From Anaerolineae bacterium (GTDB lineage: Bacteria > Chloroflexota > Anaerolineae > Anaerolineales > Villigracilaceae), in NCBI GenBank assembly GCA_017303655.1, contig JAFLCE010000018.1, positions 1 through 53,360 of the forward strand: a stretch of 53,360 nucleotides of DNA, given 5' to 3'. Shown piece by piece: positions 1 to 53,360 of the stretch. Numbering within the stretch: position 1 is the first letter of the stretch; every line of letters begins with the position of its first letter. Under the pieces are notes generated by a model that saw only the letters and a program-made list of their open reading frames with translations, made no database searches and was not told the origin of the DNA. A program made the translations under genes and the position numbers.

Positions 1-1
1 A

Positions 2-217
2 ATTGGTATATGGGCAAAGTTATTACAAATCAAGTTTACATTTGAACTATTTCCATTTATTTATAGGCACAATGAAGAATATCTAGCCGCTGAAGCTATC
101 AACTATTTTTCCTGGGGAGCAGTCTATGCAATTTTCGCAAATCTAATAATCATCTTTCTTGTATGGCTACTTTTGCATCGAAAACTTACAAATAACACTC
201 TCGAAATTCATCAGTAA
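2..217 (+). CDS. C-terminal end of an unrecognised membrane protein (5' truncated by window edge)
   Basis: An open frame runs from base 2 to a TAA at 215-217, giving 71 residues with no start inside the window. The last third is a strongly hydrophobic stretch (YAIFANLIIIFLVWLLL) followed by a short basic-polar tail, as expected of a C-terminal transmembrane helix. I do not recognise the family. It lies directly upstream of the first attC-like repeat on the same strand, so it could be the cargo of a preceding cassette. The start lies outside the window. Confidence 0.55.
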   Translation: MGIWAKLLQIKFTFELFPFIYRHNEEYLAAEAINYFSWGAVYAIFANLIIIFLVWLLLHRKLTNNTLEIHQ

Positions 218-250
218 GTTGTAGTTTTTAAGTTTTAGATTTATTTGCGA

Positions 251-328
251 GACTGGTGGGATGGCTTCGCCAAGTCCACGTGATGGGGCGGTTGTCCCCT
301 ATCGGAGATGAGCCGCAAACCGTTAGCC
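251..328 (+). repeat. attC-like structured repeat, copy 1
   Basis: This contains the first copy (253-282) of a 30-base core with the internal hairpin GGCTTCGCC followed by AAGTCCACGTG. A second hairpin follows (GGGG at 285-288 pairing with CCCC at 296-299). It ends in GCAAACCGTTAGCC; GTTAGCC at 322-328 fits the position of the 3' simple site of an integron attC, with the next gene starting 27 bases later. The 5' simple site is not recognisable, so the left boundary is uncertain. Copies 2 and 3 lie at 947-1048 and 1624-1735. Confidence 0.5.
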
Positions 329-355
329 TGCCCTTCAACATAGGAATCGTCATAC

Positions 356-919
356 ATGAATGAAGAAAAATTCAAATTAGCGCTATTAGCACCTATAGAT
401 AACAACGGTGTAACTATCAAATTAATAGTAGATGTTGAAAATTCTCAAACCTTATCCATCAGGCATTATCCAGAATTTATTTGGTTTCTCCTTGGAACAA
501 TTGGCTCACTGGTAGGCTTTTTTATATCATTCGTAACAGGTTCACTTGCATGGGCTTTTTATTGTGTAGTAATTCTTGTAATTGTTTTTTATAATACTTT
601 TTATGCTCGTGCCTTTACGTGCATCATTGATAAGAAAACAAGCATAATTAAACATCATAGAAGTGGCGTATTGATGACTTCTTTTGATGAACATAAAAGC
701 AACCACAAAATTGCTGAAATTAAACGATTAGAAATACAACGATACGTTAAAGGTGGCAGATGGGCTTGGGCTGACAATTTCCAGATATTTTTGTTACTTG
801 AAAAAGGACAGAGAATACCACTTTCGCCCAGCAGTCTAGACTTTGGTGAATGTCAAGAATTCGCAGAGCAAATCCATGATTTCATTGGAAAAGAAATCCC
901 AAAGAAGGCACTCGGTTAA
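356..919 (+). CDS. hypothetical membrane protein (cassette cargo 1)
   Basis: The 187-residue product has a hydrophilic N-terminus (about 1-38). Two closely spaced hydrophobic helices follow (about 41-60 and 64-82), then a soluble C-terminal domain of roughly 100 residues rich in beta-type residues and ending in a lysine-rich segment. This layout resembles small membrane-anchored PH-like proteins, but I see no diagnostic motif and do not assign a family. The start is the only ATG close to the preceding repeat; the ribosome site is weak (TAGGAA, 12 bases upstream). The gene is AT-rich compared with the central part of the window and is bracketed by two attC-like repeats, so it is probably mobile cassette cargo. 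Confidence 0.7.
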   Translation: MNEEKFKLALLAPIDNNGVTIKLIVDVENSQTLSIRHYPEFIWFLLGTIGSLVGFFISFVTGSLAWAFYCVVILVIVFYNTFYARAFTCIIDKKTSIIKHHRSGVLMTSFDEHKSNHKIAEIKRLEIQRYVKGGRWAWADNFQIFLLLEKGQRIPLSPSSLDFGECQEFAEQIHDFIGKEIPKKALG

Positions 920-946
920 AATATAGTCCGTATATGGCAAGCATTG

Positions 947-1048
947 AGCTAACTAGCAAAGATACTTCTTGGCTTTTCTGGTTGGACGGCTACGCCGAGT
1001 CCACGTGGCGGGGCGGGTCACGCAATCCATTTGGTGCTGGCGTTGAAA
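947..1048 (+). repeat. attC-like structured repeat, copy 2
   Basis: It begins with AGCTAAC (947-953) and ends with GTTGAAA (1042-1048), the AAC...GTT arrangement of integron recombination sites. The core at 978-1007 matches copies 1 and 3 with a few substitutions, and the compensating hairpin GGCTACGCC is kept. The 5' part shares GCAAAGATACT with copy 3 but lacks about nine bases present there. It lies between two same-strand cargo genes. It is translated in the long open frame starting at 934, which is therefore a spurious extension of the next gene. Confidence 0.55.
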
Positions 1049-1101
1049 ACAAAAGAAGTTCATTCTGGTTTGTAGACAATCTTACCTGCGGGTTAATAAT
1101 C

Positions 1102-1590
1102 ATGGAAAAAGCGTCAATAATATTTTCAGTATTGATACACAGTGATGAGTTCATGTATCTGTTTTGGGGAATACTTGGATTTTTCAACATGATTTTAGGT
1201 TCATTTTTATTGAAGTCAAAAAGCCTAGGCGAAAAAGAGTTAGTGGAAATATCGCCTGATTTCAAAAATATCAATTCAGATTACATCGTGTTTAGCATTT
1301 TTGCTATCATGCTTATAATCACCCCAATATTGATAATGATGTCGGGTTTGGATAAATGGGCATTGGCAAATTACATGAGAAGGTTTTATCCTACATTTGT
1401 TTTCTTTTTTTCAGGCTATGGAATTTACCAGGCGCTATTCGCTATATCAAAAGGCGTTTATCCAATGGGAAAAATATTGTATTTTATTTACGATGATATA
1501 AAAGTAATTCGCCGTGCCGCAAAAATTCACATCATATCGTCAGTCGTTTTGTTTGCTCTCTCTATTTTGGTTTTTTTTATGACAGTATAG
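1102..1590 (+). CDS. hypothetical four-helix membrane protein (cassette cargo 2)
   Basis: I place the start at the ATG at 1102 (MEKASIIF), giving 162 residues. The frame is open back to an ATG at 934, but that extension translates the attC-like repeat and is polar, so it is unlikely to be protein. The product has about four hydrophobic segments (near residues 4-32, 54-75, 92-110 and 135-160) separated by short charged loops. No family is recognised. The gene is AT-rich and is followed 33 bases later by repeat copy 3. The ribosome site is poor, as is common for cassette genes. Confidence 0.6.
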   Translation: MEKASIIFSVLIHSDEFMYLFWGILGFFNMILGSFLLKSKSLGEKELVEISPDFKNINSDYIVFSIFAIMLIITPILIMMSGLDKWALANYMRRFYPTFVFFFSGYGIYQALFAISKGVYPMGKILYFIYDDIKVIRRAAKIHIISSVVLFALSILVFFMTV

Positions 1591-1623
1591 GTAAACCCAA
1601 AAGGCGTACAATTCCAAAAATGC

Positions 1624-1735
1624 GCCTAACAAAACGTGCAGCAAAGATACTACCTGATTTCTGGTGAGACGGCTTCGCCAAGTCCACGTGGGTGCCCCGT
1701 GAAGATTGCACGGGACGAACCATAAACTGTTATCC
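1624..1735 (+). repeat. attC-like structured repeat, copy 3 (best preserved)
   Basis: It starts with GCCTAAC (1624-1630), which matches the integron consensus RYYYAAC, and ends with GTTATCC (1729-1735). Inside, CGTGCA (1635-1640) is complementary to TGCACG (1707-1712). The 30-base core (1661-1690) matches the other two copies, and CCCGTG/CACGGG (1696-1701/1709-1714) forms a further hairpin. The length of 112 bases is within the range of known attC sites. The next gene starts 32 bases after the 3' site. No integrase gene lies in the window. Confidence 0.6.
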
Positions 1736-1767
1736 CATCCTTTGTAATAAACTAAGAACTTTCAATT

Positions 1768-2163
1768 ATGGTTGTAATTCGACTATTTGCCTTTTTCTCA
1801 ATCATTGCCATTCTTGTTGGAGTTATTGCCTACGGAGTAGCTCTGAGTCGAAAGGCAAAATCTGAGTCGGACAAAATCTTTATTTCTCGCTTCTTCATTA
1901 TTTTAATAATTACTTTTGCGGCTGGCGGAATCACTCGCACAATACAGCAAAACACAGAAAATGAATGGTTAAATGGATTTGTCCCGATTTTTGGCGGCTT
2001 ATTTATTTCGCTTTGGGGAATTCCTTTCTTTTGGCGAGTTGGTAAAGATAATATCAAAGGGGTAAAAAGTTTTCTCTTCTTGGTCCCAGGTCTACTTTTC
2101 GTACTTCTAGGCTTGGGCATCATCTATATTGGAATCACACAAGTTTGGAAGGTATTATTGTAG
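1768..2163 (+). CDS. hypothetical membrane protein (cassette cargo 3)
   Basis: The 131-residue product is almost entirely membrane-embedded, with four hydrophobic segments at about residues 4-26, 40-56, 69-90 and 101-127. Short loops containing charged residues (RKAKSESDK, QQNTENEW, RVGKDNIKG) separate them. I recognise no catalytic motif or family. The start follows the 3' end of an attC-like repeat by 32 bases, the normal cassette layout. No fourth repeat is visible downstream, so this may be the last recognisable cassette. Confidence 0.6.
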   Translation: MVVIRLFAFFSIIAILVGVIAYGVALSRKAKSESDKIFISRFFIILIITFAAGGITRTIQQNTENEWLNGFVPIFGGLFISLWGIPFFWRVGKDNIKGVKSFLFLVPGLLFVLLGLGIIYIGITQVWKVLL

Positions 2164-2217
2164 GGTAGACAAAATCAAGTCATATATTTTTTCCGCATAT
2201 TAGTAAGTTTTTTTATT

Positions 2218-2245
2218 GGTGTTTGTCACATCCCAGACAAACACC
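2218..2245. repeat. perfect inverted repeat, 10-base arms
   Basis: GGTGTTTGTC (2218-2227) and GACAAACACC (2236-2245) pair perfectly around an eight-base loop. The plus-strand T-run lies before the hairpin rather than after it, so it is not a standard terminator for the upstream gene. It marks the point where the attC-like repeats stop and could be an array boundary, but this is only positional. Confidence 0.5.
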
Positions 2246-2320
2246 GGGATAATACCGACGCTGGCAATTCCGCAAAACATTAGGTATCATCACCCCCACT
2301 GGTCACTTAGGCGAAATCCA

Positions 2321-2830
2321 ATGAATGAAGTAGAACTTGAAACGACCATCAATATCCAAAAACTGGGTTATACCTTTCTCGATAAACCTGTCCTTATCGG
2401 CGGGATGGCAATGGAGTATTACGGGTTGCGCAAGCATGGCGATGATGTTGACTTCATCATCACAGAGCGTGATTACCAAAGGCTGAAAGTCCAATACCCA
2501 GATAATCGAAAAGATGTTTGGGGTGACTTCGGCATACTCGTACATGGATTTGAACTATTTCGGAGTATTTACAAGTTTGACCATGCTCATTATTCGGCAG
2601 GCGCAATCGAGTTAACGAACTATAAGGTCATCAGTATCGATATGCTTTTTCGGATGAAGGTATTTGCAATGGGCGTTGCTCAAAAGCATGATACTGACCT
2701 TCAGCTTCTCAAAGAATATTATCAACGGTTCCAGAATCAAGAATATCGGGAATATATGGAACGGCATATCAATCGTTATACATCTTCAGAAGATGGCATC
2801 TTCCTTGGGATTCGTTATGACGATAAATAG
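2321..2830 (+). CDS. nucleotidyltransferase-like protein
   Basis: The motif VLIGGMAMEYYGL...DDVDFII (about residues 24-47) has the GG followed by D-x-D arrangement of the polymerase-beta-type nucleotidyltransferase fold, as in small MNT/AbiEii-like and antibiotic-adenylyltransferase-like proteins. The rest is a helical segment with no recognised substrate-binding signature. I start at 2321 (MNEVELE, 169 residues); the frame is open to 2216 but would translate an inverted repeat. The next gene overlaps the 3' end by 14 bases, so the two are probably co-translated. The substrate is unknown: it could modify a nucleotide, an RNA or a protein. Confidence 0.6.
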   Translation: MNEVELETTINIQKLGYTFLDKPVLIGGMAMEYYGLRKHGDDVDFIITERDYQRLKVQYPDNRKDVWGDFGILVHGFELFRSIYKFDHAHYSAGAIELTNYKVISIDMLFRMKVFAMGVAQKHDTDLQLLKEYYQRFQNQEYREYMERHINRYTSSEDGIFLGIRYDDK

Positions 2831-3473
2831 TAGTCAAGCAGATATCTGCTCCAAAATTCTAGATTCAATCCACCGCATCACACAAAGAACTCCTCAGCCG
2901 ATCTTGGTTGCGCTAGACGGCGCGAGTGGCTCAGGAAAGTCTACTCTGGCGTCCATGCTCGAACAAAGATCAGATGCGGTGGTCGTGCCATCCGATGATT
3001 TTTTTGCCGCCAATATCCCTGATTGGGAATGGGATACACGCTCCGTGCCCGAAAGAGCAAGGGATGTTCTCGGTTGGCAGCGCCTACGTAAAGAAGCCCT
3101 CGAACCGTTGCTTGAAAATAAAACCGCAAAATGGCATCCGTTCGACTTTACAGCAGGCATACGCTCAGATGGGACGTATGGAATGAGTGAAAAATATGTT
3201 GAGAAACAGCCTGCCCCGGTGATCATCCTCGAAGGAGCCTATTCTTCGAATCCCATCCTTTCTGACCTGATCGATTTCAAAATATTAATAGACCTTCCCA
3301 TTCTTGAACGTCACCAACGCCTTGATAAACGGGAAGAAGATAAGCAGTTTTTACAAAGGTGGCATATACTTTGGGATGCAGTCGAAGAATATTACTTTTC
3401 AGAAATCATGTCAACGTCATCGTTTGATTTGGTCATCACAAACACCGGCTTTATAGAAAATCCAAACGCCTGA
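2817..3473 (+). CDS. P-loop kinase of the uridine kinase-like superfamily
   Basis: The product is 218 residues from the ATG at 2817. A clear Walker A motif, GASGSGKST, lies at about residues 34-42. It is followed by the strand-and-Asp segment VVVPSDDFF, typical of uridine/phosphoribulokinase-type kinases, and by IILEGAYSS, where those enzymes carry the second acidic motif. An arginine-rich lid (ERHQRLDKREEDKQF) follows. These features support a cytoplasmic small-molecule phosphotransferase, but the substrate cannot be read from the sequence. The start is chosen because the overlap with the preceding nucleotidyltransferase gene (14 bases) suggests coupling; the frame opens earlier, but that part has no kinase features. 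Confidence 0.7.
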   Translation: MTINSSQADICSKILDSIHRITQRTPQPILVALDGASGSGKSTLASMLEQRSDAVVVPSDDFFAANIPDWEWDTRSVPERARDVLGWQRLRKEALEPLLENKTAKWHPFDFTAGIRSDGTYGMSEKYVEKQPAPVIILEGAYSSNPILSDLIDFKILIDLPILERHQRLDKREEDKQFLQRWHILWDAVEEYYFSEIMSTSSFDLVITNTGFIENPNA

Positions 3474-3504
3474 CACGGCATATACATCTTCTCTTGGCGG
3501 AAAC

Positions 3505-3978
3505 ATGCTCAAACCCACAAAACTTCTATCTATTGGACTATTCCTATTGCTTTTCGTTGCCTGTGCCCCATCTGTGCAAAACATCGAGGGTGAAATTTGG
3601 GTGGCTTTCTCTGCTGAAAATGCCAGTCAGGCTGGTCTAAATGAATGGCATTTTCCGGATGATGTCACATATTGGTCGCCCAGTGCGGCAGACATCCTTG
3701 CTGTGGAAGAGGGAGTCGCCGCGTTTTTGCAGGAGAACGAGTCCGCTTTTTTTACAGACATCCCTGTTTGGGAACGTCTGGATGAATATAACCGCCAATA
3801 TATTGGGATAGTATGGGATGGCAAAAAAATCCTCTATGCCAATTTCTTTTGCAGCGACGAGCCTGATTGGAAAGAAAATTTCGTTTTGGTCATGGATGGC
3901 GGAGCTTGTTACTTTCAATTCAAGTTCGACCCGAACACAGGTGAATTCTTCCAGTTACAGGTCAATGGAGAAGCATAA
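3505..3978 (+). CDS. small secreted lipoprotein, function unknown
   Basis: The 157-residue product has a lipoprotein signal peptide: MLKPTK, a hydrophobic core, and the lipobox FVAC with the acylated cysteine near residue 20. The mature part is acidic and rich in aromatic residues (WVAF, WSPS, WERLDEY, YIGIVWDGKKILYANFFC). It contains two further cysteines near the C-terminus (FFCSDE and GGACYF) that could form a disulfide. Expected location is the outer face of the cytoplasmic membrane. I do not recognise the family. The gene is 31 bases downstream of the kinase gene and may be transcribed with it. Confidence 0.7.
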   Translation: MLKPTKLLSIGLFLLLFVACAPSVQNIEGEIWVAFSAENASQAGLNEWHFPDDVTYWSPSAADILAVEEGVAAFLQENESAFFTDIPVWERLDEYNRQYIGIVWDGKKILYANFFCSDEPDWKENFVLVMDGGACYFQFKFDPNTGEFFQLQVNGEA

Positions 3979-4044
3979 AAATTTTAGGAATCAAGAGAGC
4001 ATCTGTTTAATAGCAAAAAAATTTCTTTCAAACAAGGTGATTTT

Positions 4045-5055
4045 ATGAACTCTCTGCAACGCATAAAAAACGTCATCGCTGGCGAGCCAGTGGACCGTAC
4101 TCCCAACCTCGATATTTTCATGATCCGAGCCGTACATCATCTCGGCATCCCACTATCCAAATATTATCTTGACTACCGTGTGTTATGTGAAGTGAACATG
4201 GCTGTCTTAAAAGATTTCGAGTTGGATGTTGTGCAAGCCATTTCCGATCCCTATCGAGAAGCCTGCGACATGGGGCTCGAAGTGGAATTTCCATTTGATA
4301 AGATGCCCATGCACAGAAATCTGGTCATCCATGAGCCGGAAGATCTTGCCAAGATTCAATTCCCGGTGCAAAATTTTGGTCCACGCATGACAGATCGCCT
4401 GGAAGGTGTCCGCGCCATGCGGGAACAGGTAGGCGACGAAGTTGCAGTGATGGGCTGGGTCGAAGGTGCCTTTGCAGAAGCCGCAGATTTGCGCGGCATG
4501 ACCGAGATCATGAAGGATCTATATTTGCGCCCCAACTGGCTGAAAGAATTGCTTGAAAAATGTGCAGAAGTCGAGATCGCTTTCGCCTCTGCCCAAATCG
4601 ACGCCGGTGCGCACATGATCGGGCTGGGTGACGCTGCTGCCTCTCTCATCTCACCACGCATGTATCGAGAATTCGCCCTCCCCTATCAACAACGCATCTT
4701 TGAAGCCGTCAAAGCCAAGGGCGCTATTCCACGCTTGCACATCTGCGGCAAGACCTCACACATCCATAAGGAAATGGCACAAAGCGGCGCACAGATCATT
4801 GATGTGGATTGGATGAATGACTTGCAAAAAGCGTCTGAAGTTATGGAAGGTGTGGTCATATGCGGTAACCTCGACCCAGTCACTGTCTTCTTGCAAGGAA
4901 CGCCAGAGGATGTCTACCAAGGTGTGATCGCCAACGCCAAAGCAGGCGGCTCCTGCTGGATATCCGCGGGCGGGTGCGAGATCCCAGATGAAACGCCCAT
5001 CGAAAATCTTAGAGCACAAAGTCAGGCATTGCGCGATCTGGGAGCCAGAGTATGA
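4045..5055 (+). CDS. uroporphyrinogen decarboxylase-family protein, methylcobamide methyltransferase-like
   Basis: The 336-residue protein has the (beta/alpha)8 fold signatures of the UROD/MtaA family: ERIKNV-like opening (LQRIKNVIAGEPVDRTP, 4-20), MGWVEGAFAEAADLRG (136-151) and a C-terminal GG.CWISAGGCEIP. Residues H232-x-C234 (LHICGK) and C311 match the HxC...C zinc site of corrinoid-dependent methyltransferases such as MtaA and CmuA. True decarboxylases lack this site, so a methyl transfer role is more likely than haem synthesis. No corrinoid protein gene is adjacent. The ribosome site AAGGTG lies five bases before the ATG. The stop overlaps the next start (ATGA), so translation is probably coupled to the GH127 gene. 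Confidence 0.8.
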   Translation: MNSLQRIKNVIAGEPVDRTPNLDIFMIRAVHHLGIPLSKYYLDYRVLCEVNMAVLKDFELDVVQAISDPYREACDMGLEVEFPFDKMPMHRNLVIHEPEDLAKIQFPVQNFGPRMTDRLEGVRAMREQVGDEVAVMGWVEGAFAEAADLRGMTEIMKDLYLRPNWLKELLEKCAEVEIAFASAQIDAGAHMIGLGDAAASLISPRMYREFALPYQQRIFEAVKAKGAIPRLHICGKTSHIHKEMAQSGAQIIDVDWMNDLQKASEVMEGVVICGNLDPVTVFLQGTPEDVYQGVIANAKAGGSCWISAGGCEIPDETPIENLRAQSQALRDLGARV

Positions 5056-6974
5056 CATCTCCTTACGACAAAATATCCACTAAGCCACAAGCATATGAAT
5101 GGATACGCTTTGGAGAAATAAAACCCGCAGGCTGGATGCAAGCCCAAATGCAACGTGATCTGGTTCACGGCTTCGTTGGGCATCTCGATGAACTCGTCCC
5201 TGACTTGATCCAAAAAGACGATATCTACGGCAAAGACCGCCTCACCAAAACTGCGAAGACCAAAGACCTCGGGGTCGTTTCCAAAGAAACCGAATGGGAA
5301 GTTCAATTTCTTTGGTGGAACAGCGAAACACAATCCAACTGGCGAGATGGGTTTGTGCGCAACACACTGCTCCTCGAAAACTCTATTTACCTTGAAAAAG
5401 TCCGCGAATACATCAAGCGTATTCTTGCCACCCAAGATGCAGACGGCTATCTTGGCATCTATGCCCCTGACCTGCGCTTCAATTTCAACAGCGAAAATGG
5501 AGAGCTATGGGCACAGGCATCTTTATTCCGCGTTCTGCTTGGGTATTATGAAGCAACGGGCGAAACGTCAGTATTAAATGCCGTCATCCGCGCAGTAGAT
5601 GTCACCATACAGGCATATCCAACTAATCAGTCTCATCCGTTTACCGTCACGAATGATTACGCCGGAGTCTGTCATGGATTGGTCTTTACCGATGTGCTAG
5701 ACAGGCTCTATCAACTCACCCAACAAGAAAAGTATCTCGATTACGCTCTCTGGCTCTATGCGGAATACAGCGAAGCAACCCTTAGCGCGGATGATGTACG
5801 GTACATCCACCTGACCGACCCAGCTTATCGTTTTCGCGCCCATGGGGTTCATACCTACGAACATTTGCGTTCACTTGTAACAGCCGTATACGCATCTGGG
5901 AATCCCCTACTGGAAGGTGCATTGTCCGCTTATCTCGAGAAACTGGAGCTCTGCCTGACTCCCAGTGGAGCACCCATCGGCGATGAAAATATCAATGGCA
6001 GGCAGGCAGACGCGTCAGAAATCGGATACGAGTATTGTTCCATCCACGAATTGCTTGATGCATATTCCCATCTACTCCAAAAGACCGGCGACCCACAATG
6101 GGGAGATCGCATCGAATGGCTGTTATTCAACGCCGGGCAAGGAGCGCGACATCCACAAGAAAGCGCGATTGCCTATCTGAAAACCGACAATTCCTATTCG
6201 ATGACAGGTCCGCTTCACCCCGACGACCCGATCGATTCCCGTAACCCTCAGACGCGCTATAAATATTCGCCCGCGCATCAAGACGTAGCCGTGTGTTGTG
6301 TCCCCAACGCCGGGCGGATCTACCCATACTATGTCAAATCCATGTGGATGCGTACACCCAAAGGCTTGTTCTGTGCGCTGTACGGAGCCAGTGAATTGAA
6401 CACCGAAGTCAACGGTGTAAACGTCCATATCACTGAGCAAACAAATTATCCGTTTGACCTGACCATATCTTTCTTGATCGATGTCTCACAACCTGTTGAA
6501 TTTGAACTCGCCTTTCGTAAACCTGCCTGGGCAATTGGGTTTGAAGTACAAAATGAAAGCGAATGGCAAGAAGAGAACGGCGTCATAAAGATTTATAAAA
6601 TATGGAAAGCTGGCGACAAGTTTGTGCTTAATTTCCAAGCAAAAGTCATTACCAATCAATTTAACAAGGATGAACACTTCATAAGTTACGGTCCGCTGGT
6701 TTTTGCCCGTCCGTTAAATGGACAAGCTAAAGAAGGCAGAACCTATCCAGTAGAAGGGCTCCGAGATCTCTATTATTCTCTGGATGATTCTGCAAGCTCG
6801 TTTGATCTCCCTACCATGGGTGAAAAAGACTTGCATCTTGAACAACAACCCTTCCATGCAGAAAACCCATGGGAGACTCTATCTATTACTACAAGCTCCA
6901 AATCATCTCCCAAGTTACTTCCCATGGGATCAAGCATCTTGCGCCAAATCACATTTCGCCAACTGAATAAATAA
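5052..6974 (+). CDS. glycoside hydrolase family 127 (beta-L-arabinofuranosidase, DUF1680)
   Basis: The 640-residue protein matches GH127 in length and layout: an N-terminal (alpha/alpha)6 barrel followed by beta-sandwich domains. The zinc-binding active site is visible: E327 and C329 in YEYCS, and C415-C416 in VCCVPN, the E-x-C plus CC pattern known from Bifidobacterium HypBA1, where one of the cysteines is the nucleophile. It would release L-arabinofuranose from beta-linked arabino-oligosaccharides. No signal peptide is seen, so it acts in the cytoplasm on imported oligosaccharides. It overlaps the upstream UROD-family gene by four bases and the downstream GH125 gene by one, so the three probably form an operon. 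Confidence 0.9.
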   Translation: MTSPYDKISTKPQAYEWIRFGEIKPAGWMQAQMQRDLVHGFVGHLDELVPDLIQKDDIYGKDRLTKTAKTKDLGVVSKETEWEVQFLWWNSETQSNWRDGFVRNTLLLENSIYLEKVREYIKRILATQDADGYLGIYAPDLRFNFNSENGELWAQASLFRVLLGYYEATGETSVLNAVIRAVDVTIQAYPTNQSHPFTVTNDYAGVCHGLVFTDVLDRLYQLTQQEKYLDYALWLYAEYSEATLSADDVRYIHLTDPAYRFRAHGVHTYEHLRSLVTAVYASGNPLLEGALSAYLEKLELCLTPSGAPIGDENINGRQADASEIGYEYCSIHELLDAYSHLLQKTGDPQWGDRIEWLLFNAGQGARHPQESAIAYLKTDNSYSMTGPLHPDDPIDSRNPQTRYKYSPAHQDVAVCCVPNAGRIYPYYVKSMWMRTPKGLFCALYGASELNTEVNGVNVHITEQTNYPFDLTISFLIDVSQPVEFELAFRKPAWAIGFEVQNESEWQEENGVIKIYKIWKAGDKFVLNFQAKVITNQFNKDEHFISYGPLVFARPLNGQAKEGRTYPVEGLRDLYYSLDDSASSFDLPTMGEKDLHLEQQPFHAENPWETLSITTSSKSSPKLLPMGSSILRQITFRQLNK

Positions 6975-8350
6975 TGCTTAATAAATCTCACTCTACCTCA
7001 GGCAAATTTGTTACGCAAAGACCGCCTATTGAAAAACGTAACTTTGTAAGTACTGCCGTCGAAACAACAATTGAGAAGGTTTCCCAAACGATTGCTGACC
7101 TCGAACTTGCCTGGCTGTTTCAGAATTGCTTTCCAAACACATTAGATACCACGGTTAAACACTCCATCCTCAATGGAAAGCCAGATACATTCGTTATCAC
7201 GGGCGACATTGAAGCCATGTGGTTACGCGACTCGACCGCTCAAGTCTGGCAGTATGTCTCCCTTATCAATGCAGACCCAAAACTAAAAGACCTAATCGCC
7301 GGAGTGATTCATCGCCAGACCCAATACATTTTGATCGACCCATACGCCAACGCCTTCAACGATGGTCCCATAGGCAGTGACTGGGAAACCGATCTCACCA
7401 CCATGCGCAAGGAGCTGCATGAAAGGAAGTACGAGCTTGATTCGCTCTGCTATCCAGTTCGCCTCGCACATCACTATTGGAAAACCTGCGGTGACGCCTC
7501 GATCTTCGACGCTGACTGGCTGGCAGCGACCCACCTCCTCGTGCGGACGATGCGTGAGCAGCAACGCTGGAATAATCCCGGTCCATATCGGTTTCAACGT
7601 ATCACATCCGTCTCACACGATACGGTGCCAATGAGCGGCTTCGGTAATCCCACCCGTCCAAATGGACTTATCCATTCAGCCTTCCGCCCATCAGATGATG
7701 CCTGCATATATCCATTTCTTATTCCGTCAAACTTCTTTGCTGTGCGCACACTGGAACAATTAGCTGAGATTTATTCCACGCAAATCAAAGAGCCAATCTT
7801 TGAAGCCGAATGCATCTCATTAGCAAATGAAGTCCGTTCTGCTTTGAGCAAACACGCCATTGTCCAACACTCAACCTATGGCGCGATATATGCATACGAA
7901 GTGGATGGTTTCGGGAATGCACTAATGATGGATGATGCCAACATCCCAAGCCTCTTGTCATTACCTTATCTCGATACAATTTCAGCAGCTGACCCGCTCT
8001 ATCAGTCCACGCGTCGATTCGTCCTAAGCCGTGACAATCCCTATTTCTTCAAAGGTAGCTCAGCCGAAGGCATTGGCGGACCGCATATCGGTCTCGGCAT
8101 GATCTGGCACCTAAGCATTATCATGCGCGCACTAACGAGCAATGATGATCATGAAATTATGGATTGCCTATCCACGCTCAAACACACACATGCTGGGACG
8201 GGTTTCATGCACGAGTCCTTTGATAAAGACAACCCAGATAATTTCACCCGCAAGTGGTTCGCTTGGGCAAATTCACTGTTTGGCGAATTGATCCTAAAGA
8301 TATACAACGAACGCTCACATATACTCAAAAAGCAAGTCCATGTACCCTAA
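6974..8350 (+). CDS. glycoside hydrolase family 125 (exo-alpha-1,6-mannosidase, DUF1237)
   Basis: The 458-residue product carries the GH125 signatures GDIEAMWLRDSTAQVW (77-92), RKYELDSLCYP (151-161), HSAFRPSDDA and FLIPSNFFA in the middle, and WFAWANSLFGELI near the end. This inverting, metal-independent family removes terminal alpha-1,6-linked mannose. The Asp in RPSDDA and the Glu in SSAEGIGGPH are my candidates for general acid and base by analogy with the Clostridium perfringens enzyme; I could not align them. There is no signal peptide. The start overlaps the GH127 stop (TAATG), so the two glycosidases are translated together and probably trim the same imported glycans. Confidence 0.9.
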   Translation: MLNKSHSTSGKFVTQRPPIEKRNFVSTAVETTIEKVSQTIADLELAWLFQNCFPNTLDTTVKHSILNGKPDTFVITGDIEAMWLRDSTAQVWQYVSLINADPKLKDLIAGVIHRQTQYILIDPYANAFNDGPIGSDWETDLTTMRKELHERKYELDSLCYPVRLAHHYWKTCGDASIFDADWLAATHLLVRTMREQQRWNNPGPYRFQRITSVSHDTVPMSGFGNPTRPNGLIHSAFRPSDDACIYPFLIPSNFFAVRTLEQLAEIYSTQIKEPIFEAECISLANEVRSALSKHAIVQHSTYGAIYAYEVDGFGNALMMDDANIPSLLSLPYLDTISAADPLYQSTRRFVLSRDNPYFFKGSSAEGIGGPHIGLGMIWHLSIIMRALTSNDDHEIMDCLSTLKHTHAGTGFMHESFDKDNPDNFTRKWFAWANSLFGELILKIYNERSHILKKQVHVP

Positions 8351-8372
8351 CCAAATTCTTAACCCAAATTCC

Positions 8373-8402
8373 TTGACATTCCCTCTTATAAAGGCGTAAA
8401 AT
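8373..8402 (+). promoter_or_regulatory. sigma70-type promoter of the FadR-family regulator gene
   Basis: TTGACA at 8373-8378 and TAAAAT at 8397-8402 are separated by 18 bases. The predicted start point falls inside the palindrome at 8405-8421 and about 20 bases before the ATG at 8429. Confidence 0.6.
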
Positions 8403-8404
8403 AC

Positions 8405-8421
8405 GATTAATCGGATTAATC
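8405..8421. promoter_or_regulatory. palindromic operator, probably autoregulatory
   Basis: GATTAATC G GATTAATC is two copies of a self-complementary octamer around a single base, so the 17-base site is palindromic both as a whole and in each half. It lies three bases after the -10 box and seven bases before the regulator start. Bound repressor would block initiation. The natural candidate is the FadR-family protein encoded immediately downstream. Confidence 0.65.
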
Positions 8422-8428
8422 AACTTTT

Positions 8429-9100
8429 ATGCTGCGTGAACGTGTTTCCCCTAATATTTCCGAATTCCTGCGTTATCTGGCTTCACATCCTGAAGCAGAT
8501 GACAAACTCCCCTCTTTAAACGACCTCAGCCGAGAATTGAATATCAGCCTGGCATCGCTGCGTGAACAGCTCGAAGTGGCGCGCGCGCTTGGCTTTGTGG
8601 AAGTGCGCCAAAAGACCGGCACACGCCGCCTTAGTTATTCATTCACGCCTGCCATTCGTCAGAGCCTGGGGTATGCGTTGGCATTGAATGATGAACACTT
8701 CCGCAAATTTGCAGAGATGCGCAATCACTTGGAAGCCGCGTATTGGCATGAAGCGGTTCGACTCTTAACCGAAGCTGATAAAGCGGAGTTGAACGTCATC
8801 ATCGCCCGTGCATGGGAAAAACTAGGCGGCACACCGGTGCAGGTTCCGCACGAGGAACATCGCAAACTGCACCTCACCATTTATAAAAATCTTGATAATC
8901 CCTTTGTGATCGGCGTCCTGGAAGCGTATTGGGAAGCCTACGAAGCAGTCGGCTTGAACGTGTTTGCTGGCGGCTATGAGTACTTGCAAGAAGTGTGGCA
9001 ATACCATCAGCGTATGGTCGAGTCAATTTGTAGTGGCAAGTTCGAGGTTGGGTATGAGGCGCTTGTCCGTCATACTGACCTTTTGTATCATCGTCCGTAA
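8429..9100 (+). CDS. FadR/GntR-family transcriptional regulator
   Basis: The 223-residue protein has an N-terminal winged helix-turn-helix (about 8-66; LPSLNDLSRELNISLASLREQL is the recognition region) and a C-terminal helical FCD ligand-binding domain (about 85-220). H148, H193 and H215 lie where FCD domains coordinate a metal that helps bind carboxylate ligands. It would act as a dimer on DNA. It lies 78 bases after the GH125 gene with its own promoter and an overlapping palindrome, suggesting self-repression and perhaps control of the glycosidase genes. The ligand is unknown. No strong ribosome site precedes the ATG. Confidence 0.85.
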   Translation: MLRERVSPNISEFLRYLASHPEADDKLPSLNDLSRELNISLASLREQLEVARALGFVEVRQKTGTRRLSYSFTPAIRQSLGYALALNDEHFRKFAEMRNHLEAAYWHEAVRLLTEADKAELNVIIARAWEKLGGTPVQVPHEEHRKLHLTIYKNLDNPFVIGVLEAYWEAYEAVGLNVFAGGYEYLQEVWQYHQRMVESICSGKFEVGYEALVRHTDLLYHRP

Positions 9101-9110
9101 TAAAAATTTA

Positions 9111-9153
9111 CGTCATCACAGGTGATTGCTTCGGCTCTCTCCTCGCAATGACG
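9111..9153. repeat. REP-like dispersed repeat unit
   Basis: The 43-base element is bounded by CGTCAT and ATGACG and contains GTGATTGCTTCGG and CCTCGCAATGACG. The two ends form an imperfect inverted repeat, so it can fold into a hairpin. From memory, units built on CGTCATTGCGAGG...GAAGCAATC occur in many copies in diverse bacterial genomes. It sits between the regulator gene and korA and may influence mRNA ends. Only one copy is seen in this window. Confidence 0.5.
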
Positions 9154-9175
9154 GTTAACTTATATGAGGAGCTCC

Positions 9176-11107
9176 ATGAATAAGATAGTGAACGATTTTT
9201 CGATCACCGTTGGCACGAAGAACGGTTCCGGCAGTTCAACTGCCAACAACACCATTTTGCGATCCATCTTCAAGATGGGCATCCCTGTTTCTGGCAAAAA
9301 CCTGTTCCCTTCGAACATTCAAGGCTTGCCCACCTGGTATACCATTCGCGTCAATAAAGATGGATTTATCGGGCGCAAGGAAACCAGCGACATCGTAATT
9401 GCGATGAATCCCGATTCGTTCGCAAAGGACCTCGCGTCTGTGACGCCCGGCGGTGCTTTTTTCTACTCTGACGACATCAAGCAGCCCATCACCCGTGTGG
9501 ATATAGCGGTTTACCCGATGCCGATCAAGACCATTGTTAAGAATGACCCGAACGTGCCAACCGATTTCCGCGAACTGGTGGGAAACATGGTGTATGTGGG
9601 CGTGTTGGCTCAATTGATCAACATGGACTTTGAGAGCATCCGCGCCGCGTTGACCTTTCACTTCAAAGGCAAGCAAAAACCAATTGACATGAACTTCAAC
9701 GCCTTGAAAGCCGGCGCTGACTGGGCAGCTGCCAACCTTGAAAAGAAAGATGCCTACTCTCTCGAAAAGATGGATAAGACCGATGGTTTGATCATGGCAG
9801 ATGGCAATACTGCCGGTGCGCTCGGTTCCATTTTCGGCGGCGTTCAATTTGCAGGCTGGTATCCCATTACTCCTGCCACCTCATTGGCAGAAGCATTGAA
9901 TGATTACCTACCCGTCCTGCGTAAACGCGAAGACGGCAAGCACACTTATGCCATCATTCAAGCGGAAGATGAACTTGCCGCTTTGGGCATGGCGATCGGC
10001 GCTGGTTGGTCTGGCTTGCGCGCCATGACTTCCACTTCGGGTCCGGGTCTTTCATTGATGACCGAATTCGCCGGGTTGGCATACTATGCTGAAGTGCCCG
10101 TGGTGATTTGGGATGTTCAGCGTATCGGTCCTTCCACTGGGTTACCCACCCGCACCTCACAAGGTGACCTGACTTTTACCTACAACATCGGTCACGGCGA
10201 CTCACATTCTGTGATCCTTTTGCCGGGTGATGTGTTCGAATGTTTTGAGTTCGGCTGGAAATCGTTTGACATCGCCGAACAACTCCAGACTCCCATTTTC
10301 GTGCTCAGTGACTTGGATATGGGCATGAACCAATGGATGAGCAAGCCCTTTGAATATCCTGAAGTTTCAATGGACCGCGGTAAGGTTCTTTGGGAAAAAG
10401 ACCTGGAAGAACTCAAAGGCAATTGGGGACGTTACCTCGACAAGGATGGCGACGCCCTCACCTATCGCACCATCCCGGGCAACAAGCACCCGCTTAGTTC
10501 CTACTTTACACGCGGCACGGGTCACGATGAGTACGCTAAGTACACCGAAGACTCTGCCATGTACATTAAGAACATGGACCGTCTTGCCCGCAAACAAGAG
10601 ACGGCTAAAAAATACGTTCCTGCCCCTGTTTTGCATACCACCAAAGGCGCGACCATCGGCATCATCTCCTACGGCTCGACTGAGAATGCCATCTTCGAAG
10701 CTCAGCACCAGTTGGAAAAAGAACACGGCATCAAATCCGATTTCCTGCGCATACGGGCTGTTCCGTTCACAAAGGAAGTGGATGACTTCATTGCCAGCCA
10801 CGATCAGGTTTTCATTGTTGAGATGAACCGCGATGCCCAGATGCGTCAGATCATGCTGATTGAATATCCGCAGTATGCCATGCGCCTGAAGGCAGTTGCC
10901 TACCACGACGGTCTCCCTGCCGCGGCACAATGGGTACGCGAAGGGATTTTGTCGCAGTACAGCGAGCAGAAGGCAGAAAAGCAAACAGTGAAGAAAACTG
11001 CTGCGAAGGCAAAAGCAGCCCCGGCTAAGAAAGCGGCGGTGAAGAAATCTACCGTCAAAAAGACTGCCACTAAATCCAAATCCGCTGTCAAGTCGAAGCG
11101 GAAGTAG
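9176..11107 (+). CDS. korA: 2-oxoacid:ferredoxin oxidoreductase, fused gamma-alpha subunit
   Basis: The 643-residue protein joins an N-terminal gamma-type domain (about 1-190; VGTKNGSGSSTANNT, GIPVSGKNLFPSN) to the alpha/pyrimidine-binding region (about 205 onward; GGVQFAGWYPITPATSLAEAL, TSTSGPGLSLMTEF) and a C-terminal domain with VFIVEMNRDAQMRQIM. With the beta subunit it oxidises a 2-oxoacid (2-oxoglutarate-type is likely) to acyl-CoA and reduces ferredoxin in the cytoplasm. The start at 9176 is preferred because GAGGAG at 9166-9171 lies just before it; the ATG at 9164 overlaps that site. The last 42 residues are unusual: 16 lysines, one arginine and no acidic residue, with alanine and threonine between them, resembling a histone H1 tail. 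Confidence 0.9.
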   Translation: MNKIVNDFSITVGTKNGSGSSTANNTILRSIFKMGIPVSGKNLFPSNIQGLPTWYTIRVNKDGFIGRKETSDIVIAMNPDSFAKDLASVTPGGAFFYSDDIKQPITRVDIAVYPMPIKTIVKNDPNVPTDFRELVGNMVYVGVLAQLINMDFESIRAALTFHFKGKQKPIDMNFNALKAGADWAAANLEKKDAYSLEKMDKTDGLIMADGNTAGALGSIFGGVQFAGWYPITPATSLAEALNDYLPVLRKREDGKHTYAIIQAEDELAALGMAIGAGWSGLRAMTSTSGPGLSLMTEFAGLAYYAEVPVVIWDVQRIGPSTGLPTRTSQGDLTFTYNIGHGDSHSVILLPGDVFECFEFGWKSFDIAEQLQTPIFVLSDLDMGMNQWMSKPFEYPEVSMDRGKVLWEKDLEELKGNWGRYLDKDGDALTYRTIPGNKHPLSSYFTRGTGHDEYAKYTEDSAMYIKNMDRLARKQETAKKYVPAPVLHTTKGATIGIISYGSTENAIFEAQHQLEKEHGIKSDFLRIRAVPFTKEVDDFIASHDQVFIVEMNRDAQMRQIMLIEYPQYAMRLKAVAYHDGLPAAAQWVREGILSQYSEQKAEKQTVKKTAAKAKAAPAKKAAVKKSTVKKTATKSKSAVKSKRK

Positions 11108-11133
11108 TTATCGGTAAAAAGGAGTAAAACACT

Positions 11134-12189
11134 ATGAGCGAAACACTTCCCATGGCTGGCGCGACTGCAAACGTGAATACCGTCGGCTTGAGCAAAAATG
11201 ATTACCGTGGCGCGCCCAGCACTTTGTGCCAGGGCTGCGGACATAACTCGATCTCGAATCAGATCATTACGGCAATGTACGAAATGAACGTCATGCCCGA
11301 AGATGTGATCAAGTTTTCTGGCATCGGCTGTTCTTCCAAATCGCCGACTTATTTCATGAACCGCAGCTTCGGGTTCAACTCCCTGCACGGACGCATGCCG
11401 TCCATTGCAACAGGCGCGTTGTTCGGTGATGCACACATGAAAGGCATCGGCGTCTCCGGCGACGGCGACAGTGCCAGCATCGGTATGGGTCAATTCAAGC
11501 ATGCCATGCGCCGTAACGTCAATATGGTCTATATCGTCGAAAATAACGGCGTGTACGGGCTTACCAAAGGTCAATTCTCTGCGACCGCTGAGAAAGGCTT
11601 GCAGTTGAAGAAGCAGGGCGAAAATCCCTACATGCCGGTGGATATCTGCTCCGAAGCATTGATCTCCAACGCCACCTTTGTTGGTCGCTCGTTTGCGGGC
11701 AACCCCAAGCAGGTGAAGGAACTTCTCAAAGCCGCCTTTGCCCACAATGGCATCGCCGTGCTCGATATCATCAGCCCATGCGTCACCTTCAACAATCAAG
11801 AGAACGCCTATCACTCCTATGCCTGGGGCAAGGATCACGAAGAACCCCTGCATGAAATTTCCTATATTGCGCCGCGCAATGAGATCATGCTCGAACAGGA
11901 AATGATGGACGGCGAAGTACGCGAAGTTTCCATGCATGACGGTTCGACGGTCATTCTCAAGAATCTCGAAAAAGGCTACGACTCCACCAGCCGCATGCAG
12001 GCTTTGCAAGTGCTTGAAGAAGCCCGCCAGAACAATTGGCTGCTGACCGGTTTGATCTACGTCAATACTGAGAAGCCATCCCTGACTGATATCTATAACC
12101 TCGTAGATACTCCACTCAACCGCCTGACCGAAACCGATCTGCGTCCCGACCGCGCCATGATCGACAAGATCAATGCGTTGATGTTCTAG
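11134..12189 (+). CDS. korB: 2-oxoacid:ferredoxin oxidoreductase, beta subunit
   Basis: The 351-residue protein is the thiamine diphosphate-binding subunit. CQGCGH (32-37) and C66 match the cluster or cofactor region of this family. GDGDSASIGMGQ (109-120) with NNGVYGLTKGQ (137-147) is the thiamine diphosphate and Mg2+ motif. It partners the korA product encoded 26 bases upstream; AAGGAG precedes the ATG. No separate gamma or ferredoxin-like delta gene is adjacent, consistent with the two-subunit type in which gamma is fused to alpha. An intrinsic terminator follows at 12206. Substrate choice between 2-oxoglutarate and other 2-oxoacids cannot be settled from sequence alone. Confidence 0.92.
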   Translation: MSETLPMAGATANVNTVGLSKNDYRGAPSTLCQGCGHNSISNQIITAMYEMNVMPEDVIKFSGIGCSSKSPTYFMNRSFGFNSLHGRMPSIATGALFGDAHMKGIGVSGDGDSASIGMGQFKHAMRRNVNMVYIVENNGVYGLTKGQFSATAEKGLQLKKQGENPYMPVDICSEALISNATFVGRSFAGNPKQVKELLKAAFAHNGIAVLDIISPCVTFNNQENAYHSYAWGKDHEEPLHEISYIAPRNEIMLEQEMMDGEVREVSMHDGSTVILKNLEKGYDSTSRMQALQVLEEARQNNWLLTGLIYVNTEKPSLTDIYNLVDTPLNRLTETDLRPDRAMIDKINALMF

Positions 12190-12205
12190 TTTGACCTCAC
12201 CCCTG

Positions 12206-12238
12206 CCCCTCTCCTAAAGGAGAGGGGTTTTTATTTTA
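12206..12238 (+). terminator. intrinsic terminator after korAB
   Basis: CCCCTCTCC (12206-12214) pairs perfectly with GGAGAGGGG (12219-12227) around a TAAA loop and is followed by a T-rich tract. It separates korAB from the arfB gene. Confidence 0.85.
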
Positions 12239-12250
12239 TAATGAACAATA

Positions 12251-12655
12251 ATGAAAAGACTCGACAACGAAATTCAACTGGAATATATCCGCGCATCAGG
12301 ACCGGGGGGACAGAATGTAAACAAAGTGGCGACGGCGGTACAACTGCGCTTTGACGTGGTCAACTCGCCCTCGCTCGGCTCAGACTTAAAAGGACGGCTG
12401 ATTCTGCTTGCTGGGAAACGAGTCAACGCTGAGGGCGTGCTCGTGCTCGAAGCCAAACGCTTCCGCACCCAGGAATCGAATCGCGAAGATGCGCTGGCGA
12501 AGTTCTACGAATTGATCCGTAAAGCCAGCGAGAAGCCCAAGACCCGTCACAAAACCAAGCCAACAAAAGCCTCGAAAGAGAAAAGAATCGAGGGAAAGAA
12601 AAAGCGTAGTGCCGTAAAAAAGATACGTCAAAGCAAAAACCGATTTGACGATTAG
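12251..12655 (+). CDS. arfB: alternative ribosome-rescue factor ArfB (release factor-like hydrolase)
   Basis: The 134-residue product has the GGQ peptidyl-tRNA hydrolase motif within SGPGGQNVNK (G19-G20-Q21). A compact release-factor catalytic domain is followed by a long basic tail ending in KKRSAVKKIRQSKNRF. This matches ArfB/YaeJ, whose tail enters the empty mRNA channel of stalled ribosomes so that the GGQ loop frees the nascent chain. It lacks the codon-recognition domains of full release factors. It stands alone behind the korAB terminator, and the next gene begins 40 bases downstream. Confidence 0.9.
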   Translation: MKRLDNEIQLEYIRASGPGGQNVNKVATAVQLRFDVVNSPSLGSDLKGRLILLAGKRVNAEGVLVLEAKRFRTQESNREDALAKFYELIRKASEKPKTRHKTKPTKASKEKRIEGKKKRSAVKKIRQSKNRFDD

Positions 12656-12680
12656 GTTCGATATACCGCACTCGGTATTA

Positions 12681-12686
12681 TATAAT
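12681..12686 (+). promoter_or_regulatory. possible -10 element for a nearly leaderless transcript
   Basis: A perfect TATAAT lies only nine bases before the ATG at 12696. No good -35 hexamer is seen at the expected distance. If used, the transcript would start within a few bases of the start codon. Confidence 0.35.
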
Positions 12687-12695
12687 TGGGGGATT

Positions 12696-13586
12696 ATGCA
12701 CAAACATCACACATTTACAGGGTTGATATCTGGTCTCACTGCCGCAGCGATCTGGGGCGGTATGTATGTTGTCAGCAAGGTGGTTTTGGAAGTGATACCG
12801 CCTTTTTCATTGCTCACGATCCGTCTCATTATGGGCGCATTGGTCTTGGGTTTGGTGGTCTATTTCCGCAACCGCAGAGCAGGGACTGCACTCAACATCA
12901 CCAAAGACTTCTTCTGGACGAGTTTCCTCGTCGGCTTTGTGGGCTATGGAATATCACTGGGCTTTCAATTCGTCGGCACAAAATTATCGACCGCTTCCAA
13001 TGGGTCGCTGGTGACTTCGGCTACGCCCGCTTTCGTGCTGCTCTTTGCGCCGTTTCTGTTAGGTGAAAAGCCAACCACAAGGCGAGTGATTGCACTTGTC
13101 CTCTCCACGCTGGGTGTACTTGCCGTGATTGACCCGCGCACGGCAGAACTGTCACCTTCACTGTTTTGGGGAAATATGAGTCTGCTCGCAGCTGCATTAA
13201 CTTGGGCTTTGTATTCGGTGCTGGTGCGCAAGGTCTCAAAATCGTCAGACCTGTTAACCTCCAGTACCATCATGTTGCTGGGCGGGTTGCCGACTAGTAT
13301 TGCATTCTCAATTTGGGAAGTGAATACTCAGGGCATTGGAATCATCACCCCGGGCATTATTGGCGGATTGCTTTTCCTTGGCATCGTCTCCACAGCGATC
13401 GCCATGTTCCTGTGGAATTATGCCTTCGCCGAACTGCCCGCTGCTGTCGCTTCGCTGACCTTTTTTGCACAGCCCGTCGTTGGAACCTTATTGGGTTGGT
13501 TCTTTCTCTCCGAGCAGATCACGTCCTTGTTTATTCTTGGCGGGGTGTTGATCGGCATTGGCATTATTATCGCTTCGAGCGAGTAG
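12696..13586 (+). CDS. DMT-superfamily transporter (EamA family)
   Basis: The start is placed at 12696 (MHKHHTF) behind GGGGGA, giving 296 residues; the frame opens at 12645 but that overlaps the arfB end. About ten transmembrane helices are arranged as two EamA repeats. The first opens with GLTAAAIWGGMYVVSK and the second near WALYSVLVRK, with the usual helix IPPFSLLTIRLIMGALVL. EamA proteins export amino acids and other metabolites across the cytoplasmic membrane, but the substrate cannot be predicted. It is convergent with pyk and shares a strong hairpin at 13625-13659. Confidence 0.85.
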   Translation: MHKHHTFTGLISGLTAAAIWGGMYVVSKVVLEVIPPFSLLTIRLIMGALVLGLVVYFRNRRAGTALNITKDFFWTSFLVGFVGYGISLGFQFVGTKLSTASNGSLVTSATPAFVLLFAPFLLGEKPTTRRVIALVLSTLGVLAVIDPRTAELSPSLFWGNMSLLAAALTWALYSVLVRKVSKSSDLLTSSTIMLLGGLPTSIAFSIWEVNTQGIGIITPGIIGGLLFLGIVSTAIAMFLWNYAFAELPAAVASLTFFAQPVVGTLLGWFFLSEQITSLFILGGVLIGIGIIIASSE

Positions 13587-13624
13587 AAAAATTGAAGCGC
13601 TGAAGCAAATATCAGTTAAGAAAG

Positions 13625-13659
13625 AAGCGGATGCCGTTGAGTAGAAACGGCATCCGCTT
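13625..13659. terminator. bidirectional hairpin between the DMT and pyk genes
   Basis: AAGCGGATGCCGTT (13625-13638) pairs perfectly with AACGGCATCCGCTT (13646-13659) around a seven-base loop. It lies between convergent genes. The T-tracts on both sides are short, so termination may be moderate. Confidence 0.75.
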
Positions 13660-13693
13660 TGGTTAAGGCTTGAGGTGGGAATTTATTCCAGAG

Positions 13694-15163
13694 TTATTTT
13701 TCCGCCAGTTTACGAGCAAGGTTGATTGTTGGCTCACTTGCCACCGTGTGAAGCAATGCCATGTTGGGCGGGCGCTGTTCGCCAATGGGGAAGCCACACA
13801 CCAGCACTACTTGCTGCCCCGGTTTGATGCCAGACTTCAACAAGACAGAGTCCACTTCAGAGAGCATATCGTCCATGGTCTTGGCATATTTCACAAGGTT
13901 GGGTTGAACCCCCCATAAAAATGCCAACTGGTTGAAGGTTTCGCGTTCGGGAGTGAAAGCAAGAATCTGCTTCGATGGACGCGCTTTGGACATGAGCCAG
14001 GCAGAACGACCGCGCATGGTGAAGACGGAGACGGCTTGCACTTCGGGATCGCTTGCCAGCACATTGGATGCGCGTGCCATCGACGCCGCATCACTCTCAC
14101 CCAAGCCTGCTTTGCCATCCTGACGGCTGCCCCACTCTTTGAAGTGCGACTCGGCTTCTGTGACGATGCGAGCCATCATCTCAACCGCAAGGCTGGGATA
14201 TTCACCCGAAGCCGTTTCCGCTGAGAGCATGACCGCATCCGTGCCATCGAAGACGGCATTGGCTACGTCAGAAGACTCGGCACGAGTGGGCAGCGGATTC
14301 TGGATCATGGATTCGAGCATCTGCGTGGCGGTGATGACGAGCTTAGCACGAGCATTGGCAGCGCGGATGATCATCTTTTGCAATGGGGGCACACGTTCGG
14401 GCGGGAGTTCTACACCAAGGTCGCCGCGCGCAACCATCACGCCATCCACCACGTCAAGGATGTCTTCCAACACATCCAGCGCTTCTGGTTTTTCCAATTT
14501 GGCAATCAGCATGGGTTCATGCTTGCCAGCGGAGTATTCCTTAATGGCGGCGCGAACTTCACGTACATCATCGGCACTGCGCACAAAAGAGATCGCCACG
14601 GCATCCACACCTTGTGAAATGCCAAAGGCAAGGTCGGCTTTATCCTTTTTGGTAAAACCTGCAATGCGAAGCTTGACGCCGGGTAAATTGATGCCTTTGT
14701 GAGAAGAGAGTGCGCCGCCAACTTTGACTGTTGCATGAACCTGCCGTCCTTCTGCCGAAGTGACAGCAAGCGCCAAGCGCCCATCATCAAGCAGGAGGTT
14801 ATCCCCCTGCTGCACTGAGTCAAACAATTCTCGGAAATCCACAGGGATCAACTGACAGCCGTTTTGAGGCGGCTCATCGTTGGTAGCATACAAACAGACT
14901 TCTTCACCTACCGAGAGCTGCAGAGGTACCTCTAATTTACCAACCCGGATCTTGGGACCTTGAAGGTCTTGAAGGATCCCAACCGGCATATTGAGACGTT
15001 TAGAAACTTCTCGTATTTTGGCTACGCGCAACTGGTGCTGTTCATGGGTACCGTGAGAAAAATTAAGACGGGCAACATTCATCCCCGCTCTGATCAATGA
15101 TTCCAACGCCTGTTCCGAGTCTGAGGCGGGACCAATCGTGGCAACGATTTTTACTTTACGCAT
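13694..15163 (-). CDS. pyk: pyruvate kinase
   Basis: The 489-residue length matches a bacterial pyruvate kinase. Visible motifs are KIVATIGPAS at the start, RLNFSHG, the B-domain insertion, the active-site MVARGDLGVELP and the signature ITATQMLESMI with PTRAESSDVANAVFDGTDAVMLSAET. It transfers phosphate from phosphoenolpyruvate to ADP in the last step of glycolysis, in the cytoplasm. It is transcribed alone from a near-consensus promoter at 15263-15291 and is followed by a hairpin shared with the convergent transporter gene. Confidence 0.96.
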   Translation of the reverse strand: MRKVKIVATIGPASDSEQALESLIRAGMNVARLNFSHGTHEQHQLRVAKIREVSKRLNMPVGILQDLQGPKIRVGKLEVPLQLSVGEEVCLYATNDEPPQNGCQLIPVDFRELFDSVQQGDNLLLDDGRLALAVTSAEGRQVHATVKVGGALSSHKGINLPGVKLRIAGFTKKDKADLAFGISQGVDAVAISFVRSADDVREVRAAIKEYSAGKHEPMLIAKLEKPEALDVLEDILDVVDGVMVARGDLGVELPPERVPPLQKMIIRAANARAKLVITATQMLESMIQNPLPTRAESSDVANAVFDGTDAVMLSAETASGEYPSLAVEMMARIVTEAESHFKEWGSRQDGKAGLGESDAASMARASNVLASDPEVQAVSVFTMRGRSAWLMSKARPSKQILAFTPERETFNQLAFLWGVQPNLVKYAKTMDDMLSEVDSVLLKSGIKPGQQVVLVCGFPIGEQRPPNMALLHTVASEPTINLARKLAEK

Positions 15164-15262
15164 GTTTCATCTACTTTCTGTCGCTAATGGATTTATGATG
15201 TCAATAAAATCGATTTCGAACCCGCCAACCTACAACAGGACGATATTCAATCAAACCGCTCG

Positions 15263-15291
15263 ATGATAGGTAAAAAACCGTAGAATGTCAA
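15263..15291 (-). promoter_or_regulatory. sigma70-type promoter of pyk
   Basis: Read on the minus strand, TTGACA (15291-15286) and TATCAT (15268-15263) are separated by exactly 17 bases. The start point would be near 15256, leaving a 5' leader of about 90 bases before the pyk ATG; I see no riboswitch in that leader. Confidence 0.75.
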
Positions 15292-15321
15292 GCGGGGTTT
15301 CGTGATTATCAGGTTAACAAA

Positions 15322-15360
15322 AAACTGGGCGTGGAGTTACGGTAACTCCACGCCCAGTTT
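15322..15360 (-). terminator. terminator of the argF-rocD-ald-CoA-transferase gene group
   Basis: A 19-base perfect stem (15322-15340 with 15342-15360, core CTGGGCGTGGAGTTAC) lies nine bases after the stop of the CoA-transferase gene. A T-containing stretch follows on the minus strand. Confidence 0.8.
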
Positions 15361-15368
15361 GTATTTCG

Positions 15369-16682
15369 CTACAGGTAGTGAAGCTCTTTTGCCTGTTTTT
15401 GTAACTCATCGTGGAAGATCGGGTTCGCAATTTTGATCAATGCCTGCGCCCGCTGGCGGATGGTTTTGCCATACAGGTCAGCAACGCCGTACTCCGTCAC
15501 CACAAAGCGGACATGATTACGGCTCGTCACTACGCCCGCGCCGAGTTTGAGCATTGCAGAGATTTTACTCACTGGAGTGCCGTCGCGCATGACCGCGGTA
15601 CTTGGCAAAGCAATGATCGGCACGCCGCCTTTGGAGCGTGAAGCCCCATAAATGAAGTCCAACTGCCCGCCGACACCGCTGTACAGCTTGGGACCGATAC
15701 TATCCGCACAGACCTGACCGGTTAAGTCTACCTCAATTGCTGAGTTGACAGCGACCATACGGTCATTTTGGGCAATCACAAATGGGTCGTTCACATATTC
15801 AGTTGGGTGCATTTCGACCATGGGATTGTCATTTACCCAACTATAAAGTTTGGCGGTCCCGAGGATAAAGCCAGCTACGATCTTGCCGGGGTGCAAAGAT
15901 TTGCGGGCATTGGTTAATACGCCTGCATTCACGAGATCAATGACACCGTCTGAAAATAATTCAGTGTGAATGCCAAGATCTTTTTTATCCATAAGAAACT
16001 TCAAGACCGCATCGGGGATCGAGCCGATGCCCAACTGCATGGTTGCTCCATCCGGAATCAAAGCAGCCACATGCCCGGCAATATTTTTGATGATATCTTC
16101 GTTTCCTTCAGATGCCATATTATGCTCGGGGATCGGATAGTTGACCGGCACAATATGGGTCAGGCGGCTTATGTGAATAAAAGAGTCACCCAGGGTGCGC
16201 GGCATCTTTTCATTTACTTCAGCAACAATGATCTTCGCAGATTCAGCAGCAGATTTTGTCAAGCCAACTTCCACGCCTAAGCTGCAAAAGCCATGCTCAT
16301 CCGGCGTGGATACATGAATAAGAGCAACATCCAAAGGCAGGACACCGCGTTTGAATAACAATGGGAATTCCGAAAGCAATACAGGTGTAAAGTCTGCCCG
16401 ACCTTCCTGCACAGCCTTGCGGATATTGGCACTGATGAACATGGAATTCACCCGCAGGTGCCCTTCCATTTCCGGGCTGACGTAATCGGCAGCTCCGACT
16501 GTCAACGCCTGACAGATCTCTACATCCTTCAAGTTGGGAGCATGCCCCACCAGGGCAGCCAAAAGCTGTTTAGGGACAGAAACGTTCCCGGTAAGAAAGA
16601 CTCGGTTGCCCGATTTAATTACTTTAACTGCCTCTTCGGCAGTGGTGACTCGTGATTGGTAAATACTGGTTGTCGCATTCAT
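15369..16682 (-). CDS. acetyl-CoA hydrolase/transferase family protein (4-hydroxybutyrate or acetate CoA-transferase type)
   Basis: The 437-residue protein has the two-domain CoA-transferase layout: RVTTAEEAVKVIKSGNRVFLTG at the start, GATMQLGIGSIPDAV in the middle, then HTELFSDGV, whose Glu is the likely catalytic residue forming the glutamyl-CoA thioester, and GGQLDFIYGASRS. It moves CoA between acyl-CoA and a carboxylate such as acetate. I start at 16682, where AGGAG lies nine bases upstream; the frame opens at 16712, but that would overlap ald. It is ten bases downstream of ald, so probably cotranscribed. Exact acyl specificity is not determinable. Confidence 0.85.
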   Translation of the reverse strand: MNATTSIYQSRVTTAEEAVKVIKSGNRVFLTGNVSVPKQLLAALVGHAPNLKDVEICQALTVGAADYVSPEMEGHLRVNSMFISANIRKAVQEGRADFTPVLLSEFPLLFKRGVLPLDVALIHVSTPDEHGFCSLGVEVGLTKSAAESAKIIVAEVNEKMPRTLGDSFIHISRLTHIVPVNYPIPEHNMASEGNEDIIKNIAGHVAALIPDGATMQLGIGSIPDAVLKFLMDKKDLGIHTELFSDGVIDLVNAGVLTNARKSLHPGKIVAGFILGTAKLYSWVNDNPMVEMHPTEYVNDPFVIAQNDRMVAVNSAIEVDLTGQVCADSIGPKLYSGVGGQLDFIYGASRSKGGVPIIALPSTAVMRDGTPVSKISAMLKLGAGVVTSRNHVRFVVTEYGVADLYGKTIRQRAQALIKIANPIFHDELQKQAKELHYL

Positions 16683-16692
16683 GTCTATACTC

Positions 16693-17769
16693 CTATGCGC
16701 CCAACCGAACAAGGTGCACTAATTTGCCTTGATGTGCGTTGATCGCAGCTTCAATGGCAGTATTCTGTTTGATTGCAGTCTCGATCCCGCGATTTGCTAT
16801 TTCAGCAATAAATGGGATGGCGGAATTTACGAACACATGGCTCGCTGTTCTTGCCACCACACTGGGAATATTTGGGACGCAATAATGTACTATGTTTTCT
16901 TCAATAAAGATCGGGTTATCATGCGTAGTCGGGCGTGAAGTTTCCACGCACCCGCCTTGATCAATGCTAACATCGATGATGACCGAGCGCGGCTTCATCG
17001 CGCGTACCATCTCACGCGTTACAAGGACCGGTGCTCGCTGTCCACTGACCAAGACAGCTCCCACCAGCACATCTGCATAACGGATGGCGCGTTCAATATT
17101 TCGAGGTGTGGCAAACATCGTCACAACATGCTGAAGACGCTCGGAAATCTTCTCAAGCGCCGCCATGTTATTGTCTAATACAGTCACATGCGCCCCCGCT
17201 CCAAGCATCGCCCGTGCTGCCGATGTACCCACCTCGCCGGCACCAAGAATGACCACTTCAGCCGGAGGAACACCCGGCACGCCGCTTAGCAAAATGCCTT
17301 TGCCGCCTCGATTGGTCTGAAGGAAACGTGCCGCAAATTGTGACACCATCGAACCACAGATCATGCTAAACGGGCGCAAAACAGCCAACCCACCCACTGC
17401 ATCTTTAATTTGCTCGTACGCCAGAGCTGTAATTTTCTTTTCCAACAACAGATCGATCTGGTCTTGTGAACTTGAAGCGAGATGCAAGAACCCGGCAAGA
17501 ATGGCACCTTCATTTAGCCATTCCAATTCCTGAGGGACCGGGCGGGCGATCTTCAAAAGAAAATCGGCTCTACCAAAGACTTCCTCTGCAGAAAATGCGA
17601 TCCGCGCTCCAATGCGTTCATATTCTTGATCGCTAAACCCTGCGCTTTTTCCCGCCTCATGCTCAATAAATACCTGATGCCCAGCCTGGGCAAGAATCTC
17701 AACGCCTGCTGGGGATAACCCGACCCGATACTCGAACGGGCGGCTTTCTTTTGGAATTCCTATGTACAT
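16693..17769 (-). CDS. ald: alanine dehydrogenase
   Basis: The start at 17769 (MYIGIPKES) follows GGAGGT and gives 358 residues, close to the usual 370. Motifs are the substrate region RVGLSPAGVEIL, K/H-containing EQIKDAVGGLAVLRPFS, the Rossmann motif VVILGAGEVGTSAARAMLGAGA, DVSIDQGGCVETSRPTTHDNPIF and HYCVPNIPSVVARTAS. The enzyme interconverts L-alanine and pyruvate plus ammonium with NAD in the cytoplasm. It lies between rocD and the CoA-transferase gene. A terminator-like hairpin directly precedes its ribosome site, so its expression may be partly separated from rocD. Confidence 0.92.
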   Translation of the reverse strand: MYIGIPKESRPFEYRVGLSPAGVEILAQAGHQVFIEHEAGKSAGFSDQEYERIGARIAFSAEEVFGRADFLLKIARPVPQELEWLNEGAILAGFLHLASSSQDQIDLLLEKKITALAYEQIKDAVGGLAVLRPFSMICGSMVSQFAARFLQTNRGGKGILLSGVPGVPPAEVVILGAGEVGTSAARAMLGAGAHVTVLDNNMAALEKISERLQHVVTMFATPRNIERAIRYADVLVGAVLVSGQRAPVLVTREMVRAMKPRSVIIDVSIDQGGCVETSRPTTHDNPIFIEENIVHYCVPNIPSVVARTASHVFVNSAIPFIAEIANRGIETAIKQNTAIEAAINAHQGKLVHLVRLGA

Positions 17770-17780
17770 GGTGTACCTCC

Positions 17781-17819
17781 ATAAAAAGACCCTAGAGGCT
17801 TCCAAATCCTTTAGGGTCT
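17781..17819 (-). terminator. intercistronic terminator or attenuator between rocD and ald
   Basis: On the minus strand AGACCCTA...AGG pairs with CCT...TAGGGTCT (outer arms 17819-17812 and 17794-17787) and is followed by TTTTTAT. The T-run leads within a few bases into the ald ribosome site, so read-through would be needed for rocD-ald cotranscription. Confidence 0.65.
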
Positions 17820-17827
17820 GGTTTGAT

Positions 17828-19030
17828 TTAGGTCATATTGAGCGTTTCGCGAATCGCTGGAAGCGCCCAATCAATTGTTTCTTTATCAATGACCAAAGGC
17901 GGCGCAAACCGGATGACGTTATCATGCGTCTCTTTGGCAAGGATTCCCTTCGCTTTTAGCGCCTCACAAAAACGGCGCGCCCCACCCGCTTCAGGTTTCA
18001 ATTCCACACCGATCAATAATCCCTTACCGCGCACTTCTTTCACATGCGGGCTGGGAATTTCACTAAGCTGTTCAATAAAATATGTGCCCAACTCTTCAGA
18101 ACGTTCGGCAAGTTTTTCTTCACGCAAGACCCGCAAAGATGCCCGTGCCACAGCCGCCGCCAGCGGATTACCGCCGAAGGTCGAGCCGTGCTCACCCGGT
18201 TGGAATAATCCCAGCACCGGTTTATCTGCAAGGATGGCAGAGACGGGATAAAAACCGCCTGAAAGCGCCTTGCCCAGAATCACAATATCCGGGCGGACGT
18301 TGTCATGATGGGCGGCGAACAGCTTACCCGTGCGTCCCAGCCCGGTTTGAATTTCATCCGAAATATACAAGACGTTATTCTTCTTGCAAATTTCAGCCAC
18401 TTTCTTTAAATAACCTGCCGGAGGTATGATGACGCCCGCCTCACCTTGAATCGGTTCGAGCAAAACTGCCGCCGTATTAGGCGTGATCGCTTTTTCAACA
18501 GCATCGGCATCACCATATTCAACTACGACAAACCCCGGTGTGAACGGACCAAAATCGTCACGATATGATGGCTCGGTAGAAAACGAAATAATAGTAACAG
18601 TCCGCCCGTGGAAATTATTTCCCGCCACAATGATCTCTGCCTGATGGCGCGGCACTTTCTTTACTTGATACGCCCACTTGCGCGCCAGCTTCACCGCAGT
18701 TTCAACTGCTTCGGCACCGCTATTCATAGGCAGGGACATTTCATAACCAGTCATTTCAGAAAGCTCTTTGTACAGCATAGGCAGCTGGTCATTACGAAAT
18801 GCACGTGAGGTTAAGGTAACTTTCTTTGCCTGCTCCAACAAAGCATTCAATATCTCAGGGTGAACATGACCCTGATTTACAGCAGAATATGCGGAGAGAC
18901 AATCGAGATATCTTTTTCCTTCCACATCGTACACCCAGACCCCCTCTGCCTTTTCAATAACAACATCCAAAGGATGATAATTATGTGCACCATATTGCTC
19001 TTCAATGTTAATAAAATCTTGTGTATTCAT
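17828..19030 (-). CDS. rocD: ornithine aminotransferase (ornithine--oxo-acid transaminase)
   Basis: The 400-residue protein (ATG at 19030; a GTG lies two codons upstream, and AAAGG fits the ATG better) matches class III aminotransferases and specifically ornithine aminotransferase. Evidence is [35 protein letters not shown] and [20 protein letters not shown] and [13 protein letters not shown] hold PLP contacts, and [15 protein letters not shown] holds the Schiff-base lysine. It converts ornithine and 2-oxoglutarate to glutamate semialdehyde and glutamate. It lies 59 bases after argF in the same direction, suggesting ornithine utilisation. Acetylornithine aminotransferase is less likely given the N-terminal motif. 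Confidence 0.92.
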
Positions 19031-19089
19031 TTTCACCTTTTAATAAAATATTGTAGAGGCGAGCTGATCTTTCACAAAGCGAGTAACAA

Positions 19090-20016
19090 TTACGCCACAT
19101 CAAACAATCTTGCCAAGATGGCTTTTTGGGCGTGCAAACGGTTATGCGCCTGCTGAAAGATGACGGATTGGGGACCATCTGCCACGTCATCGGTCAATTC
19201 CTGATTACGATGTGCAGGCAGGCAGTGCATCACAATTGCATCTGGGTCGGCTTCGGCGACTAGCCCGGCATTGACCTGATACGGAGGGAAAATCTTTTCA
19301 CGCTTGGCAGATTCCTCTTCCTGCCCCATACTGGTCCAGGTGTCGGTATAAATGACATGCGCCTTCTTAACCGCTTCATGCGGGTCGCGCAGAAAGGTCA
19401 ACTTGCTTTTTGTTTTCTTGGCAATATTTTCACCAATAGCGATAGCCTTCGGGTCAAGGTCATAGCCTTCAGGGCTGGCGAGTGTAAAATTCCAACCCAG
19501 CAAGGCAGAGACATGCAAAAGCGAGACCGCCACATTGTTCCCATCCCCCAGGTAAGTAATATTCAAACCTTTAGATTTCTTGCCGAACTTCTCAATAATA
19601 GTCAACGCATCCGCCATACCCTGACAAGGATGATTGTAGTCGCTTAAACCGTTAATAACGGGAATATCCGCCCACTTTGCAAGCTCCACCACATGCGCAT
19701 GGTCGAAAGTGCGAGCCATCAAGCCTTGTACATAACCGGAAAGCACCCTTGCTACATCCGCAATCGACTCACGTTGACCCAACCCAATCTCATTCGGAGA
19801 AAGATACAAAGCATCACCACCGCAATGTCGCATGGCCATGTCAAATGACACACGCGTTCGCAGGCTCGGCTTCTGAAAGACCATTCCCAACACCTTGCCG
19901 CGGAAGATCGCCTTATTTCCTTTTTTGAAATACTGCTTCTTCAATTTAATGGCAAGATTAAGCAAATCTTTAACTTCGTCGGTTGTGTAATCGGAAATAG
20001 CTAAAAAGTCCTTCAT
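19090..20016 (-). CDS. argF: ornithine carbamoyltransferase
   Basis: The 308-residue length is typical. The carbamoyl phosphate site is S51-L-R-T-R55 ([11 protein letters not shown]), with DHAHV for H-x-Q-like contacts, [16 protein letters not shown], the ornithine loop and the catalytic HCLPAHR near the C-terminus. It makes citrulline from ornithine and carbamoyl phosphate, or the reverse when used catabolically. GGAGAC precedes the ATG. No other arginine biosynthesis gene is present; rocD directly downstream argues for an ornithine-degrading or branch-point context. A palindrome lies 20 bases upstream. Confidence 0.94.
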
Positions 20017-20036
20017 TTCGTCTCCATGGGGATAAA

Positions 20037-20052
20037 GTATAACTTTTTATAC
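20037..20052. promoter_or_regulatory. palindrome upstream of argF
   Basis: GTATAA (20037-20042) and TTATAC (20047-20052) are perfect inverted arms four bases apart, 20 bases before the argF start. The AT-rich shape resembles an ARG-box half-site pair only loosely. It could be an operator or coincide with the -10 region. Confidence 0.35.
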
Positions 20053-20095
20053 CTATTTTGCCATGTCTCAAGCATCATGCAATTTACATGACAAA

Positions 20096-20998
20096 TTACG
20101 CAGTCCGAACCTTCTTCCAATAGCGCATCAAACCGTCGGCACTCATCGCCACCGGGTTCGAGAGCGAATATGCCCGAACCACATCCTCACTCAGGCTCTT
20201 TACGCGGCTTTCTTCTTCCATCCAATGCGTAAATTCCTCGCGCAGCTCCTCAATAGATGGCTCACGCGCCATAACAACTTCCAACCATTTTTCCATCGAC
20301 GCCAGCGTCTCATCCAACGTGTTCAAATGCCAGTCCACATCTTCATACATCCCAAAATGCGTCGGCGCAACACGAGCGATTTTCAATCCACGCAAATGTG
20401 CCAGACTTTCACGCCAGCGTCCAAAATGAAGTTCGGGTGGCGGCATAGGCGCCCGCAAATATTGGTAGCCGGGAATTCGCACCCCGCCCACATCACCGCA
20501 AAAACATACATCTTCAAAAATATAGGAGAAATGATGTTCAGCATGCCCCGGAGTATTCACAGGCAAAAAGCGTAAGTTGCCGATGACGATCTCTTCCGCA
20601 TCATTCGGAACTGTGAGCTGATTCTGCGCTACAGGCAGAAACTCCCCCCAAAGTTGATCCATCCTATCTCCATAAATGCGAGTGGCGCTGGCAATCAATT
20701 TTTCAGGGTTCAGCAAATGCGGCGCACCCAGTGGATGCACGTAAATCTGCGCGCCTTGCTGCGATAACCAGCCCGCCGCCCCAGCATGGTCGAGATGAAT
20801 GTGAGTTAGCAAGACGTGTGTCAGGTTTCGGGGAGATAAGCCTTCTTTCGCAAGACCAGCTTCCAGCGCGGGAAGAGTCGAGCCGGGTCCACTTTCCACC
20901 AATATTACAGCATCCCCATGTTGAATTAAATAAGAAGCGATTGCTTGAGTCTTTCCTTGAAAATTTAGATCGATGGTAATAATTCGGGTGTTTGCCAT
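20096..20998 (-). CDS. MBL-fold metallohydrolase
   Basis: The 300-residue protein has the metallo-beta-lactamase motif HIHLDHAGAAG (H66, H68, D70, H71), then NTPGHAEHHFSYIFED with the third metal histidine, and later APTHFGMYEDVDWHLNTL with the last one. This is the dinuclear metal site of glyoxalase II-like hydrolases. There is no signal peptide, so it is cytoplasmic. The substrate is not identifiable; the ESGPGSTLPAL segment is typical of the broad YflN/GloB-like group. Its start overlaps the upstream DUF58 gene by 34 bases, indicating a shared transcript. Confidence 0.85.
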   Translation of the reverse strand: MANTRIITIDLNFQGKTQAIASYLIQHGDAVILVESGPGSTLPALEAGLAKEGLSPRNLTHVLLTHIHLDHAGAAGWLSQQGAQIYVHPLGAPHLLNPEKLIASATRIYGDRMDQLWGEFLPVAQNQLTVPNDAEEIVIGNLRFLPVNTPGHAEHHFSYIFEDVCFCGDVGGVRIPGYQYLRAPMPPPELHFGRWRESLAHLRGLKIARVAPTHFGMYEDVDWHLNTLDETLASMEKWLEVVMAREPSIEELREEFTHWMEEESRVKSLSEDVVRAYSLSNPVAMSADGLMRYWKKVRTA

Positions 20999-22284
20999 GC
21001 ACGCATATCCTTGGAATTGAAATTAAAAGATAATCCTGAAAGAGTTTGAGGAAGATCAGCACCACAATCGACCGTGATGACCGGGATGCGGCGCTCGCGC
21101 AGAGAAGCCATTAATTCATCGGTTCCAGTTGGACCGTTGAAAGTAATGGCATTCAATAAAACAACAATTGGAGATACAGAACGAAAGAGTAGATCATCCA
21201 CTGCCTGAAGCAGGTCTGGACGGATGGTGGGCGTAATAAGAATGACGCTTGAGCCTTGCGGCAAAAGAGCGGCTTGTGTAGAAACCAATCCGGCAATCGA
21301 AAGATCTCCGTCGGCTTCGACAAAGGCGAGTGTTTCCAATATCTTCGCCTCCTGTCTTTCGCTGCGTTCTGCTGGAAGGACATGCAGGGTTTGACCGGCA
21401 CTAGCATATCCCACCGCGCGGCGCTGCCGAATAAAATAGTGCGCAAGCGAAGCCCCAATACTGACGGAGTATTCAAGTGTGGATGGCGGCAGAGAGATCT
21501 TTGGGCGTTTTGTAAATATCATCTCCTGGATCAACATCTCTTCCTGCCGATACGGTTTTTGAGAGTGGGCTTTTTTTTGCAGATCAAGATAGATCCAGAT
21601 CTCTGCTTGCGGGTCCTGTTCAAATTCCTTAACCATTAATTTATTACGGCGAGCGCTTGTGTTCCAGTGAATCCGTTTCATGGCATCGCCGTGAACATAT
21701 TCACGTACACCCGCAGCATGCGGTGTAATATCTGATGACTTCTGTCGAATTACCTGTCCCCCAGTCAACAAGCCTTGTGGCGCGGGAAAGGAACGGATCT
21801 CATGGATCATAGGGAATACGATCAGCAGATCCTTTGGCTGAAACGTCCGCACCTGTGTAAACAGTCCGAACGGATCCCCGGTAATAACACGTGTGGGACC
21901 TAGTTTAAAACTTCCCCGGCGAGTAAGCCAGGTTCGGGCAGTGTATCCACGAATTTGACGCCCCATGACCAATGTGAACAACCGTGACCCCGAAGCTGCC
22001 GGAAGCGTGGAGTTATTTAATATCTCGATCCACGGCGCGGGCAAACGCCCTATATTAGCAAGTTTGAAACTCTCCTCGAATACATCACCGACATTGGCTC
22101 GTAATTCGCGTGAGCTTCTTTCAAGGGTCAGGTTTCTAGAAACCAAGTCAGTCCAAATCCACGCCAATAAAGCCAAAGATATGCTGCTATATAGGAATCT
22201 TGAATAAATTGGCGCTCCATTGACGAGGATGCCAATTGCCCCACCAACGAACAATATGAGGAACAGGATACGCCCAGCCTTCAT
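20965..22284 (-). CDS. DUF58 domain-containing membrane protein
   Basis: The 439-residue protein has two N-terminal transmembrane helices (about 5-24 and 28-47). A long extracytoplasmic or beta-rich region follows, then the DUF58 core ITPHAAGVREYVHGDAMKR and IHWNTSARRNKLMVKEFEQ, after which comes the von Willebrand A-like region IWIYLDLQKKA. DUF58 proteins are almost always encoded with MoxR ATPases, as here (five bases downstream of the MoxR stop), and are thought to act with them in metal-dependent assembly or stress functions at the membrane. The usual transglutaminase partner is not present; an MBL hydrolase occupies that position. Confidence 0.88.
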   Translation of the reverse strand: MKAGRILFLILFVGGAIGILVNGAPIYSRFLYSSISLALLAWIWTDLVSRNLTLERSSRELRANVGDVFEESFKLANIGRLPAPWIEILNNSTLPAASGSRLFTLVMGRQIRGYTARTWLTRRGSFKLGPTRVITGDPFGLFTQVRTFQPKDLLIVFPMIHEIRSFPAPQGLLTGGQVIRQKSSDITPHAAGVREYVHGDAMKRIHWNTSARRNKLMVKEFEQDPQAEIWIYLDLQKKAHSQKPYRQEEMLIQEMIFTKRPKISLPPSTLEYSVSIGASLAHYFIRQRRAVGYASAGQTLHVLPAERSERQEAKILETLAFVEADGDLSIAGLVSTQAALLPQGSSVILITPTIRPDLLQAVDDLLFRSVSPIVVLLNAITFNGPTGTDELMASLRERRIPVITVDCGADLPQTLSGLSFNFNSKDMRAWQTPELLPSI

Positions 22285-22289
22285 CTAAC

Positions 22290-23249
22290 CTATTCCTTTG
22301 CCGCTTCGTATGCCCCACCGGGCGCAGGTGTGGATAATACGATTTCCTGCACGATCCGGTCTGAACTGACGTCCCGCAACCGGGCGGCAGCACTGACGAT
22401 GATGCGGTGCGCCAACACGGCAACAGCCAGGGCTTTGACATCATCCGGCAGGACGTGGTCACGTCCATGTAAAGCGGCACGAGCCTGACTGGCACGTCCC
22501 AGGAAGAGGCTTCCACGCGGGCTCGCGCCTAGATATACATCCTGACTCTGACGAGTACGCGTACTTAGGTCTACAATATATCTCTTTACTGCCGGAGAAA
22601 TATAGATCTTGCGCGCAGCTTCGCTCATTTGAATAACATCCGCGCCTGAGGCTACAGCCGTCAGCGCTTCAATCGGGTGCTGCAATTGTTGGTCATCCAT
22701 GATGCGGACTTCATCTGCCAGACTGGGATATCCCAAACGCATGCGCAAAAGGAAACGGTCTAATTGCGCTTCGGGAAGAGGAAATGTGCCCTCATACTCA
22801 ATTGGGTTCTGGGTGGCAAGCACCATATAGGGTTTGGGCATGGGATGTGTCGTTCCATCCACGGTCACCTGACGCTCTTCCATGGCTTCCAACAAGGCAG
22901 CTTGAGTCTTCGGAGTAGCACGATTGATCTCATCTGCCAAGACGATCTGCCCAATGATCGGTCCGGGACGGAATTCGAATTGGTTCTTTTGCTGGTTATA
23001 AATCGAAACCCCGGTCACATCACTTGGCAACATGTCTGGCGTAAACTGGATTCTGTTAAAGATACAATCCAGCGAACGCGCCAGGCTACGCGCCAGCATG
23101 GTCTTCCCAACGCCGGGAACGTCCTCAATTAACACATGCCCCTGACACAGCAAACCGATCACAACCAATTCAAGCGACTGCCGTTTACCGACAATAACCC
23201 GCTCCAAGCTCCCGATCAGCCGTTCACCAAACTCTTTTACATCCGCCAT
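22290..23249 (-). CDS. MoxR-family AAA+ ATPase
   Basis: The 319-residue protein shows Walker A VPGVGKTM (about 41-48), Walker B LADEINRA, sensor 1 [24 protein letters not shown], and C-terminal lid motifs [19 protein letters not shown] and [17 protein letters not shown]. MoxR ATPases are chaperone-like enzymes that help assemble or activate protein complexes, usually with von Willebrand A or DUF58 partners. It heads the three-gene minus-strand operon with DUF58 and MBL genes. AAAGGAAA precedes the ATG. Confidence 0.93.
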
Positions 23250-23388
23250 TGTAAATTTCCTTTCGCATGAGATAGGTCGATTCTATCATGCGCACCATAG
23301 CAAAGGGAAACACTACAGTAGGGTTTTTAGTCCCCTAGCGCAAAGCCATACCATTGTTTTTGTATCTTTAACAGTTGAGCAAATCGTG

Positions 23389-23394
23389 TATAAT
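23389..23394 (+). promoter_or_regulatory. -10 element of the tRNA-Arg gene
   Basis: A perfect TATAAT ends nine bases before the tRNA 5' end. The -35 region is weak (TTTAAC or CTTTAA at 16-17 bases). Confidence 0.5.
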
Positions 23395-23403
23395 CGCGGT
23401 CAC

Positions 23404-23476
23404 GCCCCAGTAGCTCAATGGATAGAGCGGCTGACTTCGGATCAGTAGGTTGTGGGTTCGACTCCTGCCTGGGGCG
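23404..23476 (+). tRNA. tRNA-Arg (anticodon UCG)
   Basis: The acceptor arms GCCCCAG and CTGGGGC pair fully. The D arm is GCTC/GAGC, the anticodon arm GCTGA/TCAGT encloses the loop CTTCGGA with anticodon TCG, and the T loop is TTCGACT. The discriminator base is G. CCA is not encoded. It reads CGA, and CGG by wobble. It stands alone on the plus strand. Confidence 0.95.
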
Positions 23477-23568
23477 CCTTGTTTTTTAAGTCTATACAAA
23501 AGTTTTATCAGATGTTTTCTACCGGGGTGCTATAGTCTATCTTTGTGGTCAAGGTGATTTTTACCATT

Positions 23569-24462
23569 ATGAAAAAGTTAGTTTCCTATATCAAAAAGCC
23601 GGATTTATTTCAGCGCTTATGGAAGAAATTTCTTTCACTTTTTTTCTTTGAGCAATGGTCACTACTGATCTCAAATACCAGCAATGGGGTACCTGTCTCT
23701 TGGAGTAACTTCAAACTATTAGCGCCTCCTAAAGACCGTTTTTGGGCAGATCCATTTTTGTGGAAAAAGAACGGCGAACAATATGTTTTTTTTGAAGAAC
23801 TACCTTTTGAGACCATGAAAGGACATATCTCTTGTTTAAAGATTGATCAAGAGATGAATATTGTCTCAAATCAAGTTGTACTTGAGCGCCCATATCACCT
23901 TTCTTATCCATTCCTCTTCGAATATCGTGATCAACTCTATATGCTGCCTGAAACAAAGCAAAACAACGAGATCGAACTCTATCAATGTCAAAGGTTCCCT
24001 GATGAATGGCAAAAGGTATCAACCCTTATTCCAAACATCCAGGCAGTCGATTCAACTCTGCTAGAATGGAATAATAAGTGGTGGCTATTTACAAATGTTG
24101 CCAAAGCAGGTGGAAATGCGTATGACAGTTTGTATCTTTTCTTTGCAGATTCACCGCTTTCAACCACTTGGACTCCGCATCCTCTGAACCCAGTCGTGCA
24201 GGACGTAAAGCGTGCCCGCCCAGCAGGAAACATCGTTAAGTTGGATAATTCACTTATCCGCCCATCTCAAGATTGTTCTGTGCGCTATGGCTTTGCGATT
24301 AATTTCAATCGCATTGATATTCTTTCTGAGACAGAATATAAAGAAACCCTCCTTAATTCTTTTTTGCCTCCTAAAAATGACAAGTCCATTCTTGCGACCC
24401 ATACATGGAATCAGCTTGGTAATTTACAAGTCATTGATGCTGAGTATTGGAGAAGAAGATAA
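23569..24462 (+). CDS. beta-propeller protein related to the GIPC glucosamine transferase N-terminal domain
   Basis: The 297-residue product (ATG at 23569; a GTG at 23545 is also in frame) contains repeated blades with aromatic-acidic signatures. Examples are DRFWADPFLWKKNGEQYVFFEE, SYPFLFEYRDQLYMLPETKQN, VDSTLLEWNNKWWLFTN, and RARPAGNIV with IRPSQDCSVRYG. This pattern is known from the five-bladed propeller found at the N-terminus of plant glucosamine inositolphosphorylceramide transferase and in bacterial sugar-modification loci, and resembles GH43-type propellers. The catalytic role is uncertain. No signal peptide is clear. It is convergent with the beta-helix gene and shares its terminator. 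Confidence 0.6.
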   Translation: MKKLVSYIKKPDLFQRLWKKFLSLFFFEQWSLLISNTSNGVPVSWSNFKLLAPPKDRFWADPFLWKKNGEQYVFFEELPFETMKGHISCLKIDQEMNIVSNQVVLERPYHLSYPFLFEYRDQLYMLPETKQNNEIELYQCQRFPDEWQKVSTLIPNIQAVDSTLLEWNNKWWLFTNVAKAGGNAYDSLYLFFADSPLSTTWTPHPLNPVVQDVKRARPAGNIVKLDNSLIRPSQDCSVRYGFAINFNRIDILSETEYKETLLNSFLPPKNDKSILATHTWNQLGNLQVIDAEYWRRR

Positions 24463-24483
24463 ATTAATTCTATTTGAAAAATC

Positions 24484-24519
24484 AAAAACTCCCGCTATTA
24501 GCATAGCGGGAGTTTTTTT
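24484..24519. terminator. bidirectional intrinsic terminator
   Basis: ACTCCCGCTAT and ATAGCGGGAGT pair perfectly around TAGC. A-rich sequence precedes and a seven-T run follows, so it works as a terminator on both strands. It serves the convergent propeller and beta-helix genes. Confidence 0.92.
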
Positions 24520-24520
24520 A

Positions 24521-27500
24521 TTACTTATTCACCAGAACAAAGGTTCCGGTGAAATTTACAGTTGCGACAAACCTCAGTTTGTCATCCAGATGCCCACCTT
24601 GTCCAACATTTCGTCCATCTCCGAGCTGAAGTCCATCGGTTAATTCGACCCATTCGACGCCATTCCAATATAAGATTGCCAAATCTTCTCTTAAAATTTC
24701 TTCCGGAACAACGAAAATCAAACTCATAAATGGGAATGTTTGATTAGTAACTTCAACCCAACTACTGCCGTTCCAGTATATATAGAGCGAGCCTGAGGTA
24801 TCAGAGGCGCTAGAGAAATCAACCAGACCTGACTCATTTCCGAGCCCAACCAATCTGCCTTCATTGTAAATATCCAAGATGAAAGCTGAGACAAAAGTTG
24901 ATTCATCAGGAAGCGGGTCCATTAATCCTGTTTCTGGAATTTCAGCCAATCGTGCAGAGTCAATAATCGGGCATGGAATGTACACGCTATCGCCATTTTC
25001 AAGTGTAAGAACAGTTCCACTGTAGGAAGTGCAATTCAAATCAACAATTTGTCGATCCAACTCATTCTTTTCATTAATAGGAAGTGGGGGCAATTGAATT
25101 TCTGGAATGTCTTCATCATCCCCGTCATCGTCATCATCGTCGTCACCATCGCTTGGGAAAACAGGGTAATTAAAACAACCATTTGAAATTAGATTTAAGC
25201 GGTCCCCATTGACAGCCAGATTATTATCAATGTCATTCCCAAAATCTGTGCCGATCAATATCAGATATCCATTCAAATCTGTATCGATTTGAGTACCACC
25301 ATTATTTATTACGACACTACACAAAACAGTAGCATCTCCTGGCGCATCAAGATACAGCCCGCCTGTGCCATTATTTTGCACATTTGAGTTTTCAATGTAG
25401 ATATTATTGCCTGCATATACCAACATCCCCTCATTCGTATTACCGCTAAAAATATTAGTACCAAGCAGATTAAAGTTCCCTGAAGTGGAAAACTCTGCAC
25501 CTACCCCATTAGAGCTAGAGGAAATGCTTTCCGCATTAATATCACCCAATGACGATCCTACGATCCCATAATTGGTGTTCGTAGCAAAAAAGTTTACGCC
25601 CGCAATTGTAAGTGTACCGCTTGTTGACGTAAGGTTTGCGCCATCTGTAGCATTCCCAGTTGCCGTCAAATTCGCTACTGAAGCATTCCCCACTGATTCA
25701 AGGGAAATACCTATATCGCCATTGTTATTAAAAGCGTTTATCCCAGATAATGTTACAGTTCCAGTAAACGTTAACTCTGCTCCACTGCCACCATTCAGTT
25801 CGGCAGTGATGTTTTCAAGCAAGACACCATTAACAGCCTCAATCAATAAGCCAGAGTTTCTATTGTTGTTAAACTGGTTTGACCCTGCAAGAGTAAGGTC
25901 TCCAAGACTGTTCACTTCTAACCCATTACCAACCCCGCCAGCGCCATTTGAATCAGCAGAAATATTTTCCAAATTTACATTTCCAGCTGCATCAACGAAC
26001 AAACCGTTCTCTTGATTTCCGTCAAAGCTATTCACTCCTGACACAGTGACTGTGCTAAGAGAATTCAGCTCTGCGCCACTGGTGCCGTTGGTAGAGGCAG
26101 TAATATTCTCAATGTCAATAGAACCTGTTGCGTCGATAAACAATCCGGCAATTTGATTATCCTCAAATATATTAGTGCCACTCATCACTACGCTTCCAGA
26201 GGAGGATAATTCTGCTCCACTGCCGTCATTATCATTTGCAGAGATATTTTCCACATCGATAACAGCATTTATGCCAGTTACAGAAATGTTCAAACCAGAA
26301 TCGGTGTTGTTCTCAAAAATGTTATTTCCAGTAATGGTTACTCCCAAAACGGACTGCAGATCAGCCCCATAACCGCCATTTCCAGATGCTGTTAAATTTT
26401 CGGCATCAATACTACCAAGCGCCTCGGCGTATAAACCATCTGTAGAATTATTATTGAATTGATTGATACCCGTAATGGATATATCTCCGCCAGCTTGAAG
26501 GATGACGCTATTGGCTTCGGCATCAAGGTTTTCTGCATCAATATTACCTGTCGTTTCAATATACAAACCGTTGCCAGTATTTGTGTCGAAACTGTTTGTC
26601 CCTAATATTGAGGCATTTGCAGCATAGAGTTCAACACCGTCTTCGCCGTTGGTTTCTGCCGAAATATTTTCAGCATCAATATTTCCAATTGCTTCAATAT
26701 ATAAACCATCATTTGCATTATTGTCAAAAATATTACTTCCGACAATCGAAACATTTGCACCCGTGTTGATCTCGGCGCCACTACCAATCCCACCAGCGCC
26801 ATTTTGGGTGGCAGAAATATTTTCCAAATCAACGTCGCCAGTAGCCTCCACGTATAAGCCGGTGGCATTATTACTATCAAATAGATTGGTACCAGAAATA
26901 ATCACACTGCCACCAGCGTATATTTCGGCACCACCAGCGTCATTACTTGTAACATCCATATCAGAAAGGTCGATATCACCATCAGCGTTAACAACCAAAC
27001 CTGTGCTGGTGTTGTCTGAGAAACTGCTAGCACCAGAAACAACTACATCACTAAGCGAGGTGATGTCTGCACCAGAAATTCCATTTTGGTCAGCCGTAAC
27101 ATTGGCAATATCAACAACGCCATCCGCATTAATATCCAAGCCTGACCCTGTGTTGCCAGAGAAGTTATTGGTTCCAGTTATGGTTACATTTCCGCCAGTA
27201 ATTCCAGTTAGCAAGACAGTCAATTCAACGCCATTGCTGGAAACACCAGTATTATTCGTAGAGCTAATATCTTCGAGAAAAATATCAGCGTCTGTTGTTT
27301 CTATAGTTAACCCAGTGGAGTTGGTTGTAATCGACAGATCATTTACAATAACATCAGCTCCCCAATTTTGAATCGTGATCGGGACTGAAAAAGCTGTGGA
27401 GCCAGTAATAGTTCCAGCAGCCGTTCCATTCCAACCACCCTGGATTGTCAGCGAGAAATTACTCCATGTAGTGAAATTAGTATTTGTACCATCAATGTCC

Positions 27501-28072
27501 ACAGCTGAAGCAGACAGGTCTGTACCAGCTGTAATCCAAATTACCCCATCTGCAGCAGGTTCAGCAATATTACCGCTATCTACGTCATCGATCAAATCAA
27601 ACAACGTAGCATATGAAGCCGTGCATCCACCGGTGTTGGGAATTGGCGGGACTCCATCTGGGCACCAAATAGGATCTCCCACCAAAATGGCTTCAGCAGC
27701 GGTTTGTGTGGCTAGAGGTTCAACTTGATCACCTACTTGAATCACAATTTCTGTCTCTGATGGGAGACTTGCTAGAAGTTCAGGCACTGTGACATCTGGC
27801 GTTTCAGGCTCAGGGTCTGACTCTGGTGCTTCAGTTGAAATTGGCGACTCTATTGGGAGAACTTCATCAGCAGGGGCTGTTGGTTCCTCAGTTTGCTGAA
27901 CTTCAGTAGGAACCGGCTCCTCTGTAGGAACTTCTACAGGAGGCAAAACCACTTCTTCGGTTGGGGCTGGAGGCGTTGAATCATCCGCTACAACGTTAGC
28001 AGGAATCGATAGAGCAAGAATCAATACTGCGCTAATTGCGAGGATAAAAGTAGGATATCGCCTGATTTTCAT
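24521..28072 (-). CDS. large secreted right-handed beta-helix repeat protein
   Basis: The 1183-residue product has a signal peptide (about 1-29), a Pro/Glu/Thr-rich stalk (about 30-105), and a degenerate entry region with cysteines. Then come 13 tandem repeats of about 47 residues (298-915). Each repeat opens with a G-(T/S)-N-x-F-x-x-N-x-x-x-GL segment and contains an (E/D)N(I/L)(S/T)A-x-x-NG segment, i.e. two stacked coils. A poly-Asp linker (GDDDDDDDGDDED) and a C-terminal domain with two W-V-E-(V/L)-T motifs follow. This is a pectate-lyase-like solenoid, expected at the cell surface as an adhesin or polysaccharide-binding protein. No catalytic residues or LPXTG anchor are seen. It borders the polysaccharide locus. 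Confidence 0.85.
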   Translation of the reverse strand: MKIRRYPTFILAISAVLILALSIPANVVADDSTPPAPTEEVVLPPVEVPTEEPVPTEVQQTEEPTAPADEVLPIESPISTEAPESDPEPETPDVTVPELLASLPSETEIVIQVGDQVEPLATQTAAEAILVGDPIWCPDGVPPIPNTGGCTASYATLFDLIDDVDSGNIAEPAADGVIWITAGTDLSASAVDIDGTNTNFTTWSNFSLTIQGGWNGTAAGTITGSTAFSVPITIQNWGADVIVNDLSITTNSTGLTIETTDADIFLEDISSTNNTGVSSNGVELTVLLTGITGGNVTITGTNNFSGNTGSGLDINADGVVDIANVTADQNGISGADITSLSDVVVSGASSFSDNTSTGLVVNADGDIDLSDMDVTSNDAGGAEIYAGGSVIISGTNLFDSNNATGLYVEATGDVDLENISATQNGAGGIGSGAEINTGANVSIVGSNIFDNNANDGLYIEAIGNIDAENISAETNGEDGVELYAANASILGTNSFDTNTGNGLYIETTGNIDAENLDAEANSVILQAGGDISITGINQFNNNSTDGLYAEALGSIDAENLTASGNGGYGADLQSVLGVTITGNNIFENNTDSGLNISVTGINAVIDVENISANDNDGSGAELSSSGSVVMSGTNIFEDNQIAGLFIDATGSIDIENITASTNGTSGAELNSLSTVTVSGVNSFDGNQENGLFVDAAGNVNLENISADSNGAGGVGNGLEVNSLGDLTLAGSNQFNNNRNSGLLIEAVNGVLLENITAELNGGSGAELTFTGTVTLSGINAFNNNGDIGISLESVGNASVANLTATGNATDGANLTSTSGTLTIAGVNFFATNTNYGIVGSSLGDINAESISSSSNGVGAEFSTSGNFNLLGTNIFSGNTNEGMLVYAGNNIYIENSNVQNNGTGGLYLDAPGDATVLCSVVINNGGTQIDTDLNGYLILIGTDFGNDIDNNLAVNGDRLNLISNGCFNYPVFPSDGDDDDDDDGDDEDIPEIQLPPLPINEKNELDRQIVDLNCTSYSGTVLTLENGDSVYIPCPIIDSARLAEIPETGLMDPLPDESTFVSAFILDIYNEGRLVGLGNESGLVDFSSASDTSGSLYIYWNGSSWVEVTNQTFPFMSLIFVVPEEILREDLAILYWNGVEWVELTDGLQLGDGRNVGQGGHLDDKLRFVATVNFTGTFVLVNK
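25328..27181 (-). repeat. 13 tandem coding repeats of the beta-helix protein
   Basis: Residues 298-915 of the protein divide into 13 units of 44-51 residues. The asparagine ladder N-x-F-x-x-N and the GL(Y/F/N)(I/V)(E/D)A segment are present in most units. The units have diverged, so the DNA copies are not identical. Confidence 0.8.
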
Positions 28073-28127
28073 AGTTTATTCCGAATAATAATAAGATAAA
28101 GTAAGGTGAATTAACAGAACTGTAAAT

Positions 28128-28157
28128 AGTATAATCCTATATTGCAATTATTTCAAA
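28128..28157 (-). promoter_or_regulatory. possible promoter of the beta-helix gene
   Basis: On the minus strand TTTGAA (28157-28152) and TATACT (28133-28128) are 18 bases apart, leaving a leader of about 45 bases. The surrounding 230-base divergent intergenic region is AT-rich and holds no other recognisable element apart from a TATAAT at 28284 facing the plus-strand gene. Confidence 0.35.
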
Positions 28158-28303
28158 CAGGACAATAGTACTGTAACTATACGAAATTATCAGCCCAGAA
28201 GGTTGACTGAAATCGAATTATAGAATACCCTTCAGGCGGTAAAAATCTCCCTAGTGGGAATGTTAAGAACATTTTCTAATTCATATAATAAAGAGATTGT
28301 AAT

Positions 28304-29416
28304 ATGCTGAAAGCCCATATAAAAAAAATACAGGACTTAAAATCTTTCAAAAAACTTGATACGCAGTGGAATAACCTTCTGGCGATCAGCCCTATAAAAA
28401 GCGCGTTTCTTTCTTGGGAGTGGTTATATAGTTGGTGGAATGTTTACGGAGATGATAGAAAGCTGTGGATCGTTAGTGTCTGGAAGGATGAGAAGCTTGT
28501 TGGTTTAGCTCCACTTATGTTAGAAACCAGGAAAAAATCAGGGGCAATGCTAAAGTTTCTGGTTAACATGGGAACCCCGCAAAGTGACGCGGGTGGTTTT
28601 TTGTTTGATCCATCCATTGAAGGTGTAGTAGACAAACTTGTCACCTACATTCTTCAACATAAATCAGAATGGGATATTGCCGAGTTGAATGTTCTCCATT
28701 ATGACGGAAAGGAGCGAGAAGCCCTTACCCGCCTTGCCAGCCCGGAGAAGTTCTACATTAAAGAAGAAATCAATGACCACTATTATGTTGGGTTGGATAC
28801 TGATTGGGAAATATACAATAAACGACTGAGTAAAAAATTCTTACATAATCTGCGACGCGCTTCTAGACTGGCAGACGAGATGGGTTTAGTTGAAATCCGT
28901 CACTATACTGGCAGTTCGGTTAAGTCAGAATTAATTCAGGAATTGATCAAGATCAATCGCCAATCTCATTATCCACGTTTATATCGCTCTAAAGAAGAAC
29001 AAGGGTTGCTTTTTGAGCTAATTCGTAACGGCGGCGAGAATCACAACTGGCTGGATATTTACATCCTACATATCAATAATGAGGCAATCGCATACGAATA
29101 TGGTTTTGTACATGAAGGTCGATTTGAATCGTGGCGTGCCGGATTCAACACTTCTATGCCTCAAAATATTTCAGTCGGTAAGTTACTTTCTATGAAAGTC
29201 ATCCAAAAGTGCATCCAGGAAGGGTATCAAGAAATCGACTTCCTGCGCGGCGATGAAGCATACAAATTAGAATGGAAGCCAGATCAAAAAAAATATAGTA
29301 ATTTACGTTTGTTTAATAAAGGCAAATTATCGGCAATATTATCCTATCGCTGGCTTCACAATGTAAAACCCATCATCAAAGAAATCAAAGGAAGCATTCG
29401 TCGTAGTAAACAATAA
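28304..29416 (+). CDS. CelD/BioF2-like GNAT-fold acyltransferase, copy 1
   Basis: The 370-residue protein carries the N-terminal signature SAFLSWEWLYSWWNVYG (about 33-49), found in CelD-type acetyltransferases of polysaccharide loci. KLVGLAPLMLE follows. A C-terminal GNAT-like half contains GRFESWRAGFNTS, SVGKLLSMKVIQKC and EIDFLRGDEAYKLEWKP. Such enzymes are thought to N-acylate sugars or lipids during exopolysaccharide assembly. There is no signal peptide; it acts in the cytoplasm. It is paralogous to the next gene along its whole length. AGAG lies upstream of the ATG. Confidence 0.75.
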   Translation: MLKAHIKKIQDLKSFKKLDTQWNNLLAISPIKSAFLSWEWLYSWWNVYGDDRKLWIVSVWKDEKLVGLAPLMLETRKKSGAMLKFLVNMGTPQSDAGGFLFDPSIEGVVDKLVTYILQHKSEWDIAELNVLHYDGKEREALTRLASPEKFYIKEEINDHYYVGLDTDWEIYNKRLSKKFLHNLRRASRLADEMGLVEIRHYTGSSVKSELIQELIKINRQSHYPRLYRSKEEQGLLFELIRNGGENHNWLDIYILHINNEAIAYEYGFVHEGRFESWRAGFNTSMPQNISVGKLLSMKVIQKCIQEGYQEIDFLRGDEAYKLEWKPDQKKYSNLRLFNKGKLSAILSYRWLHNVKPIIKEIKGSIRRSKQ

Positions 29417-29479
29417 AAGTCATTTAATATTTCTTCACGCTCTCAATAAATTCAACACCATATCTCTTAGAGGTCACAG

Positions 29480-30580
29480 ATGCAAGAAATCATTGTTCGA
29501 CACATTCGCACCTTGGAAGAATTTGCAAGTTTGAAGGAAGAATGGGGAAAACTTATCGAAGCGAGAGAACAAAAGACCGCCTTCCTTACCTGGGAGTGGC
29601 TGCATGCATGGTGGAAAAATTACGGCGAAAAAAAAGAACTTTGGCTTCTTACAACCTGGCATGAAGGTAAGTTAGTAGGAGCCGCGCCATTAATGCTTGG
29701 AGTTGAAAAACGTTTGGGGTTATCGTTTCGTCATTTGCAATCACTCGGTAAACCGAATACAGATGAATGGGATGTTCTGGCTCTTTCAAACCCAGAAGCA
29801 GTTGTTCAAGCAATATTCAGCTATATCAACGACAACAAAAATCAGTGGGATTCGATCGAGTTGTGTGAGCTAAATTCGGAATCTTCGATGGTTCCGCTTA
29901 TCAAAAGCCAGTTCGGCGCATTGAGCTTACATATACTTCATTCTACAAACGACCATTACTATATATCCACTGCAGAAGCCTGGGATGATTATTGGAAATC
30001 ACTTTCCAAGAACACACGTGATAGCATTGAAAAAAGATACAAGCAAGGGAAAAAGAAACTCAATCTTGAATTCGAATACATTCGCGGAAGTGATGTCACC
30101 TGGCAACACTTTGATACTATTTTTGCAATCAATGAAAAAGGCAGATATCCAGAAAAATATGGGTCTGAACAGGAAAGATCCTTTCTCAAAGACCTTGTGG
30201 CAGGCATGCATGAAAAGCAGTGGCTAGAGATATTTTTCCTTCACATGGATAATCAACCTGTAGCTTTTGATTATGGGTTTAACATAGATGGAAAATTTGA
30301 AGACTGGCGTACTGGCTATGATATGAATTACTCCACCCAGGCAGCTGGAAAGATTTTGCTTTACCTTATGCTAAAACAACAATTTGAAGGCACCCAGCAC
30401 CATTTTGACTTCCTGCGCGGTGCCTACGAATATAAAACCCAATGGAATCCCAAAGGACGGGAGTTTAGCACGATTATTGCAATCAAGCGATTCCATTTAC
30501 CCGCCAGACTTATCTTAGATATCCTGCCACGTATATGGAGGTGGATTAAACTCAATATATTACGCAGGCGACCAAATTAG
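29480..30580 (+). CDS. CelD/BioF2-like GNAT-fold acyltransferase, copy 2
   Basis: The 366-residue protein has the same organisation as its upstream neighbour: TAFLTWEWLHAWWKNYGEKKELW near residues 31-53, KLVGAAPLMLG, NDHYYIST in place of NDHYYVGL, DGKFEDWRTGYDMN, AAGKILLYLMLKQQ and FDFLRGAYEYKTQWNP. Retention of the same blocks shows tandem duplication followed by divergence, perhaps to acylate two different residues. AGAGGT precedes the ATG. Its 3' end overlaps the convergent deacetylase gene by four bases, leaving no room for a terminator. Confidence 0.75.
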   Translation: MQEIIVRHIRTLEEFASLKEEWGKLIEAREQKTAFLTWEWLHAWWKNYGEKKELWLLTTWHEGKLVGAAPLMLGVEKRLGLSFRHLQSLGKPNTDEWDVLALSNPEAVVQAIFSYINDNKNQWDSIELCELNSESSMVPLIKSQFGALSLHILHSTNDHYYISTAEAWDDYWKSLSKNTRDSIEKRYKQGKKKLNLEFEYIRGSDVTWQHFDTIFAINEKGRYPEKYGSEQERSFLKDLVAGMHEKQWLEIFFLHMDNQPVAFDYGFNIDGKFEDWRTGYDMNYSTQAAGKILLYLMLKQQFEGTQHHFDFLRGAYEYKTQWNPKGREFSTIIAIKRFHLPARLILDILPRIWRWIKLNILRRRPN

Positions 30581-31554
30581 CTACGCGTCTTGTTGCCCAC
30601 CTCCCCCATCGTCAATGATTGCATTCCATATAACGAACGCAAAGCAGCATATTCAGAAAGTATCTTTTCAAGAAACGCAAAGTTATCTTCAAGATTTTCA
30701 GCGAAGTCTTCTGGATGCCACCACAAATGGAATATTTGGCCCGACTGAGCCGCCTCACGCATGGAATGTTTGATACGATTTAGCCGCAATGGCTCGATCA
30801 CTCTTAAACGCCTCGAAACCGGACGCAAATACCTGCTCGCTGGAACATTGACTGGGTACCCATCTGAAGGCTGGGGAAATGCATTTGCACCCGAGACATT
30901 CAGATAAGCATCCAATACACGCATGATACGACGTGACCACTGGCGGTGCTCACTCCGTTTTGAAGGTGTACGAAACCAGAGCGATTCATTTCCACGAAAG
31001 GTTTTAATCCCATTACGGGCACAGACGTCCAAATATTCTTTTGAATATTGGTTCCTTGGAAATACTATACTTTCAACCTTGCATTGATATTTCTCTGCAG
31101 CCTTCATGGCTGCTCGAAGGTCCGCTTCAAAATCTTTTACAGTTTGTCCATTTTCTAGACAATAATAATGTGAGAAAGTATGTGTCCCTAATTCTTGATG
31201 AGGCGTGTTTAATATCTGCCGAATTAATGAGGGAGCAAAATGCAGGGGGTCTGCTGTTTCATTCTCACCAACTTCTTTGGAAAGATTATCGTATGGCGAG
31301 AGAAAACCATTTTCATATTTTGGTTTTAGCTCGGGCAAACCTGCCTGCATTTCAGTACTTGAATCAAAGAAGAGAAATCCTACCGTTGCCCAAGTAGCAT
31401 GAATATCATGCTTTTGAAACATGCCCAATAGCCTGGGAACGACCTGACGAGTCGGCATCAAATCTTTTCGATAACCGGTCGATTCGAGGTCACGTACCCC
31501 CCAAACAAGTTCAAAATCCAACGAGATGACTAAGGCGCCAGGAAGATTGGGCAT
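30577..31554 (-). CDS. polysaccharide deacetylase family protein (NodB-like)
   Basis: The 325-residue protein has a carbohydrate esterase 4-type fold. The first motif is ISLDFELVWG (D13) in place of the usual TFDDG. H125 and H129 in LGTHTFSHYYC form the metal-binding H-x3-H, and W/H-rich IFHLWWHPEDFAENL near the C-terminus supplies the last motif. It would remove acetyl groups from N-acetylated sugars of the nascent or mature polysaccharide. No signal peptide is seen, so it may act in the cytoplasm or need another route. GAGGAA precedes the ATG. It is the last gene of the minus-strand polysaccharide cluster. Confidence 0.85.
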   Translation of the reverse strand: MPNLPGALVISLDFELVWGVRDLESTGYRKDLMPTRQVVPRLLGMFQKHDIHATWATVGFLFFDSSTEMQAGLPELKPKYENGFLSPYDNLSKEVGENETADPLHFAPSLIRQILNTPHQELGTHTFSHYYCLENGQTVKDFEADLRAAMKAAEKYQCKVESIVFPRNQYSKEYLDVCARNGIKTFRGNESLWFRTPSKRSEHRQWSRRIMRVLDAYLNVSGANAFPQPSDGYPVNVPASRYLRPVSRRLRVIEPLRLNRIKHSMREAAQSGQIFHLWWHPEDFAENLEDNFAFLEKILSEYAALRSLYGMQSLTMGEVGNKTRS

Positions 31555-31565
31555 GATTCCTCAAA

Positions 31566-33038
31566 TTATTCGATCACTTCAAAATCTGTAGCAGTGGGGT
31601 CTATATTGCCACCAGCGTCAGAATTGACTTTTAGGGTACTCAATAAATTATAGCCCGTAGAGGCGTCCCAGACACCCTCATTGGCGAATGCAATGGCATA
31701 GCGTGGATTATCTTGAAGTGTCTCATATGGATCTGGTAACCACAGCGATACGTTGTATTCACCTGTAGGCAGTGTAGCAGGCAAGCGAACTTTGACTTCG
31801 AATGAGTTATTACCAGACAACCACAACCGGGGTTCAATAGGCAGTAAAATCTCAAAGCTTTCAACTCCGCTCAGGACGAGGTACACAGGTCTCGGGTTAA
31901 TGGGAGGCGCAAATCCATCATTGTTTAAATTTACAGTTAGATGCAAAATACCGCCTGGACTGGCTTCGGTATTCATCGTCGATTCTGTTAGGGAGAGGCG
32001 GTACCCCATTCGGTCCTCGATTTCTGCATAACAACCTTGTTCTTCCCAAGATGCAAGCACATCAGGATGCCAACCGTCGCCCAGCTCTGTAAAATGCAGT
32101 AAGCTCATTTCGCTCAATGCAGTTGGGCAGTCACTGCGCGGCGGATTTGGCGCGCAACTTTCACCGCCAACCGGAACAAATTGAGTGGTTTGTCCAAGGT
32201 AAGATAACTCTTCACCAAATGTGAAGACACCATCACGAGCATAGGTTTTCTCATCATTTTCACTTGCGAGAAAACAGTCGTTATGAAACCCAACGCGGGA
32301 CTGATAACTCCCCGAATACGCAAATTCCTCCGTTAGCGGAGTTGGGAAAACGCTCATAATATCCACGGGGTAACGAAAAAGTACAGAGCGATCAGAGGGC
32401 ATCGCATCGAGCAAGGCAGTCATAATTTGAAGCTTCGCTTGCTGGTCTTTATCCAGTCCATTCGTTGAAGCATGCCACTCACCCCAGGCACCAACAAAAC
32501 CAGCTTCTAACCAGACAATGACATCGGCGTTGGTTCTAAGAACTGGTGACACCTGTTCAATATGGCGAAGAATTTGTTCAAGTGACGCATCTGGCTCAGG
32601 GTTAGGATAGGGTCCATCATTGTATGCAAATCTTAAGATGGTTTTGACACCGCTTCCGCTTGACCGCATAGCATCAAAATAAGAATTCATTTGATCCAGT
32701 AGCTCTTGCGGAATGTCGCTTTCACGGTATTCATCCAACATGACGGTTGTATAAATCAGAGTAACACCATCTTCATAATATTCGTTGAAATCCAAATCAT
32801 CAAGATCACCTTCAGAGGAAAAGCCTCTTTCAGGATTTTGGAGAAATTCATCCGACACAATATATGAAGTGTTGGCACGAGATGGTTCAACCGCGGGTGT
32901 AGCTGTAAAAGTAGGGGGTGGCAAAGTAGAGGTCGGGGGAGGCGGTGTCTCTATAGGTATTTGTGTTGGCGCAAGTCCACTTGTACACGAACTGGTAAAA
33001 AACAAGAGAAGCGCGCCCATTAAAGTCAATTTTTTCAT
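31566..33038 (-). CDS. DUF4832/DUF4874 lipoprotein (glycoside hydrolase-like barrel)
   Basis: Start at 33038 (MKKLTLMG) behind GGAGAT, giving 490 residues. The signal peptide ends in the lipobox FTSSC, followed by a Pro/Thr-rich linker. The body matches the DUF4874-DUF4832 pair: LQNPERGFSSE (about 67-77), TLRFAYNDG-type strand, VWLEAGFVGAWGEWH, and a C-terminal beta domain with LHLTVNLNNDGFAPPINPRP. The barrel resembles glycoside hydrolases acting on surface glycans, but activity is unproven. It is anchored outside the cell. The gene lies between the BcsB-like gene and the deacetylase gene. Confidence 0.8.
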   Translation of the reverse strand: MKKLTLMGALLLFFTSSCTSGLAPTQIPIETPPPPTSTLPPPTFTATPAVEPSRANTSYIVSDEFLQNPERGFSSEGDLDDLDFNEYYEDGVTLIYTTVMLDEYRESDIPQELLDQMNSYFDAMRSSGSGVKTILRFAYNDGPYPNPEPDASLEQILRHIEQVSPVLRTNADVIVWLEAGFVGAWGEWHASTNGLDKDQQAKLQIMTALLDAMPSDRSVLFRYPVDIMSVFPTPLTEEFAYSGSYQSRVGFHNDCFLASENDEKTYARDGVFTFGEELSYLGQTTQFVPVGGESCAPNPPRSDCPTALSEMSLLHFTELGDGWHPDVLASWEEQGCYAEIEDRMGYRLSLTESTMNTEASPGGILHLTVNLNNDGFAPPINPRPVYLVLSGVESFEILLPIEPRLWLSGNNSFEVKVRLPATLPTGEYNVSLWLPDPYETLQDNPRYAIAFANEGVWDASTGYNLLSTLKVNSDAGGNIDPTATDFEVIE

Positions 33039-33076
33039 GTTTATCTCCATGCTTAACGAAGACGATAGTCCTATAT

Positions 33077-33122
33077 AACACCGGTTTAAGCTGAATAAAT
33101 GCATCCAGCTTAAACCGGTGTT
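33077..33122 (-). terminator. long hairpin between the BcsB-like and DUF4832 genes
   Basis: AACACCGGTTTAAGCTG (33077-33093) pairs perfectly with CAGCTTAAACCGGTGTT (33106-33122) around a 12-base loop. There is no long T-run, so it could be a weak terminator, an RNA-stabilising hairpin or a processing site 40 bases before the next start. Confidence 0.5.
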
Positions 33123-33169
33123 GGAATTTCAGCGAATCAAGTTTAGAGCCGAAAATTTAGTCTAGTGAG

Positions 33170-35383
33170 TTAATCTCTTTTCCTTTTATTCGAAATGAAA
33201 AGAATTACTACGACGGCAATGATCAAGCCAATGATGATCATTATCGCCATTGGAACCCAGGCGGTAATCGCCAAAGGAGGCACATTTACCGCAGCAGCGG
33301 GTCCATTTGACGCAATAGGGGTATTGACAGGCGATGGCGGACTCACTTCGCCTTGAGAGACTAGCAGCCGGGTGTCTACAGAAAGGATCTGGTCGTCGCG
33401 AATAACTGCAAAATTACCGATTAACGCCTGACGAGCTACCTCGTCCAATAGTGCATCTGCAGACCAGGTAAGCCCTTGAGAAGAATTACCAACAACGGCT
33501 ACGATCAAGTTCTCAGGGTTGAACGGGGATGGAAGTAACTCAAGGTACCCTACTGGTTGATTAGGGTCAATTTGATAAACTACCTGCAATTCTTCCTCAC
33601 TAGCCATATCACTTCCAGGCGCAAATGGAGCTGGCAGGTTTGGATTGATCTCATTAATAAAATCCATCTTGCTGGGTGTACCTACAACCATAATATCGTA
33701 GGTAGATAAATCTTTACCAGCTGTTTCATCTGCAAACATAACAATCGGAGTGAAAATTACACCATCAGCCACTGTTCCTAATTGTCCAGCAACCTTAATA
33801 GCCGATGACCAGGCATCCAGGTTGTTACGCTCAAGCACAAAGGCTACTTTCCCAAGATCGGGTGATTGAACAAATGGCAATGGATAGGTGGAAAGATCCG
33901 GAATATCAACTGTGCTTACAGGAGATGGAGCCAAAGGTAGATACAAACGAGAATCAGCCCATAATGTTACAAACAAGCCAGTTTGATTAGGATCGGCACA
34001 TTCATCCAGGGGTTCCAAGGCAACCACAACATCAAGGAAGTTCACACCAGAACGAACCGCTGATGGCGGGATAGCGATCTGAATACGATTATTAGCTTTA
34101 TTAGCTGTCTCATCACTCAAGCGGATGCTGCCAATTGGCTTTTCATTGAGAATAATAAACACACCAGAACGGGCATAATTCAAAAGGGTGCTATTGCTTA
34201 GAGACACTTCAAAGTATGCTTCGGCGGTCACAGTTTGACCTGTTGGGATAAAGAATTGGAAGGTCTCGTTAGATTCGCCACGCCCTTCAAATGTAGTGCT
34301 TTCATAGCCTAAATTCTCAAGAGTTTGATTAACCGCAGATTGCTCAGCGTAAACGCGATTATTCACACTGTCGATCAAAGCCAGGTTCGAGGCAGTGTTT
34401 GGGCGGATCACACCGGTGCTTAGGGCTTGAGCAGCCTTTACGGTCGCCTGATCATCATTACCGGAGATGATCAATACGACACGCTCAGGGCTCCAAGGCG
34501 AGGGGATCATCTGCAGAATGCCTGCATCACCAGCACCTTCATAAACACCATTCACTAATGCCAACGGTGTCGCCAATTGATAAAAGATGGGTAGCGAAGC
34601 CGCATTACCAACCAGGATCAAGTGGCTACCAGCTAATAGAGTGTCATTAAGACCATCATGATTCATCACTGAGATTGCCATAGCTCCGCCAGTGCGAGCT
34701 TGCAAACCAGCCGAGACGGTCAATGCTGCCTGCAACTCAGAAGAGGTCGGTTCGTCAGGTACCACGATCAAGGCAGAATCAGTAAATATAGTATCTTGAT
34801 AAAGTGGGCGCGGGAAAAGTTTCAGATCAGTATTTGGTGCAGTCACTTCATGCGGAATAATAAAGCGTGAGCTGGAATGGATAATGACATCCATTTTTGC
34901 ATCAATAACACAGGATTCACTACTACTAAGAATAATGGACAATTCCTGACGGCCATCACGGCGAAGAGCAGAAAGGGCGGTTAAAGGAATTTGGATAAAC
35001 TGTGTGAATCTGCCAGATTGTTCCAGTGGTAAAACCGCAACAACTTGATCATTCATTAATACTGAAAGTGTGCCACCAGATAATTGGTTTTCAGCCGAAC
35101 TAACTGCAGTCTGAATTGAAACGGAGTAATCCAGTTCCAATTGTGCCCCACCCGTCAACTTCCAGTTTGCAGGCAGACCAAAAAACAAGGTTTCGGTTGC
35201 AAAGGGACCAAATAATCTGTGGTCTTCCTCTTTCAATTCGGCAAAGGAAAACGTATCGCCCTCTGCACGCAGAACACCAGCATCATGAGTGTTCAGATCG
35301 TTTGAACGAGCCAAACCAACCGAGACGGGCATCAATAGTGCCACTACAAGAAAAATACTGAGAGATAGAAAAATCTTTTTCAT
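33170..35383 (-). CDS. BcsB-like cellulose synthase regulatory subunit
   Basis: The 737-residue protein (ATG at 35383, nine bases after AAAGG) has a signal peptide (about 1-25) and the alternating carbohydrate-binding and flavodoxin-like domains of BcsB. Evidence includes LFFGLPANWKLTGGAQLELDYSVS, GGTLSVLMNDQVVAVLPL, IPHEVTAPNTDLKLFPRPLYQ, RSGVNFLDVVVALEPLDEC and VGTPSKMDFINEIN. A single C-terminal helix (about 700-725) ends in NKRKRD. BcsB sits outside the membrane and guides the polymer leaving the BcsA synthase. No bcsA gene is in the window, so the partner must be encoded elsewhere or replaced by the Wzx/Wzy system. Confidence 0.8.
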   Translation of the reverse strand: MKKIFLSLSIFLVVALLMPVSVGLARSNDLNTHDAGVLRAEGDTFSFAELKEEDHRLFGPFATETLFFGLPANWKLTGGAQLELDYSVSIQTAVSSAENQLSGGTLSVLMNDQVVAVLPLEQSGRFTQFIQIPLTALSALRRDGRQELSIILSSSESCVIDAKMDVIIHSSSRFIIPHEVTAPNTDLKLFPRPLYQDTIFTDSALIVVPDEPTSSELQAALTVSAGLQARTGGAMAISVMNHDGLNDTLLAGSHLILVGNAASLPIFYQLATPLALVNGVYEGAGDAGILQMIPSPWSPERVVLIISGNDDQATVKAAQALSTGVIRPNTASNLALIDSVNNRVYAEQSAVNQTLENLGYESTTFEGRGESNETFQFFIPTGQTVTAEAYFEVSLSNSTLLNYARSGVFIILNEKPIGSIRLSDETANKANNRIQIAIPPSAVRSGVNFLDVVVALEPLDECADPNQTGLFVTLWADSRLYLPLAPSPVSTVDIPDLSTYPLPFVQSPDLGKVAFVLERNNLDAWSSAIKVAGQLGTVADGVIFTPIVMFADETAGKDLSTYDIMVVGTPSKMDFINEINPNLPAPFAPGSDMASEEELQVVYQIDPNQPVGYLELLPSPFNPENLIVAVVGNSSQGLTWSADALLDEVARQALIGNFAVIRDDQILSVDTRLLVSQGEVSPPSPVNTPIASNGPAAAVNVPPLAITAWVPMAIMIIIGLIIAVVVILFISNKRKRD

Positions 35384-35438
35384 AATAATCATCCTTTCAA
35401 ATCACATGCCATTATAGGAAATAATAATAAATCCAGCG

Positions 35439-36587
35439 TTACAACGATATTGCTTTTTCGAGATAGACTTCCTCAATCTTACTAATCATCCGTTCAAGTG
35501 AAAAAACACGAGAAACCTCTTCCAATGCCAGGCGCTTCATAGCCGAAGCCCGGTCTGGGTTCTGTAGGACAGATCGTATTGCATTTGAGACAGCACTCAC
35601 ATCTGCAACCGGTACAAGGATACCATGTCCACCATCGCCAATTAATTCCCGTGCGCCTAAATTATCTGAAGCGATGACAGGCACTCCGGCAGAAAACGCC
35701 TCTAGCAAGACCAAAGGGTTGGCTTCCCAACGAGAGAGAAGTAAGAAACAATTAAAGATATTGTAGAGGCGGTATGCATCATCACGATGACCAAGCCAAT
35801 GGACCGAATCTTTCAAACCAAGTTCATTGGTTAATGCCTGCGCTTCTTCTTGAAGCGGACCCGAACCAACCCAAACAAAATGCAAGTCAGAAAAATCATT
35901 TTTCAACTCGGCAGCAACTCGCACAAAATCTATTGGCAGTTTGGGAACCGCCAACCGTCCTACCGTACCAATCACCTGTGCAGTATCTGGAATACCAAGA
36001 GAACGCTTAATCTCAAGCACATCAGCAGGCTGTTGATATAGAACCGGATCAATACCTGTTGGAATTACAGAATAAAGCTCTGGTTTCCCCACCCCATATT
36101 TCAGGGCAAGATCACGTTCATGTTTTGCGACAGCAATAATCTGTGTAGTAAATAGGGCGGCGAACTTTTCAAATAACGCTACCACACGAGCCACCAACGG
36201 CTTTGAGCCTTCATGAAATGCAAAATTATGAGGAGAATATATAACCGGGATTCCAGTGCCGACCGCAGCTATTCGTATTAGGAAACCAGGTTTTGAAGCA
36301 TGTGCATGAATAAGATCGTACCGCTCGCGTCGAATCCGCGCTGACAATTGTATCAACACCCGAGCATCGGTCAACGGGTTGATTTTGTAACGATTCATGG
36401 CAAGGCTGAACGCATCCACCTTGTAATTCTGCCGCAACTCCTCTGCAAATTCCTGCCCATTTTCTGATAAACACGCCACTGTGATATCGAATTTCTCACG
36501 ATCCAAGCCTTTTACCAACATACGGATATAGGATGCAACGCCACCTGTCGATTTGGAAACTAAAAGAAGCTTTAAGCGGCGATTCAT
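35439..36587 (-). CDS. glycosyltransferase family 4 (GT-B)
   Basis: The 382-residue protein has the GT4 layout: SKSTGGVASYIRMLVKGLDRE at the start, DLIHAHASKPGFLIRIAA in the acceptor half, IPTGID, VIGTVGRLAVPKLP at the donor domain opening, and the EX7E element SRWEANPLVLLEAFSAGVPVIA. It adds a sugar from a nucleotide donor to the lipid-linked repeat unit on the cytoplasmic face. Its start overlaps the upstream glycosyltransferase stop by four bases. The sugar is not predictable. Confidence 0.9.
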   Translation of the reverse strand: MNRRLKLLLVSKSTGGVASYIRMLVKGLDREKFDITVACLSENGQEFAEELRQNYKVDAFSLAMNRYKINPLTDARVLIQLSARIRRERYDLIHAHASKPGFLIRIAAVGTGIPVIYSPHNFAFHEGSKPLVARVVALFEKFAALFTTQIIAVAKHERDLALKYGVGKPELYSVIPTGIDPVLYQQPADVLEIKRSLGIPDTAQVIGTVGRLAVPKLPIDFVRVAAELKNDFSDLHFVWVGSGPLQEEAQALTNELGLKDSVHWLGHRDDAYRLYNIFNCFLLLSRWEANPLVLLEAFSAGVPVIASDNLGARELIGDGGHGILVPVADVSAVSNAIRSVLQNPDRASAMKRLALEEVSRVFSLERMISKIEEVYLEKAISL

Positions 36588-37717
36588 TTTGAGACAAGCC
36601 CCTTCTTCGTCAAGAGTTCCATATACAAACTGGAAACCAGATCAATCATATGATCAAGACTGTAATGATCGCTCACACGCTGCAACCCCGCCTGCCCCAT
36701 TTTCTCTCGGAGGCCCGGGTCACGTGCAAGGCGCAAACAAGCATTTGCCAAAGCCTTATGATCAGAAGTAGGAACCAATAGCGTTGTCACATCTGATTGG
36801 ACAACACCCACAACCCCGTCTACAGTGGTCGAAACCACTGGCAATGAGGCAGCCATTGCCTCCAGCAGGATAACGGGGAGTCCTTCCCAAAGAGATGAAA
36901 GCACTAAAACATCCAGCGCGTTAAGAATGGCAGGCACATCTTTGCGCATTCCAGCAAAGATCACAGAGGAGGAAATGCCCAGGTTTTTCGTCTGCAGTTC
37001 AAGGTCCGATTGAAGCGGACCGTCTCCCACGATCAAGAAGCGTGCCTCTGGCTGAAGCTTAATAATTTCAGCGGCAGCCAGCAAAAACATCGCTACATTT
37101 TTTTGCGGTTTCAACCTGCCTACGATCCCAAACAAGGGGGCTGACTCGGCAATACCAAATTCGACTCGGATCTGCTTCGCCTGTTCTTCGTAGCCAGAAA
37201 ATGCACGTACATTTACGCCATTATTTATAACGAGTATTTTTTCTTCTGGAACACCCGTTTTGGAACGGTGAAATTCTTTCACCTCGGGCGATACGGCGAT
37301 TAGCTGGTCTGCCCACATAGCAGTAGCCCCATACAAATGTCCCATAAGGCGGTTATTTGCCCAAGTATCGTTATTATGCAGTGTAGACACTACAACTGGA
37401 ACACCAGCAAGGCGAGCGGCAAGACGCCCATGAAAATCGCTCTTAAACAAATGAGTATGTACTACTTGTGGAGGATCAGCACGCCAAAGCTTTATCATTT
37501 TCATCATGAAGAACGGGTCGACAAGACCAAACCGGGAAATTCGTATTAATTTCAAATTTTTATTTGCAAGTTCTTGTACAAAAGGTCCTGGCGTACTATA
37601 ACCAACCGTAATACGATACCCGTGGTCTTCCAAGCCAGAGGCGAGATCTCTTAATAAGGTTTCAGCCCCGCCAAACGTGAGCCCGTCAATCATATGGAAT
37701 ATGTGTATCTTTTCCAT
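36584..37717 (-). CDS. glycosyltransferase family 4 (GT-B)
   Basis: The 377-residue protein starts IFHMIDGLTFGGAETLLRDLA. It carries VVHTHLFKSDFHGRLAARLAG, INNGVNV, LFGIVGRLKPQKNVAMFL and the EX7E element SLWEGLPVILLEAMAASLPVV. The GGAE loop near the N-terminus and the donor-domain Glu pair are typical of retaining GT4 enzymes. It is coupled to the next gene by an ATGA overlap and lies five bases after the preceding glycosyltransferase gene, so the three act in one operon building the repeat unit. Confidence 0.92.
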   Translation of the reverse strand: MEKIHIFHMIDGLTFGGAETLLRDLASGLEDHGYRITVGYSTPGPFVQELANKNLKLIRISRFGLVDPFFMMKMIKLWRADPPQVVHTHLFKSDFHGRLAARLAGVPVVVSTLHNNDTWANNRLMGHLYGATAMWADQLIAVSPEVKEFHRSKTGVPEEKILVINNGVNVRAFSGYEEQAKQIRVEFGIAESAPLFGIVGRLKPQKNVAMFLLAAAEIIKLQPEARFLIVGDGPLQSDLELQTKNLGISSSVIFAGMRKDVPAILNALDVLVLSSLWEGLPVILLEAMAASLPVVSTTVDGVVGVVQSDVTTLLVPTSDHKALANACLRLARDPGLREKMGQAGLQRVSDHYSLDHMIDLVSSLYMELLTKKGLVSK

Positions 37718-37721
37718 ATCT

Positions 37722-38876
37722 TTATCTTGAAACCTCGCTCATTAATTCAGAATACAATTTCTCGTACTGAGATCCCACTACATTAAAATCATACATGGAC
37801 AAAACGCGTTCATGAGCTTTTGTGCCAAGTTCTTTACGCAGACTTTCTGTAGTTGCCATACGGACTAATGCATCTGCCCATTCAGAAACATTTGCAACTG
37901 GAACCATCAAACCATACTTGCCATGTTCCAAGACCTCATTGTTGCCGCCTACTGGAGTGGCAAGACAAGGTAAGCCTGATGCCATGGCTTCCAAAAGAGC
38001 ATTGGATATACCCTCCGTTATTGAAGGCAGCAAGAACATATCAGCTGCCTGCAAATATGGGCGGACGTTTTTTTGATTGCCAGCAAAAGAAATATTCGCT
38101 TGAACATCCAGGTTCTGAACCTGGGCTTCAAGCTTCTCACGTTCTGGTCCATCACCCACAATAACAAAATGAATTGAAGGATGTTTATCTTTTGCAATGT
38201 GTATAGCATCTATAGTCGTAGACAGGGATTTTACAGGGTCCAATCGTCCTATAAAAAGAGCCACACTTTTATCAACGAGATTGAGAGAATGCTTTGCATC
38301 TTCTCTTTCTTTTTGACTTGATAAATATGATGCACCGTCAATACCATTATTCATGATACGGACACGTTCGGCAGGGACACCAGCCTGCAAAGCCTCATCG
38401 CGCATGACATCCGTTAAAGCAATTACCTTATGTGCCCAGCGACGGATTGCCCATAAACGAAGGCGTCCGCGCCAGGTACTCATGGAAACTTGAATATCAC
38501 CAATTGCATTACTCCCCCCCAGCTTAACAATCACTTTCTTTCCTAGCAACCTGCCAATCAAGACGCCAATAAATGCAGGTCCAAATGCAAGATGGGCATG
38601 AAGAATCTGATATTGATTTCTCATTCGAAAAAGAGTCATCATAGCAAAAAACATAAAGGTGATGGTGCGTATTTTTCCTGACCCAGTGGTTAGAGGACGC
38701 ACAATCTGAAAACCGTTACGTTCTTCATTTTCTGGCAATCCATCTCCACGGCGGGTTACCACCCAAACATTCCAACCATGATGGGCAAGATAAGTAGATA
38801 AGCGCTCAGCTTGCGTTTCTGCGCCGCCCACCGGTAAAGGCGGGAATTCGTTTACTAGCATAACCACTCCAGCCAT
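37722..38876 (-). CDS. glycosyltransferase family 4 (GT-B)
   Basis: The 384-residue protein opens MLVNEFPPLPVGGAETQAERLS. It contains ILHAHLAFGPAFIGVLIGRLL, IMNNGIDGASYL, ALFIGRLDPVKSLSTTIDAI and the EX7E element SITEGISNALLEAMASGLPCLA with PVGGNNEVL. This is a standard retaining GT4 arrangement. Its ATG overlaps the flippase stop by one base (TAATG). It is the first of three glycosyltransferase genes following the flippase gene. Confidence 0.92.
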   Translation of the reverse strand: MAGVVMLVNEFPPLPVGGAETQAERLSTYLAHHGWNVWVVTRRGDGLPENEERNGFQIVRPLTTGSGKIRTITFMFFAMMTLFRMRNQYQILHAHLAFGPAFIGVLIGRLLGKKVIVKLGGSNAIGDIQVSMSTWRGRLRLWAIRRWAHKVIALTDVMRDEALQAGVPAERVRIMNNGIDGASYLSSQKEREDAKHSLNLVDKSVALFIGRLDPVKSLSTTIDAIHIAKDKHPSIHFVIVGDGPEREKLEAQVQNLDVQANISFAGNQKNVRPYLQAADMFLLPSITEGISNALLEAMASGLPCLATPVGGNNEVLEHGKYGLMVPVANVSEWADALVRMATTESLRKELGTKAHERVLSMYDFNVVGSQYEKLYSELMSEVSR

Positions 38877-40339
38877 TATGCCCTACCCAGCGCCGAGAGC
38901 AATTTTCCAGCAGCTGCTTCAATAACATCTCGCTGAAGGAACCAAAGCGCTGCCAAATAAGATGCACCACCTACAATGACTGATAAAAGCAAGGTCAACC
39001 ACGGTGCAAGCCCGCTGACCGTATTCAAAAACAACAAGACTGCACCCGCCATTATCGCACTTGAGAAAATGGCAGGATTCAAGGCGCGCCAAATATCCGC
39101 CGGAGAGAGACCGATCAAACGAGATGCGACCGTAAAATTCAGGAGCACACTAAACAAAGCAATGGCAGCTTGTGCCCAGGCTACAGTTACGATAGAGGCT
39201 GCTGAAGTGGATGCCCAATAAAGCACCGGAAAGAGAACAGCAAGACGGGTCAATCCGATCCATGTTAAGATTTGAGGGCGTCCCTCCGCCCAATACACGC
39301 TACTGGTGTTATGTACAATCGAAAGCAACATAGCGTAGATGGAAATACCCTGTACCACAGGTACAGCATCGATCCATTTTTCTGTAAAAAAAGTGACGAT
39401 AAAGGGTTCAGCGACTAAAGCCAACCCCAGACCCATCGGGATCGTAAGTAGAGAGATATAGCGCGTGGCAAGGAAAAAGGCACGCGACATACCCCCTTGA
39501 CCTCGCACATGAGCATAGATTGGAAACAAGACATTGCTTAAAGTGCGCGCAAATTCAAGGATCAATAGATCTGGCATGCGAAAAGCAAGTGTGTAAACCC
39601 CAAGGGATTCAGATCCAAGGTAACGTCCAACCAAGACATAGTCTAAATTCAAGAGAACGGTGGCAAGCAATTCGCCAACAATGAAAACCAAGCCATATCG
39701 AAGTATCTCAACAGCCATCTTAATGTCAACTGCTAACTCAGGCCGCCACGGTGTCACAAGCCAATACGCAATCGAAGAAACTAATGTCCCGGCAAGCTGC
39801 CCCCAAATCAAACTCCATGGACCAAAACCAGCAAAAGCAAAACCGATGGAAGCCAACCCTTTAACCAGTGATTTAATAAAAGATGGGATAAAACTTTGTT
39901 TGAAAGAGAGACGCTTCAGAAGTACAGATTCGTGAATATACCCCAATGCCAAAAGCGGAAAGTTCAGCGCCAAAACACGCGTAACTTCGATCACTCGGTC
40001 ATCACGAAAAAAGGTAGCAATGGTTGGAGCAGCCATCCAGATTACTATAAAGAACAAAGCACCGGTTATCTGGTTGATCCAGAAACCGGTTGAGATTCGT
40101 CTTTTGTCATCCGGAAAGTAAATAATCGCAGCAGTGACACCTAGGTCACTTATTCCCTCTAAAAAGGCTACTACGGTGACAGCATAACCCACCAGCCCAA
40201 AATCATCCTTGGTAAGCAACCGAGCAAGGATAACGGTACTGATAAACACCATGAATTTTCCCGTGAACAAGGCAACATAACGCCATGCTGTGCCACGAAT
40301 TGCAGTCTTAGATATATCAAGTTGGCTCGAGTCACTCAA
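38876..40339 (-). CDS. Wzx-type polysaccharide flippase (MOP superfamily)
   Basis: The 487-residue protein has about 12-14 transmembrane helices and the MOP/PST opening TAIRGTAWRYVALFTGKFMVFISTVILARLLTKDDFGLVGYA pattern (about 12-54), then GSESLGVYTLAFRMPDL and FPIYAHVRGQGG in the middle. It would flip the undecaprenyl-linked repeat unit across the membrane. The start is TTG within TTGA, overlapping the polymerase stop; GGAG lies eight bases upstream, which supports this rare start. Confidence 0.9.
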   Translation of the reverse strand: MSDSSQLDISKTAIRGTAWRYVALFTGKFMVFISTVILARLLTKDDFGLVGYAVTVVAFLEGISDLGVTAAIIYFPDDKRRISTGFWINQITGALFFIVIWMAAPTIATFFRDDRVIEVTRVLALNFPLLALGYIHESVLLKRLSFKQSFIPSFIKSLVKGLASIGFAFAGFGPWSLIWGQLAGTLVSSIAYWLVTPWRPELAVDIKMAVEILRYGLVFIVGELLATVLLNLDYVLVGRYLGSESLGVYTLAFRMPDLLILEFARTLSNVLFPIYAHVRGQGGMSRAFFLATRYISLLTIPMGLGLALVAEPFIVTFFTEKWIDAVPVVQGISIYAMLLSIVHNTSSVYWAEGRPQILTWIGLTRLAVLFPVLYWASTSAASIVTVAWAQAAIALFSVLLNFTVASRLIGLSPADIWRALNPAIFSSAIMAGAVLLFLNTVSGLAPWLTLLLSVIVGGASYLAALWFLQRDVIEAAAGKLLSALGRA

Positions 40340-41820
40340 TTCCGTTTCTCCAGTGCCGGGTAGGTATTATATTCAGCCTGCCTCATAGTTATAGCAACCT
40401 GGGTAACTGCAAGACAAATCGCGACCAAAGACCAAAACACATTGGTGTTTGCACTGTTCTTGTAGATTGACATAAACATATACCCAGCCAGTGCAGCAAA
40501 CAATGCAGAGGTCATACTTGCTTCATCTATCCATCCAGACTTTCTCATTACTTTATACGAATTGAACATTTGAACAAATACATAAATGATGGTTCCAAAA
40601 AAAGCTAATGTGCCAAATAATCCCTGAGTGGCTAACAGCTGCAAATACAAACTAGCCGGATCTCGCTGTTCTCGACGGGAATCCAAACCGATCTGCCTTG
40701 AATAGTCTAGATAATATTGGGAATAATTATCCAACCCAACTCCAAAAACAGGGTTATCTAGGAACATTTGCCATGCCGCAATGTTTTCGCTTGTACGTCC
40801 ACGAAACGACTCGTCATAAATCTCCGTGCTGTCACTATTCACCAATTCCGTTAGTGTAAACAGACGTTCTGTAAAGTTGGCTGGCAAAAACCTTAAAAGA
40901 ATCATTCCAAGTGCAAACATTACAATCATGGTGTTGATACTTGGGCGATTAAACAATAAAAACACGAATATGGTGAAAATAAAATTAAGAAAGCCGCCAC
41001 GAGAGTCGGTAAAAATCAATGCAAGAGCACAAACCCCGGCACTTACCATGCCAAGTAATTTAAATTTAGCATCTTTTTCTTGCAATCCACGTTCAAGAGC
41101 AAGGATAAAAATTACAGCCAATACCTGAGCATATGGATTTGGGGTTTCATATGGACCGGTCATACGCGGGCGCCCAACATAACCTGAATATTCCCAACCA
41201 CCAAAACCAAAGTAACTATTATCATAAGTTTTTGTAAGGTTTTGAAAGACACTAACAGAAGACATGAACAAACCAGCCAAAACAATCGCCCAAATTACCG
41301 TCTTTAGTGAGGTTGGCTTCTGAACAATAAACAATATCATCGAGGCGATTAGCATGTTTTGAACAACGTCTAGGAATTCAGTGAATGCCAAATCAGTATT
41401 GTCTGCTGTAACAACAGAGATCAATAAAAAAATCGAGTAAATCACGAAGACGAAACTATTTTTTATCCAAGGCATCGGTCTTTCGTTGAACACGAAAAAA
41501 CGAAGCAGTACAATACCGAGAACAAAAGCGAACAATGGTCTACCTGGGCCCGGCCAGCCATTGATCTCTGCAAACACTCTTTGAACTTGAGCAAAAATAA
41601 CGATCAACAGCATGGAAAGTCCGAGGTCTGGTCTTGAAACCGCCAACGTCAAAACGATCAAGCCGGGAAACACTAACAACACCAGCCAGCCAAATTGTCC
41701 GGCGATTACTGAAACCCCAACCCCAAGCCCAATTCCAAGCAGGGCAAGAAGCCACATTCGTCCATCAAATGAGGAATATAAAAAGCGGTTCTTGTGCTGA
41801 GTACCAATTCCTTCAGCCAT
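40336..41820 (-). CDS. O-antigen ligase/polymerase family protein (Wzy-like)
   Basis: The 494-residue protein has about 11-12 transmembrane helices, with the large extracytoplasmic loop (about 300-400) typical of the Wzy/WaaL family. The loop contains RGRTSENIAAWQMFLDNPVFGVGLDNYSQYY, the family's conserved G-x-G-x-x-x-(Y/F) neighbourhood, and AHN-like SLYLQLLATQGLFG. It would join repeat units outside the membrane. No LPS core ligase is expected in a cell without an outer membrane, so polymerase is preferred over ligase. It lies between the Wzz-like gene and the flippase gene. Confidence 0.85.
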   Translation of the reverse strand: MAEGIGTQHKNRFLYSSFDGRMWLLALLGIGLGVGVSVIAGQFGWLVLLVFPGLIVLTLAVSRPDLGLSMLLIVIFAQVQRVFAEINGWPGPGRPLFAFVLGIVLLRFFVFNERPMPWIKNSFVFVIYSIFLLISVVTADNTDLAFTEFLDVVQNMLIASMILFIVQKPTSLKTVIWAIVLAGLFMSSVSVFQNLTKTYDNSYFGFGGWEYSGYVGRPRMTGPYETPNPYAQVLAVIFILALERGLQEKDAKFKLLGMVSAGVCALALIFTDSRGGFLNFIFTIFVFLLFNRPSINTMIVMFALGMILLRFLPANFTERLFTLTELVNSDSTEIYDESFRGRTSENIAAWQMFLDNPVFGVGLDNYSQYYLDYSRQIGLDSRREQRDPASLYLQLLATQGLFGTLAFFGTIIYVFVQMFNSYKVMRKSGWIDEASMTSALFAALAGYMFMSIYKNSANTNVFWSLVAICLAVTQVAITMRQAEYNTYPALEKRN

Positions 41821-41860
41821 ATATGAATATCACCTTGATACCCGTAAAAAGATTTGGCAT

Positions 41861-43003
41861 CTAGCTTTCGCCATCTTTCTGAACCCAGAATGGGTTGCGT
41901 AATTCCCAAACATATACAGGATTCGAGGGGTCACGCTTAGACTGATCCAAAGCCTCGGTCGTTTTGTTTAGCAACTCATTTGCCGAAATGCCATTACTAT
42001 ATTCCCCGCCGCCAACATGGGGATCAAGATTAACAGTCAGGTCGTATTGATATAAGTCAATCGGAGTTTGCAGTGCCTGACAAATACGCTTAAAAATACG
42101 GCTCGCGGCTTCGCCAGTAGTCATTGGTAGCATGACAATGAAGCTATTTTTTTGCCAGCGCCCAATATTATCGTTGCCACGCAATTCTCTTCGCAAGATA
42201 TCCGTTACATTGCCTAACAAACGTTGAACGCCTACAGACGGCAATGTCTCAAAGTAATCATCAACACCGCTCAATTCAATGATCCCAATAGACATGACAC
42301 CAGAGGGATTATTTGAGATCTGATCCTCCAATAAACGGCTAAAGAAACGATTATTGTAAACACCAGTATCAGAATCCAACTGTAAACGACGCTGATATGT
42401 TTCAAGAGGAATGCGAATTTGTTCACTCAGAATCGCAAGGGCAGCACCCACAGCCAAACCTAACACAAGAGAGAGAGCAGCATCCTGAATGGGCTTAGGG
42501 CTGATCGGATCCGAAGGGACAATCGCCTGGTCCAAAAAGTTTAGTTCATAAACACGGTTCAAACTACGAGTAAAGAGAATGGTTTGATATCCCAAAGCAT
42601 TAGCCAGATCCGCAGCAAGACGTGGATCTGGACCAGTAACACTTAACTCCAAAACGCTTGACTCAGGTAAAGCTACAGCAAGAATGATGTACTCTTTTTC
42701 CGGAAATCCCTCAACGCCCAAGTAGGTCAGAGACTCATTGAGTATTTTCTTACTGGACATGATCTCGGTATATGTTGCTACCACCGAACGAAGGTCGAGC
42801 GTTTCCAAGCCTGCGATCAGCACCTCAGGGTTTCCTTCGCTAGTAAGCAAAGATCCTGGTGTCAAAATCAGACGAGAGGTCGCCTTGTACTGTGGAACAG
42901 ATACATAGGAGACGATCAAGGATGCCATCAATGCAACAAGAGCAACCAGGACAATTAACCACCATCCGCGCTGCAACATACGAAAATAAAGTTTTAATTC
43001 CAT
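41861..43003 (-). CDS. Wzz chain-length regulator fused to a degenerate GGDEF domain
   Basis: The 380-residue protein has an N-terminal Wzz/polysaccharide co-polymerase part: helix 13-36, then YKATSRLILTPG and ALPESSVLELSVTGPDPRLAADLAN, and a second helix at about 174-194 preceded by PSDPISPKP. A cytoplasmic GGDEF-like domain follows (about 208-370): DSDTGVYNNRFFSRLL (210-225) matches the D-x-LTGLYNRR entry. RWQKNSFIVMLP (282-293) occupies the place of RYGGDEF, so four of the five signature residues are lost. It should not make cyclic di-GMP but may bind a nucleotide or partner. Wzz proteins normally end in a tyrosine kinase or nothing; this fusion is unusual. Confidence 0.85.
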   Translation of the reverse strand: MELKLYFRMLQRGWWLIVLVALVALMASLIVSYVSVPQYKATSRLILTPGSLLTSEGNPEVLIAGLETLDLRSVVATYTEIMSSKKILNESLTYLGVEGFPEKEYIILAVALPESSVLELSVTGPDPRLAADLANALGYQTILFTRSLNRVYELNFLDQAIVPSDPISPKPIQDAALSLVLGLAVGAALAILSEQIRIPLETYQRRLQLDSDTGVYNNRFFSRLLEDQISNNPSGVMSIGIIELSGVDDYFETLPSVGVQRLLGNVTDILRRELRGNDNIGRWQKNSFIVMLPMTTGEAASRIFKRICQALQTPIDLYQYDLTVNLDPHVGGGEYSNGISANELLNKTTEALDQSKRDPSNPVYVWELRNPFWVQKDGES

Positions 43004-43116
43004 GCTCTCTCTTCCTTAGTTCATGAGGTTTTAAGAAAAAAAAAAATTAACTTAAAAAAGTCTACCTTGCATTTTCGCAAGGATAATAACAATACAATAT
43101 CATTTTCACAAACGCA

Positions 43117-43797
43117 TCAATGTGCCCCTTTTTGCTTAAAAACAGCAAAAATTGTACGGACCAAAATATTGATATCCAGCCAAATGCTGGCGCGTTCAAT
43201 ATAGGTAATGTCAAGTCGAAGACGATCATCAAACTCGAGTTGAGCTCTGCCAACGATCTGCCATAGCCCCGTCAAGCCAGGCAACACATCCAAACGCTCT
43301 GTGTGCCAAAGTTTATAGGTCTCTGACCCAAAGGATGTTGGACGTGGACCTACCAAACTCATCTCGCCTTTCAACACGTTAATCAATTGAGGAAGCTCAT
43401 CCAGACTTGTCTTTCGCAAAAACTTACCGACCTTTGTAACACGAGGATCGTTCGTGATCTTGAAATCAGGCCATTGCAACTCATTCAAATGCATGTACGT
43501 CTTCTTCAACTCTTCCGCATTGGGTACCATTGACCGGAATTTATACATACGAAATCGTTTCCCACCCTTGCCAGTCCGCAATTGAGTAAACCAGGCAGGA
43601 GCACCGGGTGAAGTCACTGTGATCAGAACCCCAATCACCAAAAGTAATGGTGCCCACAACGGCATGGATAAAAGCACAAGGGTCAAATCCATGCTTCGTT
43701 TTAAAAAATAATAAGCACCATTCTTAAACACCCTCTTATTTGGGTCAAATGAATTAATCCAGGACATTTCTTTCGTTGTAAATAGTGTCATAGTCAT
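43117..43797 (-). CDS. initiating sugar transferase (polyprenyl-phosphate glycosyl-1-phosphate transferase)
   Basis: The 226-residue protein is a short, single-membrane-segment member of the WcaJ/ExoY/WbaP catalytic family: KRSMDLTLVLLSMPLWAPLLL (helix about 34-58), FTQLRTGKGGKRFRMYKFRSM, KVGKFLRKTSLDELPQL, NVLKGEMSLVGPRP and LPGLTGLWQIVGRAQL. It transfers a sugar-1-phosphate to undecaprenyl phosphate, the first step of repeat-unit synthesis. There are two nearby ATGs (43797, 43791) and no clear ribosome site. It lies between the Wzz-GGDEF gene and the membrane GGDEF-like gene. Confidence 0.92.
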   Translation of the reverse strand: MTMTLFTTKEMSWINSFDPNKRVFKNGAYYFLKRSMDLTLVLLSMPLWAPLLLVIGVLITVTSPGAPAWFTQLRTGKGGKRFRMYKFRSMVPNAEELKKTYMHLNELQWPDFKITNDPRVTKVGKFLRKTSLDELPQLINVLKGEMSLVGPRPTSFGSETYKLWHTERLDVLPGLTGLWQIVGRAQLEFDDRLRLDITYIERASIWLDINILVRTIFAVFKQKGAH

Positions 43798-43834
43798 GTA
43801 CGATGCTCTTTAAATGTCTAAGGTAGGATAAAAC

Positions 43835-44650
43835 TCAGCTCTTCTCTGAACGTTCCCTAGCAACCAATAACAGATCTTCAAAAGTCAGCGCCTCATCAGG
43901 AAAAGCAGATGCGCCATAAGTGACATGCAACCCGGTGCGTTCTTCAACAATTTTTAGAAGGCGAACCCCTAAGGAGTTTGCACTTTCAAGATTCGTTTCA
44001 GGGCAAAGAACAATATATCGACCCACTTGGTCACGCATCAATAAGTCAGTTTGCCGGATCGCACTACTAACAGCCTGCCCAATCCGCGCATTTGAGAGAC
44101 GAGTAAGAATATCTCGTTGAAGACTTTTAAGCATTTCCTGGATGCTTTCTTCATCTTTTGGAATCGCGTTAATAATCAACAGCGATAACGGACGGTGGTA
44201 ACGGCGGCTACGTCCAAATTCTGTCTTAATGACATCACCCGCTTTTTCCAGCTCCATACCGCGGTTTGGAAAAGTACCTTGGGCAAGGATATCCATAAGG
44301 GATTCGGACCGTTCAATAGCAACAGCCAATTGATATGAAATCCAGACCCCAGCCTCTAAAAGAACCATCTCAAGTAGTACAATTTCAACATCAAGTGCTG
44401 CTGTGGTTGCACGATCAATCAGACGTAACAACGCAAAATAGATCGCACCCCAAAAAACCATCGGTATTACCACAGGCACCTTATGTAAGTAAGGCACAAA
44501 AACCATGATCGTTACTGCTAACAGCGACGTTAAGTAAAAATATGACGCAAAATTAATGATGGGCGTGTCAGAACGATCCAACAAACCCAACACTAAGATA
44601 ATAAATAAATAAAACGCAACCCAAAAAAAAGATCTACGAAGATCGCTCAA
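43835..44650 (-). CDS. membrane protein with degenerate GGDEF-like domain
   Basis: The 271-residue product has three or four N-terminal hydrophobic segments (about 8-24, 35-54, 59-78, 88-112). A cytoplasmic domain follows with EFGRSRRYHRPLSLLIINAI (about 144-163), RQTDLLMRDQVGRYIVLCPET (199-219) and VTYGASAFPDEALTFEDLLLVAR (243-265). The last two align by eye with the GGDEF strand-turn-strand and the C-terminal Gva-yp-e-eLL-AD part of diguanylate cyclases. The signature GGDEF is replaced by residues around DQVGRY, so it is probably inactive. The start is TTG at 44650, supported by GGAGAAGG seven bases upstream. It heads the minus-strand polysaccharide cluster. Confidence 0.7.
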   Translation of the reverse strand: MSDLRRSFFWVAFYLFIILVLGLLDRSDTPIINFASYFYLTSLLAVTIMVFVPYLHKVPVVIPMVFWGAIYFALLRLIDRATTAALDVEIVLLEMVLLEAGVWISYQLAVAIERSESLMDILAQGTFPNRGMELEKAGDVIKTEFGRSRRYHRPLSLLIINAIPKDEESIQEMLKSLQRDILTRLSNARIGQAVSSAIRQTDLLMRDQVGRYIVLCPETNLESANSLGVRLLKIVEERTGLHVTYGASAFPDEALTFEDLLLVARERSEKS

Positions 44651-44828
44651 GTGACTACCTTCTCCAACTAGATGAAAAAATAATTAGGCGTACTCATTGA
44701 ATTTTAACATGAATCAAGGTTTCTTACCTTTCGTAATCTTATCAAAGATATAAGTCGTTCCATATCCCCAAAAAGGGTCACAAGACCGGGAAATGGGTAG
44801 AAAACATACCAGGATGTATAATCAAATC

Positions 44829-45470
44829 ATGAAAAAGATACCCTTCTTTTTAATACTCGCACTCCTTTTATCCTCATGTGACCTGTGGAAAATTGCCCCG
44901 CAACCGTTCCCGGTCCAATCTCCGGTACCAACATTTACTCCCGCCATCATTACTGCGACGCCCTTCATCATCCCGCCGCCTGGGTTGGATTTCTCCCCCA
45001 CTCCCATTGGGATAATAACCCTGCCCCCCTCGCCTCTACCTTCGACGGTTACGGCTGAGCCGCCCACTCAAACCGCCACCCAGCCGATAGTTCAAGCGGT
45101 TGTCGTCGACATTCTCGGTTGCAATACCAGCATAGACATTTCACATGGCATGGGAGAAGTAACAAATGCCTATGTAACCATCAAAAATACCGGCAATGTT
45201 GACCTTCCCAATGCGTGTGCTTTACTTCGGGCAATTGACGAAGACCGCGAACACCCTGATAAAGAGGTTTGTGTCACAAATCTGCCTGCTCAATACCAAG
45301 TTACACAAAAATTGACAGTAGACTCACAATACCAAGCCGACACAATCATTCAGGTAGATGTGACCTCGAACGGCACAATCTTGCTGCGAGTAGACAAACA
45401 ATCCTGCCGCGACATCAGCCTGATCGGCGGCGCGCCAACCGACACCGGCGTTGTTAAACCACTTCAGTAG
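44829..45470 (+). CDS. secreted lipoprotein with Pro/Thr-rich linker
   Basis: Start at 44829 (MKKIPFFL; the frame opens at 44793), giving 213 residues. The signal peptide ends in the lipobox LLSSC. A linker of about 70 residues rich in Pro, Thr and Ile follows, then a beta-rich domain with TNAYVTIKNTGNVDLPNACALL, as in CARDB/FxLYD-like modules, and two more cysteines (EVCVTN, KQSCRDI). It is anchored outside the membrane; its function is unknown. Many Chloroflexota lipoproteins share this linker style. It is divergent from the polysaccharide cluster, with about 178 bases between them. Confidence 0.7.
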   Translation: MKKIPFFLILALLLSSCDLWKIAPQPFPVQSPVPTFTPAIITATPFIIPPPGLDFSPTPIGIITLPPSPLPSTVTAEPPTQTATQPIVQAVVVDILGCNTSIDISHGMGEVTNAYVTIKNTGNVDLPNACALLRAIDEDREHPDKEVCVTNLPAQYQVTQKLTVDSQYQADTIIQVDVTSNGTILLRVDKQSCRDISLIGGAPTDTGVVKPLQ

Positions 45471-45500
45471 TGAATGTATGCTTGAAACTCAGGAGAAATC

Positions 45501-46079
45501 ATGGCGATCAAACCCAAGCTCAACCCCGATGAAATGCTTCAACAAGAATTTGAGTACATCACCCAAAACGCCTTTCAAGCCAATGAAGATCGGTCTCGGG
45601 TCACTTCGTTTTATCTTGTTGCAGTAGGTTCGTTTGTTGCCGCCATTTTAGGGACTGGATTTGAAACAGGCAGGTCGATCATCTCCGTCGCCTTTTTCGT
45701 TCTGTTCGCCGCATTGACGGTGATGGGGGCATTGACCATTGCTCAATTGGCTCGTCTGCGGGCTTCCTGGCACGAAGCGGTAGAAGCGATGAACCAGATC
45801 AAAGAATTTTATATAAAAGCCCATCCTGAGGTGGAACCGGCTTTTAAGTGGCGTACAAAAGGAATTCCGCCAACGAATAAAGCCTTCAGCATTGCCAATC
45901 TCATCGCTGTGGAAGTCGCTATGCTAAGCGCATTAACCGCAGGCGCTGGTATCTTTTTTCTATTTTCATTTCTCGGTAGTGCAGGTTGGTTGATCTGGAT
46001 CGCTGTTATCGTCAGCATTATTTTTGGATTTATCGCCCAATGGAATTGGTATATCTATCTACTTGTAGATAATCAATAG
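45501..46079 (+). CDS. hypothetical membrane protein
   Basis: The 192-residue protein has an acidic N-terminal segment (about 1-38), two helices (about 41-57 and 64-86), a soluble helical loop with KEFYIKAHPEVEPAFKWRTKG, and two more helices (about 137-155 and 160-190). AGGAG precedes the ATG. The family is not recognised. It lies 30 bases after the lipoprotein gene and nine bases before the FMN-binding protein gene, suggesting one transcript. Confidence 0.7.
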   Translation: MAIKPKLNPDEMLQQEFEYITQNAFQANEDRSRVTSFYLVAVGSFVAAILGTGFETGRSIISVAFFVLFAALTVMGALTIAQLARLRASWHEAVEAMNQIKEFYIKAHPEVEPAFKWRTKGIPPTNKAFSIANLIAVEVAMLSALTAGAGIFFLFSFLGSAGWLIWIAVIVSIIFGFIAQWNWYIYLLVDNQ

Positions 46080-46088
46080 GAATTCATC

Positions 46089-46679
46089 ATGCCCAGAGAC
46101 TACATCGGACAAAACCCAACTGCCTTTCAGCGCAGGCCACACCTGACCAAGGATGATGCTTGGATCCGCGGATTTTTGAAAACCGCAAAGGTCGGTCACT
46201 TTGCCACGACGATAGACGGGCAAGCCTTCATCAACCCCACCACCTTTTGGTACGACGAGGAAAATCATCAGATCGTTTTTCATTCCAACCTTACAGGGAG
46301 AATCCGCTCAAATTTGGAGACCAACCCCAAAGTCAGTATGGAGGCGAGCGAGTTGGGGCAGATGCTGCCCTCCAATGTCGCATTGGAGTTCTCGCTCCAG
46401 TATCGCAGTGTCCTCGTCTTCGGTACTGCCAGAGTTGTAACCAATCCCGAGGAGGCGCGTAGATTGTTGTATGGCTTGATCGAAAAATATTTCTCGGAAC
46501 TAAAAGCCGGGCAGGAATATCGCGAGATCAGCGAGAAGGAATTACGCGCCACCTCAGTATACGCGATCAAGATAGAGGAATGGAGCGGCAAGGAAAATTG
46601 GGAAGAGCGCGCCGACCAAAGCGATGAGTGGCAGCCGCTTGATGAAAAATGGTTTGAATATTACAGGAAGAATTCCTGA
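46089..46679 (+). CDS. pyridoxamine 5'-phosphate oxidase-family FMN-binding protein
   Basis: The 196-residue protein has the split-barrel flavin fold: KTAKVGHFATTIDGQAFINPTTFWYDEE (about 34-61), IVFHSNLTGRIRSNLETNPKVSMEAS, a strand with LEFSLQYRSVLVFGTARVV, and the C-terminal YAIKIEEWSGKENW. The HFATT and H-x-(N/A)-L-T-G-R segments are where FMN or F420 binds. It may be a heme-degrading, F420 or flavin reductase-like enzyme; pyridoxal synthesis is less likely given the short, divergent sequence. Confidence 0.85.
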   Translation: MPRDYIGQNPTAFQRRPHLTKDDAWIRGFLKTAKVGHFATTIDGQAFINPTTFWYDEENHQIVFHSNLTGRIRSNLETNPKVSMEASELGQMLPSNVALEFSLQYRSVLVFGTARVVTNPEEARRLLYGLIEKYFSELKAGQEYREISEKELRATSVYAIKIEEWSGKENWEERADQSDEWQPLDEKWFEYYRKNS

Positions 46680-46689
46680 AAGGATAGAA

Positions 46690-46938
46690 ATGAACGAAAA
46701 AACTCGTACTGAAGAATTCCGCGTGGATGGCGAGAAGATTGTCGCCAAGATCAAGGAATTGCTGCACGAAGGCAACATCCGCCGTGTGATCATCAAAGAT
46801 AAGGATGGCAAAAGCCTGCTTGAGATTCCCGTCACCTTTGGCGTGGTGGGCGTTTTGCTCGCGCCGCAATTGGCTGCGCTTGCCGCCGTCGCCGCTGTGT
46901 TGACCGAAGCCACAGTAGTCGTAGAGAAATCGGAGTAA
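46690..46938 (+). CDS. DUF4342 domain protein
   Basis: The 82-residue protein starts at 46690 behind AGGA; the frame is open to 46624, but that overlaps the previous gene. The sequence KIVAKIKELLHEGNIRRVIIKDKDGKS is followed by the hydrophobic VTFGVVGVLLAPQLAALAAVAAVLTEATVVVE, the pattern of DUF4342. That family joins a UBA-like or helix-turn-helix segment to a membrane-associated helix pair. Function is unknown. It is closely spaced with the following methyltransferase gene. Confidence 0.75.
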   Translation: MNEKTRTEEFRVDGEKIVAKIKELLHEGNIRRVIIKDKDGKSLLEIPVTFGVVGVLLAPQLAALAAVAAVLTEATVVVEKSE

Positions 46939-46940
46939 CT

Positions 46941-47519
46941 ATGAGCATCTTTGAAATCATATTCTGGTTTGCGATCATCGTGGAAATGACGATCCGCGCG
47001 CCGATCAACAAAAAACGCAAGCAGGAAAAGATGAGTGAGCAAAATGTCTCGACTCAGGAAAAGGTCATCCTCTTCCTTTTATTGATCGGGATGTTTATCC
47101 TGCCGCTTATTTATTCAGCATCCTCCTGGCTGGATTTTGCAAGTTACAGTCTCCCCGCATGGGCAGGCTGGCTGGGAGTAGCTCTTCTATTGGGTGCACT
47201 CTTTGTTTTCTGGCGCGCCCATGCTGACCTTGGCTTGAACTGGTCGCCGTCGTTGGAGATTCGTGAAAAGCATGAGTTGATTACCAAAGGCATTTACGGC
47301 ATCATCCGACACCCCATGTATGCCTCACAATGGTTATGGGTCATTGCCCAGCCCTTGCTGCTGCAAAATTGGGTTGCGGGATTTGCGAATCTGCTTATCT
47401 TCATCCCTTTCTACATGCTGCGAGTACAGGCAGAGGAACAAATGATGATTAACAAGTTCGGCGATCAATATCGCGATTACATGAAACGCACCGGCGGAGT
47501 TCTGCCGAAGATGGGCTAA
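46941..47519 (+). CDS. isoprenylcysteine carboxyl methyltransferase (ICMT/PEMT) family protein
   Basis: The 192-residue integral membrane protein has about five hydrophobic segments and the C-terminal methyltransferase signature: [23 protein letters not shown] (about 111-133) and [21 protein letters not shown] (about 168-188). The RHP and E-E pairs bind S-adenosylmethionine. Bacterial members methylate unknown lipids or small molecules. The ATG at 46941 directly follows the DUF4342 stop with GGAG five bases before it; an internal ATG at 47031 also has an AGGA, but it would remove the first helix. Confidence 0.82.
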
Positions 47520-47524
47520 GTGGA

Positions 47525-47944
47525 ATGAAATCGTATCGCAAAGAACTATGGTTCAACCTCCCCTCCCGCCGCGGATTTGTCAACATCACCTCCCAAGTGG
47601 AAGAAGCCCTTCGTGAAAGCGAAATAAAAGAAGGGCTTTGTTTGGTGAACGCCATGCACATCACCGCCTCGGTCTTCATCAACGACGACGAGAGCGGACT
47701 GCATCACGATTATGAAAAATGGCTGGAGCGCATTGCTCCGCACGAACCTATCAACGGCTACCGCCATAACGACACGGGCGAAGATAATGCAGACGCGCAT
47801 ATGAAACGTCAGGTGATGGGACGAGAAGTGGTCGTGGCAGTCACGAACGGTCAGCTTGATTTTGGAACGTGGGAACAGATCTTTTACGGTGAATTCGACG
47901 GCAAGAGAAAGAAGCGCGTTCTGGTTAAGATCATAGGAGAGTGA
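47525..47944 (+). CDS. secondary thiamine-phosphate synthase-family protein (YjbQ, UPF0047)
   Basis: The 139-residue protein has the family blocks [70 protein letters not shown], and [31 protein letters not shown]. The histidine and aspartate cluster binds a metal in solved structures, and some members rescue thiamine phosphate synthase mutants. It is cytoplasmic. It lies five bases after the methyltransferase gene. Confidence 0.9.
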
Positions 47945-47946
47945 CG

Positions 47947-48801
47947 ATGGAAAAAAGACGTTTTGGGCGCACAGGACATGAAAGCACAGTAGCCATCTTC
48001 GGCGCGGCGGCATTCTGGCAGATCGAGCAGAAGGAAGCCGACCGCGTAATGGAAATGGTCATTGATGCGGGAATTAATCATATTGATGTCGCCCCATCCT
48101 ATGGGCAGGCTGAATTGCGTGTCAGTCCGTGGATGAAGACCGAACGCAAACGTTTTTTCCTTGGTTGCAAAACCACGGAGCGCACAAAAGAAGGAGCATG
48201 GCGTGAAATGCACGAGTCGCTCGAACGATTGCATACCGCATCATTCGACCTCTATCAATGTCACGCTGTGACGACCTTCGATGAATTAGATGCCATCTTT
48301 GCCAAAGGCGGAGCCATCGAAGCGATGGTGGCAGCCCGCGAACAAGGGCTAACAAAATACATCGGCATTACTGGTCATGGGGTGGATGCGCCGAAGATCT
48401 ATCTCGAAGCCCTGCGTCGCTTTGATTTTGACTCTGTTCTCTTCCCTATAAATTTCGTTCAAATGGCAATGCCCGAATACCGCAGCACCACTGAAGAATT
48501 GATCTCCACCTGCAAAGCAAAAGAGGTTGGCACCATGATCATCAAATCGATCACTAAAGGTCCATGGGGTGATAAACCCAAAACTGCCACCACCTGGTAT
48601 GAACCCTTTGATAAGATGGATGAGATCCAACGCGGCATTGATTTTGTACTCTCGCATGATGTTACCGGGGTCTGCACGGCTGGGGATATCAACATCCTGC
48701 CGATGGTCATTCAGGCGTGCGAAAACTTTACGCCGCTCAACGAGCAAGAACAGGAAGATATGATCAAAAGCGGTTCACAATTCGAAGCTTTATTCAAATA
48801 A
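47947..48801 (+). CDS. aldo/keto reductase
   Basis: The ATG at 47947 follows AGGAG; a GTG two codons upstream would overlap the previous stop. The 284-residue protein begins KRRFGRTGHESTVAIFG and has the catalytic tetrad candidates Asp and Tyr in HIDVAPSYGQAELR, Lys in FFLGCKTTER and His in LYQCHAVTT. It is a cytoplasmic NAD(P)H-dependent oxidoreductase with a TIM barrel. The C-terminal CTAGDINILPMVIQACENF matches the cofactor phosphate region loosely. The substrate is unknown. Confidence 0.9.
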   Translation: MEKRRFGRTGHESTVAIFGAAAFWQIEQKEADRVMEMVIDAGINHIDVAPSYGQAELRVSPWMKTERKRFFLGCKTTERTKEGAWREMHESLERLHTASFDLYQCHAVTTFDELDAIFAKGGAIEAMVAAREQGLTKYIGITGHGVDAPKIYLEALRRFDFDSVLFPINFVQMAMPEYRSTTEELISTCKAKEVGTMIIKSITKGPWGDKPKTATTWYEPFDKMDEIQRGIDFVLSHDVTGVCTAGDINILPMVIQACENFTPLNEQEQEDMIKSGSQFEALFK

Positions 48802-48812
48802 AAGAGGATCAA

Positions 48813-49337
48813 ATGAATTTAAAAAATAAAACAATTGCAATGCTTGTCGCTGAAGGGGTTGAAGATTACGAATACTTCGTCCCGATGATGCGGTTGCAGG
48901 AGGAAGGCGCGAAGGTACTCACTGCCGCCTTGGAACTAAAACCGATCAAGGGGAAAAACGGATTAACGATCACGCCGGATACATTAATAGAATCGCTTAA
49001 CGCAGATGATTTGTTTTCGATCGTCATCCCTGGCGGCTGGGCTCCGGATAAATTACGCAGGTACGACGCTGTAAAAAATCTTGTAAAGAAAATGGACGAT
49101 GCCAATAAGATCGTTGGCATTATTTGCCACGGCGGCTCCACTGCGGTTTCGGCAGGTATCATCAAAAAAGGTCAGCGCGTCACCGGCTCGATCGGCATCA
49201 AGGATGATCTTGTTAACGTTGGCGGAGTCTGGACGGATGAAGCTGCCTTCCGCGAAGGCAACCAGGTTTGGGGGCGGGTGGTGGCGGATATTCCCGACTT
49301 CAACCGTGAATTAGTCAAGGCGTTAGTCGAGGGGTAA
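48813..49337 (+). CDS. DJ-1/PfpI-family protein
   Basis: Start at 48813 behind AGAGGAT, giving 174 residues. The fold signatures are IAMLVAEGVEDYEYFVPMMRLQEEGAKV (E in the first loop), FSIVIPGGWAPDKLRR and the nucleophile elbow IICHGGSTAVSAG, where the cysteine is kept but the usual G-P-W after it is G-G-S. Members are proteases, glyoxalases or deglycases; the altered elbow makes activity uncertain. The gene ends 15 bases inside the convergent phosphatase gene. Confidence 0.85.
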   Translation: MNLKNKTIAMLVAEGVEDYEYFVPMMRLQEEGAKVLTAALELKPIKGKNGLTITPDTLIESLNADDLFSIVIPGGWAPDKLRRYDAVKNLVKKMDDANKIVGIICHGGSTAVSAGIIKKGQRVTGSIGIKDDLVNVGGVWTDEAAFREGNQVWGRVVADIPDFNRELVKALVEG

Positions 49338-50138
49338 AGGTTCGCGCTTCATCGTGGATGGGATGGGGACATCCAGCAGATTCAACACCGTCGGTGCGAT
49401 CTGCAAATGCGAGATGACCTGACCCGTATCGCCTCTTCCCTTAAAGGACGGCTGAATCACGTAAAAGGGAACTTCCCTTTGCTCGGGCGTGGTGCCGCCA
49501 TGTCCACCATCGGCATTGATGCCGTGATCACCGGTCACGAAAATTGTGTATCCACGCTCGCGCCATTCCATCAGGAGTGGCGCGAGTTTTGAATCTTGGT
49601 AAATCGCATGATTGCGATATTCCTTCGTGTCGGAACCGAAGGTCTCGCCGTGATAGTCCATGCCCATTGGGTGAAGCAGAAGATAATCAGGTGAATACTT
49701 ACGGACGAGATGAGCAGCCGTATTGAAAAGCTCAATGTCGGGGTATTCATCCTGCGTGTAAAAACGTCCGTGTTGGATGTTGAGTTTTTCATCGTCCACT
49801 TCCCTATCGTCGATAGCATCATAGGGAGCACGGTTGTACAACTCAGAATACCAGTAATACGCCGCGGCGGCGGTTACTTTACCTGCTTCGCGTATTGATC
49901 GAAAGATATTGGGCTGATTGGAAAGTCTCACGATCGAATTGGCAACGATGCCATTCTCGCTGGAGGGAATGCCGGTATGAATGGTCTCATACATCGGGCG
50001 GGACATACTCGGCAACTCGCCAATGATCTTATACAGGCTCGCTTTTTTGTACTCTACCAAATGCCCAAGATAGCCCATTTTGGCAACCGCTGTGTCGTAG
50101 CGCAAAGCATCAGATAAAACAAGAATGACTTTGTTCAT
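49323..50138 (-). CDS. alkaline phosphatase-superfamily hydrolase (nucleotide pyrophosphatase/phosphodiesterase-like)
   Basis: The 271-residue protein has the binuclear metal residues of the family: D in VLSDALRYD (about 9), a Ser/Thr nucleophile region PSMSRPMYETIHTG, D and H in HPMGMDYHGE, D and H in VTGDHGINADGGHGG, and the last H in that segment. There is no signal peptide. It lies downstream of the ABC importer operon on the same strand, separated by a terminator at 50153. It might process an imported phosphoester. Its 3' end overlaps the convergent DJ-1 gene by 15 bases. Confidence 0.85.
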   Translation of the reverse strand: MNKVILVLSDALRYDTAVAKMGYLGHLVEYKKASLYKIIGELPSMSRPMYETIHTGIPSSENGIVANSIVRLSNQPNIFRSIREAGKVTAAAAYYWYSELYNRAPYDAIDDREVDDEKLNIQHGRFYTQDEYPDIELFNTAAHLVRKYSPDYLLLHPMGMDYHGETFGSDTKEYRNHAIYQDSKLAPLLMEWRERGYTIFVTGDHGINADGGHGGTTPEQREVPFYVIQPSFKGRGDTGQVISHLQIAPTVLNLLDVPIPSTMKREPLPLD

Positions 50139-50152
50139 GATTACCTCAATAA

Positions 50153-50185
50153 AAAAATCGGAAGTCTTCGAGACTTCCGATTTTT
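50153..50185 (-). terminator. intrinsic terminator after the ABC ATPase gene
   Basis: A perfect stem (core ATCGGAAGTCT at 50157-50167 with AGACTTCCGAT at 50171-50181) is extended by A-T pairs. On the minus strand it ends in a T-run. It separates the ABC transporter operon from the phosphatase gene. Confidence 0.85.
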
Positions 50186-50195
50186 CAACTAAAGA

Positions 50196-51257
50196 TTATT
50201 CATCCAAAACCAGAACCGCTTCTTTTGAGCAGGTCACCTGCTGTTTGGAGCCGAGCTTGGGCAGTTCCAGGAATGGATTGTTGAAGGTGTCCATGTTGAA
50301 CTTTGAATTCCCAATTTTGACTTGAATACGCACCACCGAGCCAAGAAAAGTGATGTTCTCGATTGAGCAGTCGAGCACGTTATCCTTTTTGATCTCGGAG
50401 GCGAAACTGAAACGCTCTGGACGAATCGAGATGCGGATGGCGTCGCCCTTCTTGCGGGATTTAATATCGGTCGCGGTAATGAATTGCACTCCGTCCACGG
50501 TCACTAAACCTTTGGCAGGGTCGAGGACTTCTGCTTTGGCAGTGTTGAGTGAGCCGACAAAATTTGCCGCAAATTGTGTTTGTGGGAAGTTGTAAATTTC
50601 AAAGGGTGTCCCCACCTGTTCCATTCTTCCCTGGCTCATCACCACGATGCGGTCTGAGAGTGAGAGAGCTTCTTCCTGATCGTGGGTGACGTAAATTGTG
50701 GTGATGCCCAGCTTCTGTTGAATGGCGCGAATTTCAGTCCGCAAGGAAACGCGAATCTTTGCATCCAGTGCAGAGAGAGGTTCGTCGAGTAGCAGGACTT
50801 CAGGGCTGATCGCCAGTGCGCGGGCAAGCGCTACACGCTGCTGTTGACCGCCCGATAACTGATACGGATAGCGGCTGGCGAATTTGTCCATTTGAATAAG
50901 CGCCAACATTTCGCTCACCCGCTGGTCAATAAAAGTTTTTTCTTTTTGGGCAATCTTCAAACCGTAGCCAACATTTTGAGCAACAGTCATGTTTGGGAAG
51001 AGAGCATATGACTGGAACACCATACCAACATTGCGCTTATTGGGCGGCACATTGGTGAGATCTTTGCCGTTGATGGTGATCGAACCTGAAGTAGGGGTTT
51101 CAAACCCAGCCACCATGCGCAAAGTGGTTGTCTTGCCGCATCCGGAAGGACCGAGGAAGGAGACAAATTCGCCCTGCTTCACAGTAAGGTTGAAATCTTC
51201 CACGGCGACGAAGTTGGTGAAGGATTTATGAATATGAGTGAGTTCAAGATGGGTCAT
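50196..51257 (-). CDS. ABC importer ATP-binding protein (spermidine/putrescine-iron type)
   Basis: The 353-residue protein has Walker A GPSGCGKTT (about 36-44), the Q-loop SYALFPNMTVAQNVGYGL, signature LSGGQQQRVALARAL and Walker B VLLLDEPLSALDAKIR with HDQEEALSLSDR. A C-terminal TOBE domain follows (about 270-350). This is the PotA/FbpC/PhnT type that powers import with two permeases and a binding protein, encoded directly upstream. The substrate class (polyamine, iron or phosphonate) is not decided by the ATPase. Confidence 0.93.
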   Translation of the reverse strand: MTHLELTHIHKSFTNFVAVEDFNLTVKQGEFVSFLGPSGCGKTTTLRMVAGFETPTSGSITINGKDLTNVPPNKRNVGMVFQSYALFPNMTVAQNVGYGLKIAQKEKTFIDQRVSEMLALIQMDKFASRYPYQLSGGQQQRVALARALAISPEVLLLDEPLSALDAKIRVSLRTEIRAIQQKLGITTIYVTHDQEEALSLSDRIVVMSQGRMEQVGTPFEIYNFPQTQFAANFVGSLNTAKAEVLDPAKGLVTVDGVQFITATDIKSRKKGDAIRISIRPERFSFASEIKKDNVLDCSIENITFLGSVVRIQVKIGNSKFNMDTFNNPFLELPKLGSKQQVTCSKEAVLVLDE

Positions 51258-51268
51258 GGGAATTGTCC

Positions 51269-52069
51269 TTATTCTTCGGTCACTTGTTGTTTCTGGCGTT
51301 CGCTGCGGCTGCTGAAGTATTGCAGCAAACCCAGGCTAAACCAAGTCAGAGAATAGCTGATGATGGCAAGTGCGGCAGGTTCGTAGGCTTTGGTAAGACC
51401 AATACGTACCATGTACGGTCCGAGCGCGGGGCGGACGAGAAAGTCCGCGAGGATGAGCTCGCCCATTACGGTGGCGAATGCGATCAAGGAACCGCTCAGG
51501 ATGGCAATGCGAAGGTTCGGGATGATGACATCTGTCAGAACCTGGAACCAGCTCGAACCGAGGCTTTGAGCCGCTTCTGTCAGAGTACGCACGTCGATGG
51601 CGCGCATCCCCACATCAATGGCGCGGAACATGTATGGCATTGAGATGATGATGTAGCCCGCCACCATAAGGATATCGGTAGACCAGCCACGCAAGGTCAA
51701 TTGCAGAGGCGGGCGTGAGAAGGTGCGGATAAGACCAAAGACCAGTACGATGCCGGGGATGATGAATGGCAGAATGGTGATTACGTCCATGATCGGGCGG
51801 GCTTGCGGCACCTTCAGGTACATCCAATAGACGGTGGGAACGAAGATGGATACACTGAAAATAATTGTGATGACCGCCATAGTAAAGGAGTAACGGAAGC
51901 CCTGCCAGAAGCGCGGGTCTGCAAAGACTAGTTGGTAGGCTTTGAAGCCCAGCACGCCACGTTCCATACGCAAGGAAAAGTCAAACGTTCCATAGATGGG
52001 CAGGAAGAAATATAACAGGGCAGCAACACCCCAAAAGATGGCAAATATGTTAAGTCGTTTTCTGCTCAT
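51269..52069 (-). CDS. ABC importer permease (second subunit)
   Basis: The 266-residue protein (ATG at 52069 inside the ATGA overlap with the upstream permease stop) has six transmembrane helices. It carries the EAA loop that docks the ATPase, ALRTLTEAAQSLGSSWFQVLTDVIIPNLRIAILSG-type sequence around residues 175-205. It resembles PotC/FbpB C-terminal-half permeases. It forms the channel with the preceding permease. GGTGGA precedes the start. Confidence 0.9.
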   Translation of the reverse strand: MSRKRLNIFAIFWGVAALLYFFLPIYGTFDFSLRMERGVLGFKAYQLVFADPRFWQGFRYSFTMAVITIIFSVSIFVPTVYWMYLKVPQARPIMDVITILPFIIPGIVLVFGLIRTFSRPPLQLTLRGWSTDILMVAGYIIISMPYMFRAIDVGMRAIDVRTLTEAAQSLGSSWFQVLTDVIIPNLRIAILSGSLIAFATVMGELILADFLVRPALGPYMVRIGLTKAYEPAALAIISYSLTWFSLGLLQYFSSRSERQKQQVTEE

Positions 52070-52986
52070 GATTTTGTCCACCGGCTTGCTTGCTTTTGCA
52101 AAAGGGTATAGGCGACAATGGCAATGCTCATCACAACTACCATACCAAATGCCAAAGCATAGCCTTCATTGGGGTTTCCCAACACATCACCGCGGATCTG
52201 TTGCCCGATGGCGATTGGGATAAGGTAGATACTGCCGCCAGTAAGCGCGCGCGCGGTGGCATAGGCTCCAAACGCATTCCCGAATAATAACAACATGGCG
52301 CCCAAAATGGAGGGCATCAAGACAGGAAGGGCAACATCACGCCAGTATTGGAATGGGGTTGCGCCCATGTTGGTGGCAGCTTCGCGCCATTCATTGCGCA
52401 GACCTTCAAGAGCAGGCGTAATGGTGAGAATCATTAAGGGAAATTGGAAGTAGGTATACGCAAGCACAATACCCCACATACTATACAGAGTAAACCCATA
52501 ATCATATGGGTTGAACGGGCAGACTTCCGCGCCGTCGGCACCGGTAAAACAGATGCCTTTAAGAAAAACGGTGATAAAACCAAGCTGACCGAGTGTGGCA
52601 ATAAACGAGAAAGCCAATGGCACGCCGCCAAAGTTGGCAGCCAACCCAGAGAAGGTGGAGATCAGGGTTCGCATCCAGCGAGGGGCACCGCCATGGGTAA
52701 TGGAGTAGGCTACAAAAAACCCGAACAATCCGCCTACGATAGCGGTGATAGCGCTAACCTGCAAACTGACAATATAAGATTTCAGTGTGAAGGGGTTGCT
52801 AAGGATGTTCATATTCGCAAGCGTGAATTCACCTTCTTGGTTGGTAAACGCACCTGTGAATAGATTTAGGGACGGTAGAATGAGGAAGATAAAAATAAAA
52901 AGGAAGAAGGGCAGAAAGCCAACCCAGTTCCATAGTGGATGTTCGCGCCAAGCCTTGCGTGGAGGTGTAGCAGATTCTTGACTCAT
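52066..52986 (-). CDS. ABC importer permease (first subunit)
   Basis: The 306-residue protein has a cytoplasmic N-terminus (about 1-18), then six helices. A large periplasm-side loop (FLKGICFTGADGAEVCPFNPYDYG) contains a cysteine pair that could be bridged. The EAA loop is LRNEWREAATNMGATPFQYWRDVALPVLMPS near residues 197-227. It matches PotB/PhnU-type permeases. It is separated from the binding-protein gene by a hairpin at 53012, which may lower its expression relative to that gene. Confidence 0.9.
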   Translation of the reverse strand: MSQESATPPRKAWREHPLWNWVGFLPFFLFIFIFLILPSLNLFTGAFTNQEGEFTLANMNILSNPFTLKSYIVSLQVSAITAIVGGLFGFFVAYSITHGGAPRWMRTLISTFSGLAANFGGVPLAFSFIATLGQLGFITVFLKGICFTGADGAEVCPFNPYDYGFTLYSMWGIVLAYTYFQFPLMILTITPALEGLRNEWREAATNMGATPFQYWRDVALPVLMPSILGAMLLLFGNAFGAYATARALTGGSIYLIPIAIGQQIRGDVLGNPNEGYALAFGMVVVMSIAIVAYTLLQKQASRWTKS

Positions 52987-53011
52987 GGGCAGGGTACCTT
53001 AATATCTTAAA

Positions 53012-53037
53012 TGTGACCCGGCTTTCGCCGGGTCACA
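53012..53037 (-). terminator. intercistronic hairpin between binding protein and permease genes
   Basis: TGTGACCCGGC (53012-53022) pairs with GCCGGGTCACA (53027-53037) around TTTC. The minus-strand sequence after it is T-poor, so it is probably a leaky terminator or mRNA stabiliser. Confidence 0.65.
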
Positions 53038-53058
53038 TTATTGATCTTACATGATGAA

Positions 53059-53360
53059 TTACTTGATGTCGAGACCGACAACGTTATCCCATTCGTTCTT
53101 GATCAGTTCGCGGGCAGCGCTAAGCTGGTCGCCACTGGGCACCACAGAGCTGGCGAGAATCGCAGGATCGGGCATCTTGGCAGCAAGATCTTCCGGAACC
53201 ACACCACGTTCGAGCATGTCGGCGAGGCGGGCGGGAGCGCAGTAGCCCTTCATCCAGATCAACTGACCTTCATCCGAGTACAGGAATTCCTGCCAGAGGC
53301 GGGCAGCCGCAGGGTTGGGCGCGTAGGCGCTTACAGCCTGGAGATAGAAACCACCCCAGT
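53059..53360 (-). CDS. ABC importer extracellular solute-binding protein, C-terminal part (truncated by window edge)
   Basis: The frame is open from the window edge to a stop at 53059, about 100 codons. It reads GVVFYLQAVSAYAPNPAAARL and then WQEFLYSDEGQLIWMKGYCAPAR, the C-terminal lobe typical of type 1/2 solute-binding proteins of the PotD/AfuA class, where the YSDEGQ segment is conserved. The start and signal peptide are outside the window. It supplies substrate to the two permeases and ATPase encoded downstream. Confidence 0.85.
   Translation of the reverse strand, partial: WGGFYLQAVSAYAPNPAAARLWQEFLYSDEGQLIWMKGYCAPARLADMLERGVVPEDLAAKMPDPAILASSVVPSGDQLSAARELIKNEWDNVVGLDIK

Follow-up and report, generated by a model that had tools for sequence, protein, structure and literature searches.

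A Wzz-type co-polymerase fused to a degenerate GGDEF domain with a conserved I-site in Anaerolineae, a candidate cyclic di-GMP receptor

Locus and gene content

A protein joining a Wzz polysaccharide co-polymerase domain to a degenerate GGDEF domain is encoded in an Anaerolineae bacterium (GCA_017303655.1, contig JAFLCE010000018.1; genome completeness, 93.55%; contamination, 5.82%). Here, we report the features of this gene, its neighbors, and its relatives, starting from a stretch of 53,360 nt, which as a whole is called the window (Table 1). The fusion is encoded alongside Wzx, Wzy, and an initiating transferase, and the gene order is TMdG, transferase, fusion, Wzy, Wzx, glycosyltransferases, and BcsB, where TMdG is a membrane protein with a degenerate GGDEF domain of its own.

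Table 1. Coordinates of the fusion gene, its domains and motifs, and the surrounding cluster in the window.
Feature	Position	Strand	Evidence and remarks
Wzz/PCP-pseudo-GGDEF fusion, 380 aa	41861..43003	-	ORF, ATG start, Pfam, co-linear relatives
Wzz domain PF02706, residues 2-91, first transmembrane helix inside	42731..43000	-	Pfam, hydropathy
Residues 171-208, single unbroken predicted helix from second transmembrane segment to GGDEF domain	42380..42493	-	AlphaFold2, hydropathy
Degenerate GGDEF domain PF00990, residues 209-361	41921..42379	-	Pfam
I-site RxxD, R275-G-N-D278	42170..42181	-	Kept in 74/74 distinct fusions; codon use
Catalytic motif remnant QKNSF (284-288), where GG[DE]EF is expected	42140..42154	-	GG[DE]EF in 0/74
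R306, third residue of the I-site, matching PleD R390	42086..42088	-	69/74 fusions; alignment with the genome's own cyclases
Initiating phosphoglycosyl transferase, PF02397	43117..43797	-	214.3 bits; often upstream of fusion in relatives
Wzy polymerase/ligase family, PF04932	40336..41820	-	Pfam; next downstream gene in 36/58 fusion loci
Wzx-like flippase, PF13440/PF01943	38876..40339	-	Pfam
Three glycosyltransferases, Glycos_transf_1/Glyco_transf_4	35439..38876	-	Pfam
BcsB-like protein, PF03170	33170..35392	-	Pfam; no BcsA seen alongside
TMdG, 271 aa, four predicted membrane helices and second degenerate GGDEF domain	43835..44650	-	
TMdG I-site RxxD, R199-Q-T-D202	44045..44056	-	Kept in 32/32, window copy included

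Both domains of the fusion scored well above their Pfam cut-offs (PF02706, 42.5 versus 25.5 bits; PF00990, 47.9 versus 23.8 bits), a GNVR match at residues 156 to 192 fell under its cut-off, and no kinase domain was found in the protein with Pfam. Two hydrophobic helices were located by hydropathy (about residues 16 to 34 and about 175 to 193). AlphaFold2 (pLDDT, 85.9; pTM, 0.56) and structure comparison gave a GGDEF fold over about residues 209 to 366; the model is of one chain, and the comparison bears mainly on the GGDEF half, the N-terminal half being Wzz from its sequence profiles. A sequence-only reading of the same DNA had placed the frame exactly, giving no strand, and had described a two-helix Wzz co-polymerase followed by a GGDEF domain at residues 208 to 370 with RWQKNSF in place of RYGGDEF; its description holds throughout, the replaced motif being R282-W-Q-K-N-S-F288. 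The RxxD of the fusion and the I-site protein upstream (TMdG) were both missed in that reading.

Three forms of Wzz occur in this genome: the fusion to a dead GGDEF domain, one fused to a kinase-type ATPase (C1; 512 aa; 126.8 bits to TIGR01007, above cut-off), and a bare one (C85; 211 aa). Besides the BcsB-like protein, the genome has no other BcsB match. Its five PilZ matches all lie in short frames (127 to 173 aa), so that no PilZ-bearing cellulose synthase was seen in it.

A c-di-GMP riboswitch was considered and set aside, as an Rfam scan of window positions 20000 to 50000 returned only a tRNA above the gathering score. Between 40000 and 46000, promoter-like sites were near shuffle level (14 versus 10.9; SD, 2.7) and terminator-like sites were rarer than in shuffles, suggesting that such sites are no commoner in this region than chance would give. 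The 113-bp gap before the fusion gene (43004 to 43116, minus strand) holds a promoter-like pair with a TG extension (43111 to 43083) and a hairpin resembling a terminator (43082 to 43065).

Distribution and history of the fusion

Matches co-linear with nearly the whole protein were found in 27 of 61 genomes, its own included (28 matches), which argues that the fusion is real and not a chance joining. Of these, 27 were retrieved (L028 to L054) and 26 used, L051 being a near-copy of L050; Pfam (E up to 0.01) found GGDEF in all 26 and Wzz in 25. Among 400 genomes of the phylum, 27 had a match, consisting of 20 full fusions (spanning seven genera), 6 Wzz-only proteins, and 1 cut by a contig end. 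GTDB species genomes were scanned with a single N-terminal pattern lying outside the GGDEF half and confirmed by tblastn with the whole protein; 58 of 64 loci held a full-length fusion. Pooling the 61 genomes, the 400 phylum genomes, and the GTDB scan gave 74 distinct full-length fusions, with two further copies (L208 and L209) kept outside the set. Isolates carrying the fusion are Pelolinea submarina MO-CFX1, Levilinea saccharolytica KIBI-1, and Herpetosiphon aurantiacus 114-95T.

Outside Chloroflexota, 346 genomes from the phylum of a Nakamurella genome gave 16 matches (E up to 1e-25), one of which (L171) spans both halves, and 345 genomes from the phylum of a Syntrophaceae genome gave one GGDEF-only match and no fusion (five or six candidates per genome were scored in these and in the 400-genome sample). 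Viral contigs held no relative. A quick tree built on the Wzz half placed 71 of the 74 fused rows in one group (SH-aLRT, 98), and the three remaining, divergent fusions fell outside it on long branches beside unfused forms, a topology consistent with one main fusion event and some number of others. Rows labeled Nitrosomonas, Flavobacteriales, and Planctomycetota nested within Chloroflexota groups and are probably mis-binned contigs.

Gene neighborhoods were compared at the 58 loci. With overlapping genes tolerated in the count, the fusion was followed by Wzy in 36, by BcsB in 21, and by a contig end in 1, and a BcsB-like gene lay within 10 kb downstream in 37 of the 41 loci whose sequence reached far enough. 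A phmmer search with one BY-kinase query (E up to 1e-5) found no match in the flanks of the 58 loci (10 kb at most, less where a contig ended); the same query did match L117, L119, and L120.

The TMdG gene lies two genes upstream of the fusion in the window. Across the 32 TMdG rows (a count that takes in one 90-aa fragment, L073), GG[DE]EF was absent, and the residue 31 positions after the I-site Arg (R230) was Arg in 29 rows and Lys in the other 3; one further TMdG, L203, is separate from the 32 and has YATD at the I-site. Within the same 400 Chloroflexota genomes, TMdG was found in 27, the Wzz family (fused or not) in 27, and both in 22, against 1.8 expected by a figure that ignores kinship. 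At loci where BcsB comes next, TMdG stood near the fusion in only 2 of 16, and it is thus no obligatory neighbor. Unfused Wzz relatives with the same order of TMdG, transferase, and Wzz were seen in another Chloroflexota lineage (L159) and in an actinobacterial genome (L172, transferase named by eye). The link to the messenger may therefore predate the fusion, and the unfused unit may be the older form of the system.

Conservation of the I-site and loss of the catalytic site

In the fusion, the RxxD has its Arg 9 and its Asp 6 residues upstream of the lost GGDEF motif (LRGND-NIGRW-QKNSF), and R306 stands 31 residues after R275, the spacing of R359 and R390 in PleD. The I-site of cyclases is an RxxD at -9/-6 before GGDEF, according to the cited part of PMC2170427. 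R275 and D278 were kept in all 74 fusions and R306 in 69, five lacking the third Arg; GG[DE]EF occurred nowhere in any of the 74 proteins. Only 3 of the 161 columns of the GGDEF half were invariant (D210, R275, and D278), and the four replaced catalytic columns ranked 78, 106, 124, and 132. The probability that both prespecified I-site columns fall among the three invariant ones is about 2e-4 (3/161 × 2/160), a figure that ignores relatedness; the sequences are akin to each other, so the 74 fusions are not 74 independent events. Across the family, all six Arg codons occur at R275 and both Asp codons at D278, with synonymous change and zero replacement change; such codon variety would be expected of residues held by selection.

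Exceptions were found. The second fusion copy of Pelolinea submarina (L208) has KGND instead of RGND, and the remote actinobacterial fusion (L171, genome G532) has EETD and VGGGRF, its I-site Arg gone. The other copy outside the set, L209, has REED. The KGND and EETD copies mean that the GGDEF domain can persist without the exact I-site; from its sequence, the retained dead domain of L171 may either have another role or have lost binding.

The genome's own cyclases served for comparison. It has 24 PF00990 matches, of which 17 carry GG[DE]EF; these 17 genes and the 5 PilZ matches are other signaling parts present in it. RxxD is present in 14 of the 17 and absent from 3, so that it is common in active cyclases too, and RxxD in a single copy would prove little by itself. 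Sixteen of the 17 were used as references (L020, without RxxD, was left out). All 16 have the PleD positions D327, K332, N335, H340, D344, G368, G369, E/D370, and E371, and these are replaced in nearly all 74 fusions (N335 mostly by I/Y/L, D344 mostly by Q/N, D327 mostly by E/Y/H/R, and G368 mostly by D/S/N). Some active-site columns survive, D336 still being D in 45 of 74 and F372 still F in 70 of 74; the E371 position is E in 3 of 74, and a few members have G or D at single positions. The third I-site Arg is better kept in the fusions (69/74) than in the reference active cyclases (10/16). Two other degenerate GGDEF matches of this genome (G000), at C123:21318-21770 and C13:7697-7999, lack GG[DE]EF and keep RPTD and RPED, respectively.

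The claim of the sequence-only reading that the domain is inactive is thus borne out at the level of sequence. Of the two findings that it had said would undo it, neither was made, as AlphaFold2 predicts the GGDEF fold and none of the 74 homologues has GG[DE]EF.

Comparison with known systems

PelD of Pseudomonas aeruginosa and Bacillus cereus resembles the fusion in being a membrane protein from an exopolysaccharide operon with a dead GGDEF domain, RxxD, and a third Arg (cited parts of PMC2170427 and PMC7112168); its binding requires R367, D370, and R402, and it is reported to bind no GTP (same part of PMC2170427). TMdG is like PelD in placing four membrane helices before a dead GGDEF domain (PelD topology as given in part of PMC8461298). 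Unlike the fusion, PelD has a GAF domain, belongs to the Pel operon (Pel is treated as synthase-dependent rather than Wzx/Wzy), and has no Wzz fusion. Membership of the PelD family was considered and rejected: no GAF domain was listed, and PF16963 (PelD_GGDEF) gave weak matches to a single fusion out of 26 (E, 0.0054), to 2 of 23 TMdG proteins (best E, 0.012), and to the TMdG of L159. No PelD entry was among the 50 matches listed in either structure comparison, which does not count against membership.

PssE, of the Listeria monocytogenes Pss EPS system, likewise has a dead GGDEF (DKDDA) in an EPS operon, with RxxD five residues upstream; it binds c-di-GMP with a Kd of 0.79 μM and is needed for EPS (cited part of PMC4125290). 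It differs in being a separate operon protein, for which the same part of PMC4125290 describes no co-polymerase domain. The dead GGDEF of BcsE has a functional I-site, to which c-di-GMP binds as a monomer or a dimer (cited part of PMC7439463), but BcsE is cytosolic, has other N-terminal domains, and belongs to the enterobacterial cellulose synthase pathway. Closest in logic is Alg44, in which the co-polymerase itself bears a receptor domain for c-di-GMP (cited part of PMC8461298). In Alg44, PilZ replaces the GGDEF I-site, and alginate is synthase-dependent. Alg44 is also not known to be a Wzz protein.

The N-terminal co-polymerase domain is shared with PCP-2a proteins (Wzc) and with CapA-CapB, and the fusion-family profile reaches Wzc chains (9xgv; E, 4.6e-5). 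PCP-2a proteins have a BY-kinase in the cytoplasm, where the fusion has the dead GGDEF domain, and assignment to PCP-2a would call for a kinase fused or in the cluster; none was found in the protein or, with the one query, in the flanks of the 58 loci. This agrees with the sequence-only reading, which had set the tyrosine kinase partner of Wzz elsewhere against a pseudo-enzyme here.

Interpretation

We consider it probable that the fusion is a Wzz/CapA-type co-polymerase whose cytoplasmic dead GGDEF domain is a c-di-GMP receptor, acting through the kept I-site. The dead GGDEF domains with an I-site in PelD, PssE, and BcsE bind c-di-GMP, in part in dimeric form, and thereby act as switches of exopolysaccharide production; the mechanism proposed for the fusion is modeled on them. 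The co-polymerase would cross the membrane with two helices and have a small part outside the cytoplasm, with its GGDEF module on the cytoplasmic side, where c-di-GMP, probably as an intercalated dimer, would bind R275, D278, and R306 and bridge neighboring subunits of a co-polymerase ring. The signal would run along the continuous helix (residues 171 to 208) into the second membrane helix and alter the metering of Wzy by the ring, so that polymer length and output might be switched on or re-set. Activation as the direction of this effect is guessed from PelD and PssE, and control of chain length is assumed from the Wzz half. Its likely partner would be TMdG, a second membrane protein of the same operon with an equivalent I-site, whose target might be the phosphoglycosyl transferase or the ring.

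Sensing of GTP or another purine nucleotide through the old active site is very unlikely. In its favor, GTP binding occurs in some degenerate GGDEF domains, the fold is predicted to be whole, and many members retain D at D336; the remaining GTP and metal positions that were checked, however, are replaced in nearly all members, and the catalytic columns rank among the variable ones. Since positions kept in every reference cyclase are mostly replaced and the I-site triad is kept, sensing of c-di-GMP is favored over that of GTP, and the nucleotide sensing suggested by the sequence-only reading can be sharpened accordingly, the conserved residues pointing to c-di-GMP at the inhibitory site. That the co-polymerase is coupled to a diguanylate cyclase, active by itself or through a partner, to which the few members with E, G, or D at single positions might lend some color, is scarcely credible against the loss of GG[DE]EF from the whole set and of most metal and GTP positions.

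The dead domain could also be a nucleotide-free oligomerization or docking module, for the co-polymerase or for Wzy/TMdG, with the I-site kept for fold or interface. GGDEF domains can act as dimer modules, and the KGND and EETD copies show that the domain outlives the exact site; yet a working GGDEF domain can dispense with RxxD, as three of the genome's own GG[DE]EF genes do, and it would be surprising for a docking surface to single out R, D, and the +31 R of the ligand site in two separate protein families. We judge such a module rather unlikely. A reading of the fusion as a relic without function, in which the tail of a Wzz is decaying, would fit the free variation of the catalytic motif and the unfused relatives beside TMdG (L159 and L172), but is extremely unlikely given the open frame, the conservation of I-site and fold columns in fusions of seven genera, and the purifying selection seen at R275 and D278.

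A wider reading is that Anaerolineae and Herpetosiphon have a kinase-free, c-di-GMP-gated form of Wzx/Wzy assembly, in which two I-site receptors, the fused co-polymerase and its four-helix partner, would replace tyrosine-kinase cycling in setting polymer length and a BcsB-like protein would be present without cellulose synthase; we hold the case for this to be evenly balanced. It would be a different way of controlling chain length, as the sequence-only reading had supposed.

Direct switching by c-di-GMP is established for synthase-dependent polysaccharides. For Wzx/Wzy-dependent pathways, post-translational control was termed "incompletely understood" in a 2025 paper (cited part of PMC12802240). 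A c-di-GMP receptor built into a co-polymerase would tie the messenger directly to polymer assembly, in a testable way, and would be the first of its kind within the machinery of Wzx/Wzy assembly. No description of a Wzz-GGDEF fusion or of a c-di-GMP receptor in a Wzx/Wzy pathway was found in searches of open-access literature (most subscription journals lie outside it), in agreement with the earlier statement that no such system is described. By the same searches, the receptor module is already known, and what appears to be new is its fusion to Wzz, its place in the kinase seat of a Wzx/Wzy system, and the presence of another I-site protein as its companion. A dead GGDEF domain with RxxD in an EPS operon is suggested as a rule for finding more such receptors.

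Other genes near the cluster

Near the polysaccharide cluster, a 1,183-aa protein (24521 to 28072, minus strand) has five right-handed beta-helix stretches (PF13229), and inspection by eye suggests an N-terminus like a signal sequence and a segment rich in Asp; no tandem repeats were found between 24000 and 29000. Two tandem Acetyltransf_6 (GNAT) genes (28304 to 29416 and 29480 to 30580) lie on the plus strand, opposite to the cluster. At the cluster end, a DUF4874-DUF4832 protein (31566 to 33104, minus strand) adjoins a polysaccharide deacetylase (30577 to 31554), and both are possible polymer-processing enzymes.
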